Source of the DNA: Bacteriovoracaceae bacterium
GTDB lineage: Bacteria > Bdellovibrionota > Bacteriovoracia > Bacteriovoracales > Bacteriovoracaceae
NCBI GenBank assembly: GCA_016784965.1
Contig: JADHTQ010000001.1
Coordinates: forward strand, 124,001-188,000
Length of the DNA: 64,000 bases
Direction of reading: 5' to 3'
In this document: positions 1 through 64,000 of the stretch, piece after piece
Layout: every line of letters starts with the position of its first letter
Position numbering within the stretch: position 1 is the stretch's first letter
Position numbers and translations under genes: made by a program
The notes under the pieces: model-generated
The model's database searches: none
The model's input: only the letters and a program-made list of their open reading frames with translations
Told to the model about the DNA's origin: nothing

Positions 1-527
1 CAGAAAGAGACTCTGTAAACGCTAAAATAATTGAGGAGATTGATAAGGCATCAGATCCATGGGGAGTAAAAGTACTTCGATATGAAATTAAAGACATAAA
101 TCCCACCAGGCATGTTATTGACACCCTTGAAAAACAGATGGAAGCAGAAAGACAAAAACGCTCTGAAATTACCATGGCCACCGCAGAAAAAGAAAAGCTC
201 ATAAATGTTTCAGAGGGTGACAGACAACAGGCGATCAATATTTCAGAGGGCGAGAAGCAAAAAAGAATTAATGAGGCCCAAGGACGTGCGGAGTCTATAA
301 AGTTAATCGCACAGGCAACGGCCCAAAGTATAGAGATCGTAGGAATTGCCATTAGTGAGCCACGTGGACATGATGCGCTTAAGATGAGACTGGTTGATGA
401 ATATATTGAACAACTCGGAGAGATCATCGATGGCGCGAATATTTCAGTCTTTCCTGCAGGGCTTGCATCTATTAAAGGAATCTTTGATGAGATTCGTGTA
501 AACAATCAACAAGATTTAGGAGCCTGA
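1..527 (+). CDS. SPFH/stomatin-like protein, 5'-truncated by window edge
   Basis: The reading frame is open from base 3, so the gene begins before the window; only the last 175 or so residues are seen. The visible part covers the end of the SPFH (band 7) domain and the Ala/Glu/Gln-rich helical stalk with the RAESIKLIAQATAQSIE signature typical of the family. SPFH proteins form large ring-like membrane scaffolds. The stop is one base before the ATG of a second SPFH gene with the same stalk signature, so the two are co-transcribed paralogues and may form a hetero-oligomer, as HflK/HflC do. Family call is secure; the specific role is not known. Confidence 0.85.
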   Translation, partial: ERDSVNAKIIEEIDKASDPWGVKVLRYEIKDINPTRHVIDTLEKQMEAERQKRSEITMATAEKEKLINVSEGDRQQAINISEGEKQKRINEAQGRAESIKLIAQATAQSIEIVGIAISEPRGHDALKMRLVDEYIEQLGEIIDGANISVFPAGLASIKGIFDEIRVNNQQDLGA

Positions 528-528
528 T

Positions 529-1461
529 ATGTATAGTAATGAGTTATCAATGGATTTATTATTTTTCACGGCCGTTATGGGGGTTCTTTTTATCTACGTG
601 CTTGGTGCACTAATAAGAGCACTTCGCCTGGTACCTGCCCGCACAGAATTCATTGTGGAAAGACTTGGAAAATATAACAAAACTTTGCGCGCAGGCTTCC
701 ATCTTTTGATTCCTGTAATCGATAAGGTTGCCTTTATCCAAGATCTAAAGGAAAGAACCACCGATGTACCTGCTCAAAGTTGTTTTACCAAAGATGAAAT
801 TCAAGTCGAAATTGATGGTGTAATCTATATGCAAGTGCAAGACTCTGTGAAGGCCAGTTATGGAATTACGGATTATCAATACGCCGCTATCCAACTGGCA
901 CAAACAACTACCAGAGCAATTATTGGCACCCTCGAGCTAGACAGAACGTTTGAAGAGCGTGAAGCTATTAGTGGCAGAGTAGTCGCAGTCCTCGATGAAG
1001 CAGCAACAAAATGGGGTGTTAAAATCCTAAGATTTGAAATTAAAAACCTTCAACCACCTGACTCTGTTAGGCAAGCAATGGAAAAACAAGTTACTGCTGA
1101 AAGAAATAGGCGTGCTATAGTCCAAAAGAGTGTCGGTGATAGACAGTCAAAAATTAACAGATCCGAGGGACAGTTTCAAGAGATGGTCAATAAGTCAGAA
1201 GGAGAAAAGCAAAAAAAGATCAACGAGGCCCAAGGTCGAGCAGAAGAGATCCTATCAATTGGCAAAGCTACTGCTGAATCCATAAGTAAAATCGCTGGTG
1301 CCATAAACAAAAGTGGTGGGCAAGAGGCAATAAAATTAGAGATTGGACAAAAATATTTTAAAACAATCTCCAAGCTAAGCTCACTACACAACAGAGTTAT
1401 CCTTCCGGCCGATCTTACAAATATGAATGAAATGTTAAAGACACTGGGACTTGATATCTAA
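529..1461 (+). CDS. SPFH/stomatin-like membrane scaffold protein
   Basis: 310 residues. It has an N-terminal membrane segment (about residues 9-30), the SPFH domain (about 30-200, with the TEFIVERLGKY and GFHLLIPVID elements), then a charged helical stalk containing QGRAEEILSIGKATAESI. It is a paralogue of the gene just upstream, separated by one base. ATG at 550 (MDLLFF) is an alternative start that would shorten the N terminus by seven residues. Such proteins (QmcA/stomatin class) form inner-membrane cages that affect FtsH-type proteolysis or membrane order; which of these applies cannot be told. No NfeD partner is visible downstream, where a TatD-like gene follows. Confidence 0.9.
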   Translation: MYSNELSMDLLFFTAVMGVLFIYVLGALIRALRLVPARTEFIVERLGKYNKTLRAGFHLLIPVIDKVAFIQDLKERTTDVPAQSCFTKDEIQVEIDGVIYMQVQDSVKASYGITDYQYAAIQLAQTTTRAIIGTLELDRTFEEREAISGRVVAVLDEAATKWGVKILRFEIKNLQPPDSVRQAMEKQVTAERNRRAIVQKSVGDRQSKINRSEGQFQEMVNKSEGEKQKKINEAQGRAEEILSIGKATAESISKIAGAINKSGGQEAIKLEIGQKYFKTISKLSSLHNRVILPADLTNMNEMLKTLGLDI

Positions 1462-1483
1462 GACAAGGAGTACACTTACGCTC

Positions 1484-2143
1484 ATGTACATCGATGTCCA
1501 TACTCATAAAAAGGGCAGCAGCGCTGATATCAAAATCATCAATATACAAGTGATGTCTGGTAACACTGATACTATCAATGGCCAACAACACATAAGTCTC
1601 GGTCTCCATCCATGGTCTATAAAAAATAATCAGGAGTCAAAGGCCTTAGAGAATTTAACAAATCAATTAGCAATGCCAAACGTTTTTGCCCTGGGAGAAG
1701 TCGGTCTCGACCGCTCAATTAACACTCCTTTTGAGACTCAAAAAAAAATCTTTGCCCAGCAGTTAGATCTTGCTAATAAATTTAGTAAACCTGTCATCAT
1801 TCACTCAGTTAGAAGTTACTCCGATTTGTTAGAAATTAAAAAAAATTACCCCCAGCAATTGTGGATCATTCATGATTTTAATGGCAATTTACAAATCGCA
1901 AACCAACTTATAGCATGCCTTTGTACCTTGTCTTTTGGTGCCAAATTGTTTCAAACAAATTCTAAGGCATACAAAGTGTTTCTCAGCATTCCAGATGACC
2001 ACTTTTTATTAGAAACAGATGATCAGGCAAAGTACGATATTCAAAACATATATCAACAAGCAGCAAAACTTAAAAACATACCTCTTGATGTATTACAACA
2101 AAGTTTAAAAAGCAATTTTGAAAAAATTTTTGGAGCAGTTTAA
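1484..2143 (+). CDS. TatD-like metal-dependent hydrolase (short)
   Basis: 219 residues, against about 260 for typical TatD. Metal ligands appear in order: DVHTH near the N terminus, GEVGLD, VIIHSVRS, IIHDFNG and LLETDDQ at the end. These match the TatD DNase/amidohydrolase TIM barrel, although the usual HCFSG is replaced by HDFNG. The ATG at 1484 is chosen over an in-frame TTG at 1451 because AAGGAG (1465-1470) precedes it and the protein then starts directly at the first strand. TatD enzymes are 3'-5' exonucleases or D-tyrosyl-tRNA-type hydrolases; substrate unknown here. The stop abuts the ATG of tcdA. Confidence 0.8.
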   Translation: MYIDVHTHKKGSSADIKIINIQVMSGNTDTINGQQHISLGLHPWSIKNNQESKALENLTNQLAMPNVFALGEVGLDRSINTPFETQKKIFAQQLDLANKFSKPVIIHSVRSYSDLLEIKKNYPQQLWIIHDFNGNLQIANQLIACLCTLSFGAKLFQTNSKAYKVFLSIPDDHFLLETDDQAKYDIQNIYQQAAKLKNIPLDVLQQSLKSNFEKIFGAV

Positions 2144-2866
2144 ATGACAAAGTCCTCATGGTCAGATCGCACAGAATTATTAATTGGCAAACAAAAACTA
2201 AAATCACTAAAAAACAGTCATGTCCTAATCGTTGGTCTTGGTGGTGTTGGAGGATTTGCTGCTGAGTGTATTTGTCGCGCTGGAGTGGGTGAGATGACTA
2301 TTGTTGATGGAGATGTTATTAGTAGCAGTAACTGCAACAGGCAAACCATTGCACTTCACTCAAACCTAGGAAAAAGTAAAGCACAAGAGCTAGCAGGGCG
2401 CCTTAGAGATATTAATCCCAAGCTTAAACTGCATGTGGTTAATAAATATATGATCGACGATGATATTGAATCATTAGTACAACCCTACTTTGACTATATT
2501 ATTGACGCCATAGATACTATTACTCCTAAAGTACAACTGCTAACTGCTGCTTTAAAACATAATAAAAAAATTGTTAGTGCTATGGGTGCTGGATCAAAAT
2601 TTGATCCAGAAAAAATTAAAGTCACCGATATTTCCAAAACCCACATGTGTCCCCTAGCACAGGCCATCCGCAAACGACTTCGCACTCAAGGCATTAAAAA
2701 AGGAATTAAAGCTGTATTTTCCCCAGAGAAAATTGATAAAGAAAGGATCATTGTCACAGATGGTAGTCAAAATAAAAAATCTATTGTTGGAACAATTTCG
2801 TATATGCCTCCACTTTTTGGAGCAGTTTGTGCGTCGGTTGTAATTCGAGAAATTATTGAAAAATAA
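2144..2866 (+). CDS. tcdA: tRNA threonylcarbamoyladenosine dehydratase
   Basis: 240 residues of the ThiF/MoeB/HesA E1-like superfamily. The Rossmann loop GLGGVGG lies at about 31-37, followed by the ATP-binding strand DGDVISSSNCNRQ (about 56-68) with the conserved Asp, Asn and Arg. Length and the long C-terminal KKGIKAVFSPE segment fit TcdA (CsdL/YgdL), which cyclises t6A37 to ct6A in ANN-decoding tRNAs using ATP. It starts on the base after the TatD-like stop, so translation is likely coupled. Other E1-like proteins (MoeB, ThiF) are less likely because MoaD/ThiS partners are absent. Confidence 0.88.
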   Translation: MTKSSWSDRTELLIGKQKLKSLKNSHVLIVGLGGVGGFAAECICRAGVGEMTIVDGDVISSSNCNRQTIALHSNLGKSKAQELAGRLRDINPKLKLHVVNKYMIDDDIESLVQPYFDYIIDAIDTITPKVQLLTAALKHNKKIVSAMGAGSKFDPEKIKVTDISKTHMCPLAQAIRKRLRTQGIKKGIKAVFSPEKIDKERIIVTDGSQNKKSIVGTISYMPPLFGAVCASVVIREIIEK

Positions 2867-2893
2867 CACCCTATTATTCCCCATAGCCTACCG

Positions 2894-2975
2894 CGAAATT
2901 TCATGAATTTCAGTGGTACCGTCACTGATTTTCATCAATTTGAGTGATTCTACCACCAGAATTCATGAAATTACG
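2894..2975. repeat. Long imperfect inverted repeat upstream of the DUF4143 ATPase gene
   Basis: Arms 2894-2918 and 2951-2975 are inverted repeats matching at 21 of 25 positions (core TTTCATGAATT / AATTCATGAAA, plus GTGGTA / TACCAC), around a 32-base centre that itself contains TCACT / AGTGA. No T tract follows, so it is not a standard terminator. It lies between tcdA and the ATPase gene start at 3022 and could be a REP/MITE-like element or an operator. Confidence 0.75.
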
Positions 2976-3021
2976 TGAAACAACAAGCTATTCGTGTTAT
3001 TATACGTAAGAGGAAGCTCAT

Positions 3022-4200
3022 ATGTTTAAAAGAATTATAGATGTTAACTCTATTTTAAAAAGAAAAGGCCTCTTTCTTTTTGGCCCTCGTCAAACAGGTA
3101 AATCAACCTGGGTTAGACAGACATATCCCAATGCACTGTACATCAATTTGCTATCTAAGAAAGTATTTGATGACTATCTACTACGAACAGATGCTCTTCA
3201 ATCTGATATAAAGTTATTTCAAAGAAATAACTCTTCTAACTTAGTCATCATTGATGAAATTCAAAAAATTCCAGAACTTTTGGATGAAGTACACAATCAA
3301 ATTGAACAAAATAAAAATTTAAGATTTATTTTAACCGGAAGTAGTGCTCGTAAACTCAAGCGTGCAGGGGTAAATCTTCTTGGAGGACGAGCTTCATGGT
3401 GCAGTATGTTCCCTTTAGTCTACCCTGAACTAAAAGAGTATTTTTGTACCATCACAGATCTAGAAAAAAGACTTACAATTGGCGGAATTCCTAGTTTTTA
3501 CCTTTCAGTTGATCCTTTTTCTGATTTTGATGACTATATACAACTGTATCTCAGTGAAGAAATTAAGGCCGAAGGCTTTGTTAGAAACTACCAAGCTTTT
3601 CATCGCTTTCTTTTTGTAACGGCCCTGTGCAATTCCAAACAGCTAAACTTCACCCAAATCGGCAGTGATACCCAAATACCTCCAAGAACTGTAGCCGATT
3701 ATTTTCAGGTGCTAGAGGATACACTAATTGGCCATATATTGCCTGCCTTTACTCAAACCTCCAAACGCAAGGCCATGACAAGTGCGAAATTCTACTTGTT
3801 TGATACAGGACTGGTAAACGCATTATTAGAAAGAAGCGCGGTACGTGCTGGCACCACTGAATTTGGGGAACTATTCGAACAATTTGTAATTTTAGAAGTA
3901 AAGGCCTATCTGTCATACCTTAGAAAAAAGGCCCAAATGTTTTATTGGCGTTCTACCTCTAAGTTAGAAGTAGACCTAATTATTCAATCTAAAAGTCACA
4001 TCTATGCTATAGAGATAAAGGGCAAAGCAACAGTATCCACAAAAGATTGTCGTGGACTTCATGCCTTTTGTGAAGATTTCCCCAATGCTAAAAAATATGT
4101 AGTAACAACGCAATCACGAAGGATAGTTACTAAAGACAATGTCGAAATTATCTCTATCTTTGATTTTTTAGACGATTTGTGGTCTGGAAAAATACTTTAA
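3022..4200 (+). CDS. DUF4143-type AAA ATPase with nuclease-like C-terminal domain
   Basis: 392 residues. The N-terminal P-loop is GPRQTGKST (21-29), the Walker B strand LVIIDEIQ lies near 73-80, and a sensor-like LTGSSARKL follows. The C-terminal DUF4143 region (about 200-390) holds FGELFEQFVILEV, then a PD-(D/E)XK-like core: KLEVDLII and YAIEIKGK, with Asp, Glu and Lys in nuclease-fold positions. Start ATG follows GAGGAA. This widespread family spreads by horizontal transfer and its function is poorly defined. It stands alone here, preceded by a long inverted repeat and converging on the arginine kinase gene. Confidence 0.88.
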   Translation: MFKRIIDVNSILKRKGLFLFGPRQTGKSTWVRQTYPNALYINLLSKKVFDDYLLRTDALQSDIKLFQRNNSSNLVIIDEIQKIPELLDEVHNQIEQNKNLRFILTGSSARKLKRAGVNLLGGRASWCSMFPLVYPELKEYFCTITDLEKRLTIGGIPSFYLSVDPFSDFDDYIQLYLSEEIKAEGFVRNYQAFHRFLFVTALCNSKQLNFTQIGSDTQIPPRTVADYFQVLEDTLIGHILPAFTQTSKRKAMTSAKFYLFDTGLVNALLERSAVRAGTTEFGELFEQFVILEVKAYLSYLRKKAQMFYWRSTSKLEVDLIIQSKSHIYAIEIKGKATVSTKDCRGLHAFCEDFPNAKKYVVTTQSRRIVTKDNVEIISIFDFLDDLWSGKIL

Positions 4201-4211
4201 TATACTGTTAA

Positions 4212-5228
4212 CTATAATTTTGCTTCCTCTCCAATGAGTCTTTTTATCCCATTATATAAGACGTAAACCACATCATTTTCTGAAACTCCCAATCTTTGCT
4301 TATTAGATATATCGTATACTCCTCCCTCACTTTCTGAGTGCTCTCCATGTATACCTCTAATGGAAAGTTTTAAATCATTGCATAAATCTTTAAAGGAGGG
4401 GGTTTTACTTAGTTTTGGAAGTTTTATATGGACACTGGCCCTCATTGCAGTGCCTAGGTTGGTTGGGCAACTGCTTAGATTACCTAAATGACCAGAATAT
4501 GCAAACTGAAGTTTTTTCTCCAAGGTATTAATTGCATTCATTAAGCGCTTAAATACCATCAAAATATCTCCGCCATTTTGCATAGAAATTATTCGCAGAT
4601 GATCTTCTTCATTAATCCATACTAAAAACCTTTTATTATCGGTACAAAAGATCCCACGTCCCCTTGGCCAATCTCTATTGACTCCGGCACTTTCTAAAAA
4701 ACGATCACCTTTTTTAAATAAAAAATGATCGGCAACTAACTTTAACCTCGTTTTTTCATCCATGTCTTCTAGTGAATAATAGGTACCCTGAAGCTCTCCA
4801 GTAAGATCATTTAATGCAGAGATAACTTCTTTTTCAACACTTTGGCGATCATCCAAAGAGATTGCAGCAGCAAATGCGTAACTTGCCAAATTCCTTCCGA
4901 CTCTAATTCTAGTAGAGTTTATTATATCATCTGTTGGGTCAAGATTATCCATCAACAGCTTATCTGTCGATAAATCACTGGTATGTATTCCATCTTTTGG
5001 ATAGCCATGATATTCCTCAATAATTTTATCAAAAAGAGGAGCAAACAATTGATAAGATTCGGCATCTGCTGCATATGCTCCAATACTGCTATCACTGTTT
5101 TCTACCCCAGACCTTACTACATCATCAATTGTAAAACCATTTTGAGTTTTTTTACCCGCAAATTCATTTTTTAAATCATCGGTTAGATACTTAATTGACA
5201 TTGGTAATTTTTTTTCAATTTCTGTCAT
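4212..5228 (-). CDS. Arginine kinase (phosphagen:guanidino phosphotransferase), animal-like
   Basis: 338 residues, full length for a monomeric arginine kinase, which reversibly transfers phosphate from ATP to arginine. The N-terminal helical domain has DAESYQLFAPLFD (55-67) and an STRIRVGRNL segment (R107, R109). The catalytic domain has LVWINEEDHLRIISMQ (E207, R212), the signature CPTNLGT (C254), MRASVHIKLPKL (R263), R291, and GEHSESEGGVYDISNK (E296). By alignment to horseshoe crab arginine kinase these match all five phosphate-binding arginines, the reactive Cys and both catalytic Glu. Bacterial McsB lacks the N-terminal domain, so that alternative is rejected. It diverges from an amino acid ABC transporter, which may supply arginine (inference). 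Transfer from a eukaryote, or an old bacterial lineage, are both possible. Confidence 0.95.
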   Translation of the reverse strand: MTEIEKKLPMSIKYLTDDLKNEFAGKKTQNGFTIDDVVRSGVENSDSSIGAYAADAESYQLFAPLFDKIIEEYHGYPKDGIHTSDLSTDKLLMDNLDPTDDIINSTRIRVGRNLASYAFAAAISLDDRQSVEKEVISALNDLTGELQGTYYSLEDMDEKTRLKLVADHFLFKKGDRFLESAGVNRDWPRGRGIFCTDNKRFLVWINEEDHLRIISMQNGGDILMVFKRLMNAINTLEKKLQFAYSGHLGNLSSCPTNLGTAMRASVHIKLPKLSKTPSFKDLCNDLKLSIRGIHGEHSESEGGVYDISNKQRLGVSENDVVYVLYNGIKRLIGEEAKL

Positions 5229-5379
5229 ATTATCTCTCTTTGTTATATGCTTGCATACTTGTAAACCACTATCTTACTGTCAGGGTAACAATGACTTGAA
5301 GTAAATACTAGCTTTAATTTGTTTAACTTGGTGCAAGAGCAACTTATAAAAAGTTTGCAATCAACAGATGGCAATATGG

Positions 5380-5409
5380 TTGACTTAACTTTTGACACTT
5401 ATGTATCAT
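5380..5409 (+). promoter_or_regulatory. Predicted sigma70-type promoter of the amino acid ABC transporter
   Basis: TTGACT at 5380-5385 and TATCAT at 5404-5409 are separated by 18 bases, about 50 bases upstream of the transporter start at 5459. A further TTGACA lies inside the spacer. Confidence 0.5.
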
Positions 5410-5458
5410 AAACATGCAAACCTATAAATATTACATCTCGTTTATCTGGAGAAATAAC

Positions 5459-6265
5459 ATGAAATACATCCGACACCTAGTTTTGATAGTTGTGGCCATA
5501 CAAATCAGTTTATTTATTCCCAATTTATTTGCAAATGATACAATTGGGAAGATTATTAAAAGAGGAACTCTCAAAGTGGGTCTTGAGGCCGGCTACATGC
5601 CTTTTGAGATGAGAAATAAAAAAGGCAAAATTGTTGGTTTTGATATAGAGCTTGCCAAGATGATGGCCAAGGGATTGGGGGTTAAGCTGGAAATTGTTAA
5701 TACTGAGTGGGATGGTATTATCCCGGCCCTACTGACTGGAAAATTCGATGTGATTTTATCGGGTATGACTCTGACTCAAACCCGCAACACGAAAGTTAAT
5801 TTTTCAGATCCCTATTTAGTAGTCGGACAGAGTATTATTTTAAACAAGAAGCTCAAGGGAAAAATAAAATCATATAAAGATCTCAACAACAAAAAATATA
5901 AAGTTGCCTCAAAGCTTGGAACTACTGGAGAAGAAGCCGTAAAGCGCTTAATACACAAGGCAACTTACAAAGCATACCAAACAGAACAAGAAGGGGTTAT
6001 GGAGGTAGTTAACGGCAGGATTGATGCCTTTGTCTACGACTATCCCTATAATGCCATCTATGCCAATGGCAAAGGAAAAGGCAAGGTTCACTTCCTCTCT
6101 GATACCTTCACCTATGAGCCGATAGCTATAGCCGTCAGAAAAAAAGATCCTGACATCATTAACTGGTTAAATAATTTTTTAAGACAAATTAAAAGAGATG
6201 GTCGTTATGACAAAATTTATGCCAAGTGGTTCCAAAAAACGGACTGGTTGAGTGGCGTCCAATAG
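5459..6265 (+). CDS. Polar amino acid ABC transporter, periplasmic substrate-binding protein
   Basis: 268 residues from ATG 5459, chosen because GGAG sits seven bases upstream and the protein then begins with a normal signal peptide (MKYIRHL, then a hydrophobic stretch ending LFAND); the in-frame ATG at 5414 would add 15 residues before it. The SBP_bac_3 fold is shown by GTLKVGLEAGYMPFE, GFDIELAKMMAKGLG, ILSGMTLTQTR and a DAFVYDYPYNA segment. Ligand class is polar amino acids (Gln, His or Arg type), not decided from sequence alone. First gene of a three-gene transporter operon, overlapping the permease gene by 14 bases. Confidence 0.93.
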   Translation: MKYIRHLVLIVVAIQISLFIPNLFANDTIGKIIKRGTLKVGLEAGYMPFEMRNKKGKIVGFDIELAKMMAKGLGVKLEIVNTEWDGIIPALLTGKFDVILSGMTLTQTRNTKVNFSDPYLVVGQSIILNKKLKGKIKSYKDLNNKKYKVASKLGTTGEEAVKRLIHKATYKAYQTEQEGVMEVVNGRIDAFVYDYPYNAIYANGKGKGKVHFLSDTFTYEPIAIAVRKKDPDIINWLNNFLRQIKRDGRYDKIYAKWFQKTDWLSGVQ

Positions 6266-7211
6266 TAACAACAACTCTCTTTGGTACTTTTTACTGTTTA
6301 GTATAACAGCAGGTCTTATTGTATCATTTTACTATGTCACCGTAAGCTTTGACTATCAATGGACTTGGGAAAAGATTCCCAGATACTTTGTACATTTAGA
6401 CAAACAGACAATTAGGACTCCATTTGACGGAACTGTAAAGGTTGGATCTAATATGCAGTTATTGGTTGTTGGGGATGACGGACAAAAACAAAGCTTTACT
6501 ATTCCTTCTTCTATGCAAGAGGTTGAAGATGGAGACACTGTATTTGAGGGTGATGATCTTGGATATACTAAGCAGTGGAGAATTGGTCCATTGATCTTGG
6601 GCCTCTTTGTTACCTTAAAACTATCATTTGTGGCCACAATTATTGCACTTTTAATTGGCATCGCCACAGGGCTTGCTAGAATCTCTAAAAATCCACTCCT
6701 TAAGTGGCCATCACTTGTTTACGTGGAGGTAATCAGAGGCACTCCACTTTTGGTACAGCTATTTATCATCTATTTTATGGTAGGATCGGTAGTAGGTATT
6801 GAGAGCCGTTTTGTTTGTGGTGTATTGGCACTGGCCCTTTTTGCGGGAGCATATGCTGGTGAGATCATCCGAGCAGGAATCCAATCGATTCATTTTGGTC
6901 AAATGGAGGCAGCTAAATCCTTAGGCATGAACTATACCCAATCAATGATTTATGTCATCCTACCCCAAGTTTTTAAAAGAAGCCTGCCCGCACTTGCTGG
7001 AACCTTTATATCTCTAGTGAAAGACTCATCCTTGGTATCTGTGATGGCACTAACTGATCTTACAAAATCTGGAAGAGAAATTGTCTCTGCTTCTTTTATG
7101 GTGTTTGAGGTGTGGTTAACTGTTGCCCTACTTTACTTCATCATAACATTTGGCCTTTCGTGGGCAGTAAAGCGGCTGGAGGTCAGATTGGCAGTTGGGG
7201 AGCGGGGGTAG
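6252..7211 (+). CDS. Polar amino acid ABC transporter permease with N-terminal periplasmic insert
   Basis: 319 residues, long for a HisM/GlnP permease (about 220). GTG start at 6252 inside the end of the binding-protein gene. After one membrane helix (about 12-31) comes roughly 75 polar residues with a beta-rich look ([19 protein letters not shown]) before the usual permease core from about 115. The core carries [12 protein letters not shown] and the EAA loop [22 protein letters not shown]. The extra domain would face the periplasm and could contact the binding protein (inference). It overlaps the ORF region preceding the ATPase gene. Confidence 0.92.
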
Positions 7212-7218
7212 TACAAGT

Positions 7219-7953
7219 ATGTCGTCACTTATAACAATCAAAGACATCACCAAAACCTTTCCAGGTGGCGTGACCGCTGTCCAAAGCTTCACTCAAGATG
7301 TTTACGCCAAAGAAGTATTGATTATTATAGGGCCAAGTGGCTCGGGAAAAAGCACGGTCCTGAGGATTATTAATCAACTTGAGACCCATGATCACGGTGA
7401 GGTAATTATTGATGGAGTCAACCTCACTACTCATGGAACCAATATAAATAAGGTTAGAGAAGAGGTTGGAATGGTCTTTCAGTCTTTTAATCTATTTCCC
7501 CATAAAACAATACTACAAAACCTAACACTTGGACCTATGGTTGTAAAAAAAGAGTCTAAAGAAGTAGCCCAAAAAAGAGCAAGAGAGCTTTTGGCCAAAG
7601 TGGGCATTGAAGATCAGGCACACAAATACCCCAGTCAGCTTTCAGGTGGTCAACAACAAAGAGCTGCTATCGCTCGTGCCTTGGCCATGGAGCCTAAAAT
7701 TATGCTCTTTGATGAGCCCACCTCAGCCTTAGACCCCGAGATGGTTGGAGAGGTTCTAGAAATCATGAAGCTTTTGGCCCGCGAAGGGATGACTATGGTT
7801 TGCGTGACCCATGAAATGGGCTTTGCGCGCGAGGTTGCCCACAGGGTAATTTTTATGGATCAGGGGGAAATCGTGGAGGAGGGAACTCCGACGGAAATCT
7901 TTAACAACCCACAACACAAGCGCACTCAGCTGTTTTTAAGTCAAGTTCTATAG
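7219..7953 (+). CDS. Polar amino acid ABC transporter ATP-binding protein
   Basis: 244 residues from ATG 7219; an upstream in-frame TTG (7195) would lie within the permease gene. Walker [10 protein letters not shown], signature [19 protein letters not shown], Walker [15 protein letters not shown], and H-loop CVTHEMGFA are complete. This is the GlnQ/HisP class ATPase that powers the permease upstream. It ends three bases before the converging cupin gene, leaving no room for a separate terminator. Confidence 0.95.
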
Positions 7954-7955
7954 GA

Positions 7956-8270
7956 TCAATTGCGAATCATTGTAAGCATCATTTTAAAAGGCTCATTAGC
8001 AATAACTGCATGTGGAATATCTGCTGGCATTATGATTGATTCTCCAGCAGTTAGAGAGTTCTCCTTTTTATCTATAACAACAACTCCATTACCTTCTAGT
8101 ACACTTACAATAGCATCAAAAGGGGCGCTATGTTCACTAAGCCTTTGCCCCTTATCAAATGCAAAAATAGTTACACCTCCAACTTTAGTTTCTAGGATCC
8201 GAGTTGAAACAATCCCATTATCTTGGTATTTTGCGATTTCTTTTAATTCAAACTTTATTGCTTTTTCCAT
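7956..8270 (-). CDS. Small cupin-domain protein
   Basis: 104 residues from ATG 8270, with GAGG ten bases upstream; a TTG four codons earlier is less likely. A single cupin barrel: GQRLSEHSAPFDAIVSVLEG gives motif 1 with His and Glu-like positions, and IIMPADIPHAV gives motif 2 with the conserved Pro-x-x-x-x-His. Such single-domain cupins bind a metal or small ligand and are often of unknown role. A possible FNR/CRP-type box lies 70 to 84 bases upstream (8341-8354), hinting at oxygen- or cAMP-linked control. Confidence 0.8.
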   Translation of the reverse strand: MEKAIKFELKEIAKYQDNGIVSTRILETKVGGVTIFAFDKGQRLSEHSAPFDAIVSVLEGNGVVVIDKKENSLTAGESIIMPADIPHAVIANEPFKMMLTMIRN

Positions 8271-8340
8271 GACAGGCCTCAATTTTAAAAAAATTAATAA
8301 ATTTATGAACTTACTTTATCGTAAAATATTATTAACTTCC

Positions 8341-8354
8341 TTGACCTATATCAA
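8341..8354. promoter_or_regulatory. Possible FNR/CRP-family operator
   Basis: TTGACCTATATCAA matches the FNR consensus TTGAT-N4-ATCAA at nine of ten positions. On the minus strand a weak -10-like GATAAA falls 21-26 bases further on, the spacing of a class II site, upstream of the cupin gene. Confidence 0.35.
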
Positions 8355-8368
8355 GCTGTAAAAAATTA

Positions 8369-8506
8369 TTATTTTATAACTTGCTCTTGTGTTTTTGACT
8401 TTAATGCTACAGTTGCAAGCTTACTACCTTCAATATTTAAGCTTGACGCGCAGCCAGCTAAAGCCAAAAGTACGGATGTGATAATGATTTTGTTAAGAAA
8501 TTTCAT
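8369..8506 (-). CDS. Tiny lipoprotein, 45 residues
   Basis: A 45-codon frame with ATG at 8506, preceded by AGGGGG at five-base spacing. It starts MKFLNKI, has a hydrophobic stretch TSVLLALAGC ending in a lipobox (L-A-G-C, Cys at 19), then a 26-residue polar tail ending EQVIK and a double stop. Lipid attachment at Cys19 would leave a very small mature peptide, in the size range of known small outer-membrane lipoproteins. The strong ribosome binding site and textbook signal make it a real gene; function unknown. Confidence 0.7.
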   Translation of the reverse strand: MKFLNKIIITSVLLALAGCASSLNIEGSKLATVALKSKTQEQVIK

Positions 8507-8531
8507 ATTTACCCCCTGAATTTAAATAAAC

Positions 8532-8552
8532 TAAGGTTACACCACAACCTTA
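8532..8552. repeat. Perfect inverted repeat upstream of the tiny lipoprotein gene
   Basis: TAAGGTT (8532-8538) and AACCTTA (8546-8552) flank a seven-base spacer, 26 bases upstream of the lipoprotein start codon. It has no T tract, so an operator or a 5' leader hairpin is more likely than a terminator. Confidence 0.4.
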
Positions 8553-8623
8553 TTAGGCTCTATTAAACCCTGTAGCTAAAATGCTCGTCAATATGGTACT
8601 TTTTTCCGGGGGGAATTAATAAA

Positions 8624-8956
8624 TTATTTTTTTTGCTTTTTGGGGCGAATTGCAGTGGTGTGCACCATCTCTAGAATCGGAGATAGTTTATTTTTTTTCT
8701 TGTTATAAAATGTAGGTAGCACCAACCAATCCTTCATCTCTTTGTCATTTAAACGCCATTTTTCAATACCTCTGACTTGAGAAATTTTTTGTTGTGAGCT
8801 GTAATCTTCGACCTTGAGTGCGATTTTATCATCTTTGGTGATTACCACAAATATTTTTTCTTTGACATAAAACGAATCAAGTCCGTAGGCCTTCCTGGCA
8901 GTTACATCTCCATACTTTTCAGTTAGTTTTTTTATAAATAATTGTACTTCGCTCAT
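8624..8956 (-). CDS. TfoX N-terminal / YjbR-like domain protein
   Basis: 110 residues from ATG 8956, with AAGGGGG six bases before it. The segment TARKAYGLDSFYVKEKIFVVITKDDKIALKV resembles the TfoX N-terminal fold (basic-Gly-hydrophobic hairpin then a lysine-containing strand), while KEMKDWLVLP recalls the MmcQ/YjbR family. These folds are related. Whether it takes part in competence-type control, as TfoX/Sxy does in some proteobacteria, cannot be told. It sits immediately downstream of rsmH on the same strand. Confidence 0.5.
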   Translation of the reverse strand: MSEVQLFIKKLTEKYGDVTARKAYGLDSFYVKEKIFVVITKDDKIALKVEDYSSQQKISQVRGIEKWRLNDKEMKDWLVLPTFYNKKKNKLSPILEMVHTTAIRPKKQKK

Positions 8957-8966
8957 AAACACCCCC

Positions 8967-9914
8967 TTACAGTTTCTCTATAACCCTCAGTTTTGCACTT
9001 CTTGATCTAGAGTTTATTGTAATTTCTTCCTCACTTGGAACCACTGGTTTTTTGGTTAGAATTTTTACGGAGACATTATCTAACTGAGAAATAGATTTGT
9101 ATATCTTTTTTACGATCCGATCTTCTAATGAGTGAAAGCTTATAATGGCCAAACGACCACCACTTTTAAGCAGCGAGATAAGATTTGGAATACTTGAGCT
9201 CAATACATCAAGCTCCGAATTAACTGCTATTCGCAGTGCCTGGAAGCATTTTGTTGACGGATTGGTTCTACCGTAACGAAACTTCTTGGGGTAACAATGA
9301 AAAATGATATTTTCTAAATCAGATGTCGTTAAAATGGGACTACTGCTCCTTTGTTCAACAATCTTTTTGGCAATGCGCCCTGCAAATCTCTCCTCACCGT
9401 ACCGAAAAAAAATCTCAGATAACTCTTCTTCACTGGCCTTAGCGATAATATCAGCGGCCGTTGGAATTGAGTTATCTAAATTATTCATGCGCATATCAAG
9501 GGGAGCTGCTTTTTTAAATGAAAACCCCCTCACATCTTCATCAAAATGATGACTCGAGACACCGAGGTCCATCAAAATACCTTGAAATCCTCCTTGATCC
9601 TTTAAAATAGCATTGTTATTTGATTTTACATGCTCCCAAAATTTAGAAAAATTCATGCTAAGCAGGGTAATGCGCTCAGATAGCCCCTCCTGCTCAATAA
9701 TGTGTTGGCCATTTTTTAGAGCATCAGGATCTTGATCAACTGAAATTACTTGAAAGTTAGAAGACTTTTTTAATAATTCTAGCGAGTGACCACCACCTCC
9801 GAAAGTTAAGTCAGCAAAACAGTAATTTTGATTTGGATCATTGGCATTTTCTGTTAAAAAATCAATACATTCTTTTTTTAACACTGAATAATGAGGTTTA
9901 TACACTTGATTCAA
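8967..9914 (-). CDS. rsmH: 16S rRNA (cytosine(1402)-N(4))-methyltransferase RsmH
   Basis: Methylates C1402 of 16S rRNA in the P site. The SAM site is FADLTFGGGGHSLELL; further family motifs are ILMDLGVSSHHFDE, GFSFKKAAPLDMRM and LAIISFHSLEDRIVK. TTG at 9914 is proposed as the start: it gives about 315 residues beginning NQVYKPHYSVLKKE, matching the usual N terminus, with GGGG upstream. An in-frame ATG at 9971 would add 19 residues and overlap mtnP by 53 bases. Unusually, rsmH is next to mtnP rather than in an mra/mur/fts division cluster. Confidence 0.93.
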   Translation of the reverse strand: MNQVYKPHYSVLKKECIDFLTENANDPNQNYCFADLTFGGGGHSLELLKKSSNFQVISVDQDPDALKNGQHIIEQEGLSERITLLSMNFSKFWEHVKSNNNAILKDQGGFQGILMDLGVSSHHFDEDVRGFSFKKAAPLDMRMNNLDNSIPTAADIIAKASEEELSEIFFRYGEERFAGRIAKKIVEQRSSSPILTTSDLENIIFHCYPKKFRYGRTNPSTKCFQALRIAVNSELDVLSSSIPNLISLLKSGGRLAIISFHSLEDRIVKKIYKSISQLDNVSVKILTKKPVVPSEEEITINSRSRSAKLRVIEKL

Positions 9915-9918
9915 GTGG

Positions 9919-10767
9919 TTACCCCAAAATAACTTCAAGCATTTGTTTATGTTTTGAGGATATTTGGCCAACTTCTGTCATGACCACCTCAGTATTTTCA
10001 AATGGAAACTCAAACCTATTTTCTGCAAGTTTTGCAATCGCACTTGATAACACTTCCTGAACAAGCTCGTTGTTCTTTTTTGCAACTTTTATAATTTCAG
10101 CTGTAGTACAATGCTCCTCTTTCCAACAATCGTAATCTGTCACCATTGCAATTGTGGCATATGCCATTGCGGCCTCTTTGGCCAAAAAAGCTTCTGGAAC
10201 ATTTGTCATCCCAATTACTGAAGCACCAAATGATCGATATATAGCAGACTCAGCTCTTGTAGAAAATTGAGGACCCTCAATACAAATATAGCTTCCGCCC
10301 TTAGTAAACTTGGCATTTACTTTTTCACAAGAGTCTGCCAGAAGATTTTGCAAAGTCGGATCAATGGGATTTGCCACAGAAACATGCCCTACAACCCCAT
10401 TTTCAAAAAAGGATCTATCGCGCTTTCCTTTGGTCCAATCGATAAACTGATCGGGCAGCACAAAGGTGGTTGGGGGCAACTCTTCTTTTAAAGAGCCAAC
10501 TGCAGAAATGGAAATTAGATATCTAACCCCAATTTGTTTTAATGCAAAAATATTGGCCCTATAGTTAATTTCACTGGGGATTAGAGTATGACCTTTACCG
10601 TGCCTAGGAATAAAAAAGAACTTAGTACCTAAAATCTTGGCCTCAATTACTGGTGAGCTGGGTTTACCAAAAGGTGTTGTAACATCATGCTCTTTAATAA
10701 CCTCTAGACCTTTTAGTTGATAAACTCCCGTACCTCCAATAACTCCAATGCAATCATTGTTTGACAC
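9919..10767 (-). CDS. mtnP: S-methyl-5'-thioadenosine phosphorylase
   Basis: 282 residues, GTG start at 10767 after AAGGAG. It cleaves methylthioadenosine to adenine and methylthioribose-1-phosphate. Family landmarks: IGVIGGTGVY (phosphate site), IPRHGKGHTLIPSEINYRAN, SAVGSLKEE, CIEGPQFSTRAES, and MTNVPEAFLAKEAAMAYATI followed by VTDYDCW, which marks MTAP rather than a purine nucleoside phosphorylase. Lies directly downstream of mglA on the same strand. Confidence 0.95.
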   Translation of the reverse strand: MSNNDCIGVIGGTGVYQLKGLEVIKEHDVTTPFGKPSSPVIEAKILGTKFFFIPRHGKGHTLIPSEINYRANIFALKQIGVRYLISISAVGSLKEELPPTTFVLPDQFIDWTKGKRDRSFFENGVVGHVSVANPIDPTLQNLLADSCEKVNAKFTKGGSYICIEGPQFSTRAESAIYRSFGASVIGMTNVPEAFLAKEAAMAYATIAMVTDYDCWKEEHCTTAEIIKVAKKNNELVQEVLSSAIAKLAENRFEFPFENTEVVMTEVGQISSKHKQMLEVILG

Positions 10768-10794
10768 CTTTTTTCTCCTTACATAAATTGTTGG

Positions 10795-11382
10795 CTACAA
10801 TCCACCCTTGAGATTCATTAACACAAACTTACTGACCATTTTTAACGTTTCAAAGACACCCTGTCCGTCTATTGCTACTGATTCAAACTCAGGAGCATCC
10901 CATTTATTTAGTTGTTTTTTTAACTCTGAAACAGAGGTTATATTGGGTAGGTCTCTTTTGTTCCATTGCATGACAAATGGCAACTTATCGATTGTGTGCC
11001 CTAAATTTAAAAGGTTTTTCTCTAGATCATTTAGGCTTTCAATATTTTCATCCATTCTCTCAACTTGAGAATCGGCAACAAAAATTACACCATCTACGCC
11101 TTTTAAGATTAACCTACGACTTGCTTCATAAAATACCTGTCCAGGGACAGTATAAAGGTGAAACCTCGTTTTAAAACCTCGTATTACACCGAGGTCTAAA
11201 GGCAAAAAATCAAAAAACAGAGTCCGCTCATTTTCGGTATTTAAAGAGATGATTTTCCCTTTTGAGTCGCTAGTTGTTTTGTGATAAATATATTGAATAT
11301 TGGTAGTTTTCCCCCCAAGACCTGGGCCATAATACACAATCTTGCAATTTATTTCTTTCGTTCGATAGTTAACAAAAGACAT
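10795..11382 (-). CDS. mglA: MglA-type polarity GTPase
   Basis: 195 residues. The P-loop GPGLGGKTTN (19-28) is the MglA form. Other motifs are TVPGQVFYEASRRLIL (switch II region), GVIFVADSQ and QWNKRDLP (guanine specificity). MglA is a small Ras-like GTPase that sets the leading pole in Myxococcus gliding and the invasive pole in Bdellovibrio (established knowledge). The gene just upstream, 13 bases away, encodes a roadblock-like protein, the fold of the MglA partner MglB. The two sit between recR and mtnP on the same strand. Confidence 0.95.
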   Translation of the reverse strand: MSFVNYRTKEINCKIVYYGPGLGGKTTNIQYIYHKTTSDSKGKIISLNTENERTLFFDFLPLDLGVIRGFKTRFHLYTVPGQVFYEASRRLILKGVDGVIFVADSQVERMDENIESLNDLEKNLLNLGHTIDKLPFVMQWNKRDLPNITSVSELKKQLNKWDAPEFESVAIDGQGVFETLKMVSKFVLMNLKGGL

Positions 11383-11395
11383 CTTCTATCTTCCT

Positions 11396-11890
11396 TCAAA
11401 ATGAAAACATGTTATCCATTTCAGCATCTGTAATATCGTTAAAAAGATACTCTGTTTTGTTATTATTTTCTTGTTTTGTTACACAAAATTCATTGCTAGC
11501 ATACTCGCTAAGTTTGTTAGTCAATGTTCTAAGTCCAGATTTTAGTAAGCCTGGATTAATTTCCTTATAAAAAATCGTACCAAAAAAGAATTCTTGGTCC
11601 AAGATTTTCATTGGTAGTATATAAACACCTTTAGAGGAAGTATCAAAGCTTAATCTGAAAAATTCATCCGTTTTTGCTTGCGGTATGAATGAGGTTAAGG
11701 CCGAAGCTGCCTGCCACACTCCTCCAATTAATGCTCCAATAGACATATTATTTAATTCATCCAAAGCATTTGGGCCATGAGCGTATATCGGGATTCCATC
11801 TCTTCGACAAAAGAAAATGTTATAGTTTTCTAAGCCATAGTTTGAAACATTTTCATCCATAAATTTTTTTACACAGTCTGCAAAATCCAT
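11396..11890 (-). CDS. Roadblock/LC7-like protein, candidate MglA partner
   Basis: 164 residues from ATG 11890 (a TTG at 11902 is also possible). The pattern NIFFCRRDGIPIYAHGPN, then ALIGGVWQAASAL, then a strand YILPMKILDQEFFFGTIFY, is what a roadblock/LC7 fold shows: two strands with a Gly turn, a long helix, three more strands. The adjacent gene is mglA. In Myxococcus the roadblock protein MglB is the GTPase activator of MglA. It is divergent from MglB itself, so the assignment is an inference from fold pattern and position. Confidence 0.6.
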   Translation of the reverse strand: MDFADCVKKFMDENVSNYGLENYNIFFCRRDGIPIYAHGPNALDELNNMSIGALIGGVWQAASALTSFIPQAKTDEFFRLSFDTSSKGVYILPMKILDQEFFFGTIFYKEINPGLLKSGLRTLTNKLSEYASNEFCVTKQENNNKTEYLFNDITDAEMDNMFSF

Positions 11891-11908
11891 TTTTATTTCC
11901 AAAATATC

Positions 11909-12520
11909 CTATATTCTTTTTTTGTTTTCTAATGCTTTATTTATAGTCATTGAATCTAAATACTCTAAACTTCCACCCATGGGAATACCAAATCCAATAC
12001 GTGAAACTTCCACCTGCTCTTTACCATTTTCCTCTAATCTCTGTTTTATGTAAGAGCAAGTCGCATCTCCTTCCACAGATGGGTTTAACCCCAAAATAAC
12101 TTCATTAATATTTTCTTCAAATACCCTACTTATGAATTTTTCAATTTTTAACTCGTCAGGGCCTATACCCAATAACGGATTTAATACTCCACCTAAAATG
12201 TGGTATTTGCCATCATATTGTCCACTTTTTTCAACTGCAAGGCAATCAATTATCGTTTCAACCACACAAATGACATTGCTACTACTACGTACTGGTGACG
12301 AGCAGACATCACACAATAGCTTATTGTCATCAGTAAACATTCCGCACTTGGTACATTTTTGCAAATATTGTAAGTTTTTGAAGCTATCTCCAAAACGCTC
12401 TAAGTCTTTGCCACTTAGCTTAGACAAGTATAAAGCATGGCGTAGTGCCGTTTTATTACCTATACCTGGCAATTTACTAATATTTAAAACAGCGTCTTGT
12501 AGTTTTTCAGGTAAATCCAA
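11909..12520 (-). CDS. recR: Recombination protein RecR
   Basis: 203 residues, usual length. Helix-hairpin-helix LPGIGNKTA near the N terminus, a four-Cys zinc finger CTKCGMFTDDNKLLCDVC, then a TOPRIM domain beginning CVVETIIDCLAVE, and a C-terminal Walker B-like GIPMGGSLEYLD. RecR works with RecO and RecF in RecA loading at gaps. Gene order dnaX-ybaB-recR is conserved in many bacteria, which supports the call; mglA and its partner are appended downstream. Confidence 0.96.
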   Translation of the reverse strand: MDLPEKLQDAVLNISKLPGIGNKTALRHALYLSKLSGKDLERFGDSFKNLQYLQKCTKCGMFTDDNKLLCDVCSSPVRSSSNVICVVETIIDCLAVEKSGQYDGKYHILGGVLNPLLGIGPDELKIEKFISRVFEENINEVILGLNPSVEGDATCSYIKQRLEENGKEQVEVSRIGFGIPMGGSLEYLDSMTINKALENKKRI

Positions 12521-12530
12521 ATTACACCAT

Positions 12531-12845
12531 TTAAAAAAGACCGGGGATGTTCACGCCACCGGTAACTTTTGACATAGAGTTTGATACCATATCTTGAGAT
12601 TCTTTTACTGCTTGATTAATAGCAGTTTTAATCAAATCTTCAAGCATCTCAACATCGGATGGATCAACACATTCTGGATTAAGTTTGAAATCAATAATTT
12701 CTTGTTTGCCATTAATCTTTATTTTTACCATCCCACCACCAGCAGAAGTGTCTAACTCTCTTACTTCTAATTCTTTTTGAAGGGCGGCAAGTTTAGTTTG
12801 CATTTGTTGCGCTTGCTTTAAAAGGTTATTCATATTCTTTGCCAT
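12531..12845 (-). CDS. YbaB/EbfC family nucleoid-associated protein
   Basis: 104 residues with the family pattern: N-terminal helix NMNNLLKQAQQMQTKLAALQ, the strand segment GGGMVKIKINGKQEIIDFKLN, then MLEDLIKTAINQAVKESQ, ending GGVNIPGLF. These small dimers bind DNA and coat the nucleoid. It sits in the conserved place between dnaX and recR, 10 bases from recR. Confidence 0.95.
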   Translation of the reverse strand: MAKNMNNLLKQAQQMQTKLAALQKELEVRELDTSAGGGMVKIKINGKQEIIDFKLNPECVDPSDVEMLEDLIKTAINQAVKESQDMVSNSMSKVTGGVNIPGLF

Positions 12846-12869
12846 CGCTACATCCTATTTAAAGTTTAT

Positions 12870-14573
12870 CTATGTTTCTTCTATTATTACTTTATTAATT
12901 TTTGCATTAAAGAGGCCTTCAGCCTCTTTGATAACTGGATGATTTAGAAAGTCCTCTTTTTTTTGTTTCAAAACTTGCTCACGCTTTGTTTCTTTGATTT
13001 CTACAATTGATTTAAAATTGGACTCTTTTTTTGTTTTCTCATCCACAGCAACTAAATTAAAGATTATGTTAGAACTATCTATTTTAAAATAATCAGACAT
13101 GTGAGAGATAATTTTACTTTTAACCTCTACATCCTGGAGATAGTCAAAAAAGATACTACTGCTTTTATCAAAACCGACTGAAATTTTTAAACTATTTTCT
13201 GAATATTGCAGCGAGGAAAGAATATTGCCTTGTTCAAGGTTTGATGCCGATGCGGGAGCACATTCAAATAAATATTCGATAAACGTTTCCCAGTTTCTAT
13301 GTTGGACATCAACTTTTTTTTCTTCTGCCTTATTTTCTCCGACCTTGTCTTCTACCCTTCCTACAAGCTGTTCCGGCTTATTTTGTGCTTCTTTTTTTAC
13401 TTCTTGGGTCCCTAAGGTGATTTTGGGCTCCTCGGGTTCTTGCCTATTTTGAACTGGAGCACTGTTGGTTGTTTTTGGTTGTAGTTGAAAAAATGATTTT
13501 CTAAGACATATTTTTTGCAGGACAATCTCTGCAACTTTTTCAGGATCTATCGAAGTTAGTACCCAAGTAATATCTTTTGCTAAAGCTTCATAAACCCAAA
13601 ACAATTCAGATTGTGAAATATCATTTATAGCCGCCACAAGTTTACTTTGCACTCCAAAGTGCCCTGGCAAATTATCATAGTTTTCAATTATTTCAAAAAG
13701 GTCATCAAGAATCGATTTTAAAATATTCTTGGTACTTACATTGTCGTTTAGCAGTTGCCTGTAAAGCTTGGAGCAACTTTGAACATCTCCTGTAAGCAGT
13801 GAGTACACAATCTTCCTAACGGATGATATTCGAGGTATTCCTAAAGACACGACAACCGTATCCTCATCGATAAAATTATTTTCAGAAAAACTTAACACCT
13901 GATCAAACAAAGATAATGTGTCTCTTACTGAGCCGTTACCTTGCAAACACATTTGCTCTATTAACTTATCATCATCAAATGCAATCTTCTCAACTTCACT
14001 GATTTTTTTTACATGTTCTATCAAACTACTAAGGTTCACATTTCTAAAATCAAATCGCTGACATCTAGACAATACGGTCGCAAGCAATTTATGAGGTTCG
14101 GTGGTAGCAAAAATAAAGATTACATGTGCAGGCGGCGCCTCTAGCGTTTTTAAAAGCGCATTAAAGGCATTCACTGTAACCATGTGTACTTCATCGATAA
14201 TGTAGATCTTATACTTGCCGGAAGTAGGAAGAAAGTGAACGTTATTTATCAACTCTCTGATGTTATCAACGCCGTTATTTGAAGCGCCATCTATTTCGAT
14301 TACATTTAAAGATGAGCCTGACTCAAAATCTTGGCAAGAATTGCATTTACCACATGGATTGGCATCATTGTCTAAGGCAGCACACCGCAGAGATTTGGCA
14401 AATATTCTTGCAACGGTGGTTTTACCAACCCCTCTAGTCCCAGAAAATATATAGGCATGACCAAGTTTATTGCGCAAAATCGCATTTTGAAGAGAGCTAA
14501 CAACATGATTTTGACCTATAACATCTTGAAATTTTTGGGGACGCCATTTCCTAGCAAGTACCTGGTAATTCAT
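12870..14573 (-). CDS. dnaX: DNA polymerase III subunits gamma/tau
   Basis: 567 residues from ATG 14573 (MNYQVLARKWRPQ, the standard N terminus; AGAAGG six bases upstream). The longer frame from 14615 would run into the SRP RNA and is rejected. Clamp-loader ATPase: Walker A FSGTRGVGKTT, zinc knuckle CAALDNDANPCGKCNSC, Walker B IYIIDEVHMV, sensor ATTEPHKL. After about residue 390 comes a charged linker and a short C-terminal domain, shorter than in E. coli tau. No clear slippery site for a gamma product was seen. Confidence 0.95.
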   Translation of the reverse strand: MNYQVLARKWRPQKFQDVIGQNHVVSSLQNAILRNKLGHAYIFSGTRGVGKTTVARIFAKSLRCAALDNDANPCGKCNSCQDFESGSSLNVIEIDGASNNGVDNIRELINNVHFLPTSGKYKIYIIDEVHMVTVNAFNALLKTLEAPPAHVIFIFATTEPHKLLATVLSRCQRFDFRNVNLSSLIEHVKKISEVEKIAFDDDKLIEQMCLQGNGSVRDTLSLFDQVLSFSENNFIDEDTVVVSLGIPRISSVRKIVYSLLTGDVQSCSKLYRQLLNDNVSTKNILKSILDDLFEIIENYDNLPGHFGVQSKLVAAINDISQSELFWVYEALAKDITWVLTSIDPEKVAEIVLQKICLRKSFFQLQPKTTNSAPVQNRQEPEEPKITLGTQEVKKEAQNKPEQLVGRVEDKVGENKAEEKKVDVQHRNWETFIEYLFECAPASASNLEQGNILSSLQYSENSLKISVGFDKSSSIFFDYLQDVEVKSKIISHMSDYFKIDSSNIIFNLVAVDEKTKKESNFKSIVEIKETKREQVLKQKKEDFLNHPVIKEAEGLFNAKINKVIIEET

Positions 14574-14589
14574 ATTAGCCTTCTTACAG

Positions 14590-14694
14590 AAGTGGCAGCC
14601 AAGCATATAACACAAAGCGACAACAGCTACCGTTGCTTCGTTCCCGACCTGGCGGAGTTTACCGCGTCAGCAATTGCTATAGGCCCGGCCACCT
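14590..14694 (-). ncRNA. ffs: Signal recognition particle RNA, small bacterial (4.5S) type
   Basis: The minus strand carries AGGTCGGGAACGAAGCA (about 14634-14650), matching the SRP helix 8 core: a GGAA tetraloop with the flanking AGGTC and GAAGCA internal-loop sides. The ends pair: AGGTGGC at 14694-14688 with GCCACTT at 14596-14590 (one G-U), followed by GGCC with GGCT. Size of about 105 bases fits the 4.5S class. It lies directly upstream of dnaX, as in several bacteria, and has a strong promoter placed to start at about 14695. It ends 16 bases before the dnaX start codon with no terminator, so processing from a dnaX transcript is likely. Confidence 0.9.
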
Positions 14695-14701
14695 AAGGCA
14701 T

Positions 14702-14729
14702 AATATAGAAGAGACAAAATGTTTGTCAA
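14702..14729 (-). promoter_or_regulatory. Strong sigma70 promoter for SRP RNA and probably dnaX
   Basis: On the minus strand, TTGACA (14729-14724) and TATATT (14707-14702) with a 16-base spacer; an overlapping TATTAT gives 18. The predicted start, near 14695, coincides with the 5' end of the SRP RNA helix. Confidence 0.75.
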
Positions 14730-14779
14730 AGATAATTTGTTCTTTTATCAACGGGGTAAACATGTGTTACTATAGAGAT

Positions 14780-16120
14780 ATGACAAAAAAGATAATTGCT
14801 ATACTATTTTTGACATGTTTTACCATCTCGGCACGCGCAGCATTGTCATTAAAATCCCATGAGGATTATATTGTCCAGTCCTCAAAAAATGCCGATGCAA
14901 CATCCTTTGACAATACGATAAACCTGGTAACTAACGAAGCTTCAGGTGCTGACAGCTCAAACCCCATTAAGGTGTATGTCCCCCTGATTACCGATACTAA
15001 TGACACTAACCAATTGGATTACTCAATATTAAACGATAACGCTCTTCCAAGAAATACAACTGGTACCATTTCGCTCAATCTAGAGGTCAACAATGATACT
15101 GATACAACTTACTATCTATATGCTGCTGTAAAAAGTGACAAAGATGGTGAGGAGCAAAATTACAAAATTCTCACAAATCCCAAGACCATCGACACTAACA
15201 ACTTTTATGACCAAGAAATCACCCTTGAATTTAATATCGATAGAATTTGCGCAACAGACATACCAGAAAATGCTTGTGATATCACTAATCCTGGCAGTTC
15301 AAGCTTTTCTAATTCTGTACGAATCTTTTATTCTACTGTCGACACATATGATACTTCGGCCGACGATGACGATATTGTAGAAACAGAGCTAGCAAAAGTC
15401 AGCGCAGGGTTATTCTATACCTTTTATTTCAGTGATAAACCTCCAGACTCGGGCATTACTAGCTTTGAGCTAGAGATGGGAGACAAAAGAATTACCGCCA
15501 TTTATGACGGAGAAGACATCGACGATTACTATAATTCTGTAATCTTTAAGTTAGCAAGAAGTACAGATGTACCCGCAAATCTCACTTATCAAGCATTGTT
15601 AGACGCAGATCCCAATGGAGGAGCACTGTACTTACAAGGCAGCGAAGTGAAGTTCTATGATGAGCACCCGTCAGGTGAATTTGACATCACTGGTCTAGAA
15701 AATGGCAATACCTACCGATTTGCCATGGCCTTTGTAAATAATTACCTCTTTGCTACCACCTTCTCTCAATCTGATTCAGCTAACACCGAGGAAATCGAAG
15801 CATTTTTGAAAAAACATGCCTGCTACCTCATTTCTGCTGGGTACCAAAAAGAACACTATGTGTTAGATTACTTTAGAAAGTTTAGAGACAATGTTTTACT
15901 GAAATATTCTCTAGGTAGAAAGTTGGTCAATTGGTATTACCAAACCGCGCCACTATACGCTCCTTATATTTACAACAACAAGACCGCAAGTGCAGTCGTC
16001 AGAGGAGTTGCCCACTCGCTTTATTTAATCATGAACAATATCTTAATCGCCCTGGGCCTTATACTGACCCTTTTTGTTCTCCTTTTGGGTAGCATGCGGC
16101 GCTTAAGACCAAAAAGATAA
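14780..16120 (+). CDS. Secreted, membrane-anchored protein with CFI-box C-terminal domain
   Basis: 446 residues from ATG 14780, which opens a signal peptide (MTKKIIAILFLTCF to SARA). A beta-rich, Asp/Thr/Asn-rich extracellular region follows (about 25-340). At C348 begins a segment CYLISAGYQ, then YFRKFRDNVLLKYSLGRKLVNWYY and APYI, which follows the CFI-box-CTERM pattern (Cys-aromatic-Ile, Leu-Arg-x-Phe-Arg-Asp, Gly-Arg, Tyr-Tyr). A final membrane helix (about 415-437) is capped by RRLRPKR. CFI-box domains are found at the C termini of secreted proteins and are thought to act in sorting or processing. Diverges from the SRP RNA promoter. Function of the ectodomain unknown. Confidence 0.75.
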   Translation: MTKKIIAILFLTCFTISARAALSLKSHEDYIVQSSKNADATSFDNTINLVTNEASGADSSNPIKVYVPLITDTNDTNQLDYSILNDNALPRNTTGTISLNLEVNNDTDTTYYLYAAVKSDKDGEEQNYKILTNPKTIDTNNFYDQEITLEFNIDRICATDIPENACDITNPGSSSFSNSVRIFYSTVDTYDTSADDDDIVETELAKVSAGLFYTFYFSDKPPDSGITSFELEMGDKRITAIYDGEDIDDYYNSVIFKLARSTDVPANLTYQALLDADPNGGALYLQGSEVKFYDEHPSGEFDITGLENGNTYRFAMAFVNNYLFATTFSQSDSANTEEIEAFLKKHACYLISAGYQKEHYVLDYFRKFRDNVLLKYSLGRKLVNWYYQTAPLYAPYIYNNKTASAVVRGVAHSLYLIMNNILIALGLILTLFVLLLGSMRRLRPKR

Positions 16121-16204
16121 TTGTCAATCTGCCAAAAGACCAGTACATTTTATCACGAATCTGTCACTGTAGTTTGGTAACTGCTTGTTTATTAGAGGAA
16201 ATAT

Positions 16205-16288
16205 ATGGAAATTGTGCTTACATTAACCATTCTTTTTTTAAGTATCCTAGGAATAAGCTACGTAATGGAAAAAATGGCTTCAAATTAG
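16205..16288 (+). CDS. Possible 27-residue membrane peptide
   Basis: ATG 16205 follows AGAGGA at six-base spacing. The 27-residue product is one hydrophobic helix (VLTLTILFLSILGISYV) with a short charged end EKMASN. Its stop overlaps the last four bases of the convergent nitroreductase gene. The good ribosome binding site and membrane character argue for a real small protein, but a frame this short could arise by chance. Confidence 0.4.
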   Translation: MEIVLTLTILFLSILGISYVMEKMASN

Positions 16289-16842
16289 AAGACCTTATCG
16301 CCAAATTTTTCAAGATATACAAAGTCTGCCAGCTCTTTTCTCGGAGGAGCTTTTTTATCTGGATCAAAAGGTTTCCCGATAGGGATGGCCACCACAGCTT
16401 CAACGCCATCAGGTATGGCCAACAACTCATTTACCTTGTTGTGATCCATTGAACCCACAATAACAGTTCCAAGTCCCATTTCATGAGCTTTTAAAGACAG
16501 ATTTTGGACACACATTCCAAGGTCAAACATAAACCAATTATTGAACTTGGTACTCTCTTTGCCTTCCTTGCAACCTGAAGTCGCCATTTTGGCACATCCT
16601 ATTAATAATGCCGAAGCACTTAGAGAGCACTTTCTGGCAGGATTTGATGGAGAGTAGGTCTCAGTAATTTTTTGAATTAATTGTTTGTTTCGAACAACTA
16701 TAAATTCCCAAACCTGGGTGTTGGCCCAAGAGGGGGCCCATCTTACGGTCTCCAAAACTGCTTTAATCTCTTCATCTGTAACATAGTAATCAACAAACTT
16801 GCGAATACTACGCCGATTTAATATTGCTTCATCTAGTTCCAT
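16285..16842 (-). CDS. Nitroreductase family FMN oxidoreductase
   Basis: 185 residues. The N-terminal RRSIRKF is the FMN phosphate/ribityl-binding motif; APSWANTQVWEFIVV is the second family landmark and LGTVIVGSMDHNKV with VVAIPIGKPFDPDK closes the flavin site. These homodimers reduce nitro compounds, quinones or flavins with NAD(P)H; the substrate cannot be told. Located 12 bases downstream of the YgiQ gene, so probably co-transcribed. Confidence 0.92.
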   Translation of the reverse strand: MELDEAILNRRSIRKFVDYYVTDEEIKAVLETVRWAPSWANTQVWEFIVVRNKQLIQKITETYSPSNPARKCSLSASALLIGCAKMATSGCKEGKESTKFNNWFMFDLGMCVQNLSLKAHEMGLGTVIVGSMDHNKVNELLAIPDGVEAVVAIPIGKPFDPDKKAPPRKELADFVYLEKFGDKVF

Positions 16843-16854
16843 CTTGCAATCACC

Positions 16855-18651
16855 TCACTTAATTTTAAATTTTTGATACATGTTTTTGATCCATTGAAAG
16901 TTTTCTTTTTTATACCAAAATAAAAACTTCCGCTGATTTGCCCTTTCTGTTTTAGAACTTGGAACAAACAATTCTTTGCCAGAGTATGGATCGATCCCAG
17001 TATAGTACATAACAGTAGATAAAGTCATTGGTGTCGGTGTAAAATCTTGTACTTGCTCTAAGCGATATCCAAGCTTTGCAGTAACCCTACTTAAATACGC
17101 CATATCCTTCATATGGCAACCTGGGTGGCCCGAAATAAAATATGGTATAATTTGTTGCTTTAATCCACACTGCTGTGAATACTTTTCAAATCTTTTTTTA
17201 AATCCCATAAAGTAGTTAAAGGAGGGCTTTCTCATCATTTTAAGCACTCCATCTTCTGTATGTTCCGGTGCGACCTTGAGCCTGCCACTTACATGGTGTT
17301 TTGCTACTTGCTTTAAGTAGGTATTGCCACTATCTTTATCTTCCATAACTAGATCGTATCTTATTCCACTGCCTATAAATACTGACTTTACTTCTTTTTT
17401 CTTTAACACTGTTTGCAAAAGCTCAATGATGCTTTGATGGTCAATATTTAAATTTCTACAAATATGCGGATAAATACATGAATTACTTTTGCACCTATTA
17501 CATATTTGAACATCCTTGCCCTCCATTTTGTACATATTAGCAGAGGGGCCTCCGAGATCACTCAGGTGACCTTTAAATCCGGGCAAAGTGACAATTTTTT
17601 CAAGTTCTTTTAGAATTGAATCCTGTGACCTGCTGGCAATCAATTTTCCTTGATGAGCAGAGATTGTACAGAAGCTACAGCCTCCAAAACAGCCACGATG
17701 GGTATTAACTGAAAATTTAATCATCTCGTAAGCTGGAATTTTTCCTCTCTTTTTATATTTGGGGTGAGGCAGATAGGTAAATGGTAGATCGAAGGAAGCA
17801 TCTATTTGTTGTTTGGTCATTACGGCAAAAGGAGGATTGATAACTAAAGCTTTATCGTCAATATGTTGAACTAAACGCCTCCCCTTTTGTTTATTGGATT
17901 CACCTTCAATGTGTGTGAAGTTTTTAGCAAAGGCCCTTTTGTTTCTCAAGCATTCTTCATGGGAAGCCAATTGAAAAGTTTCCCATCTTTTATTTTTGGG
18001 TAGAGGGCAATCTTTAACTTGCAAAAAGGCAGTTTGAGGAATAGTTTTTAGTGACTCAAAGGGTACGCCTTTTTGCAGAAGATTTACTATCTCCTTAATT
18101 GGCAACTCTCCCATACCATAAACTAGCAAATCAGCACCACTTTCAGACACAATAGAAGCCTTAAGTTTGTCACTCCAGTAGTCATAGTGAGTAACTCTTC
18201 GCAAAGACGCCTCAATACCTCCAATAACAACTGGTATATTGGGAAACAGTTCCTTTAAAATTTTTGTATAAACGACTGTTGCATTATTTGGCCTAAACCC
18301 TGCCTGTGCTCCAGCAGTATAGGCATCATTGGACCTTTTGCGAATTGCTGCCGTATAGTGATTTACCATTGAATCCATACAACCAGAAGTTACCCCAAAA
18401 AAATATTTAGGAACTCCAAGCTTTTTGAAGTCTCGAAGATCATCGCGCCAATTGGGTTGAGTTATAATTCCAACTGTTAGACCTAGTGATTGAATAATTC
18501 TACCAACTACAGCATGCCCAAATGATGGGTGATCCACATAGGCATCCCCAGAGAGCAAAATCACATCTAACTGCTCGATATTGTGTCTTTTTAATTCATC
18601 TTTAGTTGTTGGTAGCCAGTCGATGATATGCCGCCTATGGTTGTTTATCAA
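16855..18651 (-). CDS. YgiQ family radical SAM protein
   Basis: 598 residues, usual for the UPF0313/YgiQ family. The N terminus has LLSGDAYVDHPSFGHAVVGR, the central core THRGCFGGCSFC holds the CxxxCxxC iron-sulfur motif, and further Cys occur in CNRCKSNSCIYPHIC, a likely second cluster or zinc site. GHPGCHMKDM and QVQDFTPTP complete the family pattern. The start is TTG 18651 with only a weak ribosome binding site. The reaction is not established for this widespread family. Heads a two-gene unit with the nitroreductase. Confidence 0.92.
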   Translation of the reverse strand: MINNHRRHIIDWLPTTKDELKRHNIEQLDVILLSGDAYVDHPSFGHAVVGRIIQSLGLTVGIITQPNWRDDLRDFKKLGVPKYFFGVTSGCMDSMVNHYTAAIRKRSNDAYTAGAQAGFRPNNATVVYTKILKELFPNIPVVIGGIEASLRRVTHYDYWSDKLKASIVSESGADLLVYGMGELPIKEIVNLLQKGVPFESLKTIPQTAFLQVKDCPLPKNKRWETFQLASHEECLRNKRAFAKNFTHIEGESNKQKGRRLVQHIDDKALVINPPFAVMTKQQIDASFDLPFTYLPHPKYKKRGKIPAYEMIKFSVNTHRGCFGGCSFCTISAHQGKLIASRSQDSILKELEKIVTLPGFKGHLSDLGGPSANMYKMEGKDVQICNRCKSNSCIYPHICRNLNIDHQSIIELLQTVLKKKEVKSVFIGSGIRYDLVMEDKDSGNTYLKQVAKHHVSGRLKVAPEHTEDGVLKMMRKPSFNYFMGFKKRFEKYSQQCGLKQQIIPYFISGHPGCHMKDMAYLSRVTAKLGYRLEQVQDFTPTPMTLSTVMYYTGIDPYSGKELFVPSSKTERANQRKFLFWYKKENFQWIKNMYQKFKIK

Positions 18652-18729
18652 TAATTACCACAAAGATTGACTAAAGTAATCTGGTATTTTGCCGATACGT
18701 CTATAATCAATTCCATCAGGAGCAATTAT

Positions 18730-18969
18730 ATGAAACTACTCAAGATTTTATTTTTTGTATGTTGGTTATTACTACCCTCATTTATGATCTCTGCCAATGA
18801 AGAAGTAGATCGAGAAAGCCCTGAAATGCCAAAACTTGAACGGGAAATTATTGAAGATAAAGCTCCATGCCGCTCTTTGGCCAACAGAAATACTGAAGGT
18901 GACCAATGGTTCGAATATTTTAATACCAAACAATATTTGGCAGAACGAGAAGATGATCGAGGAGAATAG
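18730..18969 (+). CDS. Small secreted protein, unknown
   Basis: 79 residues from ATG 18730, with AGGAG seven bases upstream; the in-frame ATG at 18667 would give an unlikely N-terminal extension. It has a signal peptide (MKLLKILFFVCWLLL to ISANEE), leaving about 55 acidic residues, many Glu and Asp, ending REDDRGE. No known domain. Diverges from the YgiQ gene and converges on the glycosyltransferase gene. Confidence 0.65.
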   Translation: MKLLKILFFVCWLLLPSFMISANEEVDRESPEMPKLEREIIEDKAPCRSLANRNTEGDQWFEYFNTKQYLAEREDDRGE

Positions 18970-18994
18970 CTAGTTAAAATATTGTTATCAACTA

Positions 18995-20269
18995 TTAAAA
19001 TGTAAACAATTTTTTAAGTTTCTGTTCGAGTACTTCATATGAAAAGTGCTGTTTACCCAATTTGTAATTATATTCGGCAATCTCTTTTTGTAGTTTTTTG
19101 TTATGGATAACTTTATCTATTTGAGTTAGCGATTTATCAGTTAATACATTGTCTTCTAACATAACCGCTTTAAAACCCTTGCTCCCAATATCGGGCCAGT
19201 AAACAGGTTTGTAATTATTTACAAAAATTGGTTTTTTGGCCAAAATACATTCAACAAATGCATTTCCAAAGCCCTCATATGTACTAAAATACGTACATGC
19301 TGTTGCGTTGGCATAGGCATCAGACAATGAGTAAATTTTCTTTCCATGATATGATTTTCCTCTTTCACTGAGAATAATATGCCCTCCAAATATCACCTGT
19401 TTTCTCATTTTTCTTTTTTTAATATGATCTATTAGTTCTTTATAGTAGCCCTTTCTTTCATCATCTGCTGCAGTTCCTGTAATAATAAGCTTCAGCCTTT
19501 TATCATCCAAGCGATGAATCATCTCAATTGCTGTCTCTATACCCTTTCTCTTTACAATTCTGGTAATTTGAAAAATTGGAATATCATTTTTACCAACACC
19601 AAGTCGTTCCAATAGGTCTTTGTTATAATCATTTTTTCTAGCATAGGGCTTTGAAAAATCCATAACGTTTGGAACAATTGTTGATTTGATCCCCAGTTTC
19701 TTCTTTAAAATTTTCTTTGAATATTCGTTGATAACTGCATGTTTAACATTTGGAAGATTTAGAGGAAATGTCTCCTTGATAATATTATCAATTTCTTTAT
19801 GTGGAGTTTTATACCTATCTCCTCTTTCCCAGTGAAAATCATGGTCATGAGTTACTACGGGAATTTTGATAATTTCTACTGCCTTTTTTATCCCCATACC
19901 CATGGAAAGATGGCACGGTAGGGCCGATGCGTTTTCTGATAGTAGGGCATCAATTTTGTTTCGCGAGATCCAATAAAAAATCTCTTTGGCTATATGATCA
20001 GAAGTTTGCTCTAAATGGGCAATTAAATTTCTTGGATTTTCCTTGGGGAAAAAGAAGGCCCTATTTTGTTCCCACTCACAGTTGGGAGAAAAAAATGACA
20101 GATGTGTTAACAGAGTTCGATATTTTTCTGGTATTATGTTGTTTTTAAAACTACCTGCCATTATATACACTTTATGACCCATCTTAACTAAAATTTTTAT
20201 CCATTTTTCTGTCTCTAGGGCCACACCATCAACGTCACCGATTCGCCCGATAATAATACCAATATTCAT
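18995..20269 (-). CDS. GT4-type glycosyltransferase
   Basis: 424 residues in a GT-B fold. The N-terminal Rossmann half starts MNIGIIIGRIGDVDGVALETEKW; PVVTHDHDFHWERGDRY and PNVMDF mark the domain junction. The C-terminal half has FQITRIVKRKGIETAIEMI, LIITGTAADD, and the donor-site FSTYEGFGNAFVECILAKKP (E-x7-E of retaining GT4 enzymes). Its first four bases overlap the end of the TIR gene, so it is translationally coupled to it. Donor and acceptor unknown. No other polysaccharide gene is adjacent, which sets it apart from usual glycan clusters and links it to the TIR/RyR operon. Confidence 0.88.
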   Translation of the reverse strand: MNIGIIIGRIGDVDGVALETEKWIKILVKMGHKVYIMAGSFKNNIIPEKYRTLLTHLSFFSPNCEWEQNRAFFFPKENPRNLIAHLEQTSDHIAKEIFYWISRNKIDALLSENASALPCHLSMGMGIKKAVEIIKIPVVTHDHDFHWERGDRYKTPHKEIDNIIKETFPLNLPNVKHAVINEYSKKILKKKLGIKSTIVPNVMDFSKPYARKNDYNKDLLERLGVGKNDIPIFQITRIVKRKGIETAIEMIHRLDDKRLKLIITGTAADDERKGYYKELIDHIKKRKMRKQVIFGGHIILSERGKSYHGKKIYSLSDAYANATACTYFSTYEGFGNAFVECILAKKPIFVNNYKPVYWPDIGSKGFKAVMLEDNVLTDKSLTQIDKVIHNKKLQKEIAEYNYKLGKQHFSYEVLEQKLKKLFTF

Positions 20270-21822
20270 AACGATCCTCCGTAATACTTTTTGAAACTTT
20301 CCAATATAGCTTCTTCCAGCTTAATAATAATATCTAAGTTTATGTTATTAACTGATGAGTAAATATCTGACTTTGCAAAACCTATTTCCAATACTACTTC
20401 GGGAATTGGGGTCAACTTAATTTTTTCAAAATTCTTTTTTTCACTAAAGATTTCTTTAACGTCTTTGCTTAGTTGTCGTTCCAAAAGCCACACCATTTTT
20501 TGAGCTCTTTGACCAGAGTAGCTTATTTTATAATATGGCACTGAAGATCTTTCAACTTTAACCTTAAAAAGAATGGTCGCACCCATTTGCTTTGCCCTAT
20601 TTAAGCGGTCTTGTTGTAAAATAGGCTCATTTAAAGATGTTATTAACTTTAATGATGGACGATGATAACCTTTTAACAACCCTCGCTCCAACATAAGTAG
20701 TAGCTCAAACGCCAAAAGGTCTACCTTGGTTCCTCCTGAGCTATATATAATATCAAATAGAAAAAAATCTCTTAACTTAATATTTCTAGCATTATTGCGA
20801 TTTTTTTTAAATAGACGATAGTTTAGGACTGAATCTATTTTTGAAAGTTGATTATATTCAGGGAAAGTTATCTGCTTCTTATTCATTGCATTTAATAGCT
20901 TTTCTCGCTCTTCATAATAGGTCATAGCACGATTGGTTTTATTAAACAGTAGTCCACTACGTAGTAAAATATTTTCTTTCAACTTTTCTAATTCATAAAG
21001 TGAATTATTTGCTAAATTGCCACCATATGTTGTCGAAGTCATCTGTGGCGGAAGTGCTACTCTGGGTTTAGCCAAAGGTTTAATTACTGGTTTTGGAATA
21101 ATTTTGGCCACTGGTTTTGGAGTAATTTTGGCCACTGGTTTTGCCGGCTTGCTTTCAACATGTTTGACAGCTATGACAGCCGGCTCATCACTCACATTCG
21201 ATGTAAAAAAAGTATATCCCGCCACAATTACAACACATAATATGACAAATACTGCAGCAGCAATGCCATACTTAAGTTGTTTAGACCTAAAAGTTTTAGA
21301 GAATGTTTTTGCTTTCTTTTTGTTTTTGGCCTCAAGTTTTTTAAGCTCTAATTTACTTAATTTAAATGGACGAATTATCGTATTATCACTCACGTCATCT
21401 GAGGATTTGGTTTCTGCTTTTTGTTGTAATACTGTCTTTGCAATGGAAATTAATTCCTGTATATGGTCTTCTAAATTACCAGAATAGGCATTAAGCCAAT
21501 GTGTATTGCATAGATAATACTCCATGGCAGCAGATGGAATAGTTTCATCTATCCTAAATGGTATAATTGTAATCCTGGCATTAACCGCCCGATCAATTTC
21601 TTTTTGTACTTGAACTGATTTATTCGAATTAGCAGAAAAAATAAGTAGCATTAACTTTGAATGGTTTATAGCATCGAGTAGAGATTTAGCGTAGATCTCT
21701 CCTGGTACTATGTCCCGAGGTGCGATCCAACATTTCAAACCTGCACTTTCAAGTTCATTGCATACCTTTTGGGCAAGGCTTACTTCTGCCGATGAATGGC
21801 TGATGAACACAAGATGTTTCAT
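20266..21822 (-). CDS. TIR domain membrane protein with long C-terminal domain
   Basis: 518 residues. A TIR domain (1-130) has VFISHSSAE, CWIAPRDIVPGE, LMLLIFSANSNKS and QVQKEIDRAV; E75 aligns with the catalytic Glu of NAD-cleaving TIR domains. One membrane helix (about 186-206) follows, then a Pro/Lys/Val-rich repeat (220-260) built from tandem PKPVAKI units, and a C-terminal domain of about 250 residues that should lie outside the inner membrane and has no family I recognise. It sits between the RyR/cyclase-like gene (10 bases upstream) and the glycosyltransferase gene (4-base overlap). A role in immunity or signalling is inference. Confidence 0.85.
   Translation of the reverse strand: MKHLVFISHSSAEVSLAQKVCNELESAGLKCWIAPRDIVPGEIYAKSLLDAINHSKLMLLIFSANSNKSVQVQKEIDRAVNARITIIPFRIDETIPSAAMEYYLCNTHWLNAYSGNLEDHIQELISIAKTVLQQKAETKSSDDVSDNTIIRPFKLSKLELKKLEAKNKKKAKTFSKTFRSKQLKYGIAAAVFVILCVVIVAGYTFFTSNVSDEPAVIAVKHVESKPAKPVAKITPKPVAKIIPKPVIKPLAKPRVALPPQMTSTTYGGNLANNSLYELEKLKENILLRSGLLFNKTNRAMTYYEEREKLLNAMNKKQITFPEYNQLSKIDSVLNYRLFKKNRNNARNIKLRDFFLFDIIYSSGGTKVDLLAFELLLMLERGLLKGYHRPSLKLITSLNEPILQQDRLNRAKQMGATILFKVKVERSSVPYYKISYSGQRAQKMVWLLERQLSKDVKEIFSEKKNFEKIKLTPIPEVVLEIGFAKSDIYSSVNNINLDIIIKLEEAILESFKKYYGGSL
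21087..21144. repeat. 24-base tandem repeat, about 2.4 copies, within the TIR gene
   Basis: Units 21087-21110 and 21111-21134 differ at one or two bases and a third partial copy follows. They encode the Pro-Lys-Pro-Val-Ala-Lys linker just after the membrane helix, so they form a spacer of adjustable length. Confidence 0.8.
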
Positions 21823-21832
21823 GGTATCTTAA

Positions 21833-23743
21833 CTATGTCCTCCTCAAGCAATACATAGGAAATGAACCAAATTTTTTAGCAAGAGATATTTTTCCAACAT
21901 AATCACAGCGAAAGGAGTTTATATCCATTAACACTGATAATGCTGCAAATTCTCTTCCGACAAAGATTTCTCCTGGAGGCGTAATAGGCTCAATCCTTGC
22001 TGCTGTACAAATGTTGCTACCGCTGTAGCTGGTTCTCCCTGTTAGTTTATTGGTTGTTTTTATAACCGGCCCGGCATGCAATGCTATTCGTAGTTTCATC
22101 GGGATGTGAAGTCCTAGATCACTCCAATTTATATTGTTGATCCGCTCAGAAAGTGATAGTGCAAAAAGCCCTGCATCTTCAATTTTATGAAACACTAAAA
22201 ATAAAGCATCCCCCCAAGTATTTTTTGATGCAAGCTCTAGATTAAATTCATCTAATAACTCTATTACAACACTCGACAATTTATCTTCAAAAACAACAAT
22301 CTCATTATCCTTGAGCTTGGCATAGTTTGATGCATCAGCAAACAAAATGGCCTTAAGATCATAATTGGCCGTTACCGATTGTTTTAAGGAGTCACATGAC
22401 CACTCTTTGTTCTTTGTGACGATAGATACATCATTATTATCGATTTTAAAAATAACTAGCTCAGTATCTAACTGCTGGGACTTTATAGTAGCAATCCCAT
22501 AATTGACAAATTTATAGTATTCATAATCAACATCAAAATTTGATGATTCCATTGTTTTAATCGCTACCACTTGAGAAAAATCTTTTAAGTTACTTTCAAA
22601 ATCATCTATAAGACTTTTCTCATTATTGAAATTCAGATAACAAATGAGATCTCTATCCATTTTATCAAGTACTTTACCCAAGCGTTTAAATATCTTGGCA
22701 TCAACCTTATCCTTGGATAGTTTACCTTCAAAAATTACAACTACTGGTACTTTAATACTATCAAGTAATTTTGCTTTATCTTTACCTGAAATTTTCGAGA
22801 TTTTAAGTATTTGTTTTAAATTACTAACTGTAGTCGCCAAGTCACCAATGCGCTTGCCCGAGTTGCAAAAAGCTTGATGGTACCAATTTATTGCATCTTC
22901 AAACTGATTCATGACCAAAGATGCCTCTCCCATTGTGGCGTAAGTCCAATATAAATTATCCTTTGTTTCACCTTTTAAGGACTCTTCACATTTTTTAAAA
23001 ACTTGGCCAGCAACTTCAAATGATGCTTTTTTTTCACCAAGATGAATTAGTGTCCAAGCAACGTTAATACCTGTCCAAGTTCCTCTTTTTTTCTCGTAGG
23101 CCATGAGATAATATTTGTGAGCTTTCTTGAGATGCTCATCGCTTGGGTTGCTACTATTTTGTGACTTCTTCCAGAGTTCTTTGTGGGTTTTGGCCAGTAA
23201 GCCAAGTGTCCTTTCGCTATCGTCACCTAATTCAAATAAAGACGTAAGATAATCATTTGCCCTCTCGGTCATTCCTAGTCGGGTTAGTGCCATGGCCTTT
23301 AATTGTCGGGGACGGGTAGCCTCGGGAAAATTGCGACTGATTTCATCAAATAAATCATGGGCCATAAGTGGCTTTCCAGTTCGCAACAATTCTTCTCCGG
23401 TAGCCAGAAATTCATCAAACTTTTTATAGCTTCTTATATCATGACCTTTACTATCACTTTTTGGAGGAGTTATGTCATACCCTAATGCTTTTATTAACCT
23501 GATGGCACCCATAGCACTCATACGATCATATTCTTGTTCGTCATTTGATAGTTGTTCATATGGCACCAGGCAAGGATGCTTTTTCTTAGGGTCATCACGT
23601 TTGCTGCCAAAAGACCATCCTTCACTCATACGATTTATGGACCAAATTTCATGGGTATTTTTGGCGAGCAATTCTGTTAACTCTTCTAAGTAATATTCAA
23701 GTTGAATATTTGAAACATCGATTGGTTTTGGTTTGTAGGACAT
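21833..23743 (-). CDS. RyR domain - TPR - nucleotide-cyclase-like multidomain protein
   Basis: 636 residues, no signal or membrane helix. An RyR domain (about 4-92) has HEIWSINRMSEGWSFG, LVPYEQLSNDEQEYDR and IKALGYDI. A TPR-like helical region runs 105-310. A degenerate alpha/beta domain (about 330-450, starting VPVVVIFEGKL) follows. A class III cyclase-like domain (464-630) keeps both metal Asp (D470, D512) and the transition-state Arg (R583), but S572 replaces the base-reading Asp and C579 the transition-state Asn. It may have an altered product or be a binding domain. RyR domains in bacteria are predicted nucleotide sensors in conflict systems (established predictions). First gene of an operon with TIR and glycosyltransferase genes. 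Confidence 0.82.
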   Translation of the reverse strand: MSYKPKPIDVSNIQLEYYLEELTELLAKNTHEIWSINRMSEGWSFGSKRDDPKKKHPCLVPYEQLSNDEQEYDRMSAMGAIRLIKALGYDITPPKSDSKGHDIRSYKKFDEFLATGEELLRTGKPLMAHDLFDEISRNFPEATRPRQLKAMALTRLGMTERANDYLTSLFELGDDSERTLGLLAKTHKELWKKSQNSSNPSDEHLKKAHKYYLMAYEKKRGTWTGINVAWTLIHLGEKKASFEVAGQVFKKCEESLKGETKDNLYWTYATMGEASLVMNQFEDAINWYHQAFCNSGKRIGDLATTVSNLKQILKISKISGKDKAKLLDSIKVPVVVIFEGKLSKDKVDAKIFKRLGKVLDKMDRDLICYLNFNNEKSLIDDFESNLKDFSQVVAIKTMESSNFDVDYEYYKFVNYGIATIKSQQLDTELVIFKIDNNDVSIVTKNKEWSCDSLKQSVTANYDLKAILFADASNYAKLKDNEIVVFEDKLSSVVIELLDEFNLELASKNTWGDALFLVFHKIEDAGLFALSLSERINNINWSDLGLHIPMKLRIALHAGPVIKTTNKLTGRTSYSGSNICTAARIEPITPPGEIFVGREFAALSVLMDINSFRCDYVGKISLAKKFGSFPMYCLRRT

Positions 23744-23886
23744 ATTATCATAATAACCATACTAAGAAAAAAATCAAAAAAATCTTAAATTGCAGTAATT
23801 TGAGCACCTTTTTCCTATCTGATAATTTTGCCCCATGATACCATTGTATGAAGAAAATGTTTGGCACTTAAGTGGAGTAAATACAT
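23744..23886. promoter_or_regulatory. Divergent promoter region of the RyR/TIR/GT and channel/vWA operons
   Basis: A 143-base AT-rich gap separates two start codons facing away from each other. Rightward, TTGAGC and GATAAT lie 15 bases apart near 23797-23823; leftward, a TATTAT-like element is next to the RyR start. GTGGAG precedes the channel gene ATG. The shared gap makes joint control of the two operons plausible. Confidence 0.4.
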
Positions 23887-24633
23887 ATGTCAAGAGCAGG
23901 AAATATTCTCAGATCATTTATGCTTGCTACTTTTATAGTTGGGGTAAGCTACATCGGTCTCACTGCAACCGGCACCTCAGAGACCATGGCCTTTTTAAGA
24001 AGAATTTGTATTCTTCTTGGTGGAAATATTACTGGTGGTGGCTACATTCAATTTTTTACATATTTTGCTTTTTTTTGGTCACTATTTGATATTTTAAGTA
24101 AACTCGAAAAAATTAGAAAAGAGCAAAGGGCGTTCAAGTATAAGCTCTTACCAACTGATGAAAGACATGTACTTATGCCTAAAGACTTAATGCAGATCAA
24201 ACTAAAAATTGATGAATATGAAAAAAAGGGAAATTATCTACTAAATGCCGTAATTAAAAAGGCATGTATTAAATTTCGTACTTCAAATTCCATTTCTGAG
24301 ATAATTAATATCATTAATATTCAAACAGACATTAATAAAGAAAAATCTGAAAGTGGACAATCAAATATTCGTTATCTCACCTGGGCTATCCCTTCCATCG
24401 GATTTATTGGTACAGTGCTGGGCATTTCACAAGCGCTACAAGTGGCAAACAGTGGTGACATGAATAAAATAACAGCTACACTTGGTGTGGCATTTGACAC
24501 CACCTTAGTTGCTCTGTGCTTGAGTATTATTGTAATGTGGTTTTTTCATAGGCTACAAGAAGAAACTGATACACTACACGCAAAAATTAAAGAATATGTC
24601 ATTGAACATTTAGTTAATAGAATTGAAGTTTAA
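23887..24633 (+). CDS. MotA/TolQ/ExbB-family proton channel protein
   Basis: 248 residues. Two N-terminal membrane helices (about 10-28 and 50-70), a cytoplasmic loop of about 100 residues, then the diagnostic C-terminal helix pair: YLTWAIPSIGFIGTVLGISQAL and TLGVAFDTTLVALCLSIIVMWFF, equivalent to TolQ/ExbB helices with the GTV-GI and Thr-Thr pore positions. Such proteins form pentamers around a dimeric MotB/ExbD/TolR-like stem and convert ion flow into rotation. The partner is the vWA gene seven bases downstream. Divergent from the RyR/TIR operon. Confidence 0.85.
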   Translation: MSRAGNILRSFMLATFIVGVSYIGLTATGTSETMAFLRRICILLGGNITGGGYIQFFTYFAFFWSLFDILSKLEKIRKEQRAFKYKLLPTDERHVLMPKDLMQIKLKIDEYEKKGNYLLNAVIKKACIKFRTSNSISEIINIINIQTDINKEKSESGQSNIRYLTWAIPSIGFIGTVLGISQALQVANSGDMNKITATLGVAFDTTLVALCLSIIVMWFFHRLQEETDTLHAKIKEYVIEHLVNRIEV

Positions 24634-24639
24634 AAATAG

Positions 24640-25572
24640 ATGTCGAAGATAAAAAGAGAAAGTAATGTATTCAGTATCGCGTTTTTAGACCTGCTATCAG
24701 GTGCCCTTGGAGCTGTTATAATTTTATATATTGCTGTACCCAAGGCATCGATTAAAACAGAACACTCAGACAAAAGCAAAATAGAAATCATCATAAAAGA
24801 AAAAAAAGAGGTCACCAGGCAATTAAATAAATGTAGAAGTAAAAATACGACCTATGAAGAACTTGTGAAAAAAAACCATGATGATTCCGAAAAACAAATT
24901 ACAGCACTAAAAGAGAAAATTTCAGCACTAAAAAAAGAAAAAATTAAAACACCTCCCCCTCCTCCACCTCCTCCTCCAAAGATTAGAAAGAAAGCAAAAG
25001 ACAGTGGGTTTGCTGCCCAACCACTGGATGTGGGATTTCAGTTTAAGGGCAAAAAGATTGTTTTTGTAATTGATGTATCAGGTAGTATGATGCAAGAAGA
25101 TCGCATCGGACAAGTTAAAGCTGGTCTTAAAATGCTCATTACCTCCATGTCAAAAGAATTTATGGTTAATGTCGTTTCATTTCCAAATCGCAATAAGACT
25201 CCTTTTAAAAATCTGTGGCATGCCCCTAGATTTACGACCGCTGATAACAAAAAAGAGGTCTATAAGTTTTTAAATGGTCTATCAGCTTATGGAACAACTC
25301 CAACACGAGAAGCTCTAAAACATGTCTTTGAAAAGTACTCCGATATTACAGACATCGTTTTGCTATCTGATGGCGCACCGACCACTTTTAATTCGCAAAA
25401 GCGCGATGACATCTATAAACTTCTAAGCGATTTAGCAAGCCAAAATGTGTTTGATATTCAGGTCAATACAATTGGAGTCGGTTCCGATTTTTTAAAAGAT
25501 ATAAATAATTTGAAATACATTTTCCTATCAAAGCTAGCAGCAGACCATAATGGCTTTTTTGTAGGTTTTTGA
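24640..25572 (+). CDS. MotB/ExbD-like stem protein carrying a von Willebrand A domain
   Basis: 310 residues. A single N-terminal helix, FLDLLSGALGAVIILYI (15-31), has an Asp (D17) at the position of the ion-carrying Asp of MotB/ExbD. A coiled-coil stretch (50-103), a run of nine prolines (105-113), then a vWA domain (about 135-305) with the MIDAS motif DVSGS (145-149) and a later TTPTRE Thr and LLSDGAP Asp, so the metal site looks complete. A peptidoglycan-binding OmpA or ExbD domain is absent; the vWA domain takes its place. Function is unknown. The gene is coupled to the channel gene. Confidence 0.85.
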   Translation: MSKIKRESNVFSIAFLDLLSGALGAVIILYIAVPKASIKTEHSDKSKIEIIIKEKKEVTRQLNKCRSKNTTYEELVKKNHDDSEKQITALKEKISALKKEKIKTPPPPPPPPPKIRKKAKDSGFAAQPLDVGFQFKGKKIVFVIDVSGSMMQEDRIGQVKAGLKMLITSMSKEFMVNVVSFPNRNKTPFKNLWHAPRFTTADNKKEVYKFLNGLSAYGTTPTREALKHVFEKYSDITDIVLLSDGAPTTFNSQKRDDIYKLLSDLASQNVFDIQVNTIGVGSDFLKDINNLKYIFLSKLAADHNGFFVGF

Positions 25573-25584
25573 GGTAAGCTTAGG

Positions 25585-26568
25585 TTAAATAGTAAAACCC
25601 TCTTTTAAAATGTCATGATTTCTAACAAACCCTAAAAATAAGTTTTGTTTATCGACAACTGGAAGTATAGCAATTTGGCCTTTTCTGTCCTCCATTAAAC
25701 GAAGCGCCTCTAAGGCCAAAGTGTCCCTTTCCACTTTGACTGGTTTAGTTTGCATAATCTCAGTTACACAGGTTTGAAGACCACTTGCTTTGTTTAGAAA
25801 TGTTCTACGGATATCTCCCTCAACAATTATACCAAGTAGCAGACCATTGGAGTCTAAAATAGCACATCCACCAACATTGATTTTGGTCATAATTAATATT
25901 ACGTCCTGTAAAGTAGCAGTTGCACCTAGAACTGGAGAGTTCACTTTATTCCACATAAGGTCAGAAACTTTCAAATGCATCGATTTTCCCAGTATCCCCC
26001 CTGGATGATTTACAGCAAACCCTTCTTTGGACAGACCCACCATATTTTCATAAATTACAGCCAGTGCATCACCCATGGCAAGAGCAAGGGTGGAGCTAGT
26101 GGTAGGTGCCTGATCATTAATGCATGCTTCTTTGTCAACTGAGCAGTCAAATACAATTTCACACTCTTTGGCAATTGGTGAGTTAACATCACCAAGTAAA
26201 GCAATTTTTTTAGATAACCTGTTTCTAAAATAAGGGATAATCTTCATAATTTCAGATGTGTTTCCCGATTTACTGATAAAAACCACAGCATCTGCTTCAC
26301 CAATTCTACCAAGGTCTCCATGAAGGGCCTCGGTTGGATGGAGGAAAAAAGATGGAAGGCCAAGAGAGGAAAAAGTAGCCGCTAACTTTTTTGCAATATG
26401 ACCGGATTTTCCAACTCCACAAAAAATTAAGCTGCCTCCAACATTTGTTAAGTTTTTTAAAACATCTACTAATTTACTCAGTTGTTTCTCATCAATTCGC
26501 TTAGAGGCCTTTAAAAGGGCCTCAGCTTCAGTTTTTAAAACATCACTAGCTATTTTTAAATAGTCCAT
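25585..26568 (-). CDS. kdsD: KdsD/KpsF-type D-arabinose-5-phosphate isomerase
   Basis: 327 residues: an SIS domain (about 40-170, with CGVGKSGHIAKKLAATFSS, HPTEALHGDLG and FISKSGNTSE) and two CBS domains (from VSDLMW and from VTEIMQTKPVK). This is the architecture of the enzyme that makes arabinose-5-phosphate for Kdo, the inner sugar of lipopolysaccharide. Start ATG follows AAGGAT. KdsC/KdsB are not beside it. KpsF, GutQ and KdsD cannot be separated from sequence alone. Confidence 0.92.
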   Translation of the reverse strand: MDYLKIASDVLKTEAEALLKASKRIDEKQLSKLVDVLKNLTNVGGSLIFCGVGKSGHIAKKLAATFSSLGLPSFFLHPTEALHGDLGRIGEADAVVFISKSGNTSEIMKIIPYFRNRLSKKIALLGDVNSPIAKECEIVFDCSVDKEACINDQAPTTSSTLALAMGDALAVIYENMVGLSKEGFAVNHPGGILGKSMHLKVSDLMWNKVNSPVLGATATLQDVILIMTKINVGGCAILDSNGLLLGIIVEGDIRRTFLNKASGLQTCVTEIMQTKPVKVERDTLALEALRLMEDRKGQIAILPVVDKQNLFLGFVRNHDILKEGFTI

Positions 26569-26631
26569 AATTTATCCTTGATATTTTAATTTTTTTCCCG
26601 AAATGTTTTTAAAGTTATACATTTTTTGGCA

Positions 26632-26653
26632 CCCTTTGCCTACAGACAAAGGG
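26632..26653. repeat. Perfect 7-bp hairpin upstream of the acyl carrier protein gene
   Basis: CCCTTTG (26632-26638) and CAAAGGG (26647-26653) around an eight-base loop, between the divergent kdsD and acyl carrier protein genes. No T tract follows on either strand, so it reads better as an operator or leader hairpin. Confidence 0.4.
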
Positions 26654-26756
26654 CAAAGATGTGGCTTGATATAACAGAGTAAGCCGCATTGGAATTATTT
26701 GCTCCCTAGCATTTAGCTGCTTCTATCGGTTTAATGTAAAAAAAAAGGAATTTATT

Positions 26757-27017
26757 ATGGAAAGAGAAGAGATTAAACAAATTTTAGTTAATATCATTTC
26801 ACAAGTTGCTGTGGATGAAGACACCTCAAATTTACAAGACGATGTTCCCATTCGAGAACAGCTAGAGCTAGACTCTATGGACTTTTTGGATATTATCTTG
26901 TCTTTAAAAAAGAAGCATTCTCTGGAGATACCCAAAGAGGATTTTGACCGAATCAAAACAATTAATGGGTTTGTAGACTATTTCATTGAAACCACGCAAC
27001 AGAATAAAGCTGCATAG
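26757..27017 (+). CDS. Acyl carrier protein
   Basis: 86 residues, acidic. The phosphopantetheine site is LELDSMDFLDII with Ser40, followed by the usual helix III and IV. AAGGAA precedes the ATG by eight bases. No fatty acid or polyketide genes flank it, so it is likely a specialised carrier rather than the housekeeping AcpP (usually next to fabF/fabG); its partner enzymes are not in the window. Confidence 0.88.
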   Translation: MEREEIKQILVNIISQVAVDEDTSNLQDDVPIREQLELDSMDFLDIILSLKKKHSLEIPKEDFDRIKTINGFVDYFIETTQQNKAA

Positions 27018-27095
27018 CTTTAAATAACTCTGTGCGCCATCAACTTGTTAGTCGATTTATAATAGTGACATTTAGTTTCGAACCGATCTAAAATG

Positions 27096-27130
27096 CTCTC
27101 CTAAAGTTGTTTTTTACAATAAAAGGAGAG
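27096..27130 (+). promoter_or_regulatory. Leader hairpin that would cover the ribosome binding site of the next gene
   Basis: CTCTCCT (27096-27102) is the exact complement of AGGAGAG (27124-27130), the Shine-Dalgarno sequence of the gene starting at 27135. The loop contains a second short pairing, TTGT with ACAA. Such a fold would hide the ribosome binding site. Confidence 0.55.
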
Positions 27131-27134
27131 TGTT

Positions 27135-27701
27135 ATGAGTAAGTTTAGACAATTTCTTCCAGTGGTATTTATATTAGTTTCGATATCATGGATTTCAAAT
27201 TCATTTGGATTTGAAGGAAGATGGTATAGTGAAAACGGCAGCAAAATTGATCTCGTTGCAATTTCAGACAGCACACTTATAGGCTCAACTTATATCCATT
27301 ATGTAGATCAATATGGTGACAGAACTGGCAAAAAAATTGAATATCATTTTTCTTTTGATTTTGATGAAGATGCGCAAGAACTTACTGGCCAACTAAAGAC
27401 TTTCGATGAGCACTATAGATGCCTTTTTAATAATGGCGATGTCAAGTTAATTAAAAAGCACGGTAATAAGCTACAACTCATTTTTCCAAAAATTGTTTTT
27501 AGTGTTCAAGAATTTTACAATGTGCGAACATATCTTCGACCAGTTTACTGCCACTACAGAAGATATCGCTATCCAAACTGGCTAAGGCATCCATACATCT
27601 GTGGACAAGAAGAAGTAGAAGTTTCTAGAGATCGTCCTTTTAAAAGACAATGCGTAATTAAAGATAGGTTTATGCAGTCTATCTATTTAAGTAGAGACTA
27701 A
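27135..27701 (+). CDS. Secreted protein of unknown function
   Basis: 188 residues with a signal peptide (MSKFRQFLPVVFILVS to NSFG). The rest looks beta-rich (FEGRWYSENGSKIDLVAI, IEYHFSFDF), as in lipocalin- or avidin-like barrels, with four Cys in the C-terminal half (CLFNN, YCHYRR, YICGQ, QCVIK), probably two disulfides. The C terminus is rich in Arg and Tyr. No family recognised. AGGAGAG ribosome binding site, which can pair with an upstream CTCTCCT. Confidence 0.65.
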   Translation: MSKFRQFLPVVFILVSISWISNSFGFEGRWYSENGSKIDLVAISDSTLIGSTYIHYVDQYGDRTGKKIEYHFSFDFDEDAQELTGQLKTFDEHYRCLFNNGDVKLIKKHGNKLQLIFPKIVFSVQEFYNVRTYLRPVYCHYRRYRYPNWLRHPYICGQEEVEVSRDRPFKRQCVIKDRFMQSIYLSRD

Positions 27702-27732
27702 GGAGCTAATTTAATAATTTCATGGAGGATTT

Positions 27733-28278
27733 ATGAAACTACTTATAGCTAGTGTTACACTGCTTGTCTCTTTTTTTTGTTTTAGTCAGCAAAGAGGTCA
27801 AGATAGTGAACGTCAAATGCCTCGCAATGGCTTAAGGCAGAACAATAGTAACAGGCAAAATCAACAAAGAGCTTTTAGAGGTAGAGGTCAAAGAAGACAG
27901 CAGAGAGATTTTAGAAGAGGGGGGCAACAACCAAGACGGGGGTTTGACGAAAGCAGAGGACAAGCTAATCGGAAAAACCCCGAAACGATGCAACTTATGA
28001 AAGAGGTTCGGGAGTTAGAAAATAAATCTAAACAACTGGCCCAAAATTACAAAGATAGTAACTCTATTGAAGATAAGAAAAAAATTTCTGAGTCACTTCG
28101 GAGCAATTTACAAGAAATATTTGAAAAAAAATTGAGCTTTGGTGAAAAAAAGCTAGATGATGTAGCCAAAAAGCTAGAGCAACTAAAAGATTCCCTAGCT
28201 AGTAGAAAAAAGAATGCTCAGCAAATAATTAAGCAACGTTTGGACGAATTACTTACAAGTGACGGCTATGCACAGTAA
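27733..28278 (+). CDS. Secreted Arg/Gln-rich protein with C-terminal coiled coil
   Basis: 181 residues. Signal peptide (MKLLIASVTLLVSFFCFS), then about 70 residues of low complexity dominated by Arg, Gln, Gly and Asn (GRGQRRQQRDFRRGGQQ), then a helical, coiled-coil-prone region (90-175). A highly basic exported segment could bind nucleic acid or anionic polymers such as lipopolysaccharide; this is inference. Its end overlaps the start of the adenylate cyclase gene, so translation is coupled. Confidence 0.65.
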   Translation: MKLLIASVTLLVSFFCFSQQRGQDSERQMPRNGLRQNNSNRQNQQRAFRGRGQRRQQRDFRRGGQQPRRGFDESRGQANRKNPETMQLMKEVRELENKSKQLAQNYKDSNSIEDKKKISESLRSNLQEIFEKKLSFGEKKLDDVAKKLEQLKDSLASRKKNAQQIIKQRLDELLTSDGYAQ

Positions 28279-29128
28279 AACTTTAACAATACTATTTGCT
28301 GATATTCAAGGTTATACAAAAAGAACATCGAGGCAAAGCAGAGAGCAAAATCAAAATTTCATAACTGAAATCAACGATTTTATCAAAAAGTATACAAAAG
28401 AATTTTCAGGCATATTCGTAAAAAATTTGGGAGATGGATTTCTTCTCACCTTCGAATCACCAACAAATGCAGTAAATTGTGGCAAGAGAATCCAAAAAGA
28501 AATTAAAACTAGAAATGCGAATATTTTAAAAAAAGAAAATTATGTACAGTTTAGAATTGGAATAAGTACTGGTGAAGTTAGTCTTGATGAAAATGGAGAT
28601 GTCTTTGGTGATGCAGTCAACATCGCATCAAGAATAGAAACTTTTGCTGAACCCAATGAAGTATTTATTTCAGAAAGTACTTATTTGGCCATGAACAAAG
28701 TTGAGGTGTACACCCAAGATTTGGGACCTCAGCAGTTCAAAAATGTTCTAACAGAGGTACGGGTATATAAAGTCCTCACTGAGCATGAACAAAGCAGCAA
28801 TGGAAAAATGCAAGAAAAGATTAAAGCAAAAGGGTTGCATGTTCTACTGCTAGTCTTTTTTTCCTTGATTGTAATTGGAGCACCTATCTCATTTTATTAC
28901 TTTTTTAAATCTAAACCTCAGTCAAAAGCAGATCCTGTGCACAAATGGAATTCGAAAATATTCAGGCAAATTCTTCAGCTTGAGCGAAAACTTGACCGAT
29001 TTAAAGAAGCCGAACGACATCTGTTTGGTCCAAGAAATGTACAATTATCCTGGGATGATTCGCTTTGGGAAAAATCTACAAGGCAAATAGAAAATGACAT
29101 TCGCGTGTTGGAGTCAATTCTAGAATAG
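28268..29128 (+). CDS. Membrane-tethered class III adenylate cyclase
   Basis: 286 residues from ATG 28268 (a GTG three codons earlier is possible). N-terminal class III cyclase domain (5-170): metal Asp D12 (FADIQGY) and D56 (KNLGDGF), base-reading K52 and D111 (GDVFGD), transition-state N118 and R122 (NIASR). The Lys/Asp pair points to ATP rather than GTP. One membrane helix (about 190-212) follows and about 70 residues with coiled-coil character lie beyond it, probably periplasmic. This is reversed from the common sensor-then-cyclase order. A stand-alone cyclic-nucleotide-binding protein is encoded at 35586-36059. Confidence 0.88.
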   Translation: MHSKTLTILFADIQGYTKRTSRQSREQNQNFITEINDFIKKYTKEFSGIFVKNLGDGFLLTFESPTNAVNCGKRIQKEIKTRNANILKKENYVQFRIGISTGEVSLDENGDVFGDAVNIASRIETFAEPNEVFISESTYLAMNKVEVYTQDLGPQQFKNVLTEVRVYKVLTEHEQSSNGKMQEKIKAKGLHVLLLVFFSLIVIGAPISFYYFFKSKPQSKADPVHKWNSKIFRQILQLERKLDRFKEAERHLFGPRNVQLSWDDSLWEKSTRQIENDIRVLESILE

Positions 29129-29132
29129 ATTG

Positions 29133-30140
29133 CTAGTTTCTTGAGTAATAGTTGCGGCATCGAAGCCAATAGGATTTTTTCATTGTATTATATATCTTCT
29201 CAGCTTCATCATTATTGTAAGAGGCCAAATATCTACCCGATGTACTTTGTTCTCTCATAATTTGTAATCTTTTTTTATCATTTCTGCAAACTTTTGACTT
29301 AATGGAGTTATATTCAATAAAAGCAGCTACTGGATAAGGTAAATTATAAGCTGATGAGACATAGCTGGAAGGCCTAGAGGACAGTAGAGGAAAATCTTTG
29401 ACCTCAAGCCCATACTTGTTTAACTTCGCAATAAAAGATCCAAAGTTGTCTCCTATGCGGTAAAATGCTTTTACCCCTTTTCTTTTAGACAGCCTACCGG
29501 TTCTTCCATCCATAATACTTGAGCAGTTAGATCTGTTGTCAGCTTCACTGGGGAATAATTCGTACAAGACCTTACATTCTGCAAGATATGCTGCAACTTC
29601 TCCCCCTTTTCCCTCTATAGTGGATGCAATAAAATCTCGAACCGTAAAATTCTCGTTATAAGGGTTAAATGGTCTTCTATAGATGAAGTGAGTTAATTCA
29701 TGGGCCAAATCCAAAACCGCATGAACAGTGGATAACTCCTTATTTATAAAAACTTTAGAGTGGGATTCAAACACTACATCTAGAGGATTAGCAACTGAAA
29801 ACTTGCGCACTAGAGTTGTGTCGCAAATCGAAGATTTTCCAGGAAATATTATATCTAGTAGGGTCATGCCTTGCTGAGCTGCTTTTTTCTTGGCCAACCT
29901 TATAGTCTTGGCACCCACTCTTGACCTGCTTAAAATTCTTAATAGCTCTCTTATGCTATAATTAGCATCTCGATTTATATCCATCCATGAATCGCGATAT
30001 ACTGAATTATTTTGAACAAATAAAACCCGTGGTTTTCTACTTTTTAAATAAGCAGTGGGGAAGACGTTTAATCCCATCGCTACATCAGTCATAAGAAATA
30101 AAAATACGTATCCTAAATAGGATAAAGTTGCATACCTCAT
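29133..30140 (-). CDS. Secreted HExxH metallopeptidase-like protein
   Basis: 335 residues with an N-terminal signal (to about residue 23). HELTH (147-151) is a zinc metallopeptidase motif inside a helix, and E181 in GKGGEVAAYLAE, 30 residues on, could be the third ligand of a gluzincin. Five or six Cys suggest disulfides. No exact family recognised. In a predatory bacterium it could digest prey protein or act in the cell envelope (inference). It converges on the cyclase gene four bases away. Confidence 0.7.
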   Translation of the reverse strand: MRYATLSYLGYVFLFLMTDVAMGLNVFPTAYLKSRKPRVLFVQNNSVYRDSWMDINRDANYSIRELLRILSRSRVGAKTIRLAKKKAAQQGMTLLDIIFPGKSSICDTTLVRKFSVANPLDVVFESHSKVFINKELSTVHAVLDLAHELTHFIYRRPFNPYNENFTVRDFIASTIEGKGGEVAAYLAECKVLYELFPSEADNRSNCSSIMDGRTGRLSKRKGVKAFYRIGDNFGSFIAKLNKYGLEVKDFPLLSSRPSSYVSSAYNLPYPVAAFIEYNSIKSKVCRNDKKRLQIMREQSTSGRYLASYNNDEAEKIYNTMKKSYWLRCRNYYSRN

Positions 30141-30189
30141 CGGTAGCTATGTCGGATCAAAATTATTAATTTATTAGTTTAAATCTGGG

Positions 30190-30215
30190 ATTTAAAAAAT
30201 ATGGCAAAAATTGCC
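30190..30215 (-). terminator. Weak intrinsic terminator after hflX
   Basis: Reading the minus strand, GGCAA-TTT-TTGCC (30215-30203) is followed by ATATTTTTT. The stem is only five pairs, but it lies three bases past the hflX stop. Confidence 0.45.
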
Positions 30216-30217
30216 GT

Positions 30218-31549
30218 CTACATAGATTTTATTTGCTGCAATAAAAATGGATCATCTGGGGCCAGTATATATTTTTTGACTTTTAACGAATCAAAAATGA
30301 AATGTGGAACTAGTATGCGATAAAAGATTCCTTTTTCGTGATTTGACCTATTTACAATATTGGTTTTGCTCTCAATTAGAGAGTGAGCGGTTCCATCATC
30401 GTAGGGTATAAATAAATCATAATGGTCTTGTTTATCTAAAAAATACGAAATTATATAATCTCTGAGCTTATTCATATCATTATCTTCAAATGTGCTAACC
30501 AGAAAGCTCTTGGGGTTTGACCTTAAAATTATTTTTTGTTTCATAACATCTGGTAGTTTGTCCTTTTTGTTAAAGACAATTATTCTATCTTTTTTCTTAA
30601 CTCCCAACTCCTTTAACACTTGAGTAGTAACCTCTAACTGCTGTTTATAGTTTGGATCAGATATATCACAAATAATAATCAAAAGGTCTGCTTCAAATAC
30701 TGACTCCAGTGTCGTTTTAAATCCGTCTATTAAAGTATTTGGAAGATTTGAAATAAAGCCCACCGTGTCAATTAAAATCATCGGTGGTTTTGTATCAGGA
30801 TTTAAGGTTCGATAAGTAGAATCAAGGGTCGCAAATAGTTGATCTTCCTCAAGAACTGATACCTTACACAAACGGTTCATAAGTGAAGACTTTCCTGCAT
30901 TGGTATATCCGACTAAAGCTGCTGTTACGGCTTTATTCTTTCTCTTTTTGCGCTGTTGCTTCCTAGACTTTGCTATATTTTTTAATTCTATTTTGTAGTA
31001 CTCAATTCTCTGCCTGATAATTCTTCGGTCAAGTTCGATCTGTTGCTCACCCTCCCCACCCTTGTGGCCAACTCCACCTCTTTGCCGTGATAGATGTCCC
31101 CAAAAACCCGCTAACCTGGGTAGCAAATACTTGAGCCTGGCCATCTCAATTTGAATCTTTGCCTCACGGGTTCTTGCATGTTTAGCAAAAATCTCAAGTA
31201 TTACATGGCAGCGATCAACCACAGATAAATTAGTCAATTTTTTAATATTTCTAATTTGGCCGGCAGTCAACTCAAAATCAAATACGAGCAGGTTTGAACC
31301 CTCCTCTTTTGCTTGTGAGGCTATTTCAATTAGTCTACCTGCGCCAAGAAGTGTAGCAGGATTCAGTGTTTTTCTATTTTGCACATACTCCGATCCAGCT
31401 TCGATTCCCAAGGTTCTAAGCAGTTCACGAAGTTCTACCAGTGAGCGCATAGTTTCAATTTTATTGCTATGTGTTTTGAAAGTAGGGCAAACAATTGAAA
31501 CTAGCGATGCTTTAGAATCTTCAAAAATATGAAATTCATTATCAAACAT
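30218..31549 (-). CDS. hflX: GTPase HflX
   Basis: 443 residues from ATG 31549 (a TTG three codons earlier is possible). The N-terminal HflX domain (LLRTLGIEAGSEYVQNR, VVDRCHVILEIFAKHA, ARTREAKIQIEMARL) is followed by a coiled-coil linker and the G domain: P-loop VGYTNAGKSS, DTVGFISNLP, VFNKKDKL. The usual GPGETQLE is GEGEQQIE here. HflX binds the 50S subunit and splits stalled ribosomes, notably in heat stress. Stands alone; diverges from a class IV aminotransferase gene. Confidence 0.95.
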   Translation of the reverse strand: MFDNEFHIFEDSKASLVSIVCPTFKTHSNKIETMRSLVELRELLRTLGIEAGSEYVQNRKTLNPATLLGAGRLIEIASQAKEEGSNLLVFDFELTAGQIRNIKKLTNLSVVDRCHVILEIFAKHARTREAKIQIEMARLKYLLPRLAGFWGHLSRQRGGVGHKGGEGEQQIELDRRIIRQRIEYYKIELKNIAKSRKQQRKKRKNKAVTAALVGYTNAGKSSLMNRLCKVSVLEEDQLFATLDSTYRTLNPDTKPPMILIDTVGFISNLPNTLIDGFKTTLESVFEADLLIIICDISDPNYKQQLEVTTQVLKELGVKKKDRIIVFNKKDKLPDVMKQKIILRSNPKSFLVSTFEDNDMNKLRDYIISYFLDKQDHYDLFIPYDDGTAHSLIESKTNIVNRSNHEKGIFYRILVPHFIFDSLKVKKYILAPDDPFLLQQIKSM

Positions 31550-31623
31550 AATAGACAAAATAAGAGCATTAATTTTAAATTATTGCAACACTAAACTAAT
31601 AAAACGGAGTATAAATAATTATT

Positions 31624-32502
31624 ATGTTAATTAAAAACAACACCCAAATTTATTTTAAAGGCACATTATACTCCAGTAATGAACAAATACCGCATTTTTC
31701 TAGTTGCTTTAATCGCTCAATCCTTTTTGGAGAATCCATTTTTACTAGCATGAAAACATGGAGAAAAAAATTAATCTTTTTAGATGACCATTTGGAGCGT
31801 CTCGCAAAAGGAATCATTTATCTATGGAAAGCAGATTGGAAGCAATATGAACAAGAAATCAAAGATGCACTTATTAGCATGAATGAGCAAAATATTTGTG
31901 ATGGGGCTGAAAACTATTTTAGGGTAACCTTTTTTCAAGAATCACCGGATGGTACTCTTTTAAACACCAATGGTGACTTGAATTTTTACATCATTAAAAA
32001 GCAATTACCACAAAATAGCGACAGACAATCCATTTGTATAGGGCAAGCAGCAGTGTCCAAAGCACCAAGGGCCTATCCACCATTTTTAAAAGTATCAAAC
32101 TATGTCGACTCCATTGTAGAATTAAAAAAGGCAAAAGAAAGTGGGCTTGACGATGTATTTTATGTAGACAGCAAGCAAAATGTAACTGAAGCCACCACTA
32201 GCAACATTTTCACTAGAATTGATGACACCTACTATACCCCTTCTGTGTCGCCAACCGTTTTAGATGGAATTACAAGAAGAAGGTTAATTAGTGCCTTAAA
32301 TAGAGGTAAAAAAAATGTAGTGGAAAAAGAAATTAATTTGCATGAATTTGGTAGGGCTCATGAAATCGTGCTTACCAATGCAGTAACCGGCATCACCGCA
32401 GTGCACGAGATTATTGGACATAACTTTCATTGGCAAATACAAAAAGATAGCCCCTGTAAATTAAGAGAAATTTTCAATGATTATCTCATTGAAACCACAT
32501 AA
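31624..32502 (+). CDS. Class IV aminotransferase (IlvE/PabC/D-amino acid type)
   Basis: 292 residues of fold type IV PLP enzymes. The early ILFGESIFTSMKTW and FLDDHLERL match the family; the lysine in FLKVSNYVDSI is the PLP-binding residue, and TEATTSNIF binds the cofactor phosphate, with TVLDGITRRRL following. Members include branched-chain aminotransferase, 4-amino-4-deoxychorismate lyase and D-amino acid aminotransferase; sequence alone does not decide. No folate or branched-chain genes adjoin. Confidence 0.88.
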   Translation: MLIKNNTQIYFKGTLYSSNEQIPHFSSCFNRSILFGESIFTSMKTWRKKLIFLDDHLERLAKGIIYLWKADWKQYEQEIKDALISMNEQNICDGAENYFRVTFFQESPDGTLLNTNGDLNFYIIKKQLPQNSDRQSICIGQAAVSKAPRAYPPFLKVSNYVDSIVELKKAKESGLDDVFYVDSKQNVTEATTSNIFTRIDDTYYTPSVSPTVLDGITRRRLISALNRGKKNVVEKEINLHEFGRAHEIVLTNAVTGITAVHEIIGHNFHWQIQKDSPCKLREIFNDYLIETT

Positions 32503-32505
32503 GGT

Positions 32506-32535
32506 TTGACAATAATTGGGTCATAGCAATATAAT
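32506..32535 (+). promoter_or_regulatory. Consensus sigma70 promoter
   Basis: A perfect TTGACA (32506-32511) and perfect TATAAT (32530-32535), 18 bases apart. Predicted start near 32542, 19 bases before the TTG start of the next gene. The strongest-looking promoter in the window; the -35 begins just after the preceding stop. Confidence 0.8.
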
Positions 32536-32560
32536 TTAATAACACATATTGGAGGTAGTA

Positions 32561-33610
<1,050 letters not shown>

Positions 33611-33615
33611 AAATT

Positions 33616-34425
33616 ATGAAAAAATCTTATAGGATGCTAATCCTTTTGAGTTGTTGGTTGTTGTTACTTTCGACTAACTCATTTTCTAATGTTGCAAAGC
33701 TCCCCCCGAAACCGTCAAAGGAAATACCCGCTGTATTTAAAGATCCACTCCTTGCTAAGCTTGGAAGAAAGTATTTGCAAGATTACACAACCAAAAAGGA
33801 GCTGATCGCTCTTAAAAAAGAAACTCTAGAGTTTAGTGGAAAGGCGGTTCCTGTCCTAATAGATGTTATGAAAAAAGCTATTTATCCCGATAAAAATCGT
33901 TGGATCGCAACCTTTTTATTGGGCCAAATTATGGGTAAAAAATCGGCGCCCTTTGTAGCTAAATTTTTAGAGCACCCAAACTGGATTATGAGAATGGCCA
34001 GTTTAAAAACCCTTTTAGCATTAAAAGAAAGACGTTTTGGCAAATTGTACTCAAATTTATTGAAAGATAATTCTTTGATTGTAAGAGAGCAGGCCCTAGA
34101 AAATGTTAATAAGCTAAAACTTGATAAATTTGCACCCAAAGTTTGGGCCATGCTTTATGATAAAAGAAATTATTATAAGGTTGGAAAAAGCAAGAGTAAA
34201 AAACGCTCTAATATTATTAAAAAAATCATCAAAGTAGTTGGTAACTTTAAGTTTAAAAAGGCCAAAGCACCATTTTATAAAATGATTCAAAAAAATGGTT
34301 ATTCCGATGTGTTTTTTGAGCTTGATTATGCGTTAAACAAAATCACTGGACGAGAATCACCTGATGGAAATATGGATATTAAAAGAAATTATTGGTCAAA
34401 ATTGGCCCAAAATATCAAAATCTAG
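33616..34425 (+). CDS. Secreted HEAT-repeat-like protein
   Basis: 269 residues with a signal peptide (MKKSYRMLILLSCWLLLLS to SFS). The mature part shows helical repeats of HEAT/PBS-lyase type: APFVAKFLEHPNWIMRMASLKTLL, KLYSNLLKDNSLIVREQALENV, APKVWAMLYDKRNYYK. Such solenoids bind partner proteins. Follows the Glu-Pro repeat gene by five bases, so co-transcribed; its stop overlaps the convergent lipoprotein gene by four bases. Partner unknown. Confidence 0.72.
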   Translation: MKKSYRMLILLSCWLLLLSTNSFSNVAKLPPKPSKEIPAVFKDPLLAKLGRKYLQDYTTKKELIALKKETLEFSGKAVPVLIDVMKKAIYPDKNRWIATFLLGQIMGKKSAPFVAKFLEHPNWIMRMASLKTLLALKERRFGKLYSNLLKDNSLIVREQALENVNKLKLDKFAPKVWAMLYDKRNYYKVGKSKSKKRSNIIKKIIKVVGNFKFKKAKAPFYKMIQKNGYSDVFFELDYALNKITGRESPDGNMDIKRNYWSKLAQNIKI

Positions 34426-35009
34426 AAATTCGACTCAAGTTGTTTACTCTTAACTTCTTCGATTACTTTTAACTTATTATCAATTGTTATAAGGCGCTCA
34501 ATTCGATAAAGAAGCGTTTTTTCAAAAATTCCATCAGTACGAATCTCTTTCCAACCTTGAAGAAAGTCATTTTCAACTAATTGCCGCTTAAAAATTGTAA
34601 CTTTACTTACCTCTTTTGCGGTCCTAAAACCCTTTGCAACATTCACGATAACTTTAAATTTTGCTGCCTTAACAGCATCCCTGCTGCCAAACGAGTCTGC
34701 AAAATTGAGCTCTAACGTATTATCTATCCACCTGGTTTTAATAACACCTGCTTCTTGATTTTGCAGTTCCAAATCATATTTTTGCATAACTTGTAAGACT
34801 GACTGCCAGGCTTGATCATAAGAGGATTTAAAAACTTTGGTAGGAATTTCAAACTCTTCAGTTATATGCTTAAATTCCTTATAAGAACTACAGGAGGTTA
34901 AAAGCGCAAAAAGTAGATAAAATAAGATGAATTTGTACGGTGATGATATTCCAAGCCTATCAAGTTGTTCAACAAAATATCTCAAGGGAGCAAATTCTTG
35001 TTTTTGCAT
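34422..35009 (-). CDS. Lipoprotein, possibly BamC/NlpB-like fold
   Basis: 195 residues from ATG 35009 with AAAGGA upstream. The n-region is long, about 25 residues, before the hydrophobic ILFYLLFALLTSC lipobox (Cys near 40). The mature domain begins with a helix-strand pattern (VFKSSYDQAWQSVLQVMQKYDLELQNQEAGVIKTRW) that resembles the repeated helix-grip fold of BamC-type lipoproteins, where a residual-domain strand with an Ile-x-Thr-x-Trp motif follows a helix. This resemblance is by pattern only. Confidence 0.6.
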   Translation of the reverse strand: MQKQEFAPLRYFVEQLDRLGISSPYKFILFYLLFALLTSCSSYKEFKHITEEFEIPTKVFKSSYDQAWQSVLQVMQKYDLELQNQEAGVIKTRWIDNTLELNFADSFGSRDAVKAAKFKVIVNVAKGFRTAKEVSKVTIFKRQLVENDFLQGWKEIRTDGIFEKTLLYRIERLITIDNKLKVIEEVKSKQLESNF

Positions 35010-35052
35010 AATTTCCTTTACCTATCTTGTTGAATTTTAACACGACTCGTGC

Positions 35053-35427
35053 TTAGCTACAAGTTATTGGATAGAGAATTTCATGTCCTTCAGAAGAGCG
35101 AATTGTCATATAATCATCAACTTCAGACAAATGATTGATGTTATCTATATGAATTGTGTACCTATTTCCCTCATAGGTGAAATATTTTGTAAATCCACTT
35201 CCAGTTCTTTTGGTTCTCATAGGCACAGCTGAAGCAATGGCACGCCCAGCTTTTTGTTCTGCCTGTATACTGTCTTCTTCGTAGTAAAACGTTACAGTTG
35301 ACTTGTTAACTGTAAAGGTTTTTTGCATTCTAGGTGTTGTACACTTTAAAGTCTTCCCAAAGACTAGAGTAGTTGGTACCCAGGCTATTAGTAAGGCTAA
35401 AATTAAACGTGTTATAAGTTTTTTCAT
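35053..35427 (-). CDS. Small secreted protein, unknown
   Basis: 124 residues from ATG 35427, preceded by GGGAG; the longer frame from 35532 has no ribosome binding site and is rejected. Signal peptide (MKKLITRLILALLIAWVPTTLVFG). The mature part has two Cys (KCTTPR and the C-terminal TCS), probably one disulfide, and beta-strand patterns. No family recognised. About 160 bases separate it from the cyclic-nucleotide-binding gene upstream. Confidence 0.65.
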   Translation of the reverse strand: MKKLITRLILALLIAWVPTTLVFGKTLKCTTPRMQKTFTVNKSTVTFYYEEDSIQAEQKAGRAIASAVPMRTKRTGSGFTKYFTYEGNRYTIHIDNINHLSEVDDYMTIRSSEGHEILYPITCS

Positions 35428-35585
35428 GACTCCCTCTCTTGCAGTCTGTTTTACTTTATATAATTGCAAGGTAAGTGCCACTTTTATAATTGTAATTTCG
35501 GGTAGATAAGGTAGTGACTTAAGCTTAAACAATTGACAGTGCTTATTTTTTATACACAGTATTTACTATTATAATGATATGACTT

Positions 35586-36059
35586 TTAGGCTGCCTCTTT
35601 ATATTTTTGAAGCTTATCACTCAAATCAGAGATGACTTGATTGGAGTTTTTTAGGCGTTTTGTAATAAGTCTTGTCACATTTAAGACCATCAGAGAAAAA
35701 ACATCGGGGTTTTTTTTATAAAAAGAATAGAAGTTTGCATATGTCATCACTAATATATCGGTATTTTTAACCGCAATTATATTTGCAGTCCTCTTGGTTT
35801 CATTAATTAAGACCAACTCTCCAAAGAAATCTCCCTTAGAAATTGTCGTGATGATTTGCGATGTTCCGGACTTATCAATTGTAATATTTGCAAGACCTGA
35901 AAGCACAACACAAATCTCGGTTCCTGTATCACCTTGTTTGATGATATAATCACCTGGCTTATATGAAGCTACATGACATGACTTAATAATTTCACTAATC
36001 TCGTCGTCATATAGTTCATAAAATAGTGGGCAGCCTTTAACAAGGTCAGTAGCAGGCAT
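35586..36059 (-). CDS. Stand-alone cyclic-nucleotide-binding domain protein
   Basis: 157 residues: one CRP-type cNMP-binding domain with nothing else. The phosphate-binding cassette is GDFFGELVLINETKRTAN, keeping the ribose-binding Glu and the phosphate-binding Arg, and YKPGDYIIKQGD with IVVLSGLANI-like strands completes the barrel. No DNA-binding or kinase domain, so the output must come through a partner. It is the last gene of a three-gene unit, five bases after the MotA-like gene. A role in gating that motor by cAMP or cGMP is inference. Confidence 0.88.
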   Translation of the reverse strand: MPATDLVKGCPLFYELYDDEISEIIKSCHVASYKPGDYIIKQGDTGTEICVVLSGLANITIDKSGTSQIITTISKGDFFGELVLINETKRTANIIAVKNTDILVMTYANFYSFYKKNPDVFSLMVLNVTRLITKRLKNSNQVISDLSDKLQKYKEAA

Positions 36060-36064
36060 AAGTT

Positions 36065-36994
36065 TTAAGCTCCCTTGGCCTTTTTCACCGAAGATTCATT
36101 AATTTTCTTAGTAGACAAAGTTCTAATCTTTTTTACTTCTTTTAATAAAACTGGCAGAATATCATTGATTCTTCTTTCCATGCTTTGCTCGCCATGAATA
36201 GATAACCATAGTAATTCAAAGCAATTAGATACCATCTTAAATGTTTTCTTTCGAAGCCCATTTACAGGTGCTAGAGTGTTTAAAAAAGTCATAATAAGTG
36301 AAAATAAAATACCAGCAATAGATGTTTTCATTGCATAGGTTACACTCATTACAAATTTTGTTAATAGTCCTCCTGCAGAATCTAGATTTTGAAAGTCCAT
36401 CTGGGCAATAGCCGGCAATGCCATACTGATGCCAATAAAGGTTCCAAAAATTCCCATAACAACAAAAACAGTTGGCAATACATCAATAAGCCTTGATATT
36501 GGACCAATGGGGAAAACACCCATTAATTTAGTCCACTCTTCATCACGCTCCAGTATCCTATTTGTGAGGTTTGTATAGTTGGGTGGAAACTTACTCTTAA
36601 AAGCCCCCATTTCTGACTTTATGGAATTTAGAAAACTCTTATCTCCTTTTACGTAATCTCGTAGGGTAACTATATTGTTTGTTCCCATAACACTTGATAA
36701 TTTTTTCATTTTTTTCGAAGTACCCCTACGCACATGTCTGGTAGGTAGTTTATCCAAGACCTGCTCAAGTATGTCCGACATAAAGCCTTCCACATCCTCA
36801 ACATCTACCTCTGAATTTTTATTTCCATCGACAGATAAAATTTTCTCCAGCTCAGTGGTAAAGGAAGCAAAGTATGCATCTACCTTTTTGCTTGAGCGAT
36901 ATGAGGCAAATCTAAAAACAAGTCCTACTACTAACAAAACACTCATAATCTCAATAAGGTAGCTAGAACAAATAGTAAATACTAAGTCAATCAC
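36065..36994 (-). CDS. MotA/TolQ/ExbB-family motor protein
   Basis: 309 residues, GTG start with GGAG six bases before. One N-terminal helix (about 10-30), a soluble region of some 140 residues, then the paired helices VLPTVFVVMGIFGTFIGISMAL and TYAMKTSIAGILFSLIMTFL typical of MotA/TolQ/ExbB (Gly-Thr-hydrophobic-Gly and Lys-Thr-Ser positions), and a C-terminal cytoplasmic tail. Its partner, the MotB-like gene, lies three bases upstream. Similar in pairing to ZorA of Zorya, but without the long tail of ZorA. Confidence 0.87.
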   Translation of the reverse strand: MIDLVFTICSSYLIEIMSVLLVVGLVFRFASYRSSKKVDAYFASFTTELEKILSVDGNKNSEVDVEDVEGFMSDILEQVLDKLPTRHVRRGTSKKMKKLSSVMGTNNIVTLRDYVKGDKSFLNSIKSEMGAFKSKFPPNYTNLTNRILERDEEWTKLMGVFPIGPISRLIDVLPTVFVVMGIFGTFIGISMALPAIAQMDFQNLDSAGGLLTKFVMSVTYAMKTSIAGILFSLIMTFLNTLAPVNGLRKKTFKMVSNCFELLWLSIHGEQSMERRINDILPVLLKEVKKIRTLSTKKINESSVKKAKGA

Positions 36995-36997
36995 GGT

Positions 36998-39331
36998 TTA
37001 CTCCTTTTGGAGAACATCTAATTGTTTTAAAACATCAGGATTATCTTTTAAAGTAAAACTAATTTCAACACGTCTGGATAGCTTACAATCGAAATTCCCA
37101 CAGTAAAAGGTATCACTCTCTTTAAATACTTCAGAAGCAGGTGTACGATCAATAGGTCTTGAGAAACTTTTACCTATAGCTGAGACCTTTTTTCTTAGTT
37201 CAGTTCTGTGTGGAAAATGACCAAAGTTTTCTGCAAATATATATTTTACAATTGAGTTGGCCCTTCTCATGCTTAAATCAAGATTGTAGTTGTAAGCATC
37301 TTGGTGATTTTTATCAAATGGATCAACATACTTGCCTTGGTGTCTAGGACTTGCGTGCCCAATAATGTTAATATTGGTAATCTGATCCCGGATACCTTGA
37401 TCTTTTAAAAGTTCATTGGCATATAGTGGAATCAGCTCTTTAAGGCCGACTTTTGCAAACTTTGTAAGTTTGGCACTATCTCTATCAAATAAAAAGGCAT
37501 CGTCCATTTGTAAAATCACATTCCCAGTTACTGGATCTACTTTCGCTTTTAAATTTGCCTTCTCTAGTGCCTTAGCAATTCTACTTCCTATTTGAGACCT
37601 TAAGTTTGCTTTAACACTTGCAATCCCTCTAGTAACATCACCTAAGTATTTTTCAATCTTTTTATTTTTACTCTTTAGCTTTTTGCTATCTTTTTTACAG
37701 GCATTGAATTTTTTAACGATTACATTGTTACGCTTCACTAGAGTTTTATTTTTGCCTTTAAGATCACCCAAGATACTCGCTAGCTTATTTTTACTTTTAA
37801 TTTTACCTCTAAGGTCCATTTGCTCTTTTTGTAATCCAGCAATGAAACCTTCTTTACCTTCAATTTTATCTTTCAATGTTGCCATAGCATCTTTTAGATC
37901 TTTATTGTTCCTATTTAAGTAGGAAAGTTCACTGTTTAACCCATTGATTTTATTGGCCAAATCATTTTTCTTATCTGACATAGATGCAATTGTTGATTTA
38001 TATCCTTTTAAGCGATCTTTTAACCCCTTCATTCTGCCGCTTAAGTTTTTAACCTTTGCGTTTAGATTATCCTTCTCATTTGAAAGTGATCCAACTTTTG
38101 TTTCTAGACCCTGTACTTTTTCCATAAGTGCAGTTTTTTCATTTTTAGCATTACGAATATCATTTTTGAATCTCCCAATCTTACCTGTAAGTTTGGCATG
38201 ATCCATTTGTGATTTACTCAACCTCTCTTTTAACCCATCGCTAGAATCTTTAAAACGTTTGATCTCCTCTGTCTGCTTGGCAATAACATTAAGTAGAGAT
38301 TCGCTCTTTCTTTCTATGTCTTTGTTTTTTGCTACATGATCACTTATGGTTTTTTGTAGTTTTTCGATCACAGTCTGTTTTTGCCGTTTTGCATTTTCAA
38401 CATCTTTAATCTGTGTTTTTACTTTTAAAAAATCCTCATCGCGTCTAGCAACTTTTTTTGCAAATTCTTCTTGTTGACTTTTCAACTTATTTTGATGCTC
38501 AACAACTTTATTTCTGTGATCCTCATTTGTCCTTTTAAGTTTTTCTTCCAGCGCCTTAGTCTTTATAGTGAGAGCATTTTTAATTTGTGAAATTTTATTA
38601 AGTGTCTTTATTTTTTGCTCAACCTCTTCAACTTTCGCAGCAAGAGCATCTGTTACTTTTTTAAGCTCCAAGTTTTTTAACTCTTCAAGCTCTTTTATCT
38701 TCTCTTGATTCAACTTTTTTAACTTATTCAAAGCAATAGAGTTTGCCGTGATAGTTTTTAAATGTTCTCTATTTGCATTTTTTGTAGCAAGCTCTTTTGC
38801 TGCAATTGTTTGTTTATAAATCTCCTCTAACCTCTTGGCTTTTGCATTTTTCTCAATTTCTAATTGCTCATGAACTTGTTTAATATCCTCAATCTCTAAT
38901 TCTTTGGTGGCAATAGTGTGTTCATGTTCCTTGTTCTTTTGTTTTAATATAGCAAGCTGTGCTTCCTTTACCCCTTGATCTTTTAAAATATGGTGGATGT
39001 TATTTTTCTGATTATGTAGTTTTTCTGAAAGTGATTTTAAATCTTCCAACTTTGATGTAATAGTCTCGCTAACTTTTTCAATTTCATTTATGGATTTTTT
39101 TAACTTCTTTTTTACCAATTCATTTTTCTTGACTACCTTTTTTGGAGTTTGCCCTACGAGCATTTTCTTCTGCTCTTCTACTCTTTTTACAGAAGAGGCC
39201 ATTTTAACGCCTGACTGCAACAGAGCAAAGATAAACATCACAAGAAATATAATGGCCATCGTAGTGAACATATCACTGTACGAAGTCCATACACTCCCAC
39301 TGTCTTTTGGTTCATCACTATCATCATTCAT
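36998..39331 (-). CDS. MotB/OmpA-like stator protein with very long coiled coil
   Basis: 777 residues from ATG 39331, with TGGTGA upstream. The N terminus WTSYSDMFTTMAIIFLVMF aligns with MotB around its ion-binding Asp; here D20. After the helix (18-42) comes about 550 residues of nearly unbroken Lys/Glu/Leu-rich coiled coil (about 70-620), then an OmpA-like peptidoglycan-binding domain (about 640-760) with NIIGHASPR, LDLSMRRANSIV and the SRRVEI end. Both anchoring and ion-carrying features are intact. MotB proteins normally have only about 60 residues between helix and OmpA domain. First gene of the unit with the MotA-like and cNMP-binding genes. Confidence 0.87.
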   Translation of the reverse strand: MNDDSDEPKDSGSVWTSYSDMFTTMAIIFLVMFIFALLQSGVKMASSVKRVEEQKKMLVGQTPKKVVKKNELVKKKLKKSINEIEKVSETITSKLEDLKSLSEKLHNQKNNIHHILKDQGVKEAQLAILKQKNKEHEHTIATKELEIEDIKQVHEQLEIEKNAKAKRLEEIYKQTIAAKELATKNANREHLKTITANSIALNKLKKLNQEKIKELEELKNLELKKVTDALAAKVEEVEQKIKTLNKISQIKNALTIKTKALEEKLKRTNEDHRNKVVEHQNKLKSQQEEFAKKVARRDEDFLKVKTQIKDVENAKRQKQTVIEKLQKTISDHVAKNKDIERKSESLLNVIAKQTEEIKRFKDSSDGLKERLSKSQMDHAKLTGKIGRFKNDIRNAKNEKTALMEKVQGLETKVGSLSNEKDNLNAKVKNLSGRMKGLKDRLKGYKSTIASMSDKKNDLANKINGLNSELSYLNRNNKDLKDAMATLKDKIEGKEGFIAGLQKEQMDLRGKIKSKNKLASILGDLKGKNKTLVKRNNVIVKKFNACKKDSKKLKSKNKKIEKYLGDVTRGIASVKANLRSQIGSRIAKALEKANLKAKVDPVTGNVILQMDDAFLFDRDSAKLTKFAKVGLKELIPLYANELLKDQGIRDQITNINIIGHASPRHQGKYVDPFDKNHQDAYNYNLDLSMRRANSIVKYIFAENFGHFPHRTELRKKVSAIGKSFSRPIDRTPASEVFKESDTFYCGNFDCKLSRRVEISFTLKDNPDVLKQLDVLQKE

Positions 39332-39591
39332 AAATTCACCACGTAAGTTATAAAAATATCCACACCTAACTGCCAAGCTTTTCGTCATACAAACTATAAA
39401 ATTTAGTTAATAGTTAAAAAAAATGTCCGACTATAGTATTTCTAAACACTTGCGTGACACGTTGCGTCACCAACGCCTTTAATATCTTAAAAATTTAATG
39501 GCCAACAAAGGACGGTACTCAGGCCAATAAAAGATCCATCTCCAATCTGGCCCGAACTGAACAACTGCAACTGCAACCGTTCCCGTTTCTG

Positions 39592-40053
39592 CTACTTATG
39601 ATACGGATGCAGTTGCCTAATACTATAAGCCCTATAAAGTTGCTCGACCAAGATAATGCGAGCAAGTTGATGGGGAAAAGTCAATTTAGATAAAGAGAGG
39701 CGACTGTGGGCCATATCTAATACTTTTTTTCCATGCCCTAGTGCCCCGCCGAGAATAAAAAACAAGCACGAATTGCTTTTTTCAGTAAGCTCATAAAACC
39801 ACTGGGAAAATTCTATGCTATCATAAGTACGCCCAACCTCTTCTAGTGTAACGATATAGGGGGTATTTCCTTTAGTGATATCTTTGATTTTTTTAATTAC
39901 TAACTCTGCCTCAGCTTCTTTATTGTTACTAATGGCCTTGAGTTCAATGATGTGAATTTTAGGAAGTGATATCCGTTTTAAATAATCTACTTCTAAAGCA
40001 GATAAATTTTGGTCTTTAAGTCGTCCAATAGCAATTATGTAGAGTTCGCTCAT
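39592..40053 (-). CDS. rlmH: 23S rRNA (pseudouridine(1915)-N(3))-methyltransferase RlmH
   Basis: 153 residues, a SPOUT methyltransferase that acts on the assembled ribosome at helix 69. Landmarks: the knot motif FFILGGALGHGKKVL, LSLSKLTFPHQLARIILVEQLYRAYSI, and the C-terminal HPYHK that is nearly invariant. Three bases downstream of rsfS; obg, rsfS and rlmH form a ribosome-assembly operon. Confidence 0.95.
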   Translation of the reverse strand: MSELYIIAIGRLKDQNLSALEVDYLKRISLPKIHIIELKAISNNKEAEAELVIKKIKDITKGNTPYIVTLEEVGRTYDSIEFSQWFYELTEKSNSCLFFILGGALGHGKKVLDMAHSRLSLSKLTFPHQLARIILVEQLYRAYSIRQLHPYHK

Positions 40054-40056
40054 GGA

Positions 40057-40533
40057 TCAAAAATAGTGTTTTTGAGATTCTTCTTTACTATTAGAAGAGT
40101 GCATTTTATCGCTCGGTGGAAAGTAGTAAGAATCAGGGATTGAAATTGTACCTGCCTCTCTCCATAGATCGTCTAGGTTATAAAAATCTCTAGAGCTTTC
40201 TAAAAAGATGTGAATAATGATGTCTCCTAAATCCAAGAGTATCCAATCTGCTTCCTCTACTCCCTCAGTAGAAATTGTCTTGAGTCCTTGCAGCTTCAGA
40301 TTGAACAGAAGTTCATCTGCCATTGCACGTGCTAAAGTCGTATTGCTTGCAGATGCCAAGATAAAATAATCTGATAAAGAGCTTTTACCCTTAACATCCA
40401 ATATTTTTAAATTTATACCCTTCATGTTGCCCAAAAGCCAGGCACTGGCCATTGCAAAATTCAGTGGAAATATATATTCCTTGTTTTGAACAATTTTTTT
40501 TATTTCCTGCCTAACATAGTCATCATTACCCAT
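40057..40533 (-). CDS. rsfS: Ribosomal silencing factor RsfS
   Basis: 158 residues. It binds uL14 and blocks subunit joining in starvation. Motifs: LKILDVKGKSSLSDYFILASASN, MADELLFNL, EGVEEADWILLDLGDIIIHIF and RDFYNLDDLW. The N terminus is extended by some 15 residues compared with typical members. Its position between obg and rlmH is the conserved arrangement. Confidence 0.95.
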   Translation of the reverse strand: MGNDDYVRQEIKKIVQNKEYIFPLNFAMASAWLLGNMKGINLKILDVKGKSSLSDYFILASASNTTLARAMADELLFNLKLQGLKTISTEGVEEADWILLDLGDIIIHIFLESSRDFYNLDDLWREAGTISIPDSYYFPPSDKMHSSNSKEESQKHYF

Positions 40534-40556
40534 AATGGACCTCTTGATAATATCAG

Positions 40557-41591
<1,035 letters not shown>

Positions 41592-41596
41592 TCAAT

Positions 41597-41631
41597 GAAA
41601 AAAGGGGAACTAACAATAGCTCCCCTTTTTT
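41597..41631 (-). terminator. Rho-independent terminator between rpmA and obgE
   Basis: GGGGA and TCCCC pair around an 11- to 12-base loop, flanked by A6 and T6, so it works in both directions. On the minus strand it follows rpmA and precedes obgE, so obgE either has read-through transcription or its own start. Confidence 0.8.
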
Positions 41632-41663
41632 GAAATTACTTGTTATAAAACAAACAAAAAATA

Positions 41664-41915
41664 TTACTTCACAACAGATATTATTTTTTTCGTTTTATTG
41701 TAATAAGAAAACTCTACCTTGCCATCAGTAACGGCAAAAAGTGTAAAATCTTTTCCCATCTTTACACCTTTACCCGGATGAAATTTACTACCACATTGGC
41801 GAACAATTATATTTCCAGCTATAACTTGCTCTCCACCATATTTTTTCACCCCGTACATATTTGGATTCGAATCACGTCCGTTACTCGTCGAACCACCGGC
41901 CTTTTTATGTGCCAT
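41664..41915 (-). CDS. rpmA: 50S ribosomal protein L27
   Basis: 83 residues beginning [18 protein letters not shown], the form without an N-terminal cleaved extension. The N-terminal tail reaches the peptidyl transferase centre. GVKKYGGE and [13 protein letters not shown] are conserved. Follows rplU by 25 bases. Confidence 0.97.
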
Positions 41916-41940
41916 ATTTTACTCCTTAAAAAGTCATATC

Positions 41941-42306
41941 TTATTTTAAAAACTTTACTGCTGCCTTTGATTCTGGATCAATTGCTGCATTATTGCCTTT
42001 ACCATCATTGATCTCAGTGATCAATAATGCTGTATAGTTTTGCCTGTGGCCCTTTTTAACAGTTCTGTGACCTGGCTTTCTCTTAAAAACAATTAGCTTT
42101 CTTTCCTTGGCATGCTTTAGTACTTTGGCAGTAACTTTAGCACCTTCAACGGAAGGAAGACCCACTTGGATATTCTCACCACCGATAAACAAAACTTTAT
42201 CAAATTCTACCATTGTGCCGGCCTCATCCGCCAGCTTTTCAACATCAATAAGGTCTCCGGGACAGACACGATATTGATGTCCTGAAATCTCAACTACGCC
42301 GTACAT
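41941..42306 (-). CDS. rplU: 50S ribosomal protein L21
   Basis: 121 residues from ATG 42306, where AAGGAG is correctly placed; the ATG at 42324 lies before this site. MYGVVEISGHQYRVCPGDLIDVEKL and KRKPGHRTVKKGHRQ are the family motifs. It is about 18 residues longer than usual at the C terminus, with an acidic/Lys tail (PESKAAVKFLK). Heads the rplU-rpmA unit. Confidence 0.96.
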   Translation of the reverse strand: MYGVVEISGHQYRVCPGDLIDVEKLADEAGTMVEFDKVLFIGGENIQVGLPSVEGAKVTAKVLKHAKERKLIVFKRKPGHRTVKKGHRQNYTALLITEINDGKGNNAAIDPESKAAVKFLK

Positions 42307-42411
42307 GTTTAACTCCTTGGGCATGAGACAAGTTAGGGAGGTCTTACAACATAAAGACTCTTTAATTAAAGTATCCCTAGACTTAGTCTATTACTACTAC
42401 GGAACTTATGA

Positions 42412-42440
42412 TTATTATTATTAATTCAGCTTCCTGTCAA
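42412..42440 (-). promoter_or_regulatory. Promoter of rplU-rpmA and its leader
   Basis: On the minus strand, TTGACA (42440-42435) and TAATAA (42417-42412), 17 bases apart, just past the end of the upstream helicase gene. The roughly 100-base leader contains a perfect palindrome, TAGACTTAGTCTA (42378-42390), which could serve in autogenous control by L21. Confidence 0.65.
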
Positions 42441-42454
42441 GTCTTTGGCAGAAT

Positions 42455-45067
42455 TTATGTAGCCTTATAGCGCTTCCCTTTGTTGGAGCGCTTTCCTGAC
42501 TTCTTGCGTTGTTTGTTGGTTGAGGGGCTTCCGCCGCGCCGTGGCTCTGCTTTTTTTCTCCTGGTAAAACGACGATCTTTGAAACAGTTTTCGCAGATAG
42601 CAAATTTGCTCTTCTCTGGAAGCTTTGCGCCACAACTGGAGCAAACAGGTGTTATTTTATCAGAAAGTAACTCATTGAGCTTAGCTACCGCTTTTGCCTT
42701 ATTTGTAAATAGATCCTGCTCATCATAATCAAAGTATTTATTATTAAAATGGCGAGACAACCACTGAAAAAGCTCCACACACTTAATTGCAGTCTCTAAA
42801 TAGTCAATATCATCAGAGTTGTAGTCTACACCTTCAAATTTAATCAGGTGCCCTACTGCAAATTTATTTAGAATCCAAACATAGTACTGAACATGCTCAA
42901 GTAGCCCAAGATTCACAGGTGCACATGTAAATCCAAATATCTCAGCAGAGGTTAAATTTGTCTTGGAGTCTGCTTCTTCTACCATTTCTGAAAGTTCAAT
43001 CATGTCTTTTAACTCAACACAATAGAAGGGTTTTTTAAAGGTCATTGTGTTAAATAACCTCAAAAATTCAGATAACTTCAAAATTGGTAGATTATTTTTA
43101 ACCAACGCGTTATTTACTTGATTATAGATATCTAGGTCAGGACCTACCATACATTCTTTTTTTTGCACTAACTCTACCTTCAGAGCTTCCTTAATCTCTC
43201 TAATTCCCTCTTTTTCTCGGGCCAAGCAAGTAACGTAGCCAACAGGAAATCTTTTATAGCGCCCTGACCTTCCTGCAATTTGCTTTATCTCACTTTGACT
43301 AATGCGATATTCCTTTGAGTTGATGAACTTAGAAAGTGTGGAAAAAATTATTCTTCTAATCGGAAGATTCATTCCCATTGCAATTGCATCGGTGCTTACT
43401 ATGACGTCTGTTTCTCCTTGATCAAATTTACGGGCCTGCTCTCTTCGCACTTCAGGTCCAAGGCGCCCATATATAATGGAAACTTTAAAACCCTGATGTT
43501 CAAGATCAAGCTTATATTTAAGCGCTTGCCTCCTAGAAAATACAATGAGGGCATCAGAACGTTGCATTTCTCCCAGAAGAATATGACCCTTATCAACCAC
43601 TAGCTTGGTCATCCTTTCATATTCTTTAATTTCTAGAGTATCTCCACATAGATCAATAATGGTTTTAACTAAATCAAGGGCCGTATGGTCTCCACAAATA
43701 TGAATCTCTTCGGCATAGATATTAACAAATGCCCTGGTCCATGCCCACCCTCGCTGAGGGTCAGATATCATTTGAATTTCATCAATCACACAACAGTCAA
43801 ATACCTCTTGGAACCTGGCCATTTCAATTGTAGATGAATAGTGAGTCGCACCTTCAACCTCAATGACTTCTTCACCGGTCAACAATGTCGTTTTTGTGCC
43901 TCTAGCGTTCATTGTATCGTAGAGTTCACCGGCCAAAAGCCTAAGTGGAGCTAGGTAGCAGCCCTTTTTTGCCTTACATAAAGCTTCTACTGCATAGTAG
44001 GTTTTCCCAGAGTTGGTAGATCCCATGTGGTAGATAACTCGTCTTTTGATCTCTCTGGCATTTGAGTATTTCCAAAACTCTCCCAAGTAATTTTTTAAAA
44101 TTGAAGCTGAAATATCCTTTCTTTTAAAAAAAAGTACTGATTTTACTAACTTTTTAAATTCTCTTATTAGATACCTTTCATTTCGCCAAATATTGCTCGA
44201 CATCTGCCGAAAAAACTTTTCATATCTGGCATCTTCCACCAAGTCACGCCTTAGTCCTTCAGATCTTAAATATTCCTTAAAAAACGTTTCCAAATTTAAA
44301 CAGTGAGCTTTTGCAAGCTCAGAAGGGTAGTAGAGGGTACCTTTAACTTTATCTTTAACCTGTCTTTCTAAACGATTTAATGAAGTCCTTCGCAAGCGAT
44401 AACGCATTCCGTAAAAAGTTTTATCCAATTGTGACTGTAGCTCAAAGTAGGTATTACTAATTAATTCTATATTGCCTTGCTCGACAATTTGTTCTAGCTC
44501 TTTGCAAGAATTTTCAAGGATACTCATACAATCATCAAAAAGTTGATCTCTAAGTCTGGTGCGATAATCAGCGATACAAACATCACACCCACAAGCCAAG
44601 TCTTTTTCCTTAAAGTCGATCGTTAACGCTTTATCGCTAAGAATGTTTTGACTATTTTCGTGATCAGCTTGGGCCTTTTGTGCCCATAGTGTAAAGTCGT
44701 TTAGATATAACTCTAATTGGTCAGCATCAATCTTATCGTCAGCTAAAAATTGGCAGATCTCTTCTTCGGGAAATAGATAACAATCTAAAAAGCACAACTC
44801 TAAAATTCTTTCTCTTGAGACAAATTTGGCAAATGACTGATATTTCTTATTAAACAACCCCATCAGAGAAGAATTATCTTTAAAAAGAGTCCAAAGGACC
44901 AAGTGCATCTTCTCCAAGTATTGAAGTACTACTTGGGCATCATCTACTGACCTGATGAAATCATCTTTATCTGAAAAAGCATTGATTTTTGTCAACACTT
45001 TTCTCTCAGGCTCAAGAAACTCAAATAATTTGCTATAGTCTAGTAGTGCCGGAATGTCTTTTGCCAT
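42455..45067 (-). CDS. SUV3-like RNA/DNA helicase with zinc ribbon tail
   Basis: 870 residues. The helicase core resembles mitochondrial SUV3: Walker A HMGSTNSGKT (349-356), CYLAPLRLLAGELYD, VIDEIQM as motif II, ISTDAIAMGMNLPI-like motif V and KQIAGRSGRYK as motif VI. About 345 residues of helical N-terminal region precede it, with a small Cys cluster CGCDVC (159-164). The C terminus has a four-Cys ribbon CSSCG...CENC and a strongly basic tail (RRKKAEPRRGG, KQRKKSGKR) likely to bind RNA. SUV3 unwinds RNA for degradosomes. Partner nuclease not seen here. Confidence 0.85.
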   Translation of the reverse strand: MAKDIPALLDYSKLFEFLEPERKVLTKINAFSDKDDFIRSVDDAQVVLQYLEKMHLVLWTLFKDNSSLMGLFNKKYQSFAKFVSRERILELCFLDCYLFPEEEICQFLADDKIDADQLELYLNDFTLWAQKAQADHENSQNILSDKALTIDFKEKDLACGCDVCIADYRTRLRDQLFDDCMSILENSCKELEQIVEQGNIELISNTYFELQSQLDKTFYGMRYRLRRTSLNRLERQVKDKVKGTLYYPSELAKAHCLNLETFFKEYLRSEGLRRDLVEDARYEKFFRQMSSNIWRNERYLIREFKKLVKSVLFFKRKDISASILKNYLGEFWKYSNAREIKRRVIYHMGSTNSGKTYYAVEALCKAKKGCYLAPLRLLAGELYDTMNARGTKTTLLTGEEVIEVEGATHYSSTIEMARFQEVFDCCVIDEIQMISDPQRGWAWTRAFVNIYAEEIHICGDHTALDLVKTIIDLCGDTLEIKEYERMTKLVVDKGHILLGEMQRSDALIVFSRRQALKYKLDLEHQGFKVSIIYGRLGPEVRREQARKFDQGETDVIVSTDAIAMGMNLPIRRIIFSTLSKFINSKEYRISQSEIKQIAGRSGRYKRFPVGYVTCLAREKEGIREIKEALKVELVQKKECMVGPDLDIYNQVNNALVKNNLPILKLSEFLRLFNTMTFKKPFYCVELKDMIELSEMVEEADSKTNLTSAEIFGFTCAPVNLGLLEHVQYYVWILNKFAVGHLIKFEGVDYNSDDIDYLETAIKCVELFQWLSRHFNNKYFDYDEQDLFTNKAKAVAKLNELLSDKITPVCSSCGAKLPEKSKFAICENCFKDRRFTRRKKAEPRRGGSPSTNKQRKKSGKRSNKGKRYKAT

Positions 45068-45166
45068 TAATTGTTGCCTTCAAGGATTGGTTATATTCTT
45101 GTTCTTAATTACTACTAGTGTGTAGAATATGTCAATTTTGGGCCAAACAATTGAAGGTCTATAGAT

Positions 45167-45880
45167 TCATTTCATCAAATGTGTGAGGATATCAATTACA
45201 TTTGCAGTAGATAGTCCTAAGTCTGCAATACCTGAAGGCATACCCGTTTGTGGGTGCCCCCAACTTATTTTGTGAAGAGTTTCTTGAGGATTAGCTTTAG
45301 CAATATCTTTAAGCCCCTGCTTCCCAGGTTTGGAGCGGTCTAAATCGTAACGTTTTCCACTACTACCATGACAACCTAAGCACTTTCCAATAAGCAACTG
45401 TCCTTTAAGCTTACTACCCTTTGCCTGTCCATTGTCATCAAGTGCCAGGCTCACATCCATCATACCAACTTGTATAAACTTTATTAAGTTCTCTAGATCT
45501 TCACTAGATAGCCACTTTGAAAAGTCATGTCCCGTTTTACTATTTTTTAAGATATCTAAAAGATCTTTTTTACTTTTACTTTTCATCTCATAAATACCTT
45601 TAATCCCGGTATAATGCGGGCCTTTTGCATACATTCCTTTATTGCCAAGATAATCCCAGCCATGACACTCCTGGCATTTAAAAGTAGAAGTTCCCTTTTT
45701 ATTTCCCTCTTTAGGATAGCTCTGATGACTTTGTGAAAATTTCTTACCCTTCAGCGCTGGCCAATTGTCATATAATTGAGCCCCTTTTTTAACGGGCAAC
45801 ATTTCAGAATTATTACAACCAGATGTAAAAATCAACAGTATCGCATAAATAATAATAGTAACAAGTAATGAATTCTTCAT
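45167..45880 (-). CDS. Diheme c-type cytochrome lipoprotein
   Basis: 237 residues. Signal with lipobox ending FTSGC (Cys22). Two heme sites, CQECH and CLGCH, each in its own cytochrome c domain, with later Met residues (GMMDV, TGMPSG) as possible axial ligands. Likely an electron carrier anchored in the envelope. An OxyR-like double dyad lies 80 bases upstream of its start (45960-45995), placing it in a possible peroxide-response group. Confidence 0.85.
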   Translation of the reverse strand: MKNSLLVTIIIYAILLIFTSGCNNSEMLPVKKGAQLYDNWPALKGKKFSQSHQSYPKEGNKKGTSTFKCQECHGWDYLGNKGMYAKGPHYTGIKGIYEMKSKSKKDLLDILKNSKTGHDFSKWLSSEDLENLIKFIQVGMMDVSLALDDNGQAKGSKLKGQLLIGKCLGCHGSSGKRYDLDRSKPGKQGLKDIAKANPQETLHKISWGHPQTGMPSGIADLGLSTANVIDILTHLMK

Positions 45881-45959
45881 AAACTGCTCCTTACACTACA
45901 GTATCAAATTATTTCAAATAAATTTTTCAAATTATCACTCAACTTATGCAAAAACTTAA

Positions 45960-45995
45960 ATAGATTGCATTTATCATAACATAGTTGTTATCTAT
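45960..45995. promoter_or_regulatory. OxyR-like double dyad
   Basis: ATAG-N7-TTAT-N6-ATAG-N7-CTAT. The second dyad fits the E. coli pattern ATAGnTnnnAnCTAT exactly. Spacing between dyads is 21 bases. Lies 80 bases before the cytochrome gene start on the minus strand. Confidence 0.55.
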
Positions 45996-46005
45996 GCAAG
46001 CAGTT

Positions 46006-46947
46006 CTATTGTGTGGAAAGCAGTGTGAACCCAGTCAAAATAAAAGGAAGCGATATCGCAGAAAAGATAAAGCTTACAACTAGAAACTGAGATACTATAT
46101 GCCTATTGCCTCCAGCTCTTGACGCAAATATCGGTAGGGCCATGAGTGGAGGAACTGCACTTTGGATTAGAACTATAATTGCTAGTTGGGGGTCTAATTT
46201 AAAAAACACTATTATTGCAAGTGTGACCATGGGAAACAAAATATTTTTCACAAAAACAAACTTAGAAACTTCTAACCACCTAAACTTTTTACCTTGCTTG
46301 AGGTCAACATAGATATTTCCACCAATTATTATCATAAGTAGAGGGATGGTCATATTTCCGACCAATGCTAAAGCAGATGTAACAAAAGTTGGAACAAAGT
46401 CTGAAAAACCTGCTATTTTAATCGTCAAGGCCAATATAGTACTAAGCAGTACTGGGTGAAACACCTTTTTAAAGTTAAAATGATGTCTTTTTGAACGAAA
46501 AAATAGGTGGTAGGTATTAAAAAACATAGGTGCATAAAAGAGAGTAAATAAAAATAAATTAAGCAATTGTTCAGATTTTTCACCATACATATGGGTAATT
46601 AAAATAATTGGAACAAACATGCCGTTTTGAAAAAACAGCGTCATGAAAAACTCTCTTCGGTATTGTTTGCAAGAAAGATAGCTAAGTAACTTTGCAAAAG
46701 CGAGAGTGTACACAGTGAAGACAAGCCAAGATACAGGAAACTTTAATAGTTGAAGCATATTGTTATAATTAAAATTTTCTATAATCCGAACAAAAATTAA
46801 AGATGGCAGCGCCACTTCTAAAAGAAGTGGCGACAGTGCATCTAATACCTCTATTGAAAATAGTTTCTTTTTAATTAAATAAAAGCCAATAATTCCAACA
46901 AAAAAAAGTGTTAGCATCGCTTGTAATATCACTATGAACATACTCAT
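46006..46947 (-). CDS. AEC-family transporter (auxin efflux carrier-like)
   Basis: 313 residues from ATG 46947, with GGTGAG six bases before. About ten membrane helices; LPSLIFVRIIENFNY and TIPLLMIIIGGNIYVDLKQGK fit the AEC (membrane transport protein) family, which exports small carboxylates such as malate or amino acids. Substrate unknown. 34 bases downstream of the peroxiredoxin gene, so possibly in its transcript. Confidence 0.82.
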   Translation of the reverse strand: MSMFIVILQAMLTLFFVGIIGFYLIKKKLFSIEVLDALSPLLLEVALPSLIFVRIIENFNYNNMLQLLKFPVSWLVFTVYTLAFAKLLSYLSCKQYRREFFMTLFFQNGMFVPIILITHMYGEKSEQLLNLFLFTLFYAPMFFNTYHLFFRSKRHHFNFKKVFHPVLLSTILALTIKIAGFSDFVPTFVTSALALVGNMTIPLLMIIIGGNIYVDLKQGKKFRWLEVSKFVFVKNILFPMVTLAIIVFFKLDPQLAIIVLIQSAVPPLMALPIFASRAGGNRHIVSQFLVVSFIFSAISLPFILTGFTLLSTQ

Positions 46948-46981
46948 ATTAGTCTCACCAAGCCTCAACAATAATTAAACA

Positions 46982-47566
46982 CTAGTATTTGCTCTCTAAG
47001 TAACTTGCCACACCTTCTGGGGTTGGCTTTATTGCTTTTTGACCTTTATTCCAATTTGCAGGGCACACTTCTCCATGCTCCTCTGTAAATTGTAATGCAT
47101 CCAACATTCTTAGTACTTCATCAACGTTTCTACCTAACGATAAATCATTGATTACCGAGTGTCTAATGATTCCTTCTTTGTCGATTAAAAACAGCCCTCT
47201 AAGAGCAATCGACTCGTTAAATAATACCCCATAATCCTTTGCAATTTCTTTTGAGATATCAGAAATTAATGGAAATTGTACCTGACCAATTCCTCCTTTA
47301 TTTACTTCTGTATTTCTCCAAGCTAGATGAGTAAAATGTGAATCAATTGAGATTCCTAAAACTTCACAGTTTTTCTCTTTAAATAAACTTAGTTTCTCAT
47401 TGAATGCTAAAATTTCTGATGGGCAAACAAAAGTGAAGTCTAGTGGGTAAAAAAACAGTACTACATACTTCCCCTTGTAATTAGAAAGTGAAACTTCCTT
47501 AAACGAGTTATCTGCGGTTACTGCCTGGGCCTTAAATTCTGGTGCTTTTTTTGTTACTAGTGACAT
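46982..47566 (-). CDS. Typical 2-Cys peroxiredoxin (AhpC/Prx type)
   Basis: 194 residues. Peroxidatic Cys48 in DFTFVCPSEI and resolving Cys168 in HGEVCPANW; GGIGQVQFPLISD and the ALRGLFLIDKEGIIRH strand mark the PrxI/AhpC class. Reduces hydrogen and organic peroxides using thioredoxin or AhpF. AAGGAG precedes the ATG. Three ATAG/CTAT tetramers (47634, 47647, 47656) lie upstream, two of them 22 bases apart, but no full OxyR dyad. Confidence 0.95.
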   Translation of the reverse strand: MSLVTKKAPEFKAQAVTADNSFKEVSLSNYKGKYVVLFFYPLDFTFVCPSEILAFNEKLSLFKEKNCEVLGISIDSHFTHLAWRNTEVNKGGIGQVQFPLISDISKEIAKDYGVLFNESIALRGLFLIDKEGIIRHSVINDLSLGRNVDEVLRMLDALQFTEEHGEVCPANWNKGQKAIKPTPEGVASYLESKY

Positions 47567-47672
47567 GTTTTTCTCCTTTAAAAAATTAAAATGTAAATTT
47601 AGTTATCTTAATGCTATTGTGACACATTATGGTCTATTTATAAAATCTATTCATTCTATCGTGTAATCGATA

Positions 47673-48251
47673 TTACTTATGGGAATTTCTTTTAGGTCTA
47701 TTTAATTTTTGCTCTCCTGGAAAAATGCTATCGCGACGAAACCAGATCATCTCCAATTTGTTTTTGTGGGCCAACTCTAACCTCGCAAGCTTTATAAAGG
47801 TATCTCGGGCCTCCACATTTTTACAAAGCTTTGCAATTGCAATGTAAAACTGATAAGACTCTTGCTCTTTTTTCATCGCATATAAAATTAGGTTGCTTAC
47901 TGAAGTGTCAGAGAGAATATCATTAGGTGTTAAGTTATCAAAATGTTCAAAATCTTCTGTTTTGGGCACAATAAAATCACTGGGATCTCCCCCGTAATAT
48001 TTTTCTAGAAGATTTATATGGTCATTTTCTTCTTTGGCCAGTTGATATAATATATCACTTGCAACTTTATCCTCTACATGTGCTGCTAAATCTAAATAAA
48101 GGTGGTAAGCTTCCTCTTCCTCGATGATTGCCATCTCCATAATGTCATCAAATTCCATCTCATTAACTATATCGATAGTTTTTTTATCGCCTTTTAAGTT
48201 GTTAAAATGATTTTTAATATGAAAAAGATCTCCTGCAACTTGTTGTAACAT
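47673..48251 (-). CDS. Rubrerythrin-like ferritin-fold diiron protein
   Basis: 192 residues. Two repeated helix pairs with carboxylate ligands: EEEEAYHLYLDLA with KEENDHINLLEKYY, then KKEQESYQFYIAIA with ARLELAHKNKLE, as in the ferritin-like domain of rubrerythrin. The rubredoxin Cys4 domain is missing. Such proteins reduce peroxide or handle iron. An OxyR-like double dyad sits 78 bases upstream, and the peroxiredoxin gene lies downstream on the same strand. Confidence 0.85.
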   Translation of the reverse strand: MLQQVAGDLFHIKNHFNNLKGDKKTIDIVNEMEFDDIMEMAIIEEEEAYHLYLDLAAHVEDKVASDILYQLAKEENDHINLLEKYYGGDPSDFIVPKTEDFEHFDNLTPNDILSDTSVSNLILYAMKKEQESYQFYIAIAKLCKNVEARDTFIKLARLELAHKNKLEMIWFRRDSIFPGEQKLNRPKRNSHK

Positions 48252-48328
48252 ATATCGCTCCTTGCTATGAAAGTTATTGTGTTTTTAGTTACAATATCTA
48301 CACTAGAAGCCGATCGCAGTTATGGAAA

Positions 48329-48364
48329 ATAGATTGTGTCTATGTAGTGATCACTTTGACCTAT
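48329..48364. promoter_or_regulatory. OxyR-like double dyad
   Basis: ATAG-N7-CTAT-N6-ATCA-N7-CTAT, the same layout and 21-base period as the site at 45960-45995. Lies 78 bases before the rubrerythrin-like gene and about 90 bases before the multiheme cytochrome gene on the other side. Confidence 0.5.
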
Positions 48365-48454
48365 TTCACTTAGGAGTTAAGCTAAATAGGGGTTGACATA
48401 AAACTTGCCTCTCATGCATGCTCTAAGCTAGTACTTAAATTTATGGAGCTAGAC

Positions 48455-49759
48455 TTGAAAATCAAACTATTCTTACTAGTAATTACCTTTCTTATGACGC
48501 ACACAGCCTTTGGTGCAAGCAACAAGAAATACGAACTCTCAAAGTTTGCTAGGGTACAAATTTGCAAAATGTGCCATGGAGGAATTTATAAACAGTGGGA
48601 AAATTCCATGCATTCACTTGCACATGTTGATCCCATTTATCGCAAAGTCTCTAAGACATTTTTAAAAGGTCTTACTGTTGCAGGCGAAATTGAAGAGGCA
48701 CAGTCATGTGTTAAATGTCACACTCCGATTGGCTTTTTTACTGGTTATCCAACAAAAACCTCTGACAATGAAAAAGACATACCCGCCATTGCAAAAAGCG
48801 GAGTTCAATGTGACTTTTGTCATACTGCTATTGGACACGAACATCCATACAATAATGCCATGATTCTCGATCCAGGGGTTATAAAAAGGGGTCCATATAA
48901 AGATGCAAAGGCCTCTTTGCATCAAACACAATATTCTAAGTTCCACACAGAATCCAAGATCTGTGGAACTTGTCACAATGTACGACATGTTGCTTTTGAT
49001 ACAAAGCTTGAGTCTACTTATGACGAATGGTTGAATGGTCCATATAATTCTGATGATCCTGCTTTGCGAGTTACTTGCCAAGGATGCCACATGCACCAAA
49101 GGCCAGGATTTCCCGCAACTGGATCAACCGAGCGTCCAAAAAATCCAGGGCTTGCAGCTGTGATGGGACCAAAAAGAAAACACGTTTCTACCCATTATTT
49201 TGTAGGTGCCAATGCACTAATTCCTGGATTACATAATTCTAAGCTAAAGGTAGATATGGCCAAAGCTCGACTTAAGAATGCAGCAACACTATCAATTGAC
49301 ACTTCTGAGATTAAAAAGTCGATCTTAACCATAGCAACTAAAAATACTGGAGCTGGTCACTACTTGCCAACAGGATTAACTAATATCCGACAAATGTGGC
49401 TTGAAATAATCATAAAAAACTCTAAAGGAAAGTTGATCTTTTCAAGTGGTGCCGTTGACAAAAATGGATATCTTCCAAAGGATACTATCATTTACAATAC
49501 GGTTTTTGGTGACGGTAAGGGCAGTAAGGTCGTAAATATTGCTAAAGCAAAAAGTATTTTAAGTGATAAAAGAATTCCCCCTAAAAAATCAGTTAAAGAG
49601 CGGATTAACTTGACCAAAGGAAACTACGGCAAAGCGACTATAAGTGTTCGACTGTTGTATCGAAGCGCTTCACAGAAATTAATTGATCAATTATTTAAAG
49701 ATAAAAAGTATGTGTTCCCGATTATTGAGATGGCACAAAGAAGTATTACCGTTGACTAG
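48455..49759 (+). CDS. Pentaheme c-type cytochrome (cytochrome c554-like)
   Basis: 434 residues from TTG 48455: GGAG lies seven bases before it and it opens a clean signal peptide (MKIKLFLLVITFLMTHTAFG). An ATG four codons earlier lacks a ribosome binding site. Five CxxCH sites: CKMCH, CVKCH, CDFCH, CGTCH, CQGCH, all in the first 220 residues, with distal His (WENSMHSLAH, GHEHPY). The C-terminal half is heme-free and beta-rich. Family members move electrons in the periplasm. Overlaps the oxyR stop by four bases. Confidence 0.88.
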   Translation: MKIKLFLLVITFLMTHTAFGASNKKYELSKFARVQICKMCHGGIYKQWENSMHSLAHVDPIYRKVSKTFLKGLTVAGEIEEAQSCVKCHTPIGFFTGYPTKTSDNEKDIPAIAKSGVQCDFCHTAIGHEHPYNNAMILDPGVIKRGPYKDAKASLHQTQYSKFHTESKICGTCHNVRHVAFDTKLESTYDEWLNGPYNSDDPALRVTCQGCHMHQRPGFPATGSTERPKNPGLAAVMGPKRKHVSTHYFVGANALIPGLHNSKLKVDMAKARLKNAATLSIDTSEIKKSILTIATKNTGAGHYLPTGLTNIRQMWLEIIIKNSKGKLIFSSGAVDKNGYLPKDTIIYNTVFGDGKGSKVVNIAKAKSILSDKRIPPKKSVKERINLTKGNYGKATISVRLLYRSASQKLIDQLFKDKKYVFPIIEMAQRSITVD

Positions 49760-50703
49760 TATATCTCAATTACCTCGATATTGCCTTTTTTGAGAGATTT
49801 CAGGTCTTTTGGCACTGAATTTATAATCTCTTTTTCAAGGGCAATTATTATTTTTTCCTTTAAGAACATTCTCGAATGAACAAGTGAGATTTCTCTGGTG
49901 GGAATTGGTTTTACAAACTCTTTAATTAATGTCTTACGATTAGATGGTAACTGAGATACGGCCATATGAGGCAATAGAGTATATCCTGAATATTTTAAAA
50001 CCATATTTTTTAAGGTCTCAAAATTTCCACTTTCAAACTGAATGTTTCCTTTAATCTTTGATGTGCTTTGCTTGGAGGAGCAGATGTTTAAAACTTGATC
50101 ACGAAAGCAATGGCCTTCATTTAGAAGCCAGGTGTCTGCCAACTCCAGTTCATTTTCTCGGATTTTCGATTTAGTGTTAAAGGGGTGGTTTGGAGCCACA
50201 AATAGATAGAAAGGTTCATAGCATAAAACCCTCTCTATAACACTATCTTCATGAAGTGGCGTCACCAAAAGGCCAGCATCTATTTCATCATTGTCTAGTA
50301 ACTGGACAATATCCTCAGTTTTACTCTCTTCAATTATTAAGTTTATTTTAGGATATTTATTTACAAAGTTTTTTGCAAAAAGAGGGACAATATATGGAGC
50401 TAAAGTAGGTATGACCGCCAATTTAAAATCGCCTTCTAAATCTACGTTTGAAGACTTAATGATATCGTATATCTTTTTATGTTCGAGTATAACACTCTTT
50501 GCTTGCTTGATAATTTTTACACCCTCGTTTGTTGGTAAAATGGGTGATTTTGATCGATCAAAAATGATTACTTGTAATTCATCTTCTAATTTTTGTAATT
50601 GCATACTCAAAGTAGGTTGAGTTACGTGACAAGAAGCTGCAGCCTTACCAAAATGCCTAAATTTATTAACCGCCAAAACATATTCTAATTGTGTCAAAGT
50701 CAT
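49756..50703 (-). CDS. oxyR: LysR-type peroxide sensor OxyR
   Basis: 315 residues from ATG 50703. N-terminal winged helix (FRHFGKAAASCHVTQPTLSMQLQKLE). The regulatory domain contains LLNEGHCFRDQVLNIC; the two Cys fall at 199 and 208, the same positions as the disulfide-forming pair of E. coli OxyR, so it should sense hydrogen peroxide. The nearby peroxiredoxin, rubrerythrin-like protein and the two OxyR-like operators fit this. Diverges from the UDP-galactopyranose mutase gene. Confidence 0.93.
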   Translation of the reverse strand: MTLTQLEYVLAVNKFRHFGKAAASCHVTQPTLSMQLQKLEDELQVIIFDRSKSPILPTNEGVKIIKQAKSVILEHKKIYDIIKSSNVDLEGDFKLAVIPTLAPYIVPLFAKNFVNKYPKINLIIEESKTEDIVQLLDNDEIDAGLLVTPLHEDSVIERVLCYEPFYLFVAPNHPFNTKSKIRENELELADTWLLNEGHCFRDQVLNICSSKQSTSKIKGNIQFESGNFETLKNMVLKYSGYTLLPHMAVSQLPSNRKTLIKEFVKPIPTREISLVHSRMFLKEKIIIALEKEIINSVPKDLKSLKKGNIEVIEIY

Positions 50704-50838
50704 GATCAATCTTCTTTTACAGGCCGCTTAGCTGTGCTAATTAATTTATAAAAATGGTATCCTACCACTGTTGAATTTTTAAGTGAATTTAAAAATATAT
50801 AGAATATATGGATCTTAGTGATACAATGATACAGAAAG

Positions 50839-52209
50839 ATGGACAGTACAATCAAATACCTAATAATTGGAGCAGGGCCTACAGGGCTGGGTGCAGCATA
50901 TCAGATGGGGATGCAAAACCAGAATGACTTTTTAGTCATTGAAAAAGCGCCTCAAGTGGGTGGGCTGTCTTCTAGCTTTGTTGATAACAAAGGTTTTACA
51001 TGGGACATTGGGGGGCATGTTCTATTTTCACATTTTGCTTATTTTGATCAAGCGCTGCTTAAGGCAATACATGCTGACCAATGGCTCACTCATAAGCGGC
51101 AAGCATGGATTTGGAAATCAAAGCGTTTCATTCCATACCCATTTCAAAACAATATACACTACCTACCCTCACAGCAATTTCAATTATGCCTAGATGGACT
51201 AGAGCAAGTTACCAATAGTAACTCAAAAAATGAATCTACTGCTAACTTCGAAGATTGGATTTATAACAGATTTGGCAAGGCGATTGCTGAGTCCTTTATG
51301 ATCCCGTATAACTGCAAAGTATGGAAGTGTCATCCCCGTGAGATGAATTATAGCTGGGTAGCCGATAGGGTGAGTGTCATAGACCTTGAACAAATTAAGA
51401 AAAATTTTGCAACTTCTAAATCTGATAGTTCATGGGGACCAAATAGTACATTTCTATTTCCCAAAAATGGTGGCACAGGTTATATATGGAACTCCTTTTT
51501 TAAATTGATTGGTTGTGATTTTTTTAAAATAAATAACGAAGTTATCCACATTGATGCTGCAAAAAAACAGGTGACTTTAGGTAGTGGAGAAAAAATTTTT
51601 TATCGGTATTTACTAAACACAATGCCTCTTCAGGAGTTGGCGGAAAAAACGGATTCACATTCTTTGAATTTTTTAAAAGATGCACATAGGTTAAAGTACT
51701 CTGCTACTTACATTGTAGGTATAGGCATTCATGGAAAAATTCCTGATACATTAAAGACAAAATGCTGGATCTACTTTCCAGAAAACGATTGTCCATTTTA
51801 TAGAGTTACCGTTTTTTCAAACTATAGTCCAAATAATGTTCCAGATATTAAAAATCAATATTCGCTGATGGTCGAAGTAAGTGAGGCACCAGAAAAAAAA
51901 GTAATTACCGACACCTTAGTGGAAGAGGTTTTAAATGGGCTTATGGCAACGAAACTTATAGACGAATCAACCAAAATCATTACAACTTGGACTTATTGTG
52001 CTCCTTTTGGATATCCCATTCCAACTCTGGATCGTGATGAAATCTTAAAAAGTATCATTCCAAATTTAGAAAAAATGGACATCTATTCTAGAGGTCGTTT
52101 TGGGGGTCATAAATACGAAGTGGGAAACCAAGACCACAGCTTCATGCAAGGGGTTGAGTGGGCAGATAAAATACTAAACGGTACTGCAGAGTCCACGTAT
52201 ATCGCATGA
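50839..52209 (+). CDS. UDP-galactopyranose mutase-like flavoprotein, eukaryotic type
   Basis: 456 residues. The FAD-binding IGAGPTGLGAAYQM and VIEKAPQVGGLSSSF are followed by GFTWDIGGHVLFSH, and the C-terminal GRFGGHKYEVGNQDHSFMQGVE segment matches the eukaryotic UGM signature. It would convert UDP-galactopyranose to UDP-galactofuranose for glycan synthesis. Bacterial Glf is shorter (about 370). Some related FAD oxidoreductases share the fold, so the reaction is likely but not certain. No galactofuranosyltransferase is adjacent. TACAAT at about 50822 may be its -10. Confidence 0.8.
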   Translation: MDSTIKYLIIGAGPTGLGAAYQMGMQNQNDFLVIEKAPQVGGLSSSFVDNKGFTWDIGGHVLFSHFAYFDQALLKAIHADQWLTHKRQAWIWKSKRFIPYPFQNNIHYLPSQQFQLCLDGLEQVTNSNSKNESTANFEDWIYNRFGKAIAESFMIPYNCKVWKCHPREMNYSWVADRVSVIDLEQIKKNFATSKSDSSWGPNSTFLFPKNGGTGYIWNSFFKLIGCDFFKINNEVIHIDAAKKQVTLGSGEKIFYRYLLNTMPLQELAEKTDSHSLNFLKDAHRLKYSATYIVGIGIHGKIPDTLKTKCWIYFPENDCPFYRVTVFSNYSPNNVPDIKNQYSLMVEVSEAPEKKVITDTLVEEVLNGLMATKLIDESTKIITTWTYCAPFGYPIPTLDRDEILKSIIPNLEKMDIYSRGRFGGHKYEVGNQDHSFMQGVEWADKILNGTAESTYIA

Positions 52210-52364
52210 AGTAAAAATTTATTACCACAGTCAATCTTTAACAAATTAGTGCATTTACCTTCATTGAATCACTTTACAGTGAAATAAATTCGTCAAGTAT
52301 TGCAATAATTCTAAGTAATATCTATTTTTACACGATAAGTCATTTACAGAAAAGGGGGAGTTTT

Positions 52365-53276
52365 ATGGTATTTAAGTTGATCTATAGACTCATGTTTATC
52401 TTTTCATTGTTTTTAGTCATTAATAGTTACGCAATTTGGGATTCTGACTTTAGAGGAGTCGGGGAACTTGGGAATAAACGAAGCCCTGCGTCTGCTGAGA
52501 CTAAGTATCGATATCGTCAAGGAATCAGCTTTTCTAAAGTTGTTATAGATGAAAAAAAGAAGAAAACGTCTCCTTTTTTTCGTAGACCTACTTTGGATTT
52601 TATTAATAGCAAAAATTGTAAGGAGTTTTTAGGAAGCCTTAAAAATCACGATATTGATTTTAATAAATGTCAAAATAGGGTTGGGCAAATGCCCAACAAT
52701 ACAAAAAGTGCATTTATGGAAATTTCAAAAGATTTAAGAGGAGTAGCTGCATTACATGCTGTTTTAGATCTCATAACTAAAGCAAGTGAAACTAGTTCAG
52801 CAACTTTAATAGATCAAGTTGCTGATAAAATTAATGAGATCGAAAAATCCATACCTACAACATATTTCTTTTCACGCTGGAAAAAGGCCCTCTGCTTTGG
52901 AGCTGAAGGTCATTACAATAATACATGCAGCTTAGGAAAAATTTATAAAATTTATAAACAAGCAAATATGGAAAAAAAAGTTGCAAATGGTTTGGCCAGT
53001 TTACTAGGTCTTACTCGATTACAAGGTGATGAAAAGTTTTCACCCAAATTACTTAAAGACAATATTTCTCATATAAAAAGCATTTTTGAGTGCATTAACA
53101 GACGATTTGCAACTCGTTGTGATTCATCTTTTGAGTTTCCCACAAGTTTATCGCCAAGCTATTTAGTAGTTGACCCCTCTGCTATGAGTATAAGCGAAGT
53201 TAATAGAAGAATAATTACTCCTCAAATTCCTGCGCCTAAAAAAATGGATCTAAGGCAAAGCTCTAAATCCAAGTAA
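52365..53276 (+). CDS. Secreted protein of unknown function
   Basis: 303 residues with a signal peptide (MVFKLIYRLMFIFSLFLVINSYA); AGGGGGAG precedes the ATG. The mature protein has a helical middle (residues 120-250) and six or so Cys (NCKEFL, KCQNRV, LCFGAE, TCSLGK, ECINRR, RCDSSF) that could form disulfides. No family recognised. About 100 bases upstream of a secreted amidase gene, with which it may share a theme of envelope or prey-wall attack (inference). Confidence 0.65.
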   Translation: MVFKLIYRLMFIFSLFLVINSYAIWDSDFRGVGELGNKRSPASAETKYRYRQGISFSKVVIDEKKKKTSPFFRRPTLDFINSKNCKEFLGSLKNHDIDFNKCQNRVGQMPNNTKSAFMEISKDLRGVAALHAVLDLITKASETSSATLIDQVADKINEIEKSIPTTYFFSRWKKALCFGAEGHYNNTCSLGKIYKIYKQANMEKKVANGLASLLGLTRLQGDEKFSPKLLKDNISHIKSIFECINRRFATRCDSSFEFPTSLSPSYLVVDPSAMSISEVNRRIITPQIPAPKKMDLRQSSKSK

Positions 53277-53378
53277 CTATTGTAAAAAGTTAATCAAGAG
53301 CTTTTTTCCACATATCAATAACCTCTCAATTTGATAATATAAGTTTAGGTGGAATATCCATAGAGAGAAAGCCTGGCA

Positions 53379-54746
53379 ATGGTGATACTTAAAATATGTT
53401 ATATAATAGCTCTAGTTGCTTTTTCGGCAAATACGTTAGCCGAAACTGCACCTTTACGCGGAAACCTAACCTTAATCAGAACACTCAATGAAATTGATCC
53501 CCCACTTGAAGAGCTAGCTCCAAAAGTTCTAAAGCATTTTGGAGATATAAATAAGGCCACAAATCCTCCGGGCTTTGATGGTATCTGCTTAGAAATTGCA
53601 AGAACAATAGACATTGGTAATCTATGTGATGCCTATAGATTTGATAGGGTCATCGAGCCAGCTCCAAACATTTACACAATAGTTTCTCCAAGTAGCTGGA
53701 GTTATGAAAAAGCTAGAAGCTATATATCAGAGTGCCGGGCCAATAATGAACAGTTTCATATTGTCCCCCGTTTGAATCATAGTTGTAAGCAAGGTTATCA
53801 AGAACATTATGATGTAAAAATAGATGATGAGAAAAATTACCAAGTAAGAGGTTGGTTTGCCTGCCCGCCCAAAAAAGAGGCATGTAACACTATTAATATG
53901 ACAGAAGATGACAAACTAATTATCAAATTAAAAACCATGAAAGAAATATATAAACTAATGAAATACCAAAAAAGTTGTGGTTTTAAGTTTAGCAAAATAT
54001 ATCCCAAGCCCCCAAATATTAACTTTGTCCTTAGTCGTTTGGAAAATGAAATTAAAATATTAGTAAAAAATAGCAAACGGAAGTTAGCAGATTGTAATTT
54101 ACCGCTCGTAATACCACATGAGATTACAGAACTCGCCAAAAGAGAGATGTCACGAGGAATAATTTCGCTGAAATGGTATAAAATGAATTTGAAAACTAAA
54201 TTAAAAACTTCACACTTAGAAAAGTTAAAGGTGCCTGGATTCCCCGTTTCAATTACTATACACCACACAGGCGGAATGTTACAGTCCAGATCAGGTGATG
54301 CCCCGATTGCCATCCAAAGAGACCATCAACAAAGAGGTGATGATGACATTCCATACCACTATATCGTTGGCATAAACGATTACGGAAAGTGTCAAACTTT
54401 TGAGGGTAGATCACTTAGCATGGTTGGTGCTCATGGTGGGAGCGGATTAAATATGGGGACAATTGCTATTGCCATTTCTGGAAATTACTCTCCAAAAAAT
54501 CCTACCAATATAAGTGGCTACCTTGCAAATTCAAAAGAATATCAGCGCCAACCACCTGCATCGTGCATACAGCAACTCATGGAGTTAATATCATATCTAA
54601 AGTCCAAGTTTGGCAGTATAACTAACATATATGGACACACTTCTCATCAGGTAATAAGAGGTGGCTGTAGTAAAAAAAGAATTTGTCCAGCTTATGGAAA
54701 ACAACTTTTTATGAAAGCATTAAGGGATAGGTTTGATAATAAGTAA
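53379..54746 (+). CDS. Secreted N-acetylmuramoyl-L-alanine amidase (amidase_2/PGRP fold)
   Basis: 455 residues with a signal peptide (to NTLAE). About 270 residues of unrecognised Cys-rich sequence come first, then an amidase_2 domain: ITIHHTGG with zinc His at 295/296, DIPYHYIVGINDYG, AHGGSGLNMGTIAIAISGNY, YGHTSH (H420) and CPAYG near 438, the His and Cys of PGRP-type zinc sites. It would cut the bond between muramic acid and L-Ala in peptidoglycan. The large N-terminal part may bind wall or prey surface (inference). Confidence 0.85.
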   Translation: MVILKICYIIALVAFSANTLAETAPLRGNLTLIRTLNEIDPPLEELAPKVLKHFGDINKATNPPGFDGICLEIARTIDIGNLCDAYRFDRVIEPAPNIYTIVSPSSWSYEKARSYISECRANNEQFHIVPRLNHSCKQGYQEHYDVKIDDEKNYQVRGWFACPPKKEACNTINMTEDDKLIIKLKTMKEIYKLMKYQKSCGFKFSKIYPKPPNINFVLSRLENEIKILVKNSKRKLADCNLPLVIPHEITELAKREMSRGIISLKWYKMNLKTKLKTSHLEKLKVPGFPVSITIHHTGGMLQSRSGDAPIAIQRDHQQRGDDDIPYHYIVGINDYGKCQTFEGRSLSMVGAHGGSGLNMGTIAIAISGNYSPKNPTNISGYLANSKEYQRQPPASCIQQLMELISYLKSKFGSITNIYGHTSHQVIRGGCSKKRICPAYGKQLFMKALRDRFDNK

Positions 54747-54765
54747 TTTTTAAAAAAGGAGTACA

Positions 54766-55200
54766 ATGAAGAGGTTTAATAAGTTTTTTACTAAAGTCAT
54801 CTTAATATCTACCATCTTCGCAGCAGCTGGTTTATCCCAAGCGACTACCCTAAAAAGCTTAAAACCAATATTAAAAAAAACCATCATTAATTACCTTAGT
54901 GCATACGCAAACGGTGATATCAAGGCATTTAAAGAAGTCGTAACTGATACATTTATCAGCAATATGGGAGGACCTTTATTTTTGAAAGAGGCCTTTAAAG
55001 ATCCAGGCAACGATGCTCCCCCAAAGGGAAAAGTTGTCAAATTGACCCTAACGGGAGACCCAACCAAGCCACTTGTGCAATTTACATATATCAATAATCA
55101 AGGTGATAAAATTGCAATGGATAAAGACAGTTGGTTTGAGTTAATCAAAAAAAGCGGTAAGTGGAAGCTTAATCGGCACATAACACATCTATATCGATGA
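54766..55200 (+). CDS. Small secreted protein, NTF2/SnoaL-like pattern
   Basis: 144 residues, AAGGAG before ATG. Signal peptide (MKRFNKFFTKVILISTIFAAAGLSQA). The mature part has ILKKTIINYLSAYANGDIKAFKEVV, a helix pair that opens NTF2-like folds, and ends in strands with WFELIKKSGKWKLNRHI, as in DUF4440-type proteins. The fold call is by pattern. 19 bases after the amidase gene, so co-transcribed. Confidence 0.6.
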   Translation: MKRFNKFFTKVILISTIFAAAGLSQATTLKSLKPILKKTIINYLSAYANGDIKAFKEVVTDTFISNMGGPLFLKEAFKDPGNDAPPKGKVVKLTLTGDPTKPLVQFTYINNQGDKIAMDKDSWFELIKKSGKWKLNRHITHLYR

Positions 55201-55201
55201 A

Positions 55202-56170
55202 TTACATCGTAAAAATAAAAGCAGACTCCTGTTTTGCATAAACACTAATCTGAGTTACAGCTCCTGGTTCAACTTGAAACAAAGCACTTTCATAAGCGCT
55301 AATAAACTCACTTTGCTCAACTCCCTGAACCTTAACCTCTAAGCTTCCTGCAAAACAAACAAGAGAAGATAGCCTTTGAAACTTTCCTACCCTATAAACT
55401 ATGCTGTCACCTTCTTGCAGGTTGTTCATCTCTAGTTGAAACTCTTGGTGATCAACCAATAATTGACTTTGGTTGGTGATATCGAATAGATTGGTCAAAG
55501 CATTAAAAGTTTGAGGGCGATTAAAGTCATCGCCAAATTGTAGTACGTCCATTGCCTTTTCAATATGCAACTGCCTGCCATTTCCATCCTTATCAACTCG
55601 ATTCCAGTCCCAAACTCGATATGTTATTCCGCTGCGCTGTTGTACCTCTGCAAGAAATACTCCCGAACCAATTGCATGCACTGATCCTGCTGGCACAAAA
55701 AAGAAATCTCCCCTTTTGACGGGGTAAAATTTCAAAAATTTCGACATATCCTGCTTATTTTGCAGACCTTCTACAAACTGTTTCTTCGTTACTCCTTCAT
55801 TAAAACCTAGAAAAATACCCGAGTTTTTATCTGCGTCTAAAATTATCCAACACTCCGTTTTTCCACTGGAGTGTTCATGAACCTTTGCGTAATTGTCATC
55901 TGGGTGCACTTGCACTGATAAATTATCCAAAGTATCAATGAATTTAATAATGTAAGGAAGTTGATTTTCATCAATAAAATGGTCTATGGGTTTGCCTGCA
56001 AACTTGCACATTCCCATAGGGTGATGGGCAATTTCCCAAGTTTCTCCTATTAGCTGTGTTTGGGTAACTCCTGTAAGTTTTTTAAGTTTTGCCAGGCGCC
56101 TCCCTCCCCAAATTTTATTTACCACAAAAGGATCAAGCTTTAATACATTACCGTTTTGTTTAGTGTTCAT
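55202..56170 (-). CDS. manA: Mannose-6-phosphate isomerase, class I
   Basis: 322 residues. KIWGGRRL, GETWEIAHHPMG, LSVQVHPDDNYAK and SGKTECWIILDAD carry the zinc ligands (His and Glu) of type I phosphomannose isomerase; DFFFVPAGSVHAIG gives the later His. Links fructose-6-phosphate to mannose-6-phosphate for nucleotide sugars. Short form, as in many bacteria. Diverges from the LON-domain gene. Confidence 0.92.
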   Translation of the reverse strand: MNTKQNGNVLKLDPFVVNKIWGGRRLAKLKKLTGVTQTQLIGETWEIAHHPMGMCKFAGKPIDHFIDENQLPYIIKFIDTLDNLSVQVHPDDNYAKVHEHSSGKTECWIILDADKNSGIFLGFNEGVTKKQFVEGLQNKQDMSKFLKFYPVKRGDFFFVPAGSVHAIGSGVFLAEVQQRSGITYRVWDWNRVDKDGNGRQLHIEKAMDVLQFGDDFNRPQTFNALTNLFDITNQSQLLVDHQEFQLEMNNLQEGDSIVYRVGKFQRLSSLVCFAGSLEVKVQGVEQSEFISAYESALFQVEPGAVTQISVYAKQESAFIFTM

Positions 56171-56259
56171 AAATATAGACTCCAGAATATTTTAAAATTT
56201 TTCAGCATAGCAAAATCAGCTTCATGGCCTTAGTTACATAACAATGTTACAATATTTCG

Positions 56260-56916
56260 ATGAATATTATTACCATACCCGGACTCCCTATTCCAAACAT
56301 GATCTTTTTTCCACATACAGTGGTTTCGGTACAAATTAGCCATCCAATCCATAAAAAAACTGTAGAACATTGTATCGCAAATGATCTCCCCTTGGCTATA
56401 TTTCCAACCACAACCACAGAAACCAGCATTTATTGTGGAATTGGAAACCCCAATATCCTAGAGGAGCAAAACGGTAGCGGAGAGCAGTTAGTTATCATTA
56501 AAGGGATTGGGAAGGTTCACCTGTTAAATACGATTCAACACCTCCCTTTTCCCATGTTCAATGCAGAGCTTGTGTATGACATTGATGAAAAACAGGTTTT
56601 TGATAATTGTAAAATATCTAGACTTAAAGATATTTTAAATAAATGGATTGTTCGCAATATTCCAGATTCAGTAGAGAGACAAAATTTTATTGACCAAATT
56701 AAAACTGTCCATCATATTACTGACTACGTCTCTACTTTTTTGATACATGATTTGGAACTAAAGAATATGCTTTTACAAAATGACTCTCTCGCTCAACGCA
56801 TTCAAACCTTAAATGCACTCCTTAAGGATTCAAATCCCTTCTATGAAGACTACTATGTAACAAATGCCCTCAAAACATACTGGAACGATCTCCAAAAAGC
56901 TCAAAGTGATCATTAA
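56260..56916 (+). CDS. LON substrate-binding-domain protein
   Basis: 218 residues, equal to the N-terminal domain of Lon alone, without ATPase or protease. [21 protein letters not shown] and the [11 protein letters not shown] strand match the PUA-like LON domain. Such stand-alone proteins occur widely; function is unknown. The start has no clear ribosome binding site. It lies 17 bases before leuS. Confidence 0.85.
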
Positions 56917-56933
56917 TACCTGAAGGATTTTGT

Positions 56934-59345
56934 ATGGATTATAAATTTTTAGAAATTGAAAAATATTGGCAGCAATATTGGGATAAACATGAAACTTTTA
57001 AAGTAGAGCTAGATCATAACAGGCCCAAGTACTATGCTCTGGATATGTTTCCCTACCCATCAGGAGCGGGGTTACATGTTGGCCATCCAGAAGGCTACAC
57101 TGCCAGTGATATTATGGCACGCTATAAAAGGATGAAGGGATTTAATGTTTTGCACCCAATTGGATGGGATAGCTTCGGGTTACCGGCCGAAAACTTTGCC
57201 ATGAAAACAGGTACCCATCCAGATACCGTAACCAAAAAAAATATTTCTACTTTTAAGCGTCAACTTAAGTCTTTGGGATTTTCCTACGACTGGAGTAGAG
57301 AGATAGCAACTAGTGATATTAATTACTACAAATGGACCCAATGGATTTTTGTTCAACTCTACAACAAGGGCCTGGCCTACGAAGATGAAATCCAAGTAAA
57401 TTGGTGCCCAGAACTTGAAACGGTTTTAGCAAATGAAGAGGTCATTGATGGTAAATCAGAAATCGGAGGCCACCCCATAGTACGCAAACCACTTAAACAG
57501 TGGATGTTAAGGATAACCGAATATGCAGACAGACTTTTAGAGGATCTCGATGACCTCCAGTGGCCAGAAAACATCAAGGAGATGCAAAGAAACTGGATTG
57601 GCCGCTCAGAAGGTGGCAACATCGAGTTTAAAGTGGACACCATGGATGAATTTATCCATGTTTTCACCACCAGACCAGATACTTTATTTGGTGCTACTTA
57701 CATGGTGTTAGCTCCTGAACACGAATTGGTTGACAAAGTTACTACAGATGAGTGCCGCTCTGATGTGACAAAATATATAAAGCAATCCGCACAAAAATCT
57801 GACTTAGAGCGAACCGATTTGGCAAAAGAAAAAACTGGAGTTTTTACTGGCGCGTACGCAATAAATCCAGTCAATAACCAAAAAATACCCATCTGGGTAG
57901 CAGATTATGTCTTAATCTCCTACGGTTTTGGTGCAATTATGGCCGTACCGGCCCATGATCAAAGAGATTATGAATTTGCAAAGCAATTTACTCTTCCCAT
58001 TGTGCAAGTCTTAGAAGGTGGAGACCTTGAAGTAAAAGCACATGAATCAGAAGGTAAACATATAAACTCAGGTTTTATCAACGGTCTTGGAAAGATTGAT
58101 GCAATTTCAAAAATGCTCGATTGGTTAGAAGAAAAAAAGCTAGGTACTCGATCAGTCAACTATAAACTACGCGATTGGATTTTTTCTAGACAACGATATT
58201 GGGGCGAACCATTTCCCATCTTAAAGTTTGAAGATGGCACCATACGCTGCCTTGAAGAAGATGAATTACCAGTTGGCCTTCCTCAGGTTACTAACTACCA
58301 TCCGTCAGGCACTGGGGAGTCACCTCTTGCCACAATTTCAGATTGGTTAAACATAACTGATCCAAAAACTGGTAAGAAAGCAAAAAGAGAAACTAATACA
58401 ATGCCACAATGGGCCGGCAGCTGCTGGTACTATCTGAGATTTTGCGATCCAACAAATACACAAAAACCTTGGTCTAAAGATATTGAAAAATATTGGATGC
58501 CCGTTGACCTCTATGTGGGAGGGGTTGAGCATGCCGTCTTACATCTACTGTATGCCAGATTCTGGCACAAAGTTCTCTATGATTTAGGTTATGTTTCTAC
58601 AAAAGAGCCATTTAAAAAACTTGTAAATCAAGGACTCATTTTAGGCGAGGACGGCGAAAAAATGAGTAAATCCCGCGGGAATGTTGTTAATCCCGATGAA
58701 ATTGTTAACAGATATGGGGCGGACTCTTTAAGGCTATATGAAATGTTTATGGGGCCACTTGAGAAGGTAAAACCATGGTCTGAAACTGGAGTTAAAGGTC
58801 TATTTAACTTTCTAAATAGATCTTATAAATTTTTTGCAAACACACAAAATCATATTGATGATCAAGAGAGTGAGGACTTAGAAACCTTACAGCTTCTACA
58901 TAAAACCCTCAAAAAAGTCTCTCATGATATTGAAAAAATGCACTTTAATACTGCAATATCTAGCATGATGATTCTTACAAATCATTGCATAAAAAAAGCA
59001 AAAGTTAAAAAGTCCACTGTTGAAATATTTGCCAAAATGTTGTCACCTTTTGCTCCTCATATGGGTGAAGAGCTTTGGAAAATCCTAGGTCACAAAGCAT
59101 CACTGGCCTATGAACCATGGCCTTTGTACGATGAGAAGCTGGCAAAGGATGAGTTCATCAAAATGGCAATTTCCATTAATGGCAAAACCAGAGCAATCAT
59201 TGAAGTACCAAAAGATATTTCTAAAGAGGACTTTTTTAAGCTGGCAAAACAGAATCAAAAAGTTTCAAAATATCTTAGTAATACAAAAATCGTTAAAGAA
59301 ATCTACATTCCACAAAAAATTTGCAATTTTGTAGTCAAACCTTAG
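56934..59345 (+). CDS. leuS: Leucyl-tRNA synthetase
   Basis: 803 residues, usual bacterial length. HIGH motif HVGHPEGY within [20 protein letters not shown], editing domain with [19 protein letters not shown], and KMSKS in [15 protein letters not shown]. Charges tRNA-Leu and removes mischarged norvaline or isoleucine. GAAGGA precedes the ATG. Confidence 0.98.
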
Positions 59346-59372
59346 AAAGTGCTTTTGTAACAACTTAAGGGG

Positions 59373-59401
59373 TTACATTATATTAATTTTCCCCCTATAA
59401 T
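59373..59401 (+). promoter_or_regulatory. Promoter of the MinD-like gene unit
   Basis: TTACAT (59373-59378) and a perfect TATAAT (59396-59401), 17 bases apart, in the leuS downstream gap. The spacer is bounded by GGGG and CCCCC, a possible extra regulatory inverted repeat. Expected start near 59408, 43 bases before the TTG start. Confidence 0.6.
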
Positions 59402-59450
59402 ATTAGGAGTATATGGTAGATGATTGTAAAATTAATCAAGGGTCCCTAGT

Positions 59451-60404
59451 TTGTCTTCGATAGAAAATGAAAATGACCAAATGAGTTTAGGTGCAAAAGT
59501 TGCTCCTGAAAGAAAACACAAAATTTGGGCAGTTGGAGGAGGAAAAGGAGGTGTTGGTAAAAGTTTAGTAACAGCTAATCTTTCCATATGCCTTGCTTTA
59601 ATGGGTTATAAAGTTGTTGCTATTGATCTCGATTTAGGCGGTGCAAATCTGCACACTTGTTTGGGAGTGCCAATTCCTGAAAAAACATTGTCTGATTATC
59701 TTACCAAAAAAGTAAGAAGCCTACAGGAGATTACTACACCTACCGCCACAGAGAATTTGTTTCTAATTAGCGGCGCACAAGATGATGTCGGTATTGCCAA
59801 TATGAAGCATATGCAAAAGGCCAAACTTCTATCACAACTAGATACTTTAGATGCCGACTATGTTATTATGGATCTTGGAGCTGGGACAGGGTTGAACACT
59901 CTGGATTTTTTCATTTCTGCAGATCAAGGTATTTTGACTGCGCTCCCTGAACCCACATCAATTGAAAATACTTACAGATTCATAAAGTCAATTTATCATC
60001 GAAAAATTAAAAATGCGGAAGAATTATTAGAGCTTGGACCAACTATCGATCAAGCCTTAAATGCAAAAATCTCTCAAAACAGCACTCCAGCAGACCTTGT
60101 AACAAAGATAATCGGGACTAATCCTCAAATGGGGCATAGACTAAAAATGGAACTTAATAAATTAGTTCCAAAACTAATTGTTAATCAAATTAGAACTCAA
60201 TCCGATATAGACATCGGATTTTCAATGCAAATAATATGTAAAAAATATTTTGGAATAAATTTGGATTATATAGGGTACCTTGAATATGATGCGACTGTTT
60301 GGCAAAGTGTAAAAAGGAGAAAACCTCTTCTGATGGAATTCCCTCATTCTGCACTAGTAAACAATTTTGATCAAATCATTCATAATTTGCTACGAGTCAC
60401 TTAA
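59451..60404 (+). CDS. MinD/FlhG-family ParA-type ATPase
   Basis: 317 residues, TTG start 59451. Deviant Walker A GGGKGGVGKSLVTAN (about 24-35), DLDLGGANLHTCLG, and VIMDLGAGTGLNTLDFF are typical of MinD/FlhG proteins. FlhG sets flagellar number and place, but there are no flagellar genes nearby and no clear C-terminal amphipathic membrane-targeting helix was seen. Next gene encodes a J-domain/HTH protein, so a linked role in cell organisation is possible. Confidence 0.85.
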   Translation: MSSIENENDQMSLGAKVAPERKHKIWAVGGGKGGVGKSLVTANLSICLALMGYKVVAIDLDLGGANLHTCLGVPIPEKTLSDYLTKKVRSLQEITTPTATENLFLISGAQDDVGIANMKHMQKAKLLSQLDTLDADYVIMDLGAGTGLNTLDFFISADQGILTALPEPTSIENTYRFIKSIYHRKIKNAEELLELGPTIDQALNAKISQNSTPADLVTKIIGTNPQMGHRLKMELNKLVPKLIVNQIRTQSDIDIGFSMQIICKKYFGINLDYIGYLEYDATVWQSVKRRKPLLMEFPHSALVNNFDQIIHNLLRVT

Positions 60405-60427
60405 ATTAAAATAAAGAGTAATTATTG

Positions 60428-61114
60428 ATGAAAAACTATTATGAAATTTTAGAAGTTTCCCCAAATTCCACCCAAAAAGAAATAACTTTTGCCTACCAAA
60501 AGATTAAAAGCGCTTACTCCCAAAATGGACTTGCCCTTTATTCTCTAATTGGTGAAGGTGAATGTAGCAAGATGCTTGAGTTAATTGACGAGTCCTACAA
60601 TATCTTAAGTAGCCCGGTAAAGAGAAAACGCTACGATGAAGTACGAGGTCTAAACCATGCGGATCAAGACCAAGGACCAGCTCCTACCTCAATTAGCTCA
60701 CTACTTAATAAACACTTAGAGCAACAAGATGGTGCTCCAAGTTCTAGACCAAACAATGAGAGGAAGTCTCCAAGCTCTACCAAAAATATCGCAAAAATAA
60801 TTGCTACTAAACGTTTTGCTCTTTCATATGATATAGACCCCGAATTTGAAAAAGAGATTGAACAAACCACAGAGTTTACAGGTGAATTCTTGCAACGAAT
60901 TCGTGAATATAAAAAAATAGATATTTTAAGACTTGCAGATATGACTAAAGTATCTAAAGTTTACTTAAGTAACATTGAAAAAGAAGAACTAGAAGGTCTT
61001 CCTGCTCTTGCCTATGTTCGTGGTTTTGTTTATCAATATGCAAAATGCTTGAAGTTAAATCCAGACTTAGTAGCAACTTCATATATTTATCGATTAAAAA
61101 AGATGAAGACTTAA
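60428..61114 (+). CDS. J-domain (HPD-less) fused to RodZ-like helix-turn-helix
   Basis: 228 residues from ATG 60428. The N-terminal 75 residues follow the J-domain pattern (YYEILEVSPNSTQKEITFAYQKI, then LIDESYNILSSPVKRKRYDE), but the HPD tripeptide needed to stimulate Hsp70 is missing: SQN stands in its place. A low-complexity linker follows and then an HTH_25 domain as in RodZ (FTGEFLQRIREYKKIDILRLADMT, YLSNIEKEELEGLP, YVRGFVYQYAKCL). No membrane helix, unlike RodZ. Co-transcribed with the MinD-like gene and an RluD-type gene. Confidence 0.8.
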   Translation: MKNYYEILEVSPNSTQKEITFAYQKIKSAYSQNGLALYSLIGEGECSKMLELIDESYNILSSPVKRKRYDEVRGLNHADQDQGPAPTSISSLLNKHLEQQDGAPSSRPNNERKSPSSTKNIAKIIATKRFALSYDIDPEFEKEIEQTTEFTGEFLQRIREYKKIDILRLADMTKVSKVYLSNIEKEELEGLPALAYVRGFVYQYAKCLKLNPDLVATSYIYRLKKMKT

Positions 61115-61121
61115 AAATACA

Positions 61122-62129
61122 ATGAGTCTTGATGAGAAAAATTCTACAACTACCATAACAATCACAGACCAAGACCACCAACAATTTAAACGTTTAGATT
61201 TACTTTTAACTGCTAAGTTGCCCGAACTTGGTCGCTCATTTATCAAAGCTCTATTTCAAAAAGGTCTAATTTCATATGATGAGACCTCAGAAGTTAAACC
61301 AAAGAAACTAGAACTTAAAAAAGTACCACCAGTTGGTAGCATTATTAACATTCAGGTTCCACCTCCAATTCCCTGCAAAGCAAAGCCTGAAAATATTCCA
61401 CTGGATATCTTATATGAAGATGAACACTTACTTTTTATTAATAAGACAGCTGGTATTGTAACTCACCCTGCTCCCGGCAACTATACTGGAACACTCGTAA
61501 ATGCAGTATTATTTCATTGCACAGGCCTTACTGACATTGGTGATGAACTAAGGCCTGGGATCGTACACCGGCTGGATAAAGGAACAAGTGGCGTGATGGT
61601 GGTGGCCAAAACCAAAAAATGTCACGAGGAACTTGTTCTTCTTTTTTCATCTCACAATATTGACAGAATTTATGAAGCAATCGTTATTGGAGGCGACAAA
61701 ATTGCACAATCTGGTAATTTAGACTCCCCCATCGGTAGACATCCGGTTAATCGCCTAAAGATGGCAGTTAATACAAGAAATGCAAAAGCTGCCATTACTC
61801 ACTACAGAGTACTGACCTTTTTTAAAAAATTCACACACATTGAATGCAAGCTGGAGACAGGGCGTACACATCAGATTAGAGTACATCTAAGCTCACTGCT
61901 AAAAACACCAATTCTTTGTGATCCCTTGTATGCAAATCCAGCTCAACAACTAAAACGTCTTGATCCGCAAATTTGCTCAGTAATTAAAGATTATCCCTAC
62001 CCATTACTACACGCCAAAGTATTGGGACTCAAGCACCCAATTACAAAACAAGTTTTACACTTCGAAGTACCTCCACCTGCTACCTTCCAACAAGTTTTAG
62101 ACATCGGGCGGGGTAGTTTGTTATTATAA
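61122..62129 (+). CDS. RluD-type 23S rRNA pseudouridine synthase
   Basis: 335 residues: an S4 RNA-binding domain at the N terminus, then the catalytic domain with GIVHRLDKGTSGVMVVAK (catalytic Asp), INKTAGIVTHPAPG and ECKLETGRTHQIRVHLSS. RluD modifies helix 69 of 23S rRNA; RluC or RluA are less likely by length and motif. Its last 50 bases overlap the end of the convergent GDPD gene. Confidence 0.92.
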   Translation: MSLDEKNSTTTITITDQDHQQFKRLDLLLTAKLPELGRSFIKALFQKGLISYDETSEVKPKKLELKKVPPVGSIINIQVPPPIPCKAKPENIPLDILYEDEHLLFINKTAGIVTHPAPGNYTGTLVNAVLFHCTGLTDIGDELRPGIVHRLDKGTSGVMVVAKTKKCHEELVLLFSSHNIDRIYEAIVIGGDKIAQSGNLDSPIGRHPVNRLKMAVNTRNAKAAITHYRVLTFFKKFTHIECKLETGRTHQIRVHLSSLLKTPILCDPLYANPAQQLKRLDPQICSVIKDYPYPLLHAKVLGLKHPITKQVLHFEVPPPATFQQVLDIGRGSLLL

Positions 62130-62856
62130 AAGCAAAGTGGCGATCAATGGCCTTTTTTAAATCTTCTTCTGTATCAACTGTCCACACACCTTTTTGCTTT
62201 TTATGAAAGATGCTAAATAAAAAATCAAACTTCAACCAGAAACGATTCAAATAAGTATAGTAATCAGAAAGTGGTATAGGTGAATATTTATTGATTAAAA
62301 CAAGTTTAAGCAATTTGCTTGAACCTATCTTTTTTTCAATAATATCTAAATACTTCTTCTTAAATGAGATAACATGTACATCATGCAAGAGCTTTTTTTT
62401 CAGATATTTTTGCAACAACTTAATTAATTGCTTTCTAGGTTTGTCCTTGAGCTCAATAACTAGGGTTATTTTTTTGCTTTTGAAGTATTTTAAAACTTTT
62501 TTAAAAGTTGGAATACTCCCCCCTTCTTTCAATGTACAGTTAGTGCGAATATGCTTCATGCTCATATGTTTGATCTTCTTTTTCAATGAACACTTTTTGC
62601 CCAATTTATGGGCCCCTAGTCTTTTAAAAGTCCTATCGTGAAACACTATTGGCACATTATCTTTGGTGTGCAGGACATCAAACTCTACGCCATCAGCTCC
62701 TATTTCAAAGGCAGAAGTTAATGCCTCATAGGAATTTTCTACAAACTGCGTACTGTTTCCTCGGTGAGCAATACATTTAGAAGTAACAACTGATGCCAAA
62801 ACAGATGTTACTTTAATAAAAATACAGCAAATAAATATAAAAAAAATCTTCTTCAT
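62080..62856 (-). CDS. Secreted glycerophosphodiester phosphodiesterase
   Basis: 258 residues with a signal peptide (to about 22). Catalytic H31-R32 (IAHRG), E58 and D60 (GVEFDVL), H73 (VFHDRTF) fit the GDPD TIM barrel. Cleaves glycerophosphodiesters such as glycerophosphocholine to glycerol-3-phosphate and an alcohol, useful for lipid breakdown products from prey. The C terminus overlaps the RluD gene by 50 bases. Confidence 0.9.
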   Translation of the reverse strand: MKKIFFIFICCIFIKVTSVLASVVTSKCIAHRGNSTQFVENSYEALTSAFEIGADGVEFDVLHTKDNVPIVFHDRTFKRLGAHKLGKKCSLKKKIKHMSMKHIRTNCTLKEGGSIPTFKKVLKYFKSKKITLVIELKDKPRKQLIKLLQKYLKKKLLHDVHVISFKKKYLDIIEKKIGSSKLLKLVLINKYSPIPLSDYYTYLNRFWLKFDFLFSIFHKKQKGVWTVDTEEDLKKAIDRHFAFIITNYPARCLKLVGR

Positions 62857-62908
62857 GTAAACATAACATACTATACTTAAGTCAATTACGTAAACAACTG
62901 AGGATACT

Positions 62909-64000
62909 ATGGAAAGGGAAAAATCATTAACATTAAAAGGGATGACTCGCTCAAATATCGCACTTATTGTTGTCGGGATCGGAATGATTATTGCGTCGGG
63001 ATATCTGATAGCACATTTTTTTGAAACATTTTACCCAGAAGGGCTCTCAACCAGCTCAGTTTGCGACGTTTCCGGCTTTTTTAGTTGTGATGCAATAGCT
63101 TACTCTCCTATTGCCACTATATTCTCTATTCCCATCTCAGTATTTGGACTGCTGGCAGGTCTCTTTTTAGTTATAAGCTCATTTTTCCCAAGCGAAAACC
63201 TTGAGCGAACAAATCACTTATTAGGGCTTATTAATGTGGTTTTGTGCCTTATACTATTTATCTACTCTATAGTGGGACTTAACCATCTTTGTCCATTTTG
63301 TACAGTCTATTACATACTGTCGGCGGTTGCTTATTTTCTATTTTTTAAGTATGGCATACCTCTTGGAGCACCATCTTATAAAGTATTGGGAATATATGCG
63401 CTTGTAACCATCATCGTTTCTGGCATTTTTTTATATACAATACATAACAAAAAAGAGCTTATTGCCAAGCAAGCACCACTTTTTATCGAGCAGTTTTACT
63501 CTTACCCAGATCTGGGTAAACCTAAGCAAGACTTAGCATACCGATTATATTCCTCTACCCCAAATTTTTCCGATGCCCCCATCCAGATCACAGTTTTTTC
63601 AGACTTCCAATGCCCGGCTTGCAAGATGCTTCACTCTCCAATAAGTAAAATTAAAAGTAAGTATAAGGGCAAAATAAACATTCAATATTCCTTCTATCCA
63701 CTAGACAATGCCTGTAATCCCAAAATGACACAGGCACTTCATACTGTTGCTTGTCAGGCATCATACCTAGCATCCTGTCTACCAACGGATTTTGCACGGA
63801 TTCATGATGAGCTTTTTGAGCATCAAGATGAACTAAGTGTTAAGTGGCTAAACAGCTATGCACAAAAAGAGGGCGCTACCCAGTGCATGAACGATATTCA
63901 AACCAAAGAGAAAATTGTTAAAATTATAGATATGGCCGGTGAGTTTAATGTTAGATCAACCCCAACCTTGCTCATAAATGGCGTCAAAATTGAGGGAGTG
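62909..64000 (+). CDS. VKOR-DsbA fusion protein, 3'-truncated by window edge
   Basis: 364 residues visible, no stop before the window end. ATG 62909 with GAGGA just before. The N-terminal VKOR domain has several membrane helices, loop cysteines C52 and C60, and the active CPFC (C128, C131). A DsbA-like thioredoxin domain follows from about 215 with TVFSDFQCPACKM (C235, C238) and later NVRSTPTLLINGV (cis-Pro). Such fusions oxidise exported proteins and pass electrons to quinone. The many Cys-containing secreted proteins here would be substrates. Confidence 0.9.
   Translation, partial: MEREKSLTLKGMTRSNIALIVVGIGMIIASGYLIAHFFETFYPEGLSTSSVCDVSGFFSCDAIAYSPIATIFSIPISVFGLLAGLFLVISSFFPSENLERTNHLLGLINVVLCLILFIYSIVGLNHLCPFCTVYYILSAVAYFLFFKYGIPLGAPSYKVLGIYALVTIIVSGIFLYTIHNKKELIAKQAPLFIEQFYSYPDLGKPKQDLAYRLYSSTPNFSDAPIQITVFSDFQCPACKMLHSPISKIKSKYKGKINIQYSFYPLDNACNPKMTQALHTVACQASYLASCLPTDFARIHDELFEHQDELSVKWLNSYAQKEGATQCMNDIQTKEKIVKIIDMAGEFNVRSTPTLLINGVKIEGV

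Follow-up and report, generated by a model that had tools for sequence, protein, structure and literature searches.

Arginine kinase is used by many animals to bank energy as phosphoarginine. Bacterial members of the class have been listed in Desulfotalea, Myxococcus, Moritella and Sulfurovum, and their origin is debated between horizontal transfer and an ancient presence (PMC6429109). These four cases bear out the statement of an earlier note on the present DNA that the class is not new in bacteria, and the protein described here belongs to the same enzyme class. A literature search returned no paper joining arginine kinase and Bdellovibrio, an absence that is no proof of novelty, and a combined search including Bacteriovorax and Patescibacteria returned only the review cited above.

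The DNA analysed here (the window, 64,000 nucleotides) corresponds to positions 124001-188000 of a 200.7-kb contig in an assembly of 4.59 Mb and 126 contigs. Judging from its sequence, the protein encoded at 4212-5228 is a genuine, complete and apparently functional arginine-type phosphagen kinase. It is real, ordinary in kind and new in its lineage, and adds a Bacteriovorax-like lineage to the known bacterial carriers of arginine kinase. The gene, its neighbours and two genes of the mglA region are the following:

4212..5228, minus strand: two-domain arginine kinase (a phosphagen kinase) of 338 aa; from Pfam, PDB sequence matches, residue mapping, AlphaFold model and VIA-align
5229..5413, no strand: intergenic region with the upstream regions of the kinase and of a divergent ABC importer; from the sequence
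5414..6265, plus strand: polar amino-acid ABC substrate-binding protein (SBP_bac_3); a Lys/Arg/Orn-like model is best, below its cut-off
6252..7211, plus strand: ABC permease; from profile matches
7195..7953, plus strand: ABC ATPase, GlnQ/TcyN-like; from profile matches
10795..11382, minus strand: lineage marker, a Ras-type GTPase resembling MglA; the order of genes agrees with PMC3983030
11396..11902, minus strand: 168-residue open reading frame at the position of the Bacteriovorax MglB-like protein; BMS_0053 also has 168 residues (PMC3983030)

The kinase gene and its product

The open reading frame starts with ATG, encodes 338 residues on the minus strand and is free of internal stops; a GA-rich stretch lies immediately 5' of the start codon. 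Promoter and terminator scans around the gene, including the intergenic region, gave no signal above chance, and the kinase fits no PADLOC defence model. The two domains demanded of a phosphagen (ATP:guanido) kinase are present in a single chain, namely the N-terminal PF02807 (E = 1.1e-22) and the C-terminal catalytic PF00217 (E = 2.8e-75), both far above the Pfam cut-off (gathering score). A PDB sequence search placed animal phosphagen kinases at the top, arginine kinases foremost (4rf6, 4bg4, 1m15).

Residues were mapped onto the shrimp/Limulus arginine kinase numbering. The guanidinium- and phosphate-binding set of Limulus (R124, R126, E225, R229, C271, N274, R280, R309 and E314) is kept in nine of nine positions, respectively as R107, R109, E208, R212, C254, N257, R263, R291 and E296. 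Over 16 bacterial homologues, 65 columns are invariant, R107, R109, E208, R212, C254, R263, R291 and E296 among them. The loop holding the arginine carboxylate, D62-S63-G64-V65-Y68 in Limulus, reads D46-S47-S48-I49-Y52 in the kinase. Both changes, G64S and V65I, are conservative and lie in a loop that binds largely via its backbone. Apart from these two positions, the kinase has the residues described as contacting guanidinium, carboxylate and phosphate in arginine kinase (PMC5598448; PMC11075012). The earlier note's claim of a full-length two-domain arginine-type kinase in a bacterium is thus upheld by the intact frame, the Pfam and PDB matches and the residues. Its list of catalytic residues stands for R107, R109, R212, C254, R263, R291 and E296 but not for E207, which corresponds to E224, the catalytic glutamate E225 being E208.

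An AlphaFold model, computed with an alignment of 16 bacterial homologues as input, reached a mean pLDDT of 89.1 and a pTM of 0.89. The best Foldseek matches were the arginine kinases of Anthopleura (E = 1.5e-43) and Limulus, and VIA-align gave Z scores of 40-44 over 322-336 residues against phosphagen kinases. The predicted two-domain fold shows a phosphagen kinase. In Z score, arginine kinases have no lead over creatine, lombricine and glycocyamine kinases, so that the assignment to arginine rests on sequence identity and on the specificity loop.

Relationship to animal and bacterial arginine kinases

The arginine kinases of Anthopleura (4rf6), Litopenaeus (4bg4) and Limulus (1bg0/1m15) have the same domains, fold, loop type and catalytic residues as the window kinase. 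The latter differs from the animal enzymes by a slightly shorter N-terminus and by its position outside the animal group in the tree; it is also a single unit, whereas the Anthopleura enzyme is a fused double one. It had been described as close to arthropod enzymes, which is right in so far as identity to the shrimp enzyme is about 51%, but the sea anemone enzyme is closer (Anthopleura domain 2, 56%) and the closest homologues are bacterial (59-62%), from a gammaproteobacterial MAG and three genomes of 0.6-0.8 Mb. Together with relatives elsewhere, these form a set of bacterial animal-type kinases with both domains and the same catalytic residues, 52-62% identical to the window kinase: L003 (the gammaproteobacterial MAG NORP69), L004, L005 and L021 (the three small genomes), L006 and its relatives, and the Osedax symbiont Rs1 (L008). 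They differ from the window kinase in host and in gene neighbours. The Desulfobacterales kinases recovered here are 41-48% identical to it.

The genes of the small genomes (L004 5950-6990, L005 5890-6987, L021 6001-7026) encode complete animal-type arginine kinases, and in L004 and L005 a nitroreductase gene lies immediately 3' of the kinase gene. By their size, these genomes are probably Patescibacteria. A further homologue, 41% identical and annotated as hypothetical, is carried with adjoining IS elements at 3893-4990 of L040, a plasmid (NZ_CP110821.1) of Candidatus Bandiella woodruffii, endosymbiont of the ciliate Euplotes; its transfer from the eukaryotic host is possible.

A first tree containing rows for McsB, Bandiella, Chloroflexi and Comamonadaceae was long-branched and was rebuilt without them. 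The eukaryotes in the tree were chains of solved structures only, with sequences taken from alignments, and the four named proteins of Desulfotalea, Moritella, Sulfurovum and Myxococcus lay outside its sample. In the rebuilt tree the window kinase, L003, L004, L005 and L021 form a clade (98/95), and the Desulfobacterales kinases are separated from the remaining sequences by a 100/100 branch. The AU test rejected a clade of the window kinase with animals alone (p-AU 0.0003), with arthropods alone (p-AU 0.0013) and with the sea anemone, a cnidarian, alone (p 0.002); its grouping with Desulfobacterales was weakly rejected (p 0.02). A single clade of all animal-like bacterial kinases was neither shown nor rejected (p 0.52), which leaves either direction of animal-bacterial transfer compatible with the data. 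The label animal-like is therefore apt for the type of enzyme, in view of the 56% and 51% identities, but not for its grouping, which is with bacterial kinases. The window kinase is the offshoot of no sampled animal enzyme. A viral origin was rejected as well: IMG/VR held no relatives, and the matches in the phage collection were McsB-like and 24-31% identical.

Distribution and origin

The kinase is present in a single copy in the window's genome and was found in none of the 58 other relatives searched. Across the phylum, the N-terminal phosphagen kinase domain occurred in one of 368 genomes searched (181 genera), that of the window, which suggests horizontal acquisition. Elsewhere the kinase was found in eight of 249 genomes from the phylum of L006, which is probably Campylobacterota by its fumarate reductase genes, in one of 192 from the phylum of L021 and in two of 293 from the order of L003. 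Other carriers are Desulfobacterales, a Flavobacteriaceae MAG, the Osedax symbiont, Comamonadaceae, a Chloroflexi MAG and the Bandiella plasmid. The occurrence across bacteria is patchy, and animal-type arginine kinases also occur in very small bacterial genomes and in several other bacterial groups. We infer that horizontal transfer brought the gene into the Bacteriovorax-like lineage, its immediate source being, most simply, a further bacterial carrier of an animal-type enzyme. The remaining members of its clade come from unrelated bacteria, and this clade and its spread bear on the choice between an ancient origin of the bacterial enzymes and their horizontal movement.

Host and gene neighbourhood

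The window carries the gene order dnaX-ybaB-recR-168-residue frame-mglA, which is that of Bacteriovorax marinus. In this species a 168-residue MglB-like protein (BMS_0053) and mglA (BMS_0054) lie downstream of recR (PMC3983030), matching window positions 10795-12520. The 168-residue frame has no Pfam match, and it is MglB-like by length and place. The host would accordingly be Bacteriovorax-like, and the shared order makes a predator lineage plausible. Of the earlier suggestion that the host is a likely predator, the lineage is plausible from the mglA neighbourhood; the predatory lifestyle is putative. At least eight flagellin genes are present in the genome (contigs C15, C52, C79, C81 and C120).

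Upstream of the kinase, 185 bp apart, lies the divergent ABC importer. Its substrate is probably a polar amino acid, which the models do not fix further. No conserved pairing of kinase and importer was found: a similar importer without the kinase occurs at L083, in another family of the same phylum, and the neighbours of other bacterial arginine kinases are different ones. On the other side, a convergent AAA_14/DUF4143 ATPase (3022-4200) matches the PADLOC phage-defence candidate PDC-S01 (E = 1.1e-61). Beyond it lies a TatD-TcdA pair, conserved in two family members lacking the kinase. This conservation, with the unconserved importer pairing, makes the kinase look like a lineage-specific insertion outside any conserved operon.

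Alternative explanations

The catalytic fold is shared with McsB, and the NCBIfam McsB models do hit the catalytic half of the protein, at best with 161 bits (161.1). That it is a protein-arginine kinase of this type, tagging proteins for degradation, is nevertheless extremely improbable. Every McsB model scores far under its cut-off (161 bits against 385 or more), the McsB match in the PDB search is much weaker (E about 1e-27) and covers the C-terminal part only, and PF02807, which McsB lacks, is present. The gene context differs too: the neighbours are the DUF4143 ATPase and the ABC importer, with ctsR, mcsA and clpC not among them, and, in contrast to B. subtilis, neither McsA nor ClpC had a recognisable homologue next to the kinase. 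A phylogeny had been proposed in the earlier note as a check, placement with McsB counting against an arginine kinase; McsB was found on a branch of length 3.1, remote from all phosphagen kinases, and membership was rejected on this distance and the sub-cut-off scores. It is unlikely that the protein, while sharing the phosphagen kinase fold, acts on a guanidino compound other than L-arginine, be it agmatine, taurocyamine, glycocyamine, D-arginine or one as yet unknown. In favour of this reading, the fold and the C-terminal residues are common to the whole family, the structural scores do not separate substrates, and the kinase has S instead of G at position 64 and H instead of R at 312. Both replacements, however, occur in the sea anemone arginine kinase as well (S64 in domain 2), the nearest solved sequences are arginine kinases, and the loop ENSDSSIGAYAAD is of arginine-kinase type, in which it differs from the compared kinases for creatine and taurocyamine.

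The gene's presence in one genome of the phylum sample, a draft assembly with 3.8% estimated contamination, might suggest an assembly contaminant or a eukaryotic gene. We consider this scarcely credible. The gene lies well within the 200.7-kb contig and is free of introns, and its GC content of 0.351 compares with 0.364 (sd 0.027) as the mean of the window. Compared over its full length, the LeuRS of the same contig shares 69-73% identity with twelve genomes of its own family and no more than 59% with the phylum's other families, a few same-family genomes having a more diverged LeuRS; this pattern indicates that the contig is native. A more serious possibility, though still short of an even one, is that the enzyme is an arginine kinase whose role is not to be a fast ATP buffer for movement but to store arginine, imported or from prey, as phosphoarginine, or to help in surviving stress or in differentiation, functions reported in Myxococcus. 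The nearby polar amino-acid importer is in favour of it. Against it, the models leave the substrate of the importer undecided, the importer genes have a GC content of 0.38-0.45, above the window mean and exceeding the 0.35 of the kinase, and their pairing with the kinase is not conserved.

Proposed function

The reading we favour, and hold to be very probable, is that of a horizontally acquired kinase that would buffer ATP via free L-arginine and phosphoarginine. The soluble enzyme would reversibly move phosphate from MgATP to free L-arginine, yielding phosphoarginine and ADP, and phosphoarginine would thereby buffer ATP under fluctuating demand or supply. L-arginine turnover and a cellular phosphoarginine pool are predicted on this basis. 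The arginine may come from the cell's own synthesis (argG is present in the genome), from prey or through the divergent importer. A role in attack-phase swimming is speculation. The fuller picture of a predator with an acquired animal-type phosphagen system, in which phosphoarginine made from prey-derived or imported arginine powers swimming bursts or prey entry, is unlikely. With the window kinase, phosphagen use can be put to the test in an organism that may be a predator.

Other features of the window

A cluster at 20266-25572 encodes a TIR-domain protein, a RyR/TPR-S/guanylate-cyclase-like protein, a MotA/ExbB-like protein (weakly ZorA-like) and a VWA protein; it could function in signalling or defence. 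The protein encoded at 32549-33610 has a long Pro-Glu repeat tail, which is mirrored on the opposite strand by a probably spurious Gly-Ser open reading frame.

What the first reader, a model, noticed from the sequence alone, without database searches (positions are those of the whole stretch)
18995..25572. Divergent RyR-cyclase/TIR/glycosyltransferase operon and channel/vWA operon: candidate new conflict or signalling system
A RyR-TPR-cyclase-like protein, a TIR-transmembrane protein and a GT4 enzyme are translationally coupled (10-base gap, 4-base overlap) and face a MotA/ExbB-like plus vWA pair across one 143-base promoter region. TIR, RyR and cyclase domains are each known from nucleotide-based immune systems, and ion channels are known effectors. 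A possible logic is: RyR/cyclase senses or makes a nucleotide, TIR consumes NAD or carries the signal to the envelope, and the channel changes membrane state.
Basis: partly seen in the sequence, partly recalled or inferred. Interest (0 to 1): 0.82.

Follow-up and report, generated by a model that had tools for sequence, protein, structure and literature searches.

The report
TIR plus RyR-receptor nucleotide cyclase module
Two neighbouring bacterial genes, one for a membrane-anchored TIR enzyme and one for a nucleotide cyclase with a ryanodine-receptor-type domain, recur together across several bacterial phyla and probably form a signal relay in which an NAD-derived messenger switches on a second messenger; the other three genes named in the finding are chance neighbours.

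Summary
The five genes are present as described, but they are not one system. A two-gene core is conserved: RyR-TPR-S-(Rossmannoid)-class III cyclase plus a TIR protein. In the window's family, 8 of 9 genomes with the cyclase have the TIR gene directly downstream, almost touching or overlapping. Across 80 loci in Bdellovibrionota, Cyanobacteria, Syntrophobacterales, Poribacteria and others, TIR genes make up 26/210 genes within two places of the cyclase and 2/360 further away. The ExbB-like/vWA pair is its own conserved operon (30/30 loci checked) and lies near the cyclase only here. The GT4 gene is rare and unlinked elsewhere. The RyR domain carries H31/W34/H56/D73 at the exact spacing of the cADPR-binding residues of phage RyDEP (2026 preprint). 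All 27 TIRs keep the catalytic Glu; cyclase metal Asp residues are near-invariant. Best reading: a Thoeris-like relay in which TIR makes an ADP-ribose-type signal, the RyR (or a SLOG-like domain) receives it, and the cyclase emits a second messenger. The direction of signalling, the products and any anti-phage role are untested. New variant of a known kind.

The parts
21833..23743 (-). RyR - TPR-S - (degenerate Rossmannoid) - class III nucleotide cyclase protein, 636 aa
   Evidence: relatives; AlphaFold model of the relative L093
23468..23737 (-). RyR domain (residues 3-92), with H31, W34, H56, D73 at the spacing of RyDEP H75/W78/H100/D117
   Evidence: Pfam PF02026 E 3.4e-32; solved RyR structures; residues; RyDEP paper PMC13232231
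23057..23362 (-). TPR-S domain (residues 128-229), within an ASK1-like helical region
   Evidence: PF20308 E 3e-17; the same region of L093 matches ASK1 5ulm, Z 22.0
22424..22750 (-). Degenerate remnant of the SLOG-like Rossmannoid domain (residues 332-440); the GH and GADILF motifs kept by most relatives are gone here
   Evidence: Alignments
21848..22351 (-). Class III nucleotide cyclase domain (residues 465-632); metal Asp 470 and 512, Arg 583
   Evidence: PF00211; A6 alignment; cyclase Z about 20-22 for the relative's model
20266..21822 (-). TIR - one TM - predicted extracytoplasmic C-terminal domain, 518 aa
21484..21810 (-). TIR domain (residues 5-113), catalytic Glu75 at 21598-21600
   Evidence: PF13676 E 2.4e-20; Glu kept in all 27 aligned TIRs
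21196..21273 (-). Single transmembrane segment of the TIR protein (about residues 184-209)
   Evidence: Sequence; helical in the model
18995..20269 (-). GT4 glycosyltransferase, MggS-like; overlaps the TIR gene by 4 bases in this genome only; probably not part of the module
   Evidence: NF041101 220 bits against a 640-bit cut-off; 5 of 129 family genomes, unlinked to the cyclase elsewhere
23887..25572 (+). ExbB/MotA-like plus vWA operon: separate conserved pair, not part of the module

Best explanation
Two-gene nucleotide-signalling module. The TIR protein (in this family anchored in the inner membrane with a fast-evolving outside domain; elsewhere carrying TPR or WD40 repeats) detects a trigger and converts NAD+ into an ADP-ribose-type signal. 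The partner receives that signal in its RyR domain (most relatives also or instead keep a SLOG-like domain), passes it through an ASK1-like TPR-S region, and turns on its class III cyclase, giving a cyclic-nucleotide second messenger. It would be a Thoeris-like relay with a cyclase in place of an NADase or membrane effector. Shown here: the pairing, the domains, the conserved catalytic and ligand residues, the co-divergence. Inferred: the chemistry, direction of flow, trigger and output.
For: The TIR gene directly follows the cyclase in 8 of 9 family genomes, gaps -4 to +21. TIR genes are 26/210 near against 2/360 far across the 80 loci (Fisher p 3e-10), in more than one gene order. TIR and cyclase distances correlate in 15 dereplicated pairs, rho 0.47, p 0.0014. 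Catalytic Glu is kept in all 27 aligned TIRs. RyR ligand residues H-W-H-D are kept in nearly all RyR-bearing relatives and sit at RyDEP spacing. Cyclase Asp and NTWGD motif are invariant or nearly so. The TIR partners carry sensor-type modules (TM/outside domain, TPR, WD40) while the cyclase protein carries the ligand-binding domains, which points from TIR to cyclase. AlphaFold model of L093: pLDDT 92, pTM 0.82; residues 108-406 match the ASK1 central regulatory region, Z 22.0.
Against: No biochemistry. In the RyDEP paper two of eight tested phage RyR homologues did not form a stable complex with cADPR signals and none of the eight cleaved them, unlike the founding member, so the residues alone do not prove binding or cleavage. 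The SLOG assignment is only suggestive (hhalign against DprA E 0.004, against ThsA STALD 0.11). In the window copy that domain is degenerate. Many non-RyR relatives (sphingomonads) lack an adjacent TIR. The correlation of distances can partly reflect shared vertical descent.
Confidence: 0.42

Rival explanations
1. Pycsar-like order: the cyclase is the sensor and makes a cyclic nucleotide that activates the TIR as NAD-depleting effector; the RyR domain binds or destroys ADP-ribose products as a feedback or off switch.
For: Pycsar pairs a class III cyclase with TIR or TM effectors (own knowledge). The purine-specifying Lys position of canonical adenylyl cyclases appears to be Asn in the NTWGD motif (read against the canonical motif from memory), so an unusual substrate is possible. 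A RyR domain can act as a glycosidase (PMC13232231).
Against: No cNMP-binding domain was reported in the window TIR protein or in the L030 and L106 partners; the window cyclase has no PADLOC hit, PycC included. The diverse sensor-like fusions sit on the TIR side.
Confidence: 0.22
2. Non-immune envelope or stress signalling: the pair is a chromosomal signal-transduction module, for example reporting wall or membrane state, with no role against phages.
For: Located among what look like housekeeping genes in the family; no full match on the plasmid and phage records searched; membrane-anchored TIR with an outside domain in this family.
Against: Patchy distribution (9 of 129 family genomes at strong score), scattered over phyla, and TIR/RyR/TPR-S domains typical of conflict systems. 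It shares most of the mechanism with the best explanation and differs only in purpose.
Confidence: 0.26
3. A single five-gene conflict system, including GT4, channel and vWA.
For: 4-base overlap of TIR and GT4 and the shared 143-base divergent region in this genome.
Against: No co-occurrence elsewhere: ExbB/vWA is an independent operon, 30/30 loci, on other contigs than the cyclase in G020, G033, G110, G111; GT4 in 5 of 129 genomes, unlinked.
Confidence: 0.04

Closest known systems
Thoeris (TIR ThsB plus SIR2-SLOG ThsA, or macro-domain ThsA)
   Same: Two genes: a TIR protein predicted to make an ADP-ribose-type signal and a partner bearing ligand-binding domains (SLOG-like).
   Different: The output domain is a class III cyclase, not an NADase or membrane effector; the receptor is RyR plus TPR-S; no SIR2 in the window or L030/L093 protein.
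Pycsar (PycC class III cyclase plus PycTIR or PycTM)
   Same: A class III cyclase gene beside a TIR gene.
   Different: No PADLOC PycC hit for the cyclase; no cNMP-binding domain seen in the TIR protein; the cyclase is fused to RyR, TPR-S and a Rossmannoid domain.
RyDEP (phage RyR-domain proteins, PMC13232231)
   Same: RyR (R12) fold with the His-Trp-His-Asp ligand residues at identical spacing.
   Different: Phage counter-defence; here the domain is fused to a chromosomal cyclase next to a TIR.
ASK1/MAP3K5 central regulatory region
   Same: The TPR-S helical region of a close relative superposes, Z 22.0, 254 residues, 3.0 A.
   Different: ASK1 carries a kinase; here a cyclase. The evolutionary link between TPR-S and ASK kinases has been proposed before (own memory of Burroughs and Aravind; paper not held).

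Membership tests
Thoeris | TIR protein with catalytic Glu encoded beside the receptor gene | tested here: met
Thoeris | ThsA-type partner (SIR2-SLOG or macro-TM) | tested here: not met
   Pfam of the window cyclase protein and of L030 shows no SIR2 or macro domain; the SLOG-like domain is only suggestive
Thoeris | TIR product is 2'cADPR, 3'cADPR or a related signal that activates the partner | not testable with these tools
   Needs biochemistry
Pycsar | PycC-type cyclase | tested here: not met
   No PADLOC family at E 0.1 for the window cyclase; PycC models hit two other window ORFs, probably including the separate cyclase at 28259-29128
Pycsar | Effector with a cyclic-nucleotide-binding domain | tested here: not met
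   No PF00027 in the TIR protein or in the L030 and L106 partners; the outside domain of the window protein has no confident model
RyR (PF02026) domain family | RyR fold and ligand residues H, W, H, D | tested here: met
   E 3.4e-32; spacing 0/+3/+25/+42 as in RyDEP
Class III nucleotide cyclase | Two metal Asp and transition-state Arg on a class III fold | tested here: met
   the transition-state Asn position is not conserved (Cys in the window copy)
SLOG superfamily (middle domain of relatives) | Profile or fold match to DprA/LOG/ThsA SLOG | tested here: inconclusive
   hhalign against DprA E 0.0039, STALD 0.11, controls 0.03-0.5; domain not folded alone
Zorya-like (for the ExbB/vWA pair) | ZorA plus MotB/OmpA-type ZorB | tested here: not met
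   Weak ZorA2 hit; the partner is vWA with no OmpA domain

The most novel reading that the evidence does not exclude
A two-tier second-messenger relay: an ADP-ribose-type signal from a TIR is received by a RyR domain, the bacterial counterpart of the ryanodine receptor repeat, and converted into a cyclic-nucleotide signal, through a TPR-S scaffold shared with animal ASK kinases.
Probability: 0.3. Interest if true: 0.85.

Novelty: new variant of a known kind. Interest (0 to 1): 0.62.

Why it matters
It gives a concrete cellular candidate for what RyR domains do in bacteria, just after phage RyR domains were shown to bind and cleave TIR-made signals. If the relay is real, one nucleotide signal is used to produce another, which neither Thoeris nor Pycsar does as far as I know, and it would bear on the old question of whether ryanodine-receptor repeats respond to cADPR-type ligands.

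Tried and rejected
Five-gene system: rejected on co-occurrence. Degenerate Amidase_3 reading of the TIR protein's outside domain, suggested by eye: no Pfam support even at E 10 and a low-confidence model, so not claimed. SLOG by PDB profile search: no meaningful hit; hhalign gave only a suggestive DprA match. SLOG did not appear in the VIA list, but cyclase and TPR matches fill it, so this is no evidence against. RyR and SLOG as strict alternatives: mostly true, but L120 lacks intact copies of both and L171 has no RyR and a changed GH motif. Papers: Burroughs and Aravind 2015 and 2020 are not held; text searches for RyR with TIR or SLOG found only the RyDEP preprint as relevant. Full-length module on plasmid or phage records: not found.

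Full report
Observation. The window lies in G000:C49; relatives of its cyclase carry the titles Bacteriovoracaceae and Bdellovibrionales.

What belongs together. The cyclase protein has strong relatives in eight other genomes of the same family (129 searched). In seven of those eight, and in the window, a TIR gene lies immediately downstream. Its distance is -4 to +21 bases in those relatives and +10 in the window. The exception is L029. None of these loci has a GT4, ExbB or vWA homologue of the window beside it. The ExbB-like and vWA genes are found together in 30 of 30 loci examined, and only the window's own locus has the cyclase next to them. In G020, G033, G110 and G111 they lie on other contigs than the cyclase. 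The GT4 occurs in 5 of 129 genomes with unrelated neighbours. So the unit is the cyclase-TIR pair.

Breadth. A scan of genome contigs found 111 relatives, 80 kept, including Cyanobacteria, Syntrophobacterales, Poribacteria, Verrucomicrobia, Chloroflexi and sphingomonads. With a TIR profile made from the family, TIR genes are 26 of 210 genes within two places of the cyclase and 2 of 360 further away (Fisher p 3e-10). Pfam on neighbours agrees: TIR_2 in 13 of 47 near the RyR-bearing group and 9 of 56 near the rest. Gene order varies (downstream, upstream, opposite strand). TIR and cyclase distances correlate (24 pairs rho 0.50; 15 dereplicated rho 0.47, p 0.0014), which fits co-inheritance, though vertical descent contributes.

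Anatomy. The AlphaFold model of the complete relative L093 is confident (pLDDT 92, pTM 0.82): helical RyR, TPR region, an alpha/beta domain at 367-550, a class III cyclase at about 570-750. The cyclase matches solved cyclases at Z about 20-22, and residues 108-406 match the ASK1 central regulatory region at Z 22.0. The alpha/beta domain carries GH and GADILF motifs and resembles DprA weakly (E 0.004), so it is called SLOG-like, not SLOG. In the window protein this domain is degenerate, leaving RyR as the only intact candidate receptor. The TIR protein has a confident TIR domain, one membrane helix and a C-terminal domain (outside the cell membrane if the positive-inside rule holds) that is low-confidence and poorly conserved. 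Partners elsewhere are TIR-TPR or TIR-WD40.

Catalytic and ligand residues. The TIR Glu (E75 here) is present in all 27 aligned TIRs. The cyclase keeps both metal Asp and, nearly always, the Arg, but the usual transition-state Asn is variable and the usual purine-specifying Lys position reads Asn, a comparison made from memory of the canonical motif; substrate is open. The RyR domain has H31, W34, H56 and D73. [quoted passage not shown] RyDEP's sequence was not aligned here; the match rests on spacing. Six of eight tested phage homologues bound the signals and none of the eight cleaved them, only the founder did, so binding is likely and cleavage uncertain.

How it may work. Sensor-type modules are on the TIR side and ligand-binding domains on the cyclase side, so the simplest flow is TIR signal to RyR (or SLOG-like) receptor to cyclase. 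The reverse, Pycsar-like flow is the main rival; against it, no cNMP-binding domain was seen in the window TIR protein or in the L030 and L106 partners and the window cyclase has no PycC hit. Whether the module defends against phages is unknown: family loci sit among what look like housekeeping genes, and no plasmid or phage record searched holds the full protein.

Known versus new. TPR-S and its link to ASK kinases, and SLOG/TIR conflict systems, are known (partly from memory; those papers were not held). The pairing of a RyR receptor-cyclase with TIR, read in the light of RyDEP, is to my knowledge a new variant.

Noticed in passing
window 35586-39388 (-): cNMP_binding protein (PF00027 E 9e-22) next to a 309-aa protein that looks MotA/ExbB-like by eye (no Pfam hit) and a 796-aa OmpA protein with weak MotB_plug; a ZorB1 model hits one window ORF at 7e-37, probably this one.
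   Followed up: partly
window 28259-29128 (+): Separate class III cyclase (PF00211 E 3e-20) 2.7 kb from the vWA gene.
   Followed up: partly
window 23887-25572 (+): ExbB-like plus vWA pair: an independent operon, both genes together in 30 of 30 loci checked; vWA homologues at strong score in roughly 55 of 129 family genomes. The vWA protein has an N-terminal membrane segment where ExbD/MotB would sit.
   Followed up: partly
family f1 genomes: DprA (PF02481) was not found in any of 19 genomes of this family searched but in all 11 from other families of the phylum.
   Followed up: no
window 18995-20269 (-): GT4 related to mannosylglucosylglycerate synthase (220 bits, cut-off 640); a neighbouring protein with a match to the same GT4 sits beside its homologue in L175 and L177.
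   Followed up: no

Follow-up and report, generated by a model that had tools for sequence, protein, structure and literature searches.

A TolQ-like channel and a pore-helix stem with a vWA head form a predicted two-gene ion-driven motor in Bacteriovoracaceae

What could a membrane channel of the MotA/TolQ/ExbB family move when the stem protein encoded beside it ends in a vWA domain? The question is raised by two genes that lie in tandem on the + strand of a 64,000-nucleotide stretch of DNA (the window) from a bacterium of the family Bacteriovoracaceae, related to Bdellovibrio. The original prediction had placed the pair at 23887-25572; both open reading frames were found there, at 23887-24633 and 24640-25572, and its observation as a whole was confirmed. 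The product of the two genes is very likely an ion-driven membrane motor of the TolQ type, with a moving stem that bears a periplasmic metal-binding vWA head and no cell-wall anchor. The features on which the analysis rests are the following.

23887..24633, + strand: channel gene, 248 aa, MotA/TolQ/ExbB family (PF01618, E 3.5e-14; model pLDDT 90.7; TolQ Z 15.4 over 201 residues)
24412..24414, + strand: T176, invariant TM3 threonine (GFIGT), candidate lumen residue (alignments)
24499..24504, + strand: T205-T206, invariant TM4 threonines (AFDTTL), candidate lumen residues (alignments)
24640..25572, + strand: stem gene, 310 aa, with pore helix, coiled coil, linker and vWA
24670..24744, + strand: transpore helix (residues 11-35), in which D17 occupies 24688-24690 and GALGAVIIL..PK is invariant (mean column identity 0.88; alignments)
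24775..24942, + strand: coiled coil of variable sequence and length, spanning about residues 46-101 (seen in the linked model as helices 297-319 and 321-352)
24952..24978, + strand: nine-proline linker P105-P113, not conserved in relatives
25021..25569, + strand: vWA head, residues 128-310, with MIDAS D145/S147/S149/T220/D244 and a conserved GFFxGF C terminus (PF13768, 2.9e-12; fold Z 19.9)

According to the list of open reading frames, 6 bases separate the channel gene from the stem gene. The upstream neighbour is divergent and the downstream neighbour convergent, indicating that the pair is a two-gene unit. Among the open reading frames and domains of the window, no ExbD, TolR or MotB gene adjoins the pair, and no TolA or TonB partner was seen at it. 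The nearby RyR and TIR genes were dismissed as possible partners, being on the opposite strand and outside the families that recur beside the pair. There (20266-23743, - strand), a TIR-domain protein with a hydrophobic TM-like segment adjoins a RyR, TPR-S and guanylate-cyclase-like protein, an arrangement that resembles a nucleotide-signalling conflict or defence module, with weak TIR matches only in PADLOC. At 28259-29128 (+ strand) lies the gene of a second protein with a cyclase domain, which is followed by a TM-like segment; its PADLOC matches are weak and PycC-type.

A search for the stem-plus-vWA architecture, proposed as a check of the original prediction, retrieved homologous stems from 57 of 129 class genomes searched, the window's included. 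Extended to the phylum, it gave 57 of 368 genomes, all in the window's family, with one stem match per genome (split fragments aside); the named relatives are Bacteriovoracaceae and Halobacteriovorax. The channel gene lies directly upstream of the stem in all 29 homologous loci checked (split over two open reading frames in one of them), and the channel stop and stem start codons often overlap. Homologous stems in 57 genomes and this constant gene order exclude a chance association. No relatives were found in viral contigs and no close stem relative on plasmids; the single plasmid match, a YfbK-like vWA protein that lacks a pore helix, was rejected. Clustering of neighbours within 10 kb showed none common to all Bacteriovoracaceae loci, those that recur tracking local synteny. 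No conserved neighbour hints at the head's partner in this family.

The channel matches PF01618 with 53.1 bits, against a curated cut-off of 22.9. A fold search of a model linking both proteins returned vWA domains only, so the channel was folded alone (pLDDT 90.7, pTM 0.83). Its helices are TM1 (about residues 4-28), TM2 (48-72), TM3 (159-187) and TM4 (192-220), and the cytoplasmic helices are long. The best fold match is TolQ (8vlw; Z 15.4, rmsd 2.9, 201 aligned residues), followed by ExbB (Z about 13.9), ZorA (Z 11.4) and MotA/PomA (Z about 10); for helical proteins, values below about 13 may be generic, and the TolQ match and the best ExbB match exceed this level. Most of these alignments begin at about residue 36, indicating that TolQ has no counterpart of the first helix. 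In the PDB, the channel profile finds a sequence match only in PomA (E 5e-4). Thus, the family assignment in the description "ExbB/MotA-like channel" stands, but the core fold is nearer to TolQ/ExbB than to MotA, with one additional N-terminal helix.

Within the channel, conservation peaks in TM3 and TM4 (mean column identity 0.86 and 0.78, versus 0.37 for TM1), and the threonines of these two helices are invariant in channel alignments of both Bacteriovoracaceae and Bacteroidota. By analogy with TolQ and ExbB, we presume that T176 lies in the channel lumen. The same genome contains ten PF01618 matches. Several of these other channels are encoded next to MotB or ExbD partners that bear the typical pore-Asp motifs (LWMVTFSDLVTLLL, WLISYADIMTLL, DITPLIDVVFLLL and NVTPLVDVVMVLL); the window's channel is paired with the vWA stem alone, whose FSIAFLDLLSGALG aligns at the Asp with those motifs. 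In a channel tree with long branches, used solely to place the subfamily relative to the genome's other channels, the window's subfamily sits apart from them. Elsewhere in the genome, a 587-aa channel-family protein with a long tail has a ZorA-like layout (L114, 1189-2949; contig C52 near 54853).

The single helix with an Asp (D17) described in the original prediction is borne out by an alignment of the window's stem with 26 relatives at 42-51% identity: L16, D17, G21-L29, P34 and K35 are invariant in all 27 sequences. Within the stem, the pore helix stands out as best conserved (mean column identity 0.88), compared with 0.24 for the coil and linker (residues 36-128) and 0.65 for the vWA head. 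Its Asp lies near the cytoplasmic end, as in the MotB and ExbD partners of the same genome, and the basic N-terminal tail suggests, by the positive-inside rule, an N-in, C-out topology. The nine-proline linker, P105-P113, is present but is not a defining part, as it is kept in none of the 26 aligned relatives and is peculiar to this genome.

A single hydrophobic N-terminal segment could also be a signal peptide or plain anchor, the two genes being merely co-transcribed. A cleaved signal, which would have spoken against the original prediction, is unlikely given the invariant Asp inside the hydrophobic core and the invariant PK behind it. The helix is moreover near-invariant across phyla, even where the head domain is exchanged, and is persistently paired with one channel subfamily, making this explanation highly improbable. 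Conservation on all faces of the helix and the conserved TM3/TM4 threonines fit pore insertion. The helix is probably enclosed by protein rather than being a plain lipid anchor, because it is conserved on every side and TM3 and TM4 are conserved as well. The channel might also anchor the stem as a passive tether or scaffold, with no ion-driven movement. One relative without the Asp is compatible with such a role; D17, however, is invariant in the 27 Bacteriovoracaceae stems, its counterpart is kept in all but one of the aligned Bacteroidota stems, and the conservation of the channel is highest in TM3 and TM4, so we consider a tether improbable.

To model both proteins together, the two genes were read as one chain in a 1:1 model from a block alignment, with the two in-frame stops as Gln (table 6), a reading that is a modelling device only. 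A mixed channel/stem alignment (A3) was misaligned and was dropped. In the linked model (pTM 0.50), the channel and vWA head are confident and the pore helix has a pLDDT of about 45-58; with no confident position for this helix, the model was rejected as proof of its placement in the pore.

The claim that a vWA head replaces an OmpA or ExbD domain was upheld by both domain and fold searches. In the Pfam search, vWA models alone match the stem (PF13768, PF13519 and PF00092; 2.9e-12 to 4.2e-9, over residues 139-291), and an ExbD or OmpA-like periplasmic domain is absent. The head model aligns along its whole length with vWA domains of solved structure, e.g. that of inter-alpha-inhibitor heavy chain 1 (Z 19.9, rmsd 2.1, 158 aligned residues). 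The MIDAS had been called complete-looking on the basis of D145, S147 and S149; these residues are as described, T220 and D244 complete the set, and all five (DxSxS, Thr and Asp) are invariant in 27 of 27 aligned stems.

The explanation that we favor, with reasonable though not full confidence, is a proton- (or sodium-) driven inner-membrane motor of the 5:2 type that grips a protein partner through its vWA heads. Five TolQ-like channel copies would surround two stem copies, whose helices would be inserted in the channel pore. The stem is probably a homodimer, since there is one vWA gene per channel here. Binding of a proton or sodium ion at D17 would rotate or displace the stem dimer, a movement that would be relayed through the coiled coil and flexible linker to the pair of vWA heads. 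On the presumed periplasmic side, the heads would hold a protein partner, rather than peptidoglycan, through the MIDAS metal. The original prediction of an ion-driven motor that pulls or rotates a vWA module is partly supported: its parts (channel, pore-Asp stem and MIDAS head) stand by sequence and fold, and its mechanism is inferred as the best explanation. This reading is based on the observed genes, domains, folds, conservation and co-occurrence. Against it stand the low pLDDT (45-58) of the pore helix, the relative without the Asp and the lack of a conserved neighbour hinting at a ligand.

Relatives in Bacteroidota share the channel subfamily and pore helix (FLDLLSGALGAVIIL..PK) of the pair, have longer coiled coils, and carry two types of head: a vWA domain (L076-L087) or a DVDLxV-motif domain without a vWA match (L088, L089 and L091-L095), for which one case gave a sub-threshold DUF2135 hint. 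The system is rare in this phylum, as only 6 of 395 sampled genomes match, three of them weakly. Seven stem loci (L080-L084, L087 and L095) lack an adjoining channel; in five of them the same channel type occurs elsewhere in the genome (E below 1e-80), and the metagenome-assembled genomes of L081 and L084 contain generic channels only. The pore Asp is kept in all aligned Bacteroidota stems except L080, a Chitinophagales vWA stem (9617-10906) with Ile at this position, whose genome still holds a subfamily channel; this exception is unexplained.

Within 10 kb of the Bacteroidota loci, recurring neighbours are PP2C (14 loci), Ser/Thr kinases (11), FHA and trypsin-like proteins (9) and zinc-ribbon proteins (8), the domain names having been checked on members of one locus. 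A kinase, PP2C, FHA protein, channel and pore-helix stem are likewise encoded in one stretch of the Rhizobium leguminosarum plasmid pRlBT01d (L116, 967-7440), where the channel has 31% identity and the stem combines the pore Asp with a DVDLxV-type head (there DIDLGV); PLSDB holds no second plasmid copy of this arrangement. These neighbours would suit an envelope sensor rather than a force generator, in which the ion-conducting channel and the stem inform the cytoplasm of ligand binding by the periplasmic vWA head, in some lineages via kinase, PP2C and FHA proteins. In Bacteriovoracaceae, however, no kinase, PP2C or FHA family is a recurrent neighbour of the pair within 10 kb, and the invariant pore Asp and Thr favor energized cycling over passive sensing; we regard a sensor as rather unlikely, if the most plausible alternative to the ion-driven motor. 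On a plasmid of Anabaena cylindrica, pANACY.03 (L118, 3228-7418), a MotA/ExbB-like channel with a long C-terminal tail and two small pore-helix stems directly follow type III-B CRISPR Cmr genes and a hypothetical 510-aa protein, possibly a CRISPR-linked Zorya-like motor.

For the motor, the exchangeable heads and the kinase, PP2C and FHA neighbours suggest a modular, possibly phospho-regulated device. Tentatively, the pair could be the simplest version of a hitherto undescribed class of modular ion-driven motors, with a constant TolQ-like channel and pore helix, exchangeable periplasmic heads (vWA or DVDLxV) and kinase/PP2C/FHA control in other phyla.

How does the pair relate to known systems? 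It shares with TolQR/ExbBD the channel core fold (Z 15.4 to TolQ) and a stem helix with Asp, but its channel has one more N-terminal helix, its stem lacks the ExbD/TolR periplasmic domain and a TolA/TonB partner was not seen. As in MotAB/PomAB, there is a pore Asp and a predicted periplasmic stem, and PomA matches the channel profile (E 5e-4); the stem, however, lacks an OmpA-type peptidoglycan domain and the fold match is lower (Z about 10). With Zorya ZorAB the pair would share the nature of a 5:2 motor outside motility and nutrient uptake, and its channel fold matches ZorA (Z 11.4), but the 248-aa channel lacks the long ZorA tail and has only a weak and partial ZorA match in PADLOC, and there is neither an OmpA head nor an adjoining ZorC or ZorD.

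The idea of a motor with a vWA head is not new. A 2025 paper in Mol Biol Evol (PMC12204202) predicts a "TPH-vWA" family of vWA proteins encoded beside tolQ-like genes without tolR, whose pore helix has a conserved Asp that an AF3 model puts inside a Thr ring. By this published description, the window's pair is similar in that its vWA gene adjoins a tolQ-like gene with no tolR, exbD or motB, and in that its stem has a TolR/ExbD-like pore helix with a conserved Asp and no SHLS motif. TPH-vWA channels, for which the taxa named are mostly Proteobacteria and Verrucomicrobia, predominantly (not universally) have two different vWA genes, whereas the pair has one and belongs to Bacteriovoracaceae, its relatives being in Bacteroidota. 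Bacteriovorax, kinases and other heads go unmentioned in the text of PMC12204202, and among open PubMed Central papers this was the only relevant one for a version from predatory bacteria or with kinase, PP2C or FHA. The single-stem variant and its head-swapped, kinase-linked relatives therefore appear to be undescribed in that literature.

If the motor reading is true, the few known 5:2 motors are joined by one whose vWA stem comes from a single gene and is probably homodimeric, and its clean two-gene form in cultured genera such as Halobacteriovorax allows a test of motors that drive a protein-binding head. If confirmed, the exchange of heads and the phospho-signalling neighbours would mean that one motor core is reused for several envelope jobs under cytoplasmic control.

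Follow-up and report, generated by a model that had tools for sequence, protein, structure and literature searches.

Three adjacent genes of a Bacteriovoracaceae bacterium encode a MotB/ZorB-like protein, a MotA/ZorA-like pore subunit and a stand-alone cyclic nucleotide-binding (cNMP) protein, and together they form one conserved unit in Bdellovibrionota. As the motor set is nearly always paired with the cNMP sensor, the data point to an undescribed motor that is switched by a cAMP-type signal. We lean slightly towards an ion-driven motor from the 5:2 superfamily that is tethered to the wall and possesses its own cyclic nucleotide sensor.

The window, i.e. the whole stretch of DNA analysed, comprises 64,000 nt (GCA_016784965.1, contig JADHTQ010000001.1, positions 124,001 to 188,000 of the forward strand). 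The earlier note had described three tightly packed genes, and the respective ORFs were verified. All of them lie on the minus strand with gaps of 3 and 5 nt (Table 1). An extra in-frame ATG is present upstream of motB at 39388; homologues favour the start at 39331.

Table 1. Features of the motor locus (positions within the window)
Feature	Position	Strand	Description
motB/zorB-like gene	36998..39331	-	777 aa; TM helix at the N-terminus, followed by a long rod and, at the C-terminus, an OmpA/ZorB-like peptidoglycan-binding domain
TM helix of MotB (single)	39206..39283	-	residues about 17-42; from hydropathy; one N-terminal TM helix in homologues too
Ion-path Asp20 of MotB	39272-39274	-	within W15-T-S-Y-S-D20-M, at start of TM helix
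Rod of MotB	37538..39187	-	residues 49-598; coiled coil with heptad pattern, the signal being weak at ~153-236
Peptidoglycan-binding domain of MotB	37001..37537	-	residues 599-777; GHAS motif (H659, S661), R690, R754, invariant Cys744/Cys749
motA/zorA-like gene, pore subunit	36065..36994	-	309 aa, GTG start; conserved Thr185, Thr224/Ser225
K-G-A end of MotA	36068..36076	-	[AG][AS] C-terminal motif; in MotA of class A 27/47, of class B 13/14; background 15/648
Stand-alone cNMP-binding protein	35586..36059	-	157 aa, without output domain
Phosphate-binding cassette	35784..35834	-	G76-D-F-F-G-E81-L-V-L-I-N-E-T-K-R90-T-A; matches Bd1971 cassette
E-A-A end of cNMP protein	35589..35597	-	motif shared with MotA; 28/42 cNMP proteins vs 15/648 background

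Conservation of motor and cNMP gene

The sample of class A motors consists of 47 distinct motA relatives with their loci, all from Bdellovibrionota. The cNMP gene is located directly beside motA in 43 of these loci, with a spacing of -37 to +44 nt, and has the same orientation as motA in 42 of the 43, the single inverted case being L046. A chance origin of the set is excluded by its conservation in 47 distinct homologous loci. No neighbour is conserved beyond motB (47 loci), motA (47) and cNMP (43), the next commonest gene being found in 9 loci. Three of the four loci lacking an adjacent cNMP gene are explained, two by contig ends and one by relocation of the gene. The relocated gene is that of G109, where it is present elsewhere in the genome (169 bits). 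The divergent homologue L092 from Oligoflexales, seen at the level of the locus, has no cNMP gene beside motA, which counts against our preferred explanation.

The survey of the phylum covered 369 genomes, 42 with and 327 without the motor. Orthologues of the cNMP protein are found in 40 of the former and in none of the latter; in the two remaining motor genomes the motor itself is cut by a contig end. A copy without motor exists in G080 in a decayed state. Among 59 relatives we found 15 motors and 15 cNMP orthologues, whereby the orthologues score 203-246 bits and the next best 94. Moreover, pairwise distances of MotA and of the cNMP protein correlate with r = 0.86, a value reached in 0 of 2000 permutations. 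Presence of the cNMP gene next to the motor in related genomes had been set beforehand as a refutation test for the earlier proposal, which clearly withstood it. Taken together, the three genes represent one conserved unit and the partnership of cNMP protein and motor is established at the genomic level.

The set is not confined to the source genome but belongs to a family of Bdellovibrionota motors with an FHA-bearing sister (class B). One cultured carrier is Bacteriovorax sp. DB6_IX, with motA and cNMP on record L082. In the MotA tree the A clade is moderately supported (54/96), which counts against the explanation we favour. Some genomes of the same family have neither motor class, and this suggests that the function is accessory, not essential.

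Predicted architecture of the motor

MotA shows no Pfam match at E 0.1, MotA_ExbB (PF01618) included, while a PF01618 search of the own genome returned ten other matches. We thus examined it by profiles of ZorA, by a profile of our own and by modelling its structure. ZorA profiles match weakly (E 8e-9, best score 35 vs a cut-off of 100). The AF2 model (pLDDT 86) places helices of TM length within residues 2-60, 163-197 and 204-241, and resembles ZorA, ExbB and TolQ with Z 10.4-11.3 over about 200 residues; PomA ranks far lower (Z 7.3). By its predicted fold, MotA is a ZorA/ExbB/TolQ-type subunit of the 5:2 ion-driven motor superfamily. According to the model it ends 68 residues past the last TM helix, and it lacks the long cytoplasmic tail of ZorA.

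The ion-carrying Asp20 of MotB, claimed in the earlier note, is indeed kept. A SYSD or AYSD motif is common to class A homologues with complete N-terminus, and the equivalent D24 of ZorB is essential in Zorya (PMC11890865). The rod of ~550 residues contains one proline only (63). Its hydrophobicity has a period of 3.50 with a power of 45, whereas 200 shuffles gave a mean of 15 and at most 23. Heptads are strongly marked at ~41-150 and 209-590. Given the weak stretch at ~153-236, the ~550 coiled-coil residues previously assigned are a slightly generous figure. Complete orthologues carry the heptad pattern too, with rods between 310 and 1485 residues. This almost five-fold range makes a role as radial ruler unlikely, and a fixed ruler of periplasm depth was rejected on account of it.

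The C-terminal domain of MotB yielded no match in a phmmer search against the PDB. It scores 28.1 bits with Pfam OmpA (PF00691, cut-off 27.2), and MotB matches the PADLOC ZorB1 profile with 6.9e-37. For its AF2 model (pLDDT 87.8), the best solved match is the type II ZorB of Zorya, with a Foldseek E of 4.6e-9 and a Z of 19.1. The peptidoglycan-binding end proposed in the earlier note is thereby supported as a fold. GHAS instead of GHTD, i.e. the missing Asp in the peptidoglycan site, was considered as an argument against wall binding and dismissed, as ZorB II uses H141 and S143 and binds peptidoglycan (PMC11890865). We infer a periplasmic location of the rod from the homology to ZorB/MotB, the one TM helix and the invariant Cys pair.

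MotA and the cNMP protein often share a C-terminus of the form K-x-[AG]-[AS]. We considered whether the ending conceals the ribosome-binding site of a following gene and dismissed this, since it is found in just 3 of 249 upstream genes of background tandem pairs and no further gene of the unit follows cNMP. Most speculatively, it may serve both proteins as a shared tag for degradation or docking.

Proposed gating by a cyclic nucleotide and competing explanations

The third gene encodes a lone cyclic nucleotide-binding domain, just as had been noted from the sequence: PF00027 matches with 77.2 bits (cut-off 27.5), the pocket is intact and an output domain is missing. The cassette is similar to that of Bd1971 (F56GEMALIDNQNRSA69), whose binding of cAMP and cGMP has been measured (PMC6717892; Kd at the tight site about 0.8 uM). 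The ligand is probably cAMP and the target probably MotA.

Cyclases are present in 13 of 13 motor genomes tested among the 59 relatives, and the own genome has six. They are weak support for a link to the motor, since 20 of 24 same-family genomes without motor have cyclases too. One class III cyclase lies in the window, 6.5 kb from the motor; no cyclase is a conserved neighbour in the 47 class A loci.

By analogy to ZorAB, MotAB and TolQR, the TM helices of two dimerised MotB would be enclosed by five MotA subunits. The passage of ions at Asp20 would turn MotA relative to MotB, which would be fixed to the peptidoglycan via its rod. If extended, the periplasmic rod would measure ~46-220 nm and would have to run along the wall or fold back. 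The product of a class III cyclase, most likely cAMP, would bind to the cNMP protein, and the resulting change in conformation would cause it to engage or release the cytoplasmic face of MotA in the manner of a gate, brake or clutch. The motor would in this way be gated directly by cAMP or cGMP. The slot of the partner gene seems to be that of a cytoplasmic regulator or transmission partner, because in sister motors it is usually occupied by an FHA/coiled-coil protein. Most speculative is the work performed, which may be mechanical work at the envelope or surface of these predators. In the full proposal, this wall-tethered 5:2 motor of predatory bacteria would be the first rotary motor driven by ions to be under the control of a cyclic mononucleotide (cAMP): a dedicated cNMP protein would switch MotA, and a 46-220 nm periplasmic MotB rod would transmit or store force along the wall. 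The proposal is tentative and we regard it as somewhat doubtful as a whole.

An unlikely, albeit serious, competitor is an adaptor role, in which the motor depends on the cNMP protein for its structure or assembly, and the fold is retained while the nucleotide signal is no longer needed. The strict partnership and the stand-alone domain without output would fit, and the residue following the pocket Arg is variable (N, H, Y, Q, A) in some relatives. However, Glu81 and Arg90 of the cassette are kept in 43 of 43 proteins despite identities to the window protein down to 34%, and both the likeness to a known cAMP/cGMP binder and the cyclases in all motor genomes tested argue for a nucleotide still being sensed.

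We consider it improbable that the set defends against phages in the manner of Zorya or Pycsar, whereby a cyclase would respond to infection with a cyclic nucleotide, the motor would be opened by the cNMP protein and ion gradients would be lost. ZorA and ZorB are among the nearest solved structures, the cNMP domain matches profiles of Pycsar effectors, a cyclase is located in the window, and the distribution is patchy with two copies in some genomes. Against this, the PycC match of that cyclase is weak, the ZorA tail is missing, and the motor adjoins the housekeeping genes rlmH, rsfS and obgE. The absence of ZorC, ZorD and ZorE reported in the earlier note was borne out, with no match among ten neighbours in the window and no such conserved neighbour in the 47 loci; nor was any other clear defence gene found among these ten.

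That the cNMP gene is merely co-transcribed and acts elsewhere, with e.g. a cyclase or c-di-GMP enzyme as its target, has very little probability in our view. Direct contact of cNMP protein and motor is putative, which leaves room for it, but orthologues occur only together with the motor and stay adjacent even when inverted, the sole detached copy still resides in a motor genome and the motor-less copy is decayed.

Least credible of all is an inverted topology with rod and OmpA-like domain in the cytoplasm as a cytoskeleton-like or scaffold protein instead of a wall-anchored axle: the acidic N-terminus and the Lys/Arg-rich sequence after the TM helix fit N-out by the positive-inside rule and thus count against our explanation, and rods of up to 1485 residues exceed the depth of the periplasm, but ExbD is N-in despite an acidic N-terminus, the TM motif is as in ZorB/MotB (N-in with the Asp in the pore), the invariant Cys744/Cys749 next to rods almost without Cys suggest an oxidising compartment, and the C-terminal fold keeps the GHxS residues by which ZorB II binds peptidoglycan (PMC11890865).

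If the gated motor is real, it would couple cAMP signals directly to the mechanics of the envelope in predators whose life depends on attachment to, entry into and exit from prey, and ZorAB-like motors would also exist beyond phage defence. The conserved unit, its FHA-type sister and the varying rod length offer a natural series for probing the function of periplasmic linkers.

Comparison with known systems

The earlier note knew of no described system with this gene set, and a limited literature search likewise found none. Plugs, partner loading or, in flagella, c-di-GMP receptors control the 5:2 motors known so far; to our knowledge none has an obligate cAMP-type receptor.

The closest resemblance to Zorya lies in ZorAB of types I and II (PDB 8VVI, 8VVN, 8QYD), with which the unit shares a 5:2-family pore subunit, the TM Asp, the ZorB peptidoglycan-binding fold and the GHxS site. 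A ZorB-type B subunit (TM Asp and peptidoglycan-binding domain) is thus found, a long-tailed ZorA is not. In Zorya the extension is the cytoplasmic tail of ZorA, whereas here it is a presumably periplasmic rod on the B subunit. In addition, motB precedes motA, a dedicated cNMP protein is present and ZorC, D and E are missing. Identity with Zorya is therefore ruled out by the lack of tail and partners.

ExbB-ExbD and TolQ-TolR share with MotA the predicted arrangement of three TM helices (Z 10.4-10.9) and the conserved TM Thr/Ser. In contrast to them, MotA represents its own sequence family outside Pfam MotA_ExbB, the B subunit combines a long rod with an OmpA/ZorB fold instead of the small periplasmic domain of ExbD/TolR, and the locus has no TonB or TolA partner. 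Flagellar MotAB/PomAB have the ion-path Asp, the OmpA-like anchor and the logic of a wall-tethered stator in common with the unit, but differ by four rather than the three TM-length helices predicted for MotA and by a short plug and linker in place of the rod. No flagellar gene is among the conserved neighbours in the 47 class A loci. The pairing of a Pycsar effector with a PycC cyclase gene is likewise not seen, as no cyclase is conserved nearby and that of the window is 6.5 kb off.

Class B sister motors, e.g. of Bdellovibrio bacteriovorus strain kdesi (L096), have the same order motB-motA-partner, a coiled-coil MotB (linker of 321-602 residues) and the C-terminal motif of MotA. Their third gene usually encodes an FHA/coiled-coil protein instead of cNMP, and their MotB usually reads GFAS/GFSS instead of GHAS. 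No description of them was found in the limited literature search, and the accessible part of a TnSeq study of B. bacteriovorus does not name them.

On the side of the sensor, Bd1971, a cAMP-sensing c-di-GMP phosphodiesterase of Bdellovibrio, has a near-identical phosphate-binding cassette; its output is a fused EAL enzyme, whereas the cNMP protein has no fused output. YcgR acts as a c-di-GMP brake on flagellar MotA via a PilZ domain, and its gene is not obligately paired with a motor. The cNMP protein differs in domain, in probable ligand and by its obligate pairing. By analogy, it would be a soluble second messenger receptor and would act like YcgR on the cytoplasmic face of its motor.

The three-gene motor unit

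Three genes on the minus strand follow each other in the order motB, motA and cNMP, separated by 3 and 5 nt, with all ORFs confirmed in the window. The window is part of contig 49, and the genome totals 4.59 Mb. MotB (777 aa) begins with an ATG at 39331, a start that fits the common N-terminus of the homologues, in which acidic residues are followed by DGSVWTSYSD. Named relatives of the motor are mostly found in Bacteriovoracaceae and Halobacteriovoraceae (Bdellovibrionota, named-genome scan).

A MotA search of 59 relatives revealed 15 close homologues in 13 genomes. Combined with the named-genome scan and a phylum search this yielded 47 distinct motA genes of class A, the motor with a cNMP partner gene. 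In 43 of these loci the cNMP gene is located at -37 to +44 nt of motA, 42 times on the same strand and once inverted. Hence the objection foreseen in the earlier note, a cNMP gene not residing beside the motor in relatives, did not materialise. Among the remaining four, one record stops within motA (L090) and one within a recognisable cNMP start (L091). In L139 (genome G109) the orthologue is detached and found elsewhere in the genome (169 bits), and no cNMP gene was found adjoining motA in L092, a divergent Oligoflexales homologue. MotB is encoded in all 47 loci. Since neighbours differ widely and no other gene is common to more than nine class A loci, the three genes represent the whole unit.

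Elsewhere in the window, genes for a TIR-domain protein, for a protein with RyR, TPR-S and cyclase-like parts, for another MotA/TolQ-like protein and for a vWA protein anchored in the membrane resemble a cassette for conflict or defence that has an ion-motor-like pair of its own. The product of another gene combines an N-terminal hydrophobic segment with a coiled coil and an extended Glu-Pro repeat.

Coordinates of the motor genes and of related features
Feature	Location	Remark
motB-like gene	window 36998-39331	minus strand
motA-like gene	window 36065-36994	minus strand
cNMP gene	window 35586-36059	minus strand
Shared C-terminal motif (KKAS, KKAA, KKGA)	window 36068-36076 (MotA), 35589-35597 (cNMP), and homologues	rare elsewhere
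Class III adenylate/guanylate cyclase	window 28259-29128	lies 6.5 kb from cNMP gene; TM helix probable at C-terminus
Cassette with TIR-domain protein	window 20266-25572	
Glu-Pro repeat protein	window 32549-33610	
Decayed orphan motor-type cNMP gene	L161 6457-6897 (G080)	no motor nearby
Longest MotB seen	L049 10748-16024	1758 aa
Class B motor, Bdellovibrio bacteriovorus strain kdesi	L096 8273-13210	
Class B with FHA gene	L051, L052, L053, L055, L095, L096, L097, L098, L099, L100	
Class B without FHA gene	L050, L054, L093, L094	

Co-occurrence of sensor and motor

Co-occurrence of cNMP and motor is close to absolute. A cNMP profile gave 15 matches of 203-246 bits in the 59 relatives, each adjoining one of the 15 motors, while the next match scored 94 bits. 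Among 369 genomes of the phylum a class A motor is present in 42, and cNMP matches above 150 bits occur in 40, every one with such a motor. In the two motor genomes lacking this match (G149 and G340) a contig end interrupts the motor. The sole extra copy without a motor (G080) carries two in-frame stops; no motor remnant was found within about 6 kb. Distances of MotA correlate with those of cNMP (r = 0.86) and of the MotB end (r = 0.89). As common ancestry accounts for much of r, the MotA/cNMP correlation indicates joint inheritance only.

GE and Arg of the cassette are kept in all 43 adjacent cNMP proteins; the preceding residues are G-[DE] in 40 and A-E in three. Bd1971 of Bdellovibrio, with the cassette F-G-E-M-A-L-I-D-N-Q-N-R-S-A, binds cAMP and cGMP (tight site: Kd about 0.8 uM), and its authors state that cGMP synthesis is not known in Bdellovibrio (PMC6717892). 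Because the cNMP protein is an obligate partner without output domain, the simplest reading is that it would bind cAMP and then gate MotA. The genome has six class III cyclase matches, one of them inside the window. At least one such cyclase is present in 13 of 13 motor genomes among the relatives and also in 20 of 24 same-family genomes without motor, making its presence permissive evidence only. A cyclase as conserved motor neighbour was not found in class A loci.

In both classes the variable MotA tail, like the cNMP protein, terminates in K-x-[AG]-[AS] or a similar sequence. An [AG][AS] end is seen in 27/47 class A MotA, 13/14 class B MotA and 28/42 cNMP proteins versus 15/648 other proteins. 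These counts come from related, non-independent sequences, yet the residues preceding the motif are unalignable. The genome's own tmRNA tag terminates in -AMAA. Speculatively, the shared C-terminus may act as a common degradation or docking signal.

MotB rod and wall domain

MotB has one TM stretch, located N-terminally, with Asp20 within W-T-S-Y-S-D. The rod between this helix and the wall domain shows a hydrophobic period of 3.48-3.52 in all complete class A homologues, each exceeding its own shuffles. The long coiled-coil linker proposed earlier is retained, except near residues 153-236 of the window rod, where the heptad signal is weak and a hinge is possible. Rods comprise 310-1485 residues, about 46 to 220 nm if extended (0.1485 nm per residue); the longest is richer in glycine. 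Length being so variable among orthologues, a rod measuring radial distance is unlikely; it probably runs along the wall or folds back. Homology and the invariant pair Cys744 and Cys749, five residues apart in the C-terminal domain, suggest a periplasmic rod, for which the charges flanking the TM helix give no support.

The modelled C-terminal domain (pLDDT 87.8) best matches type II ZorB (Foldseek E 4.6e-9, Z 19.1), then type I ZorB (E 4.3e-8, Z 17.5), followed by MotS, MotB-like and OmpA-like domains. Its PG-site motif is GHAS in place of the usual GHTD. Since ZorB II requires H141 and S143 for PG binding in vitro (PMC11890865), the site looks competent by analogy.

Relation to Zorya and other motors

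No match was obtained in a Pfam MotA_ExbB search with the window MotA. ZorA profiles match it weakly, and a profile built from MotA reaches E about 0.001 with solved ZorA chains. For its AF2 model (pLDDT 86), alignment gave Z 10.4-11.3 with ZorA, ExbB and TolQ, against 7.3 with PomA. Such values are attainable by chance among helical proteins, so the assignment rests on sequence and structure agreeing with each other. Neither Thr185 nor Ser225 varies in either motor class.

Class B, the sister motor, is widespread in the phylum (phylum search, E about 1e-28 to 1e-40), includes Bdellovibrio bacteriovorus and is apparently undescribed. An adjacent cNMP gene was found in 0/14 class B loci; in ten of them motA is followed by a gene for a protein in which an FHA domain precedes a long helical region. 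These class-specific third genes suggest that the third position holds the cytoplasmic partner of each class. The window's genome contains two more class B-like motors, L050 (G000:C90), with a radical SAM gene next in place of FHA, and L051 (G000:C48). A Bdellovibrionota-type class B motor in a record titled Actinomycetota MAG (L101) probably stems from a misbinned contig.

Taken together, sequence and predicted models show a motor fold, an axle subunit that combines the ion-path Asp with a rod and a wall-binding domain, and an intact sensor. Anti-phage defence is a less likely role, as no conserved defence gene was found beside the motor in class A loci and the window copy sits among housekeeping genes. 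Our best guess is wall-anchored envelope or surface work. In line with the earlier note, which knew of no such system, open-access full text (most subscription papers being outside this scope) yielded neither a description of a 5:2 motor paired with a cNMP protein nor one of a MotB built in this way; the accessible part of a 2025 stator survey treats linker length and does not mention such rods (PMC12505986). By analogy with ZorAB, MotAB and TolQR, ions would make MotA rotate about a MotB that is fixed to the wall. In the MotA tree class A, class B and Zorya form one group each with moderate support.
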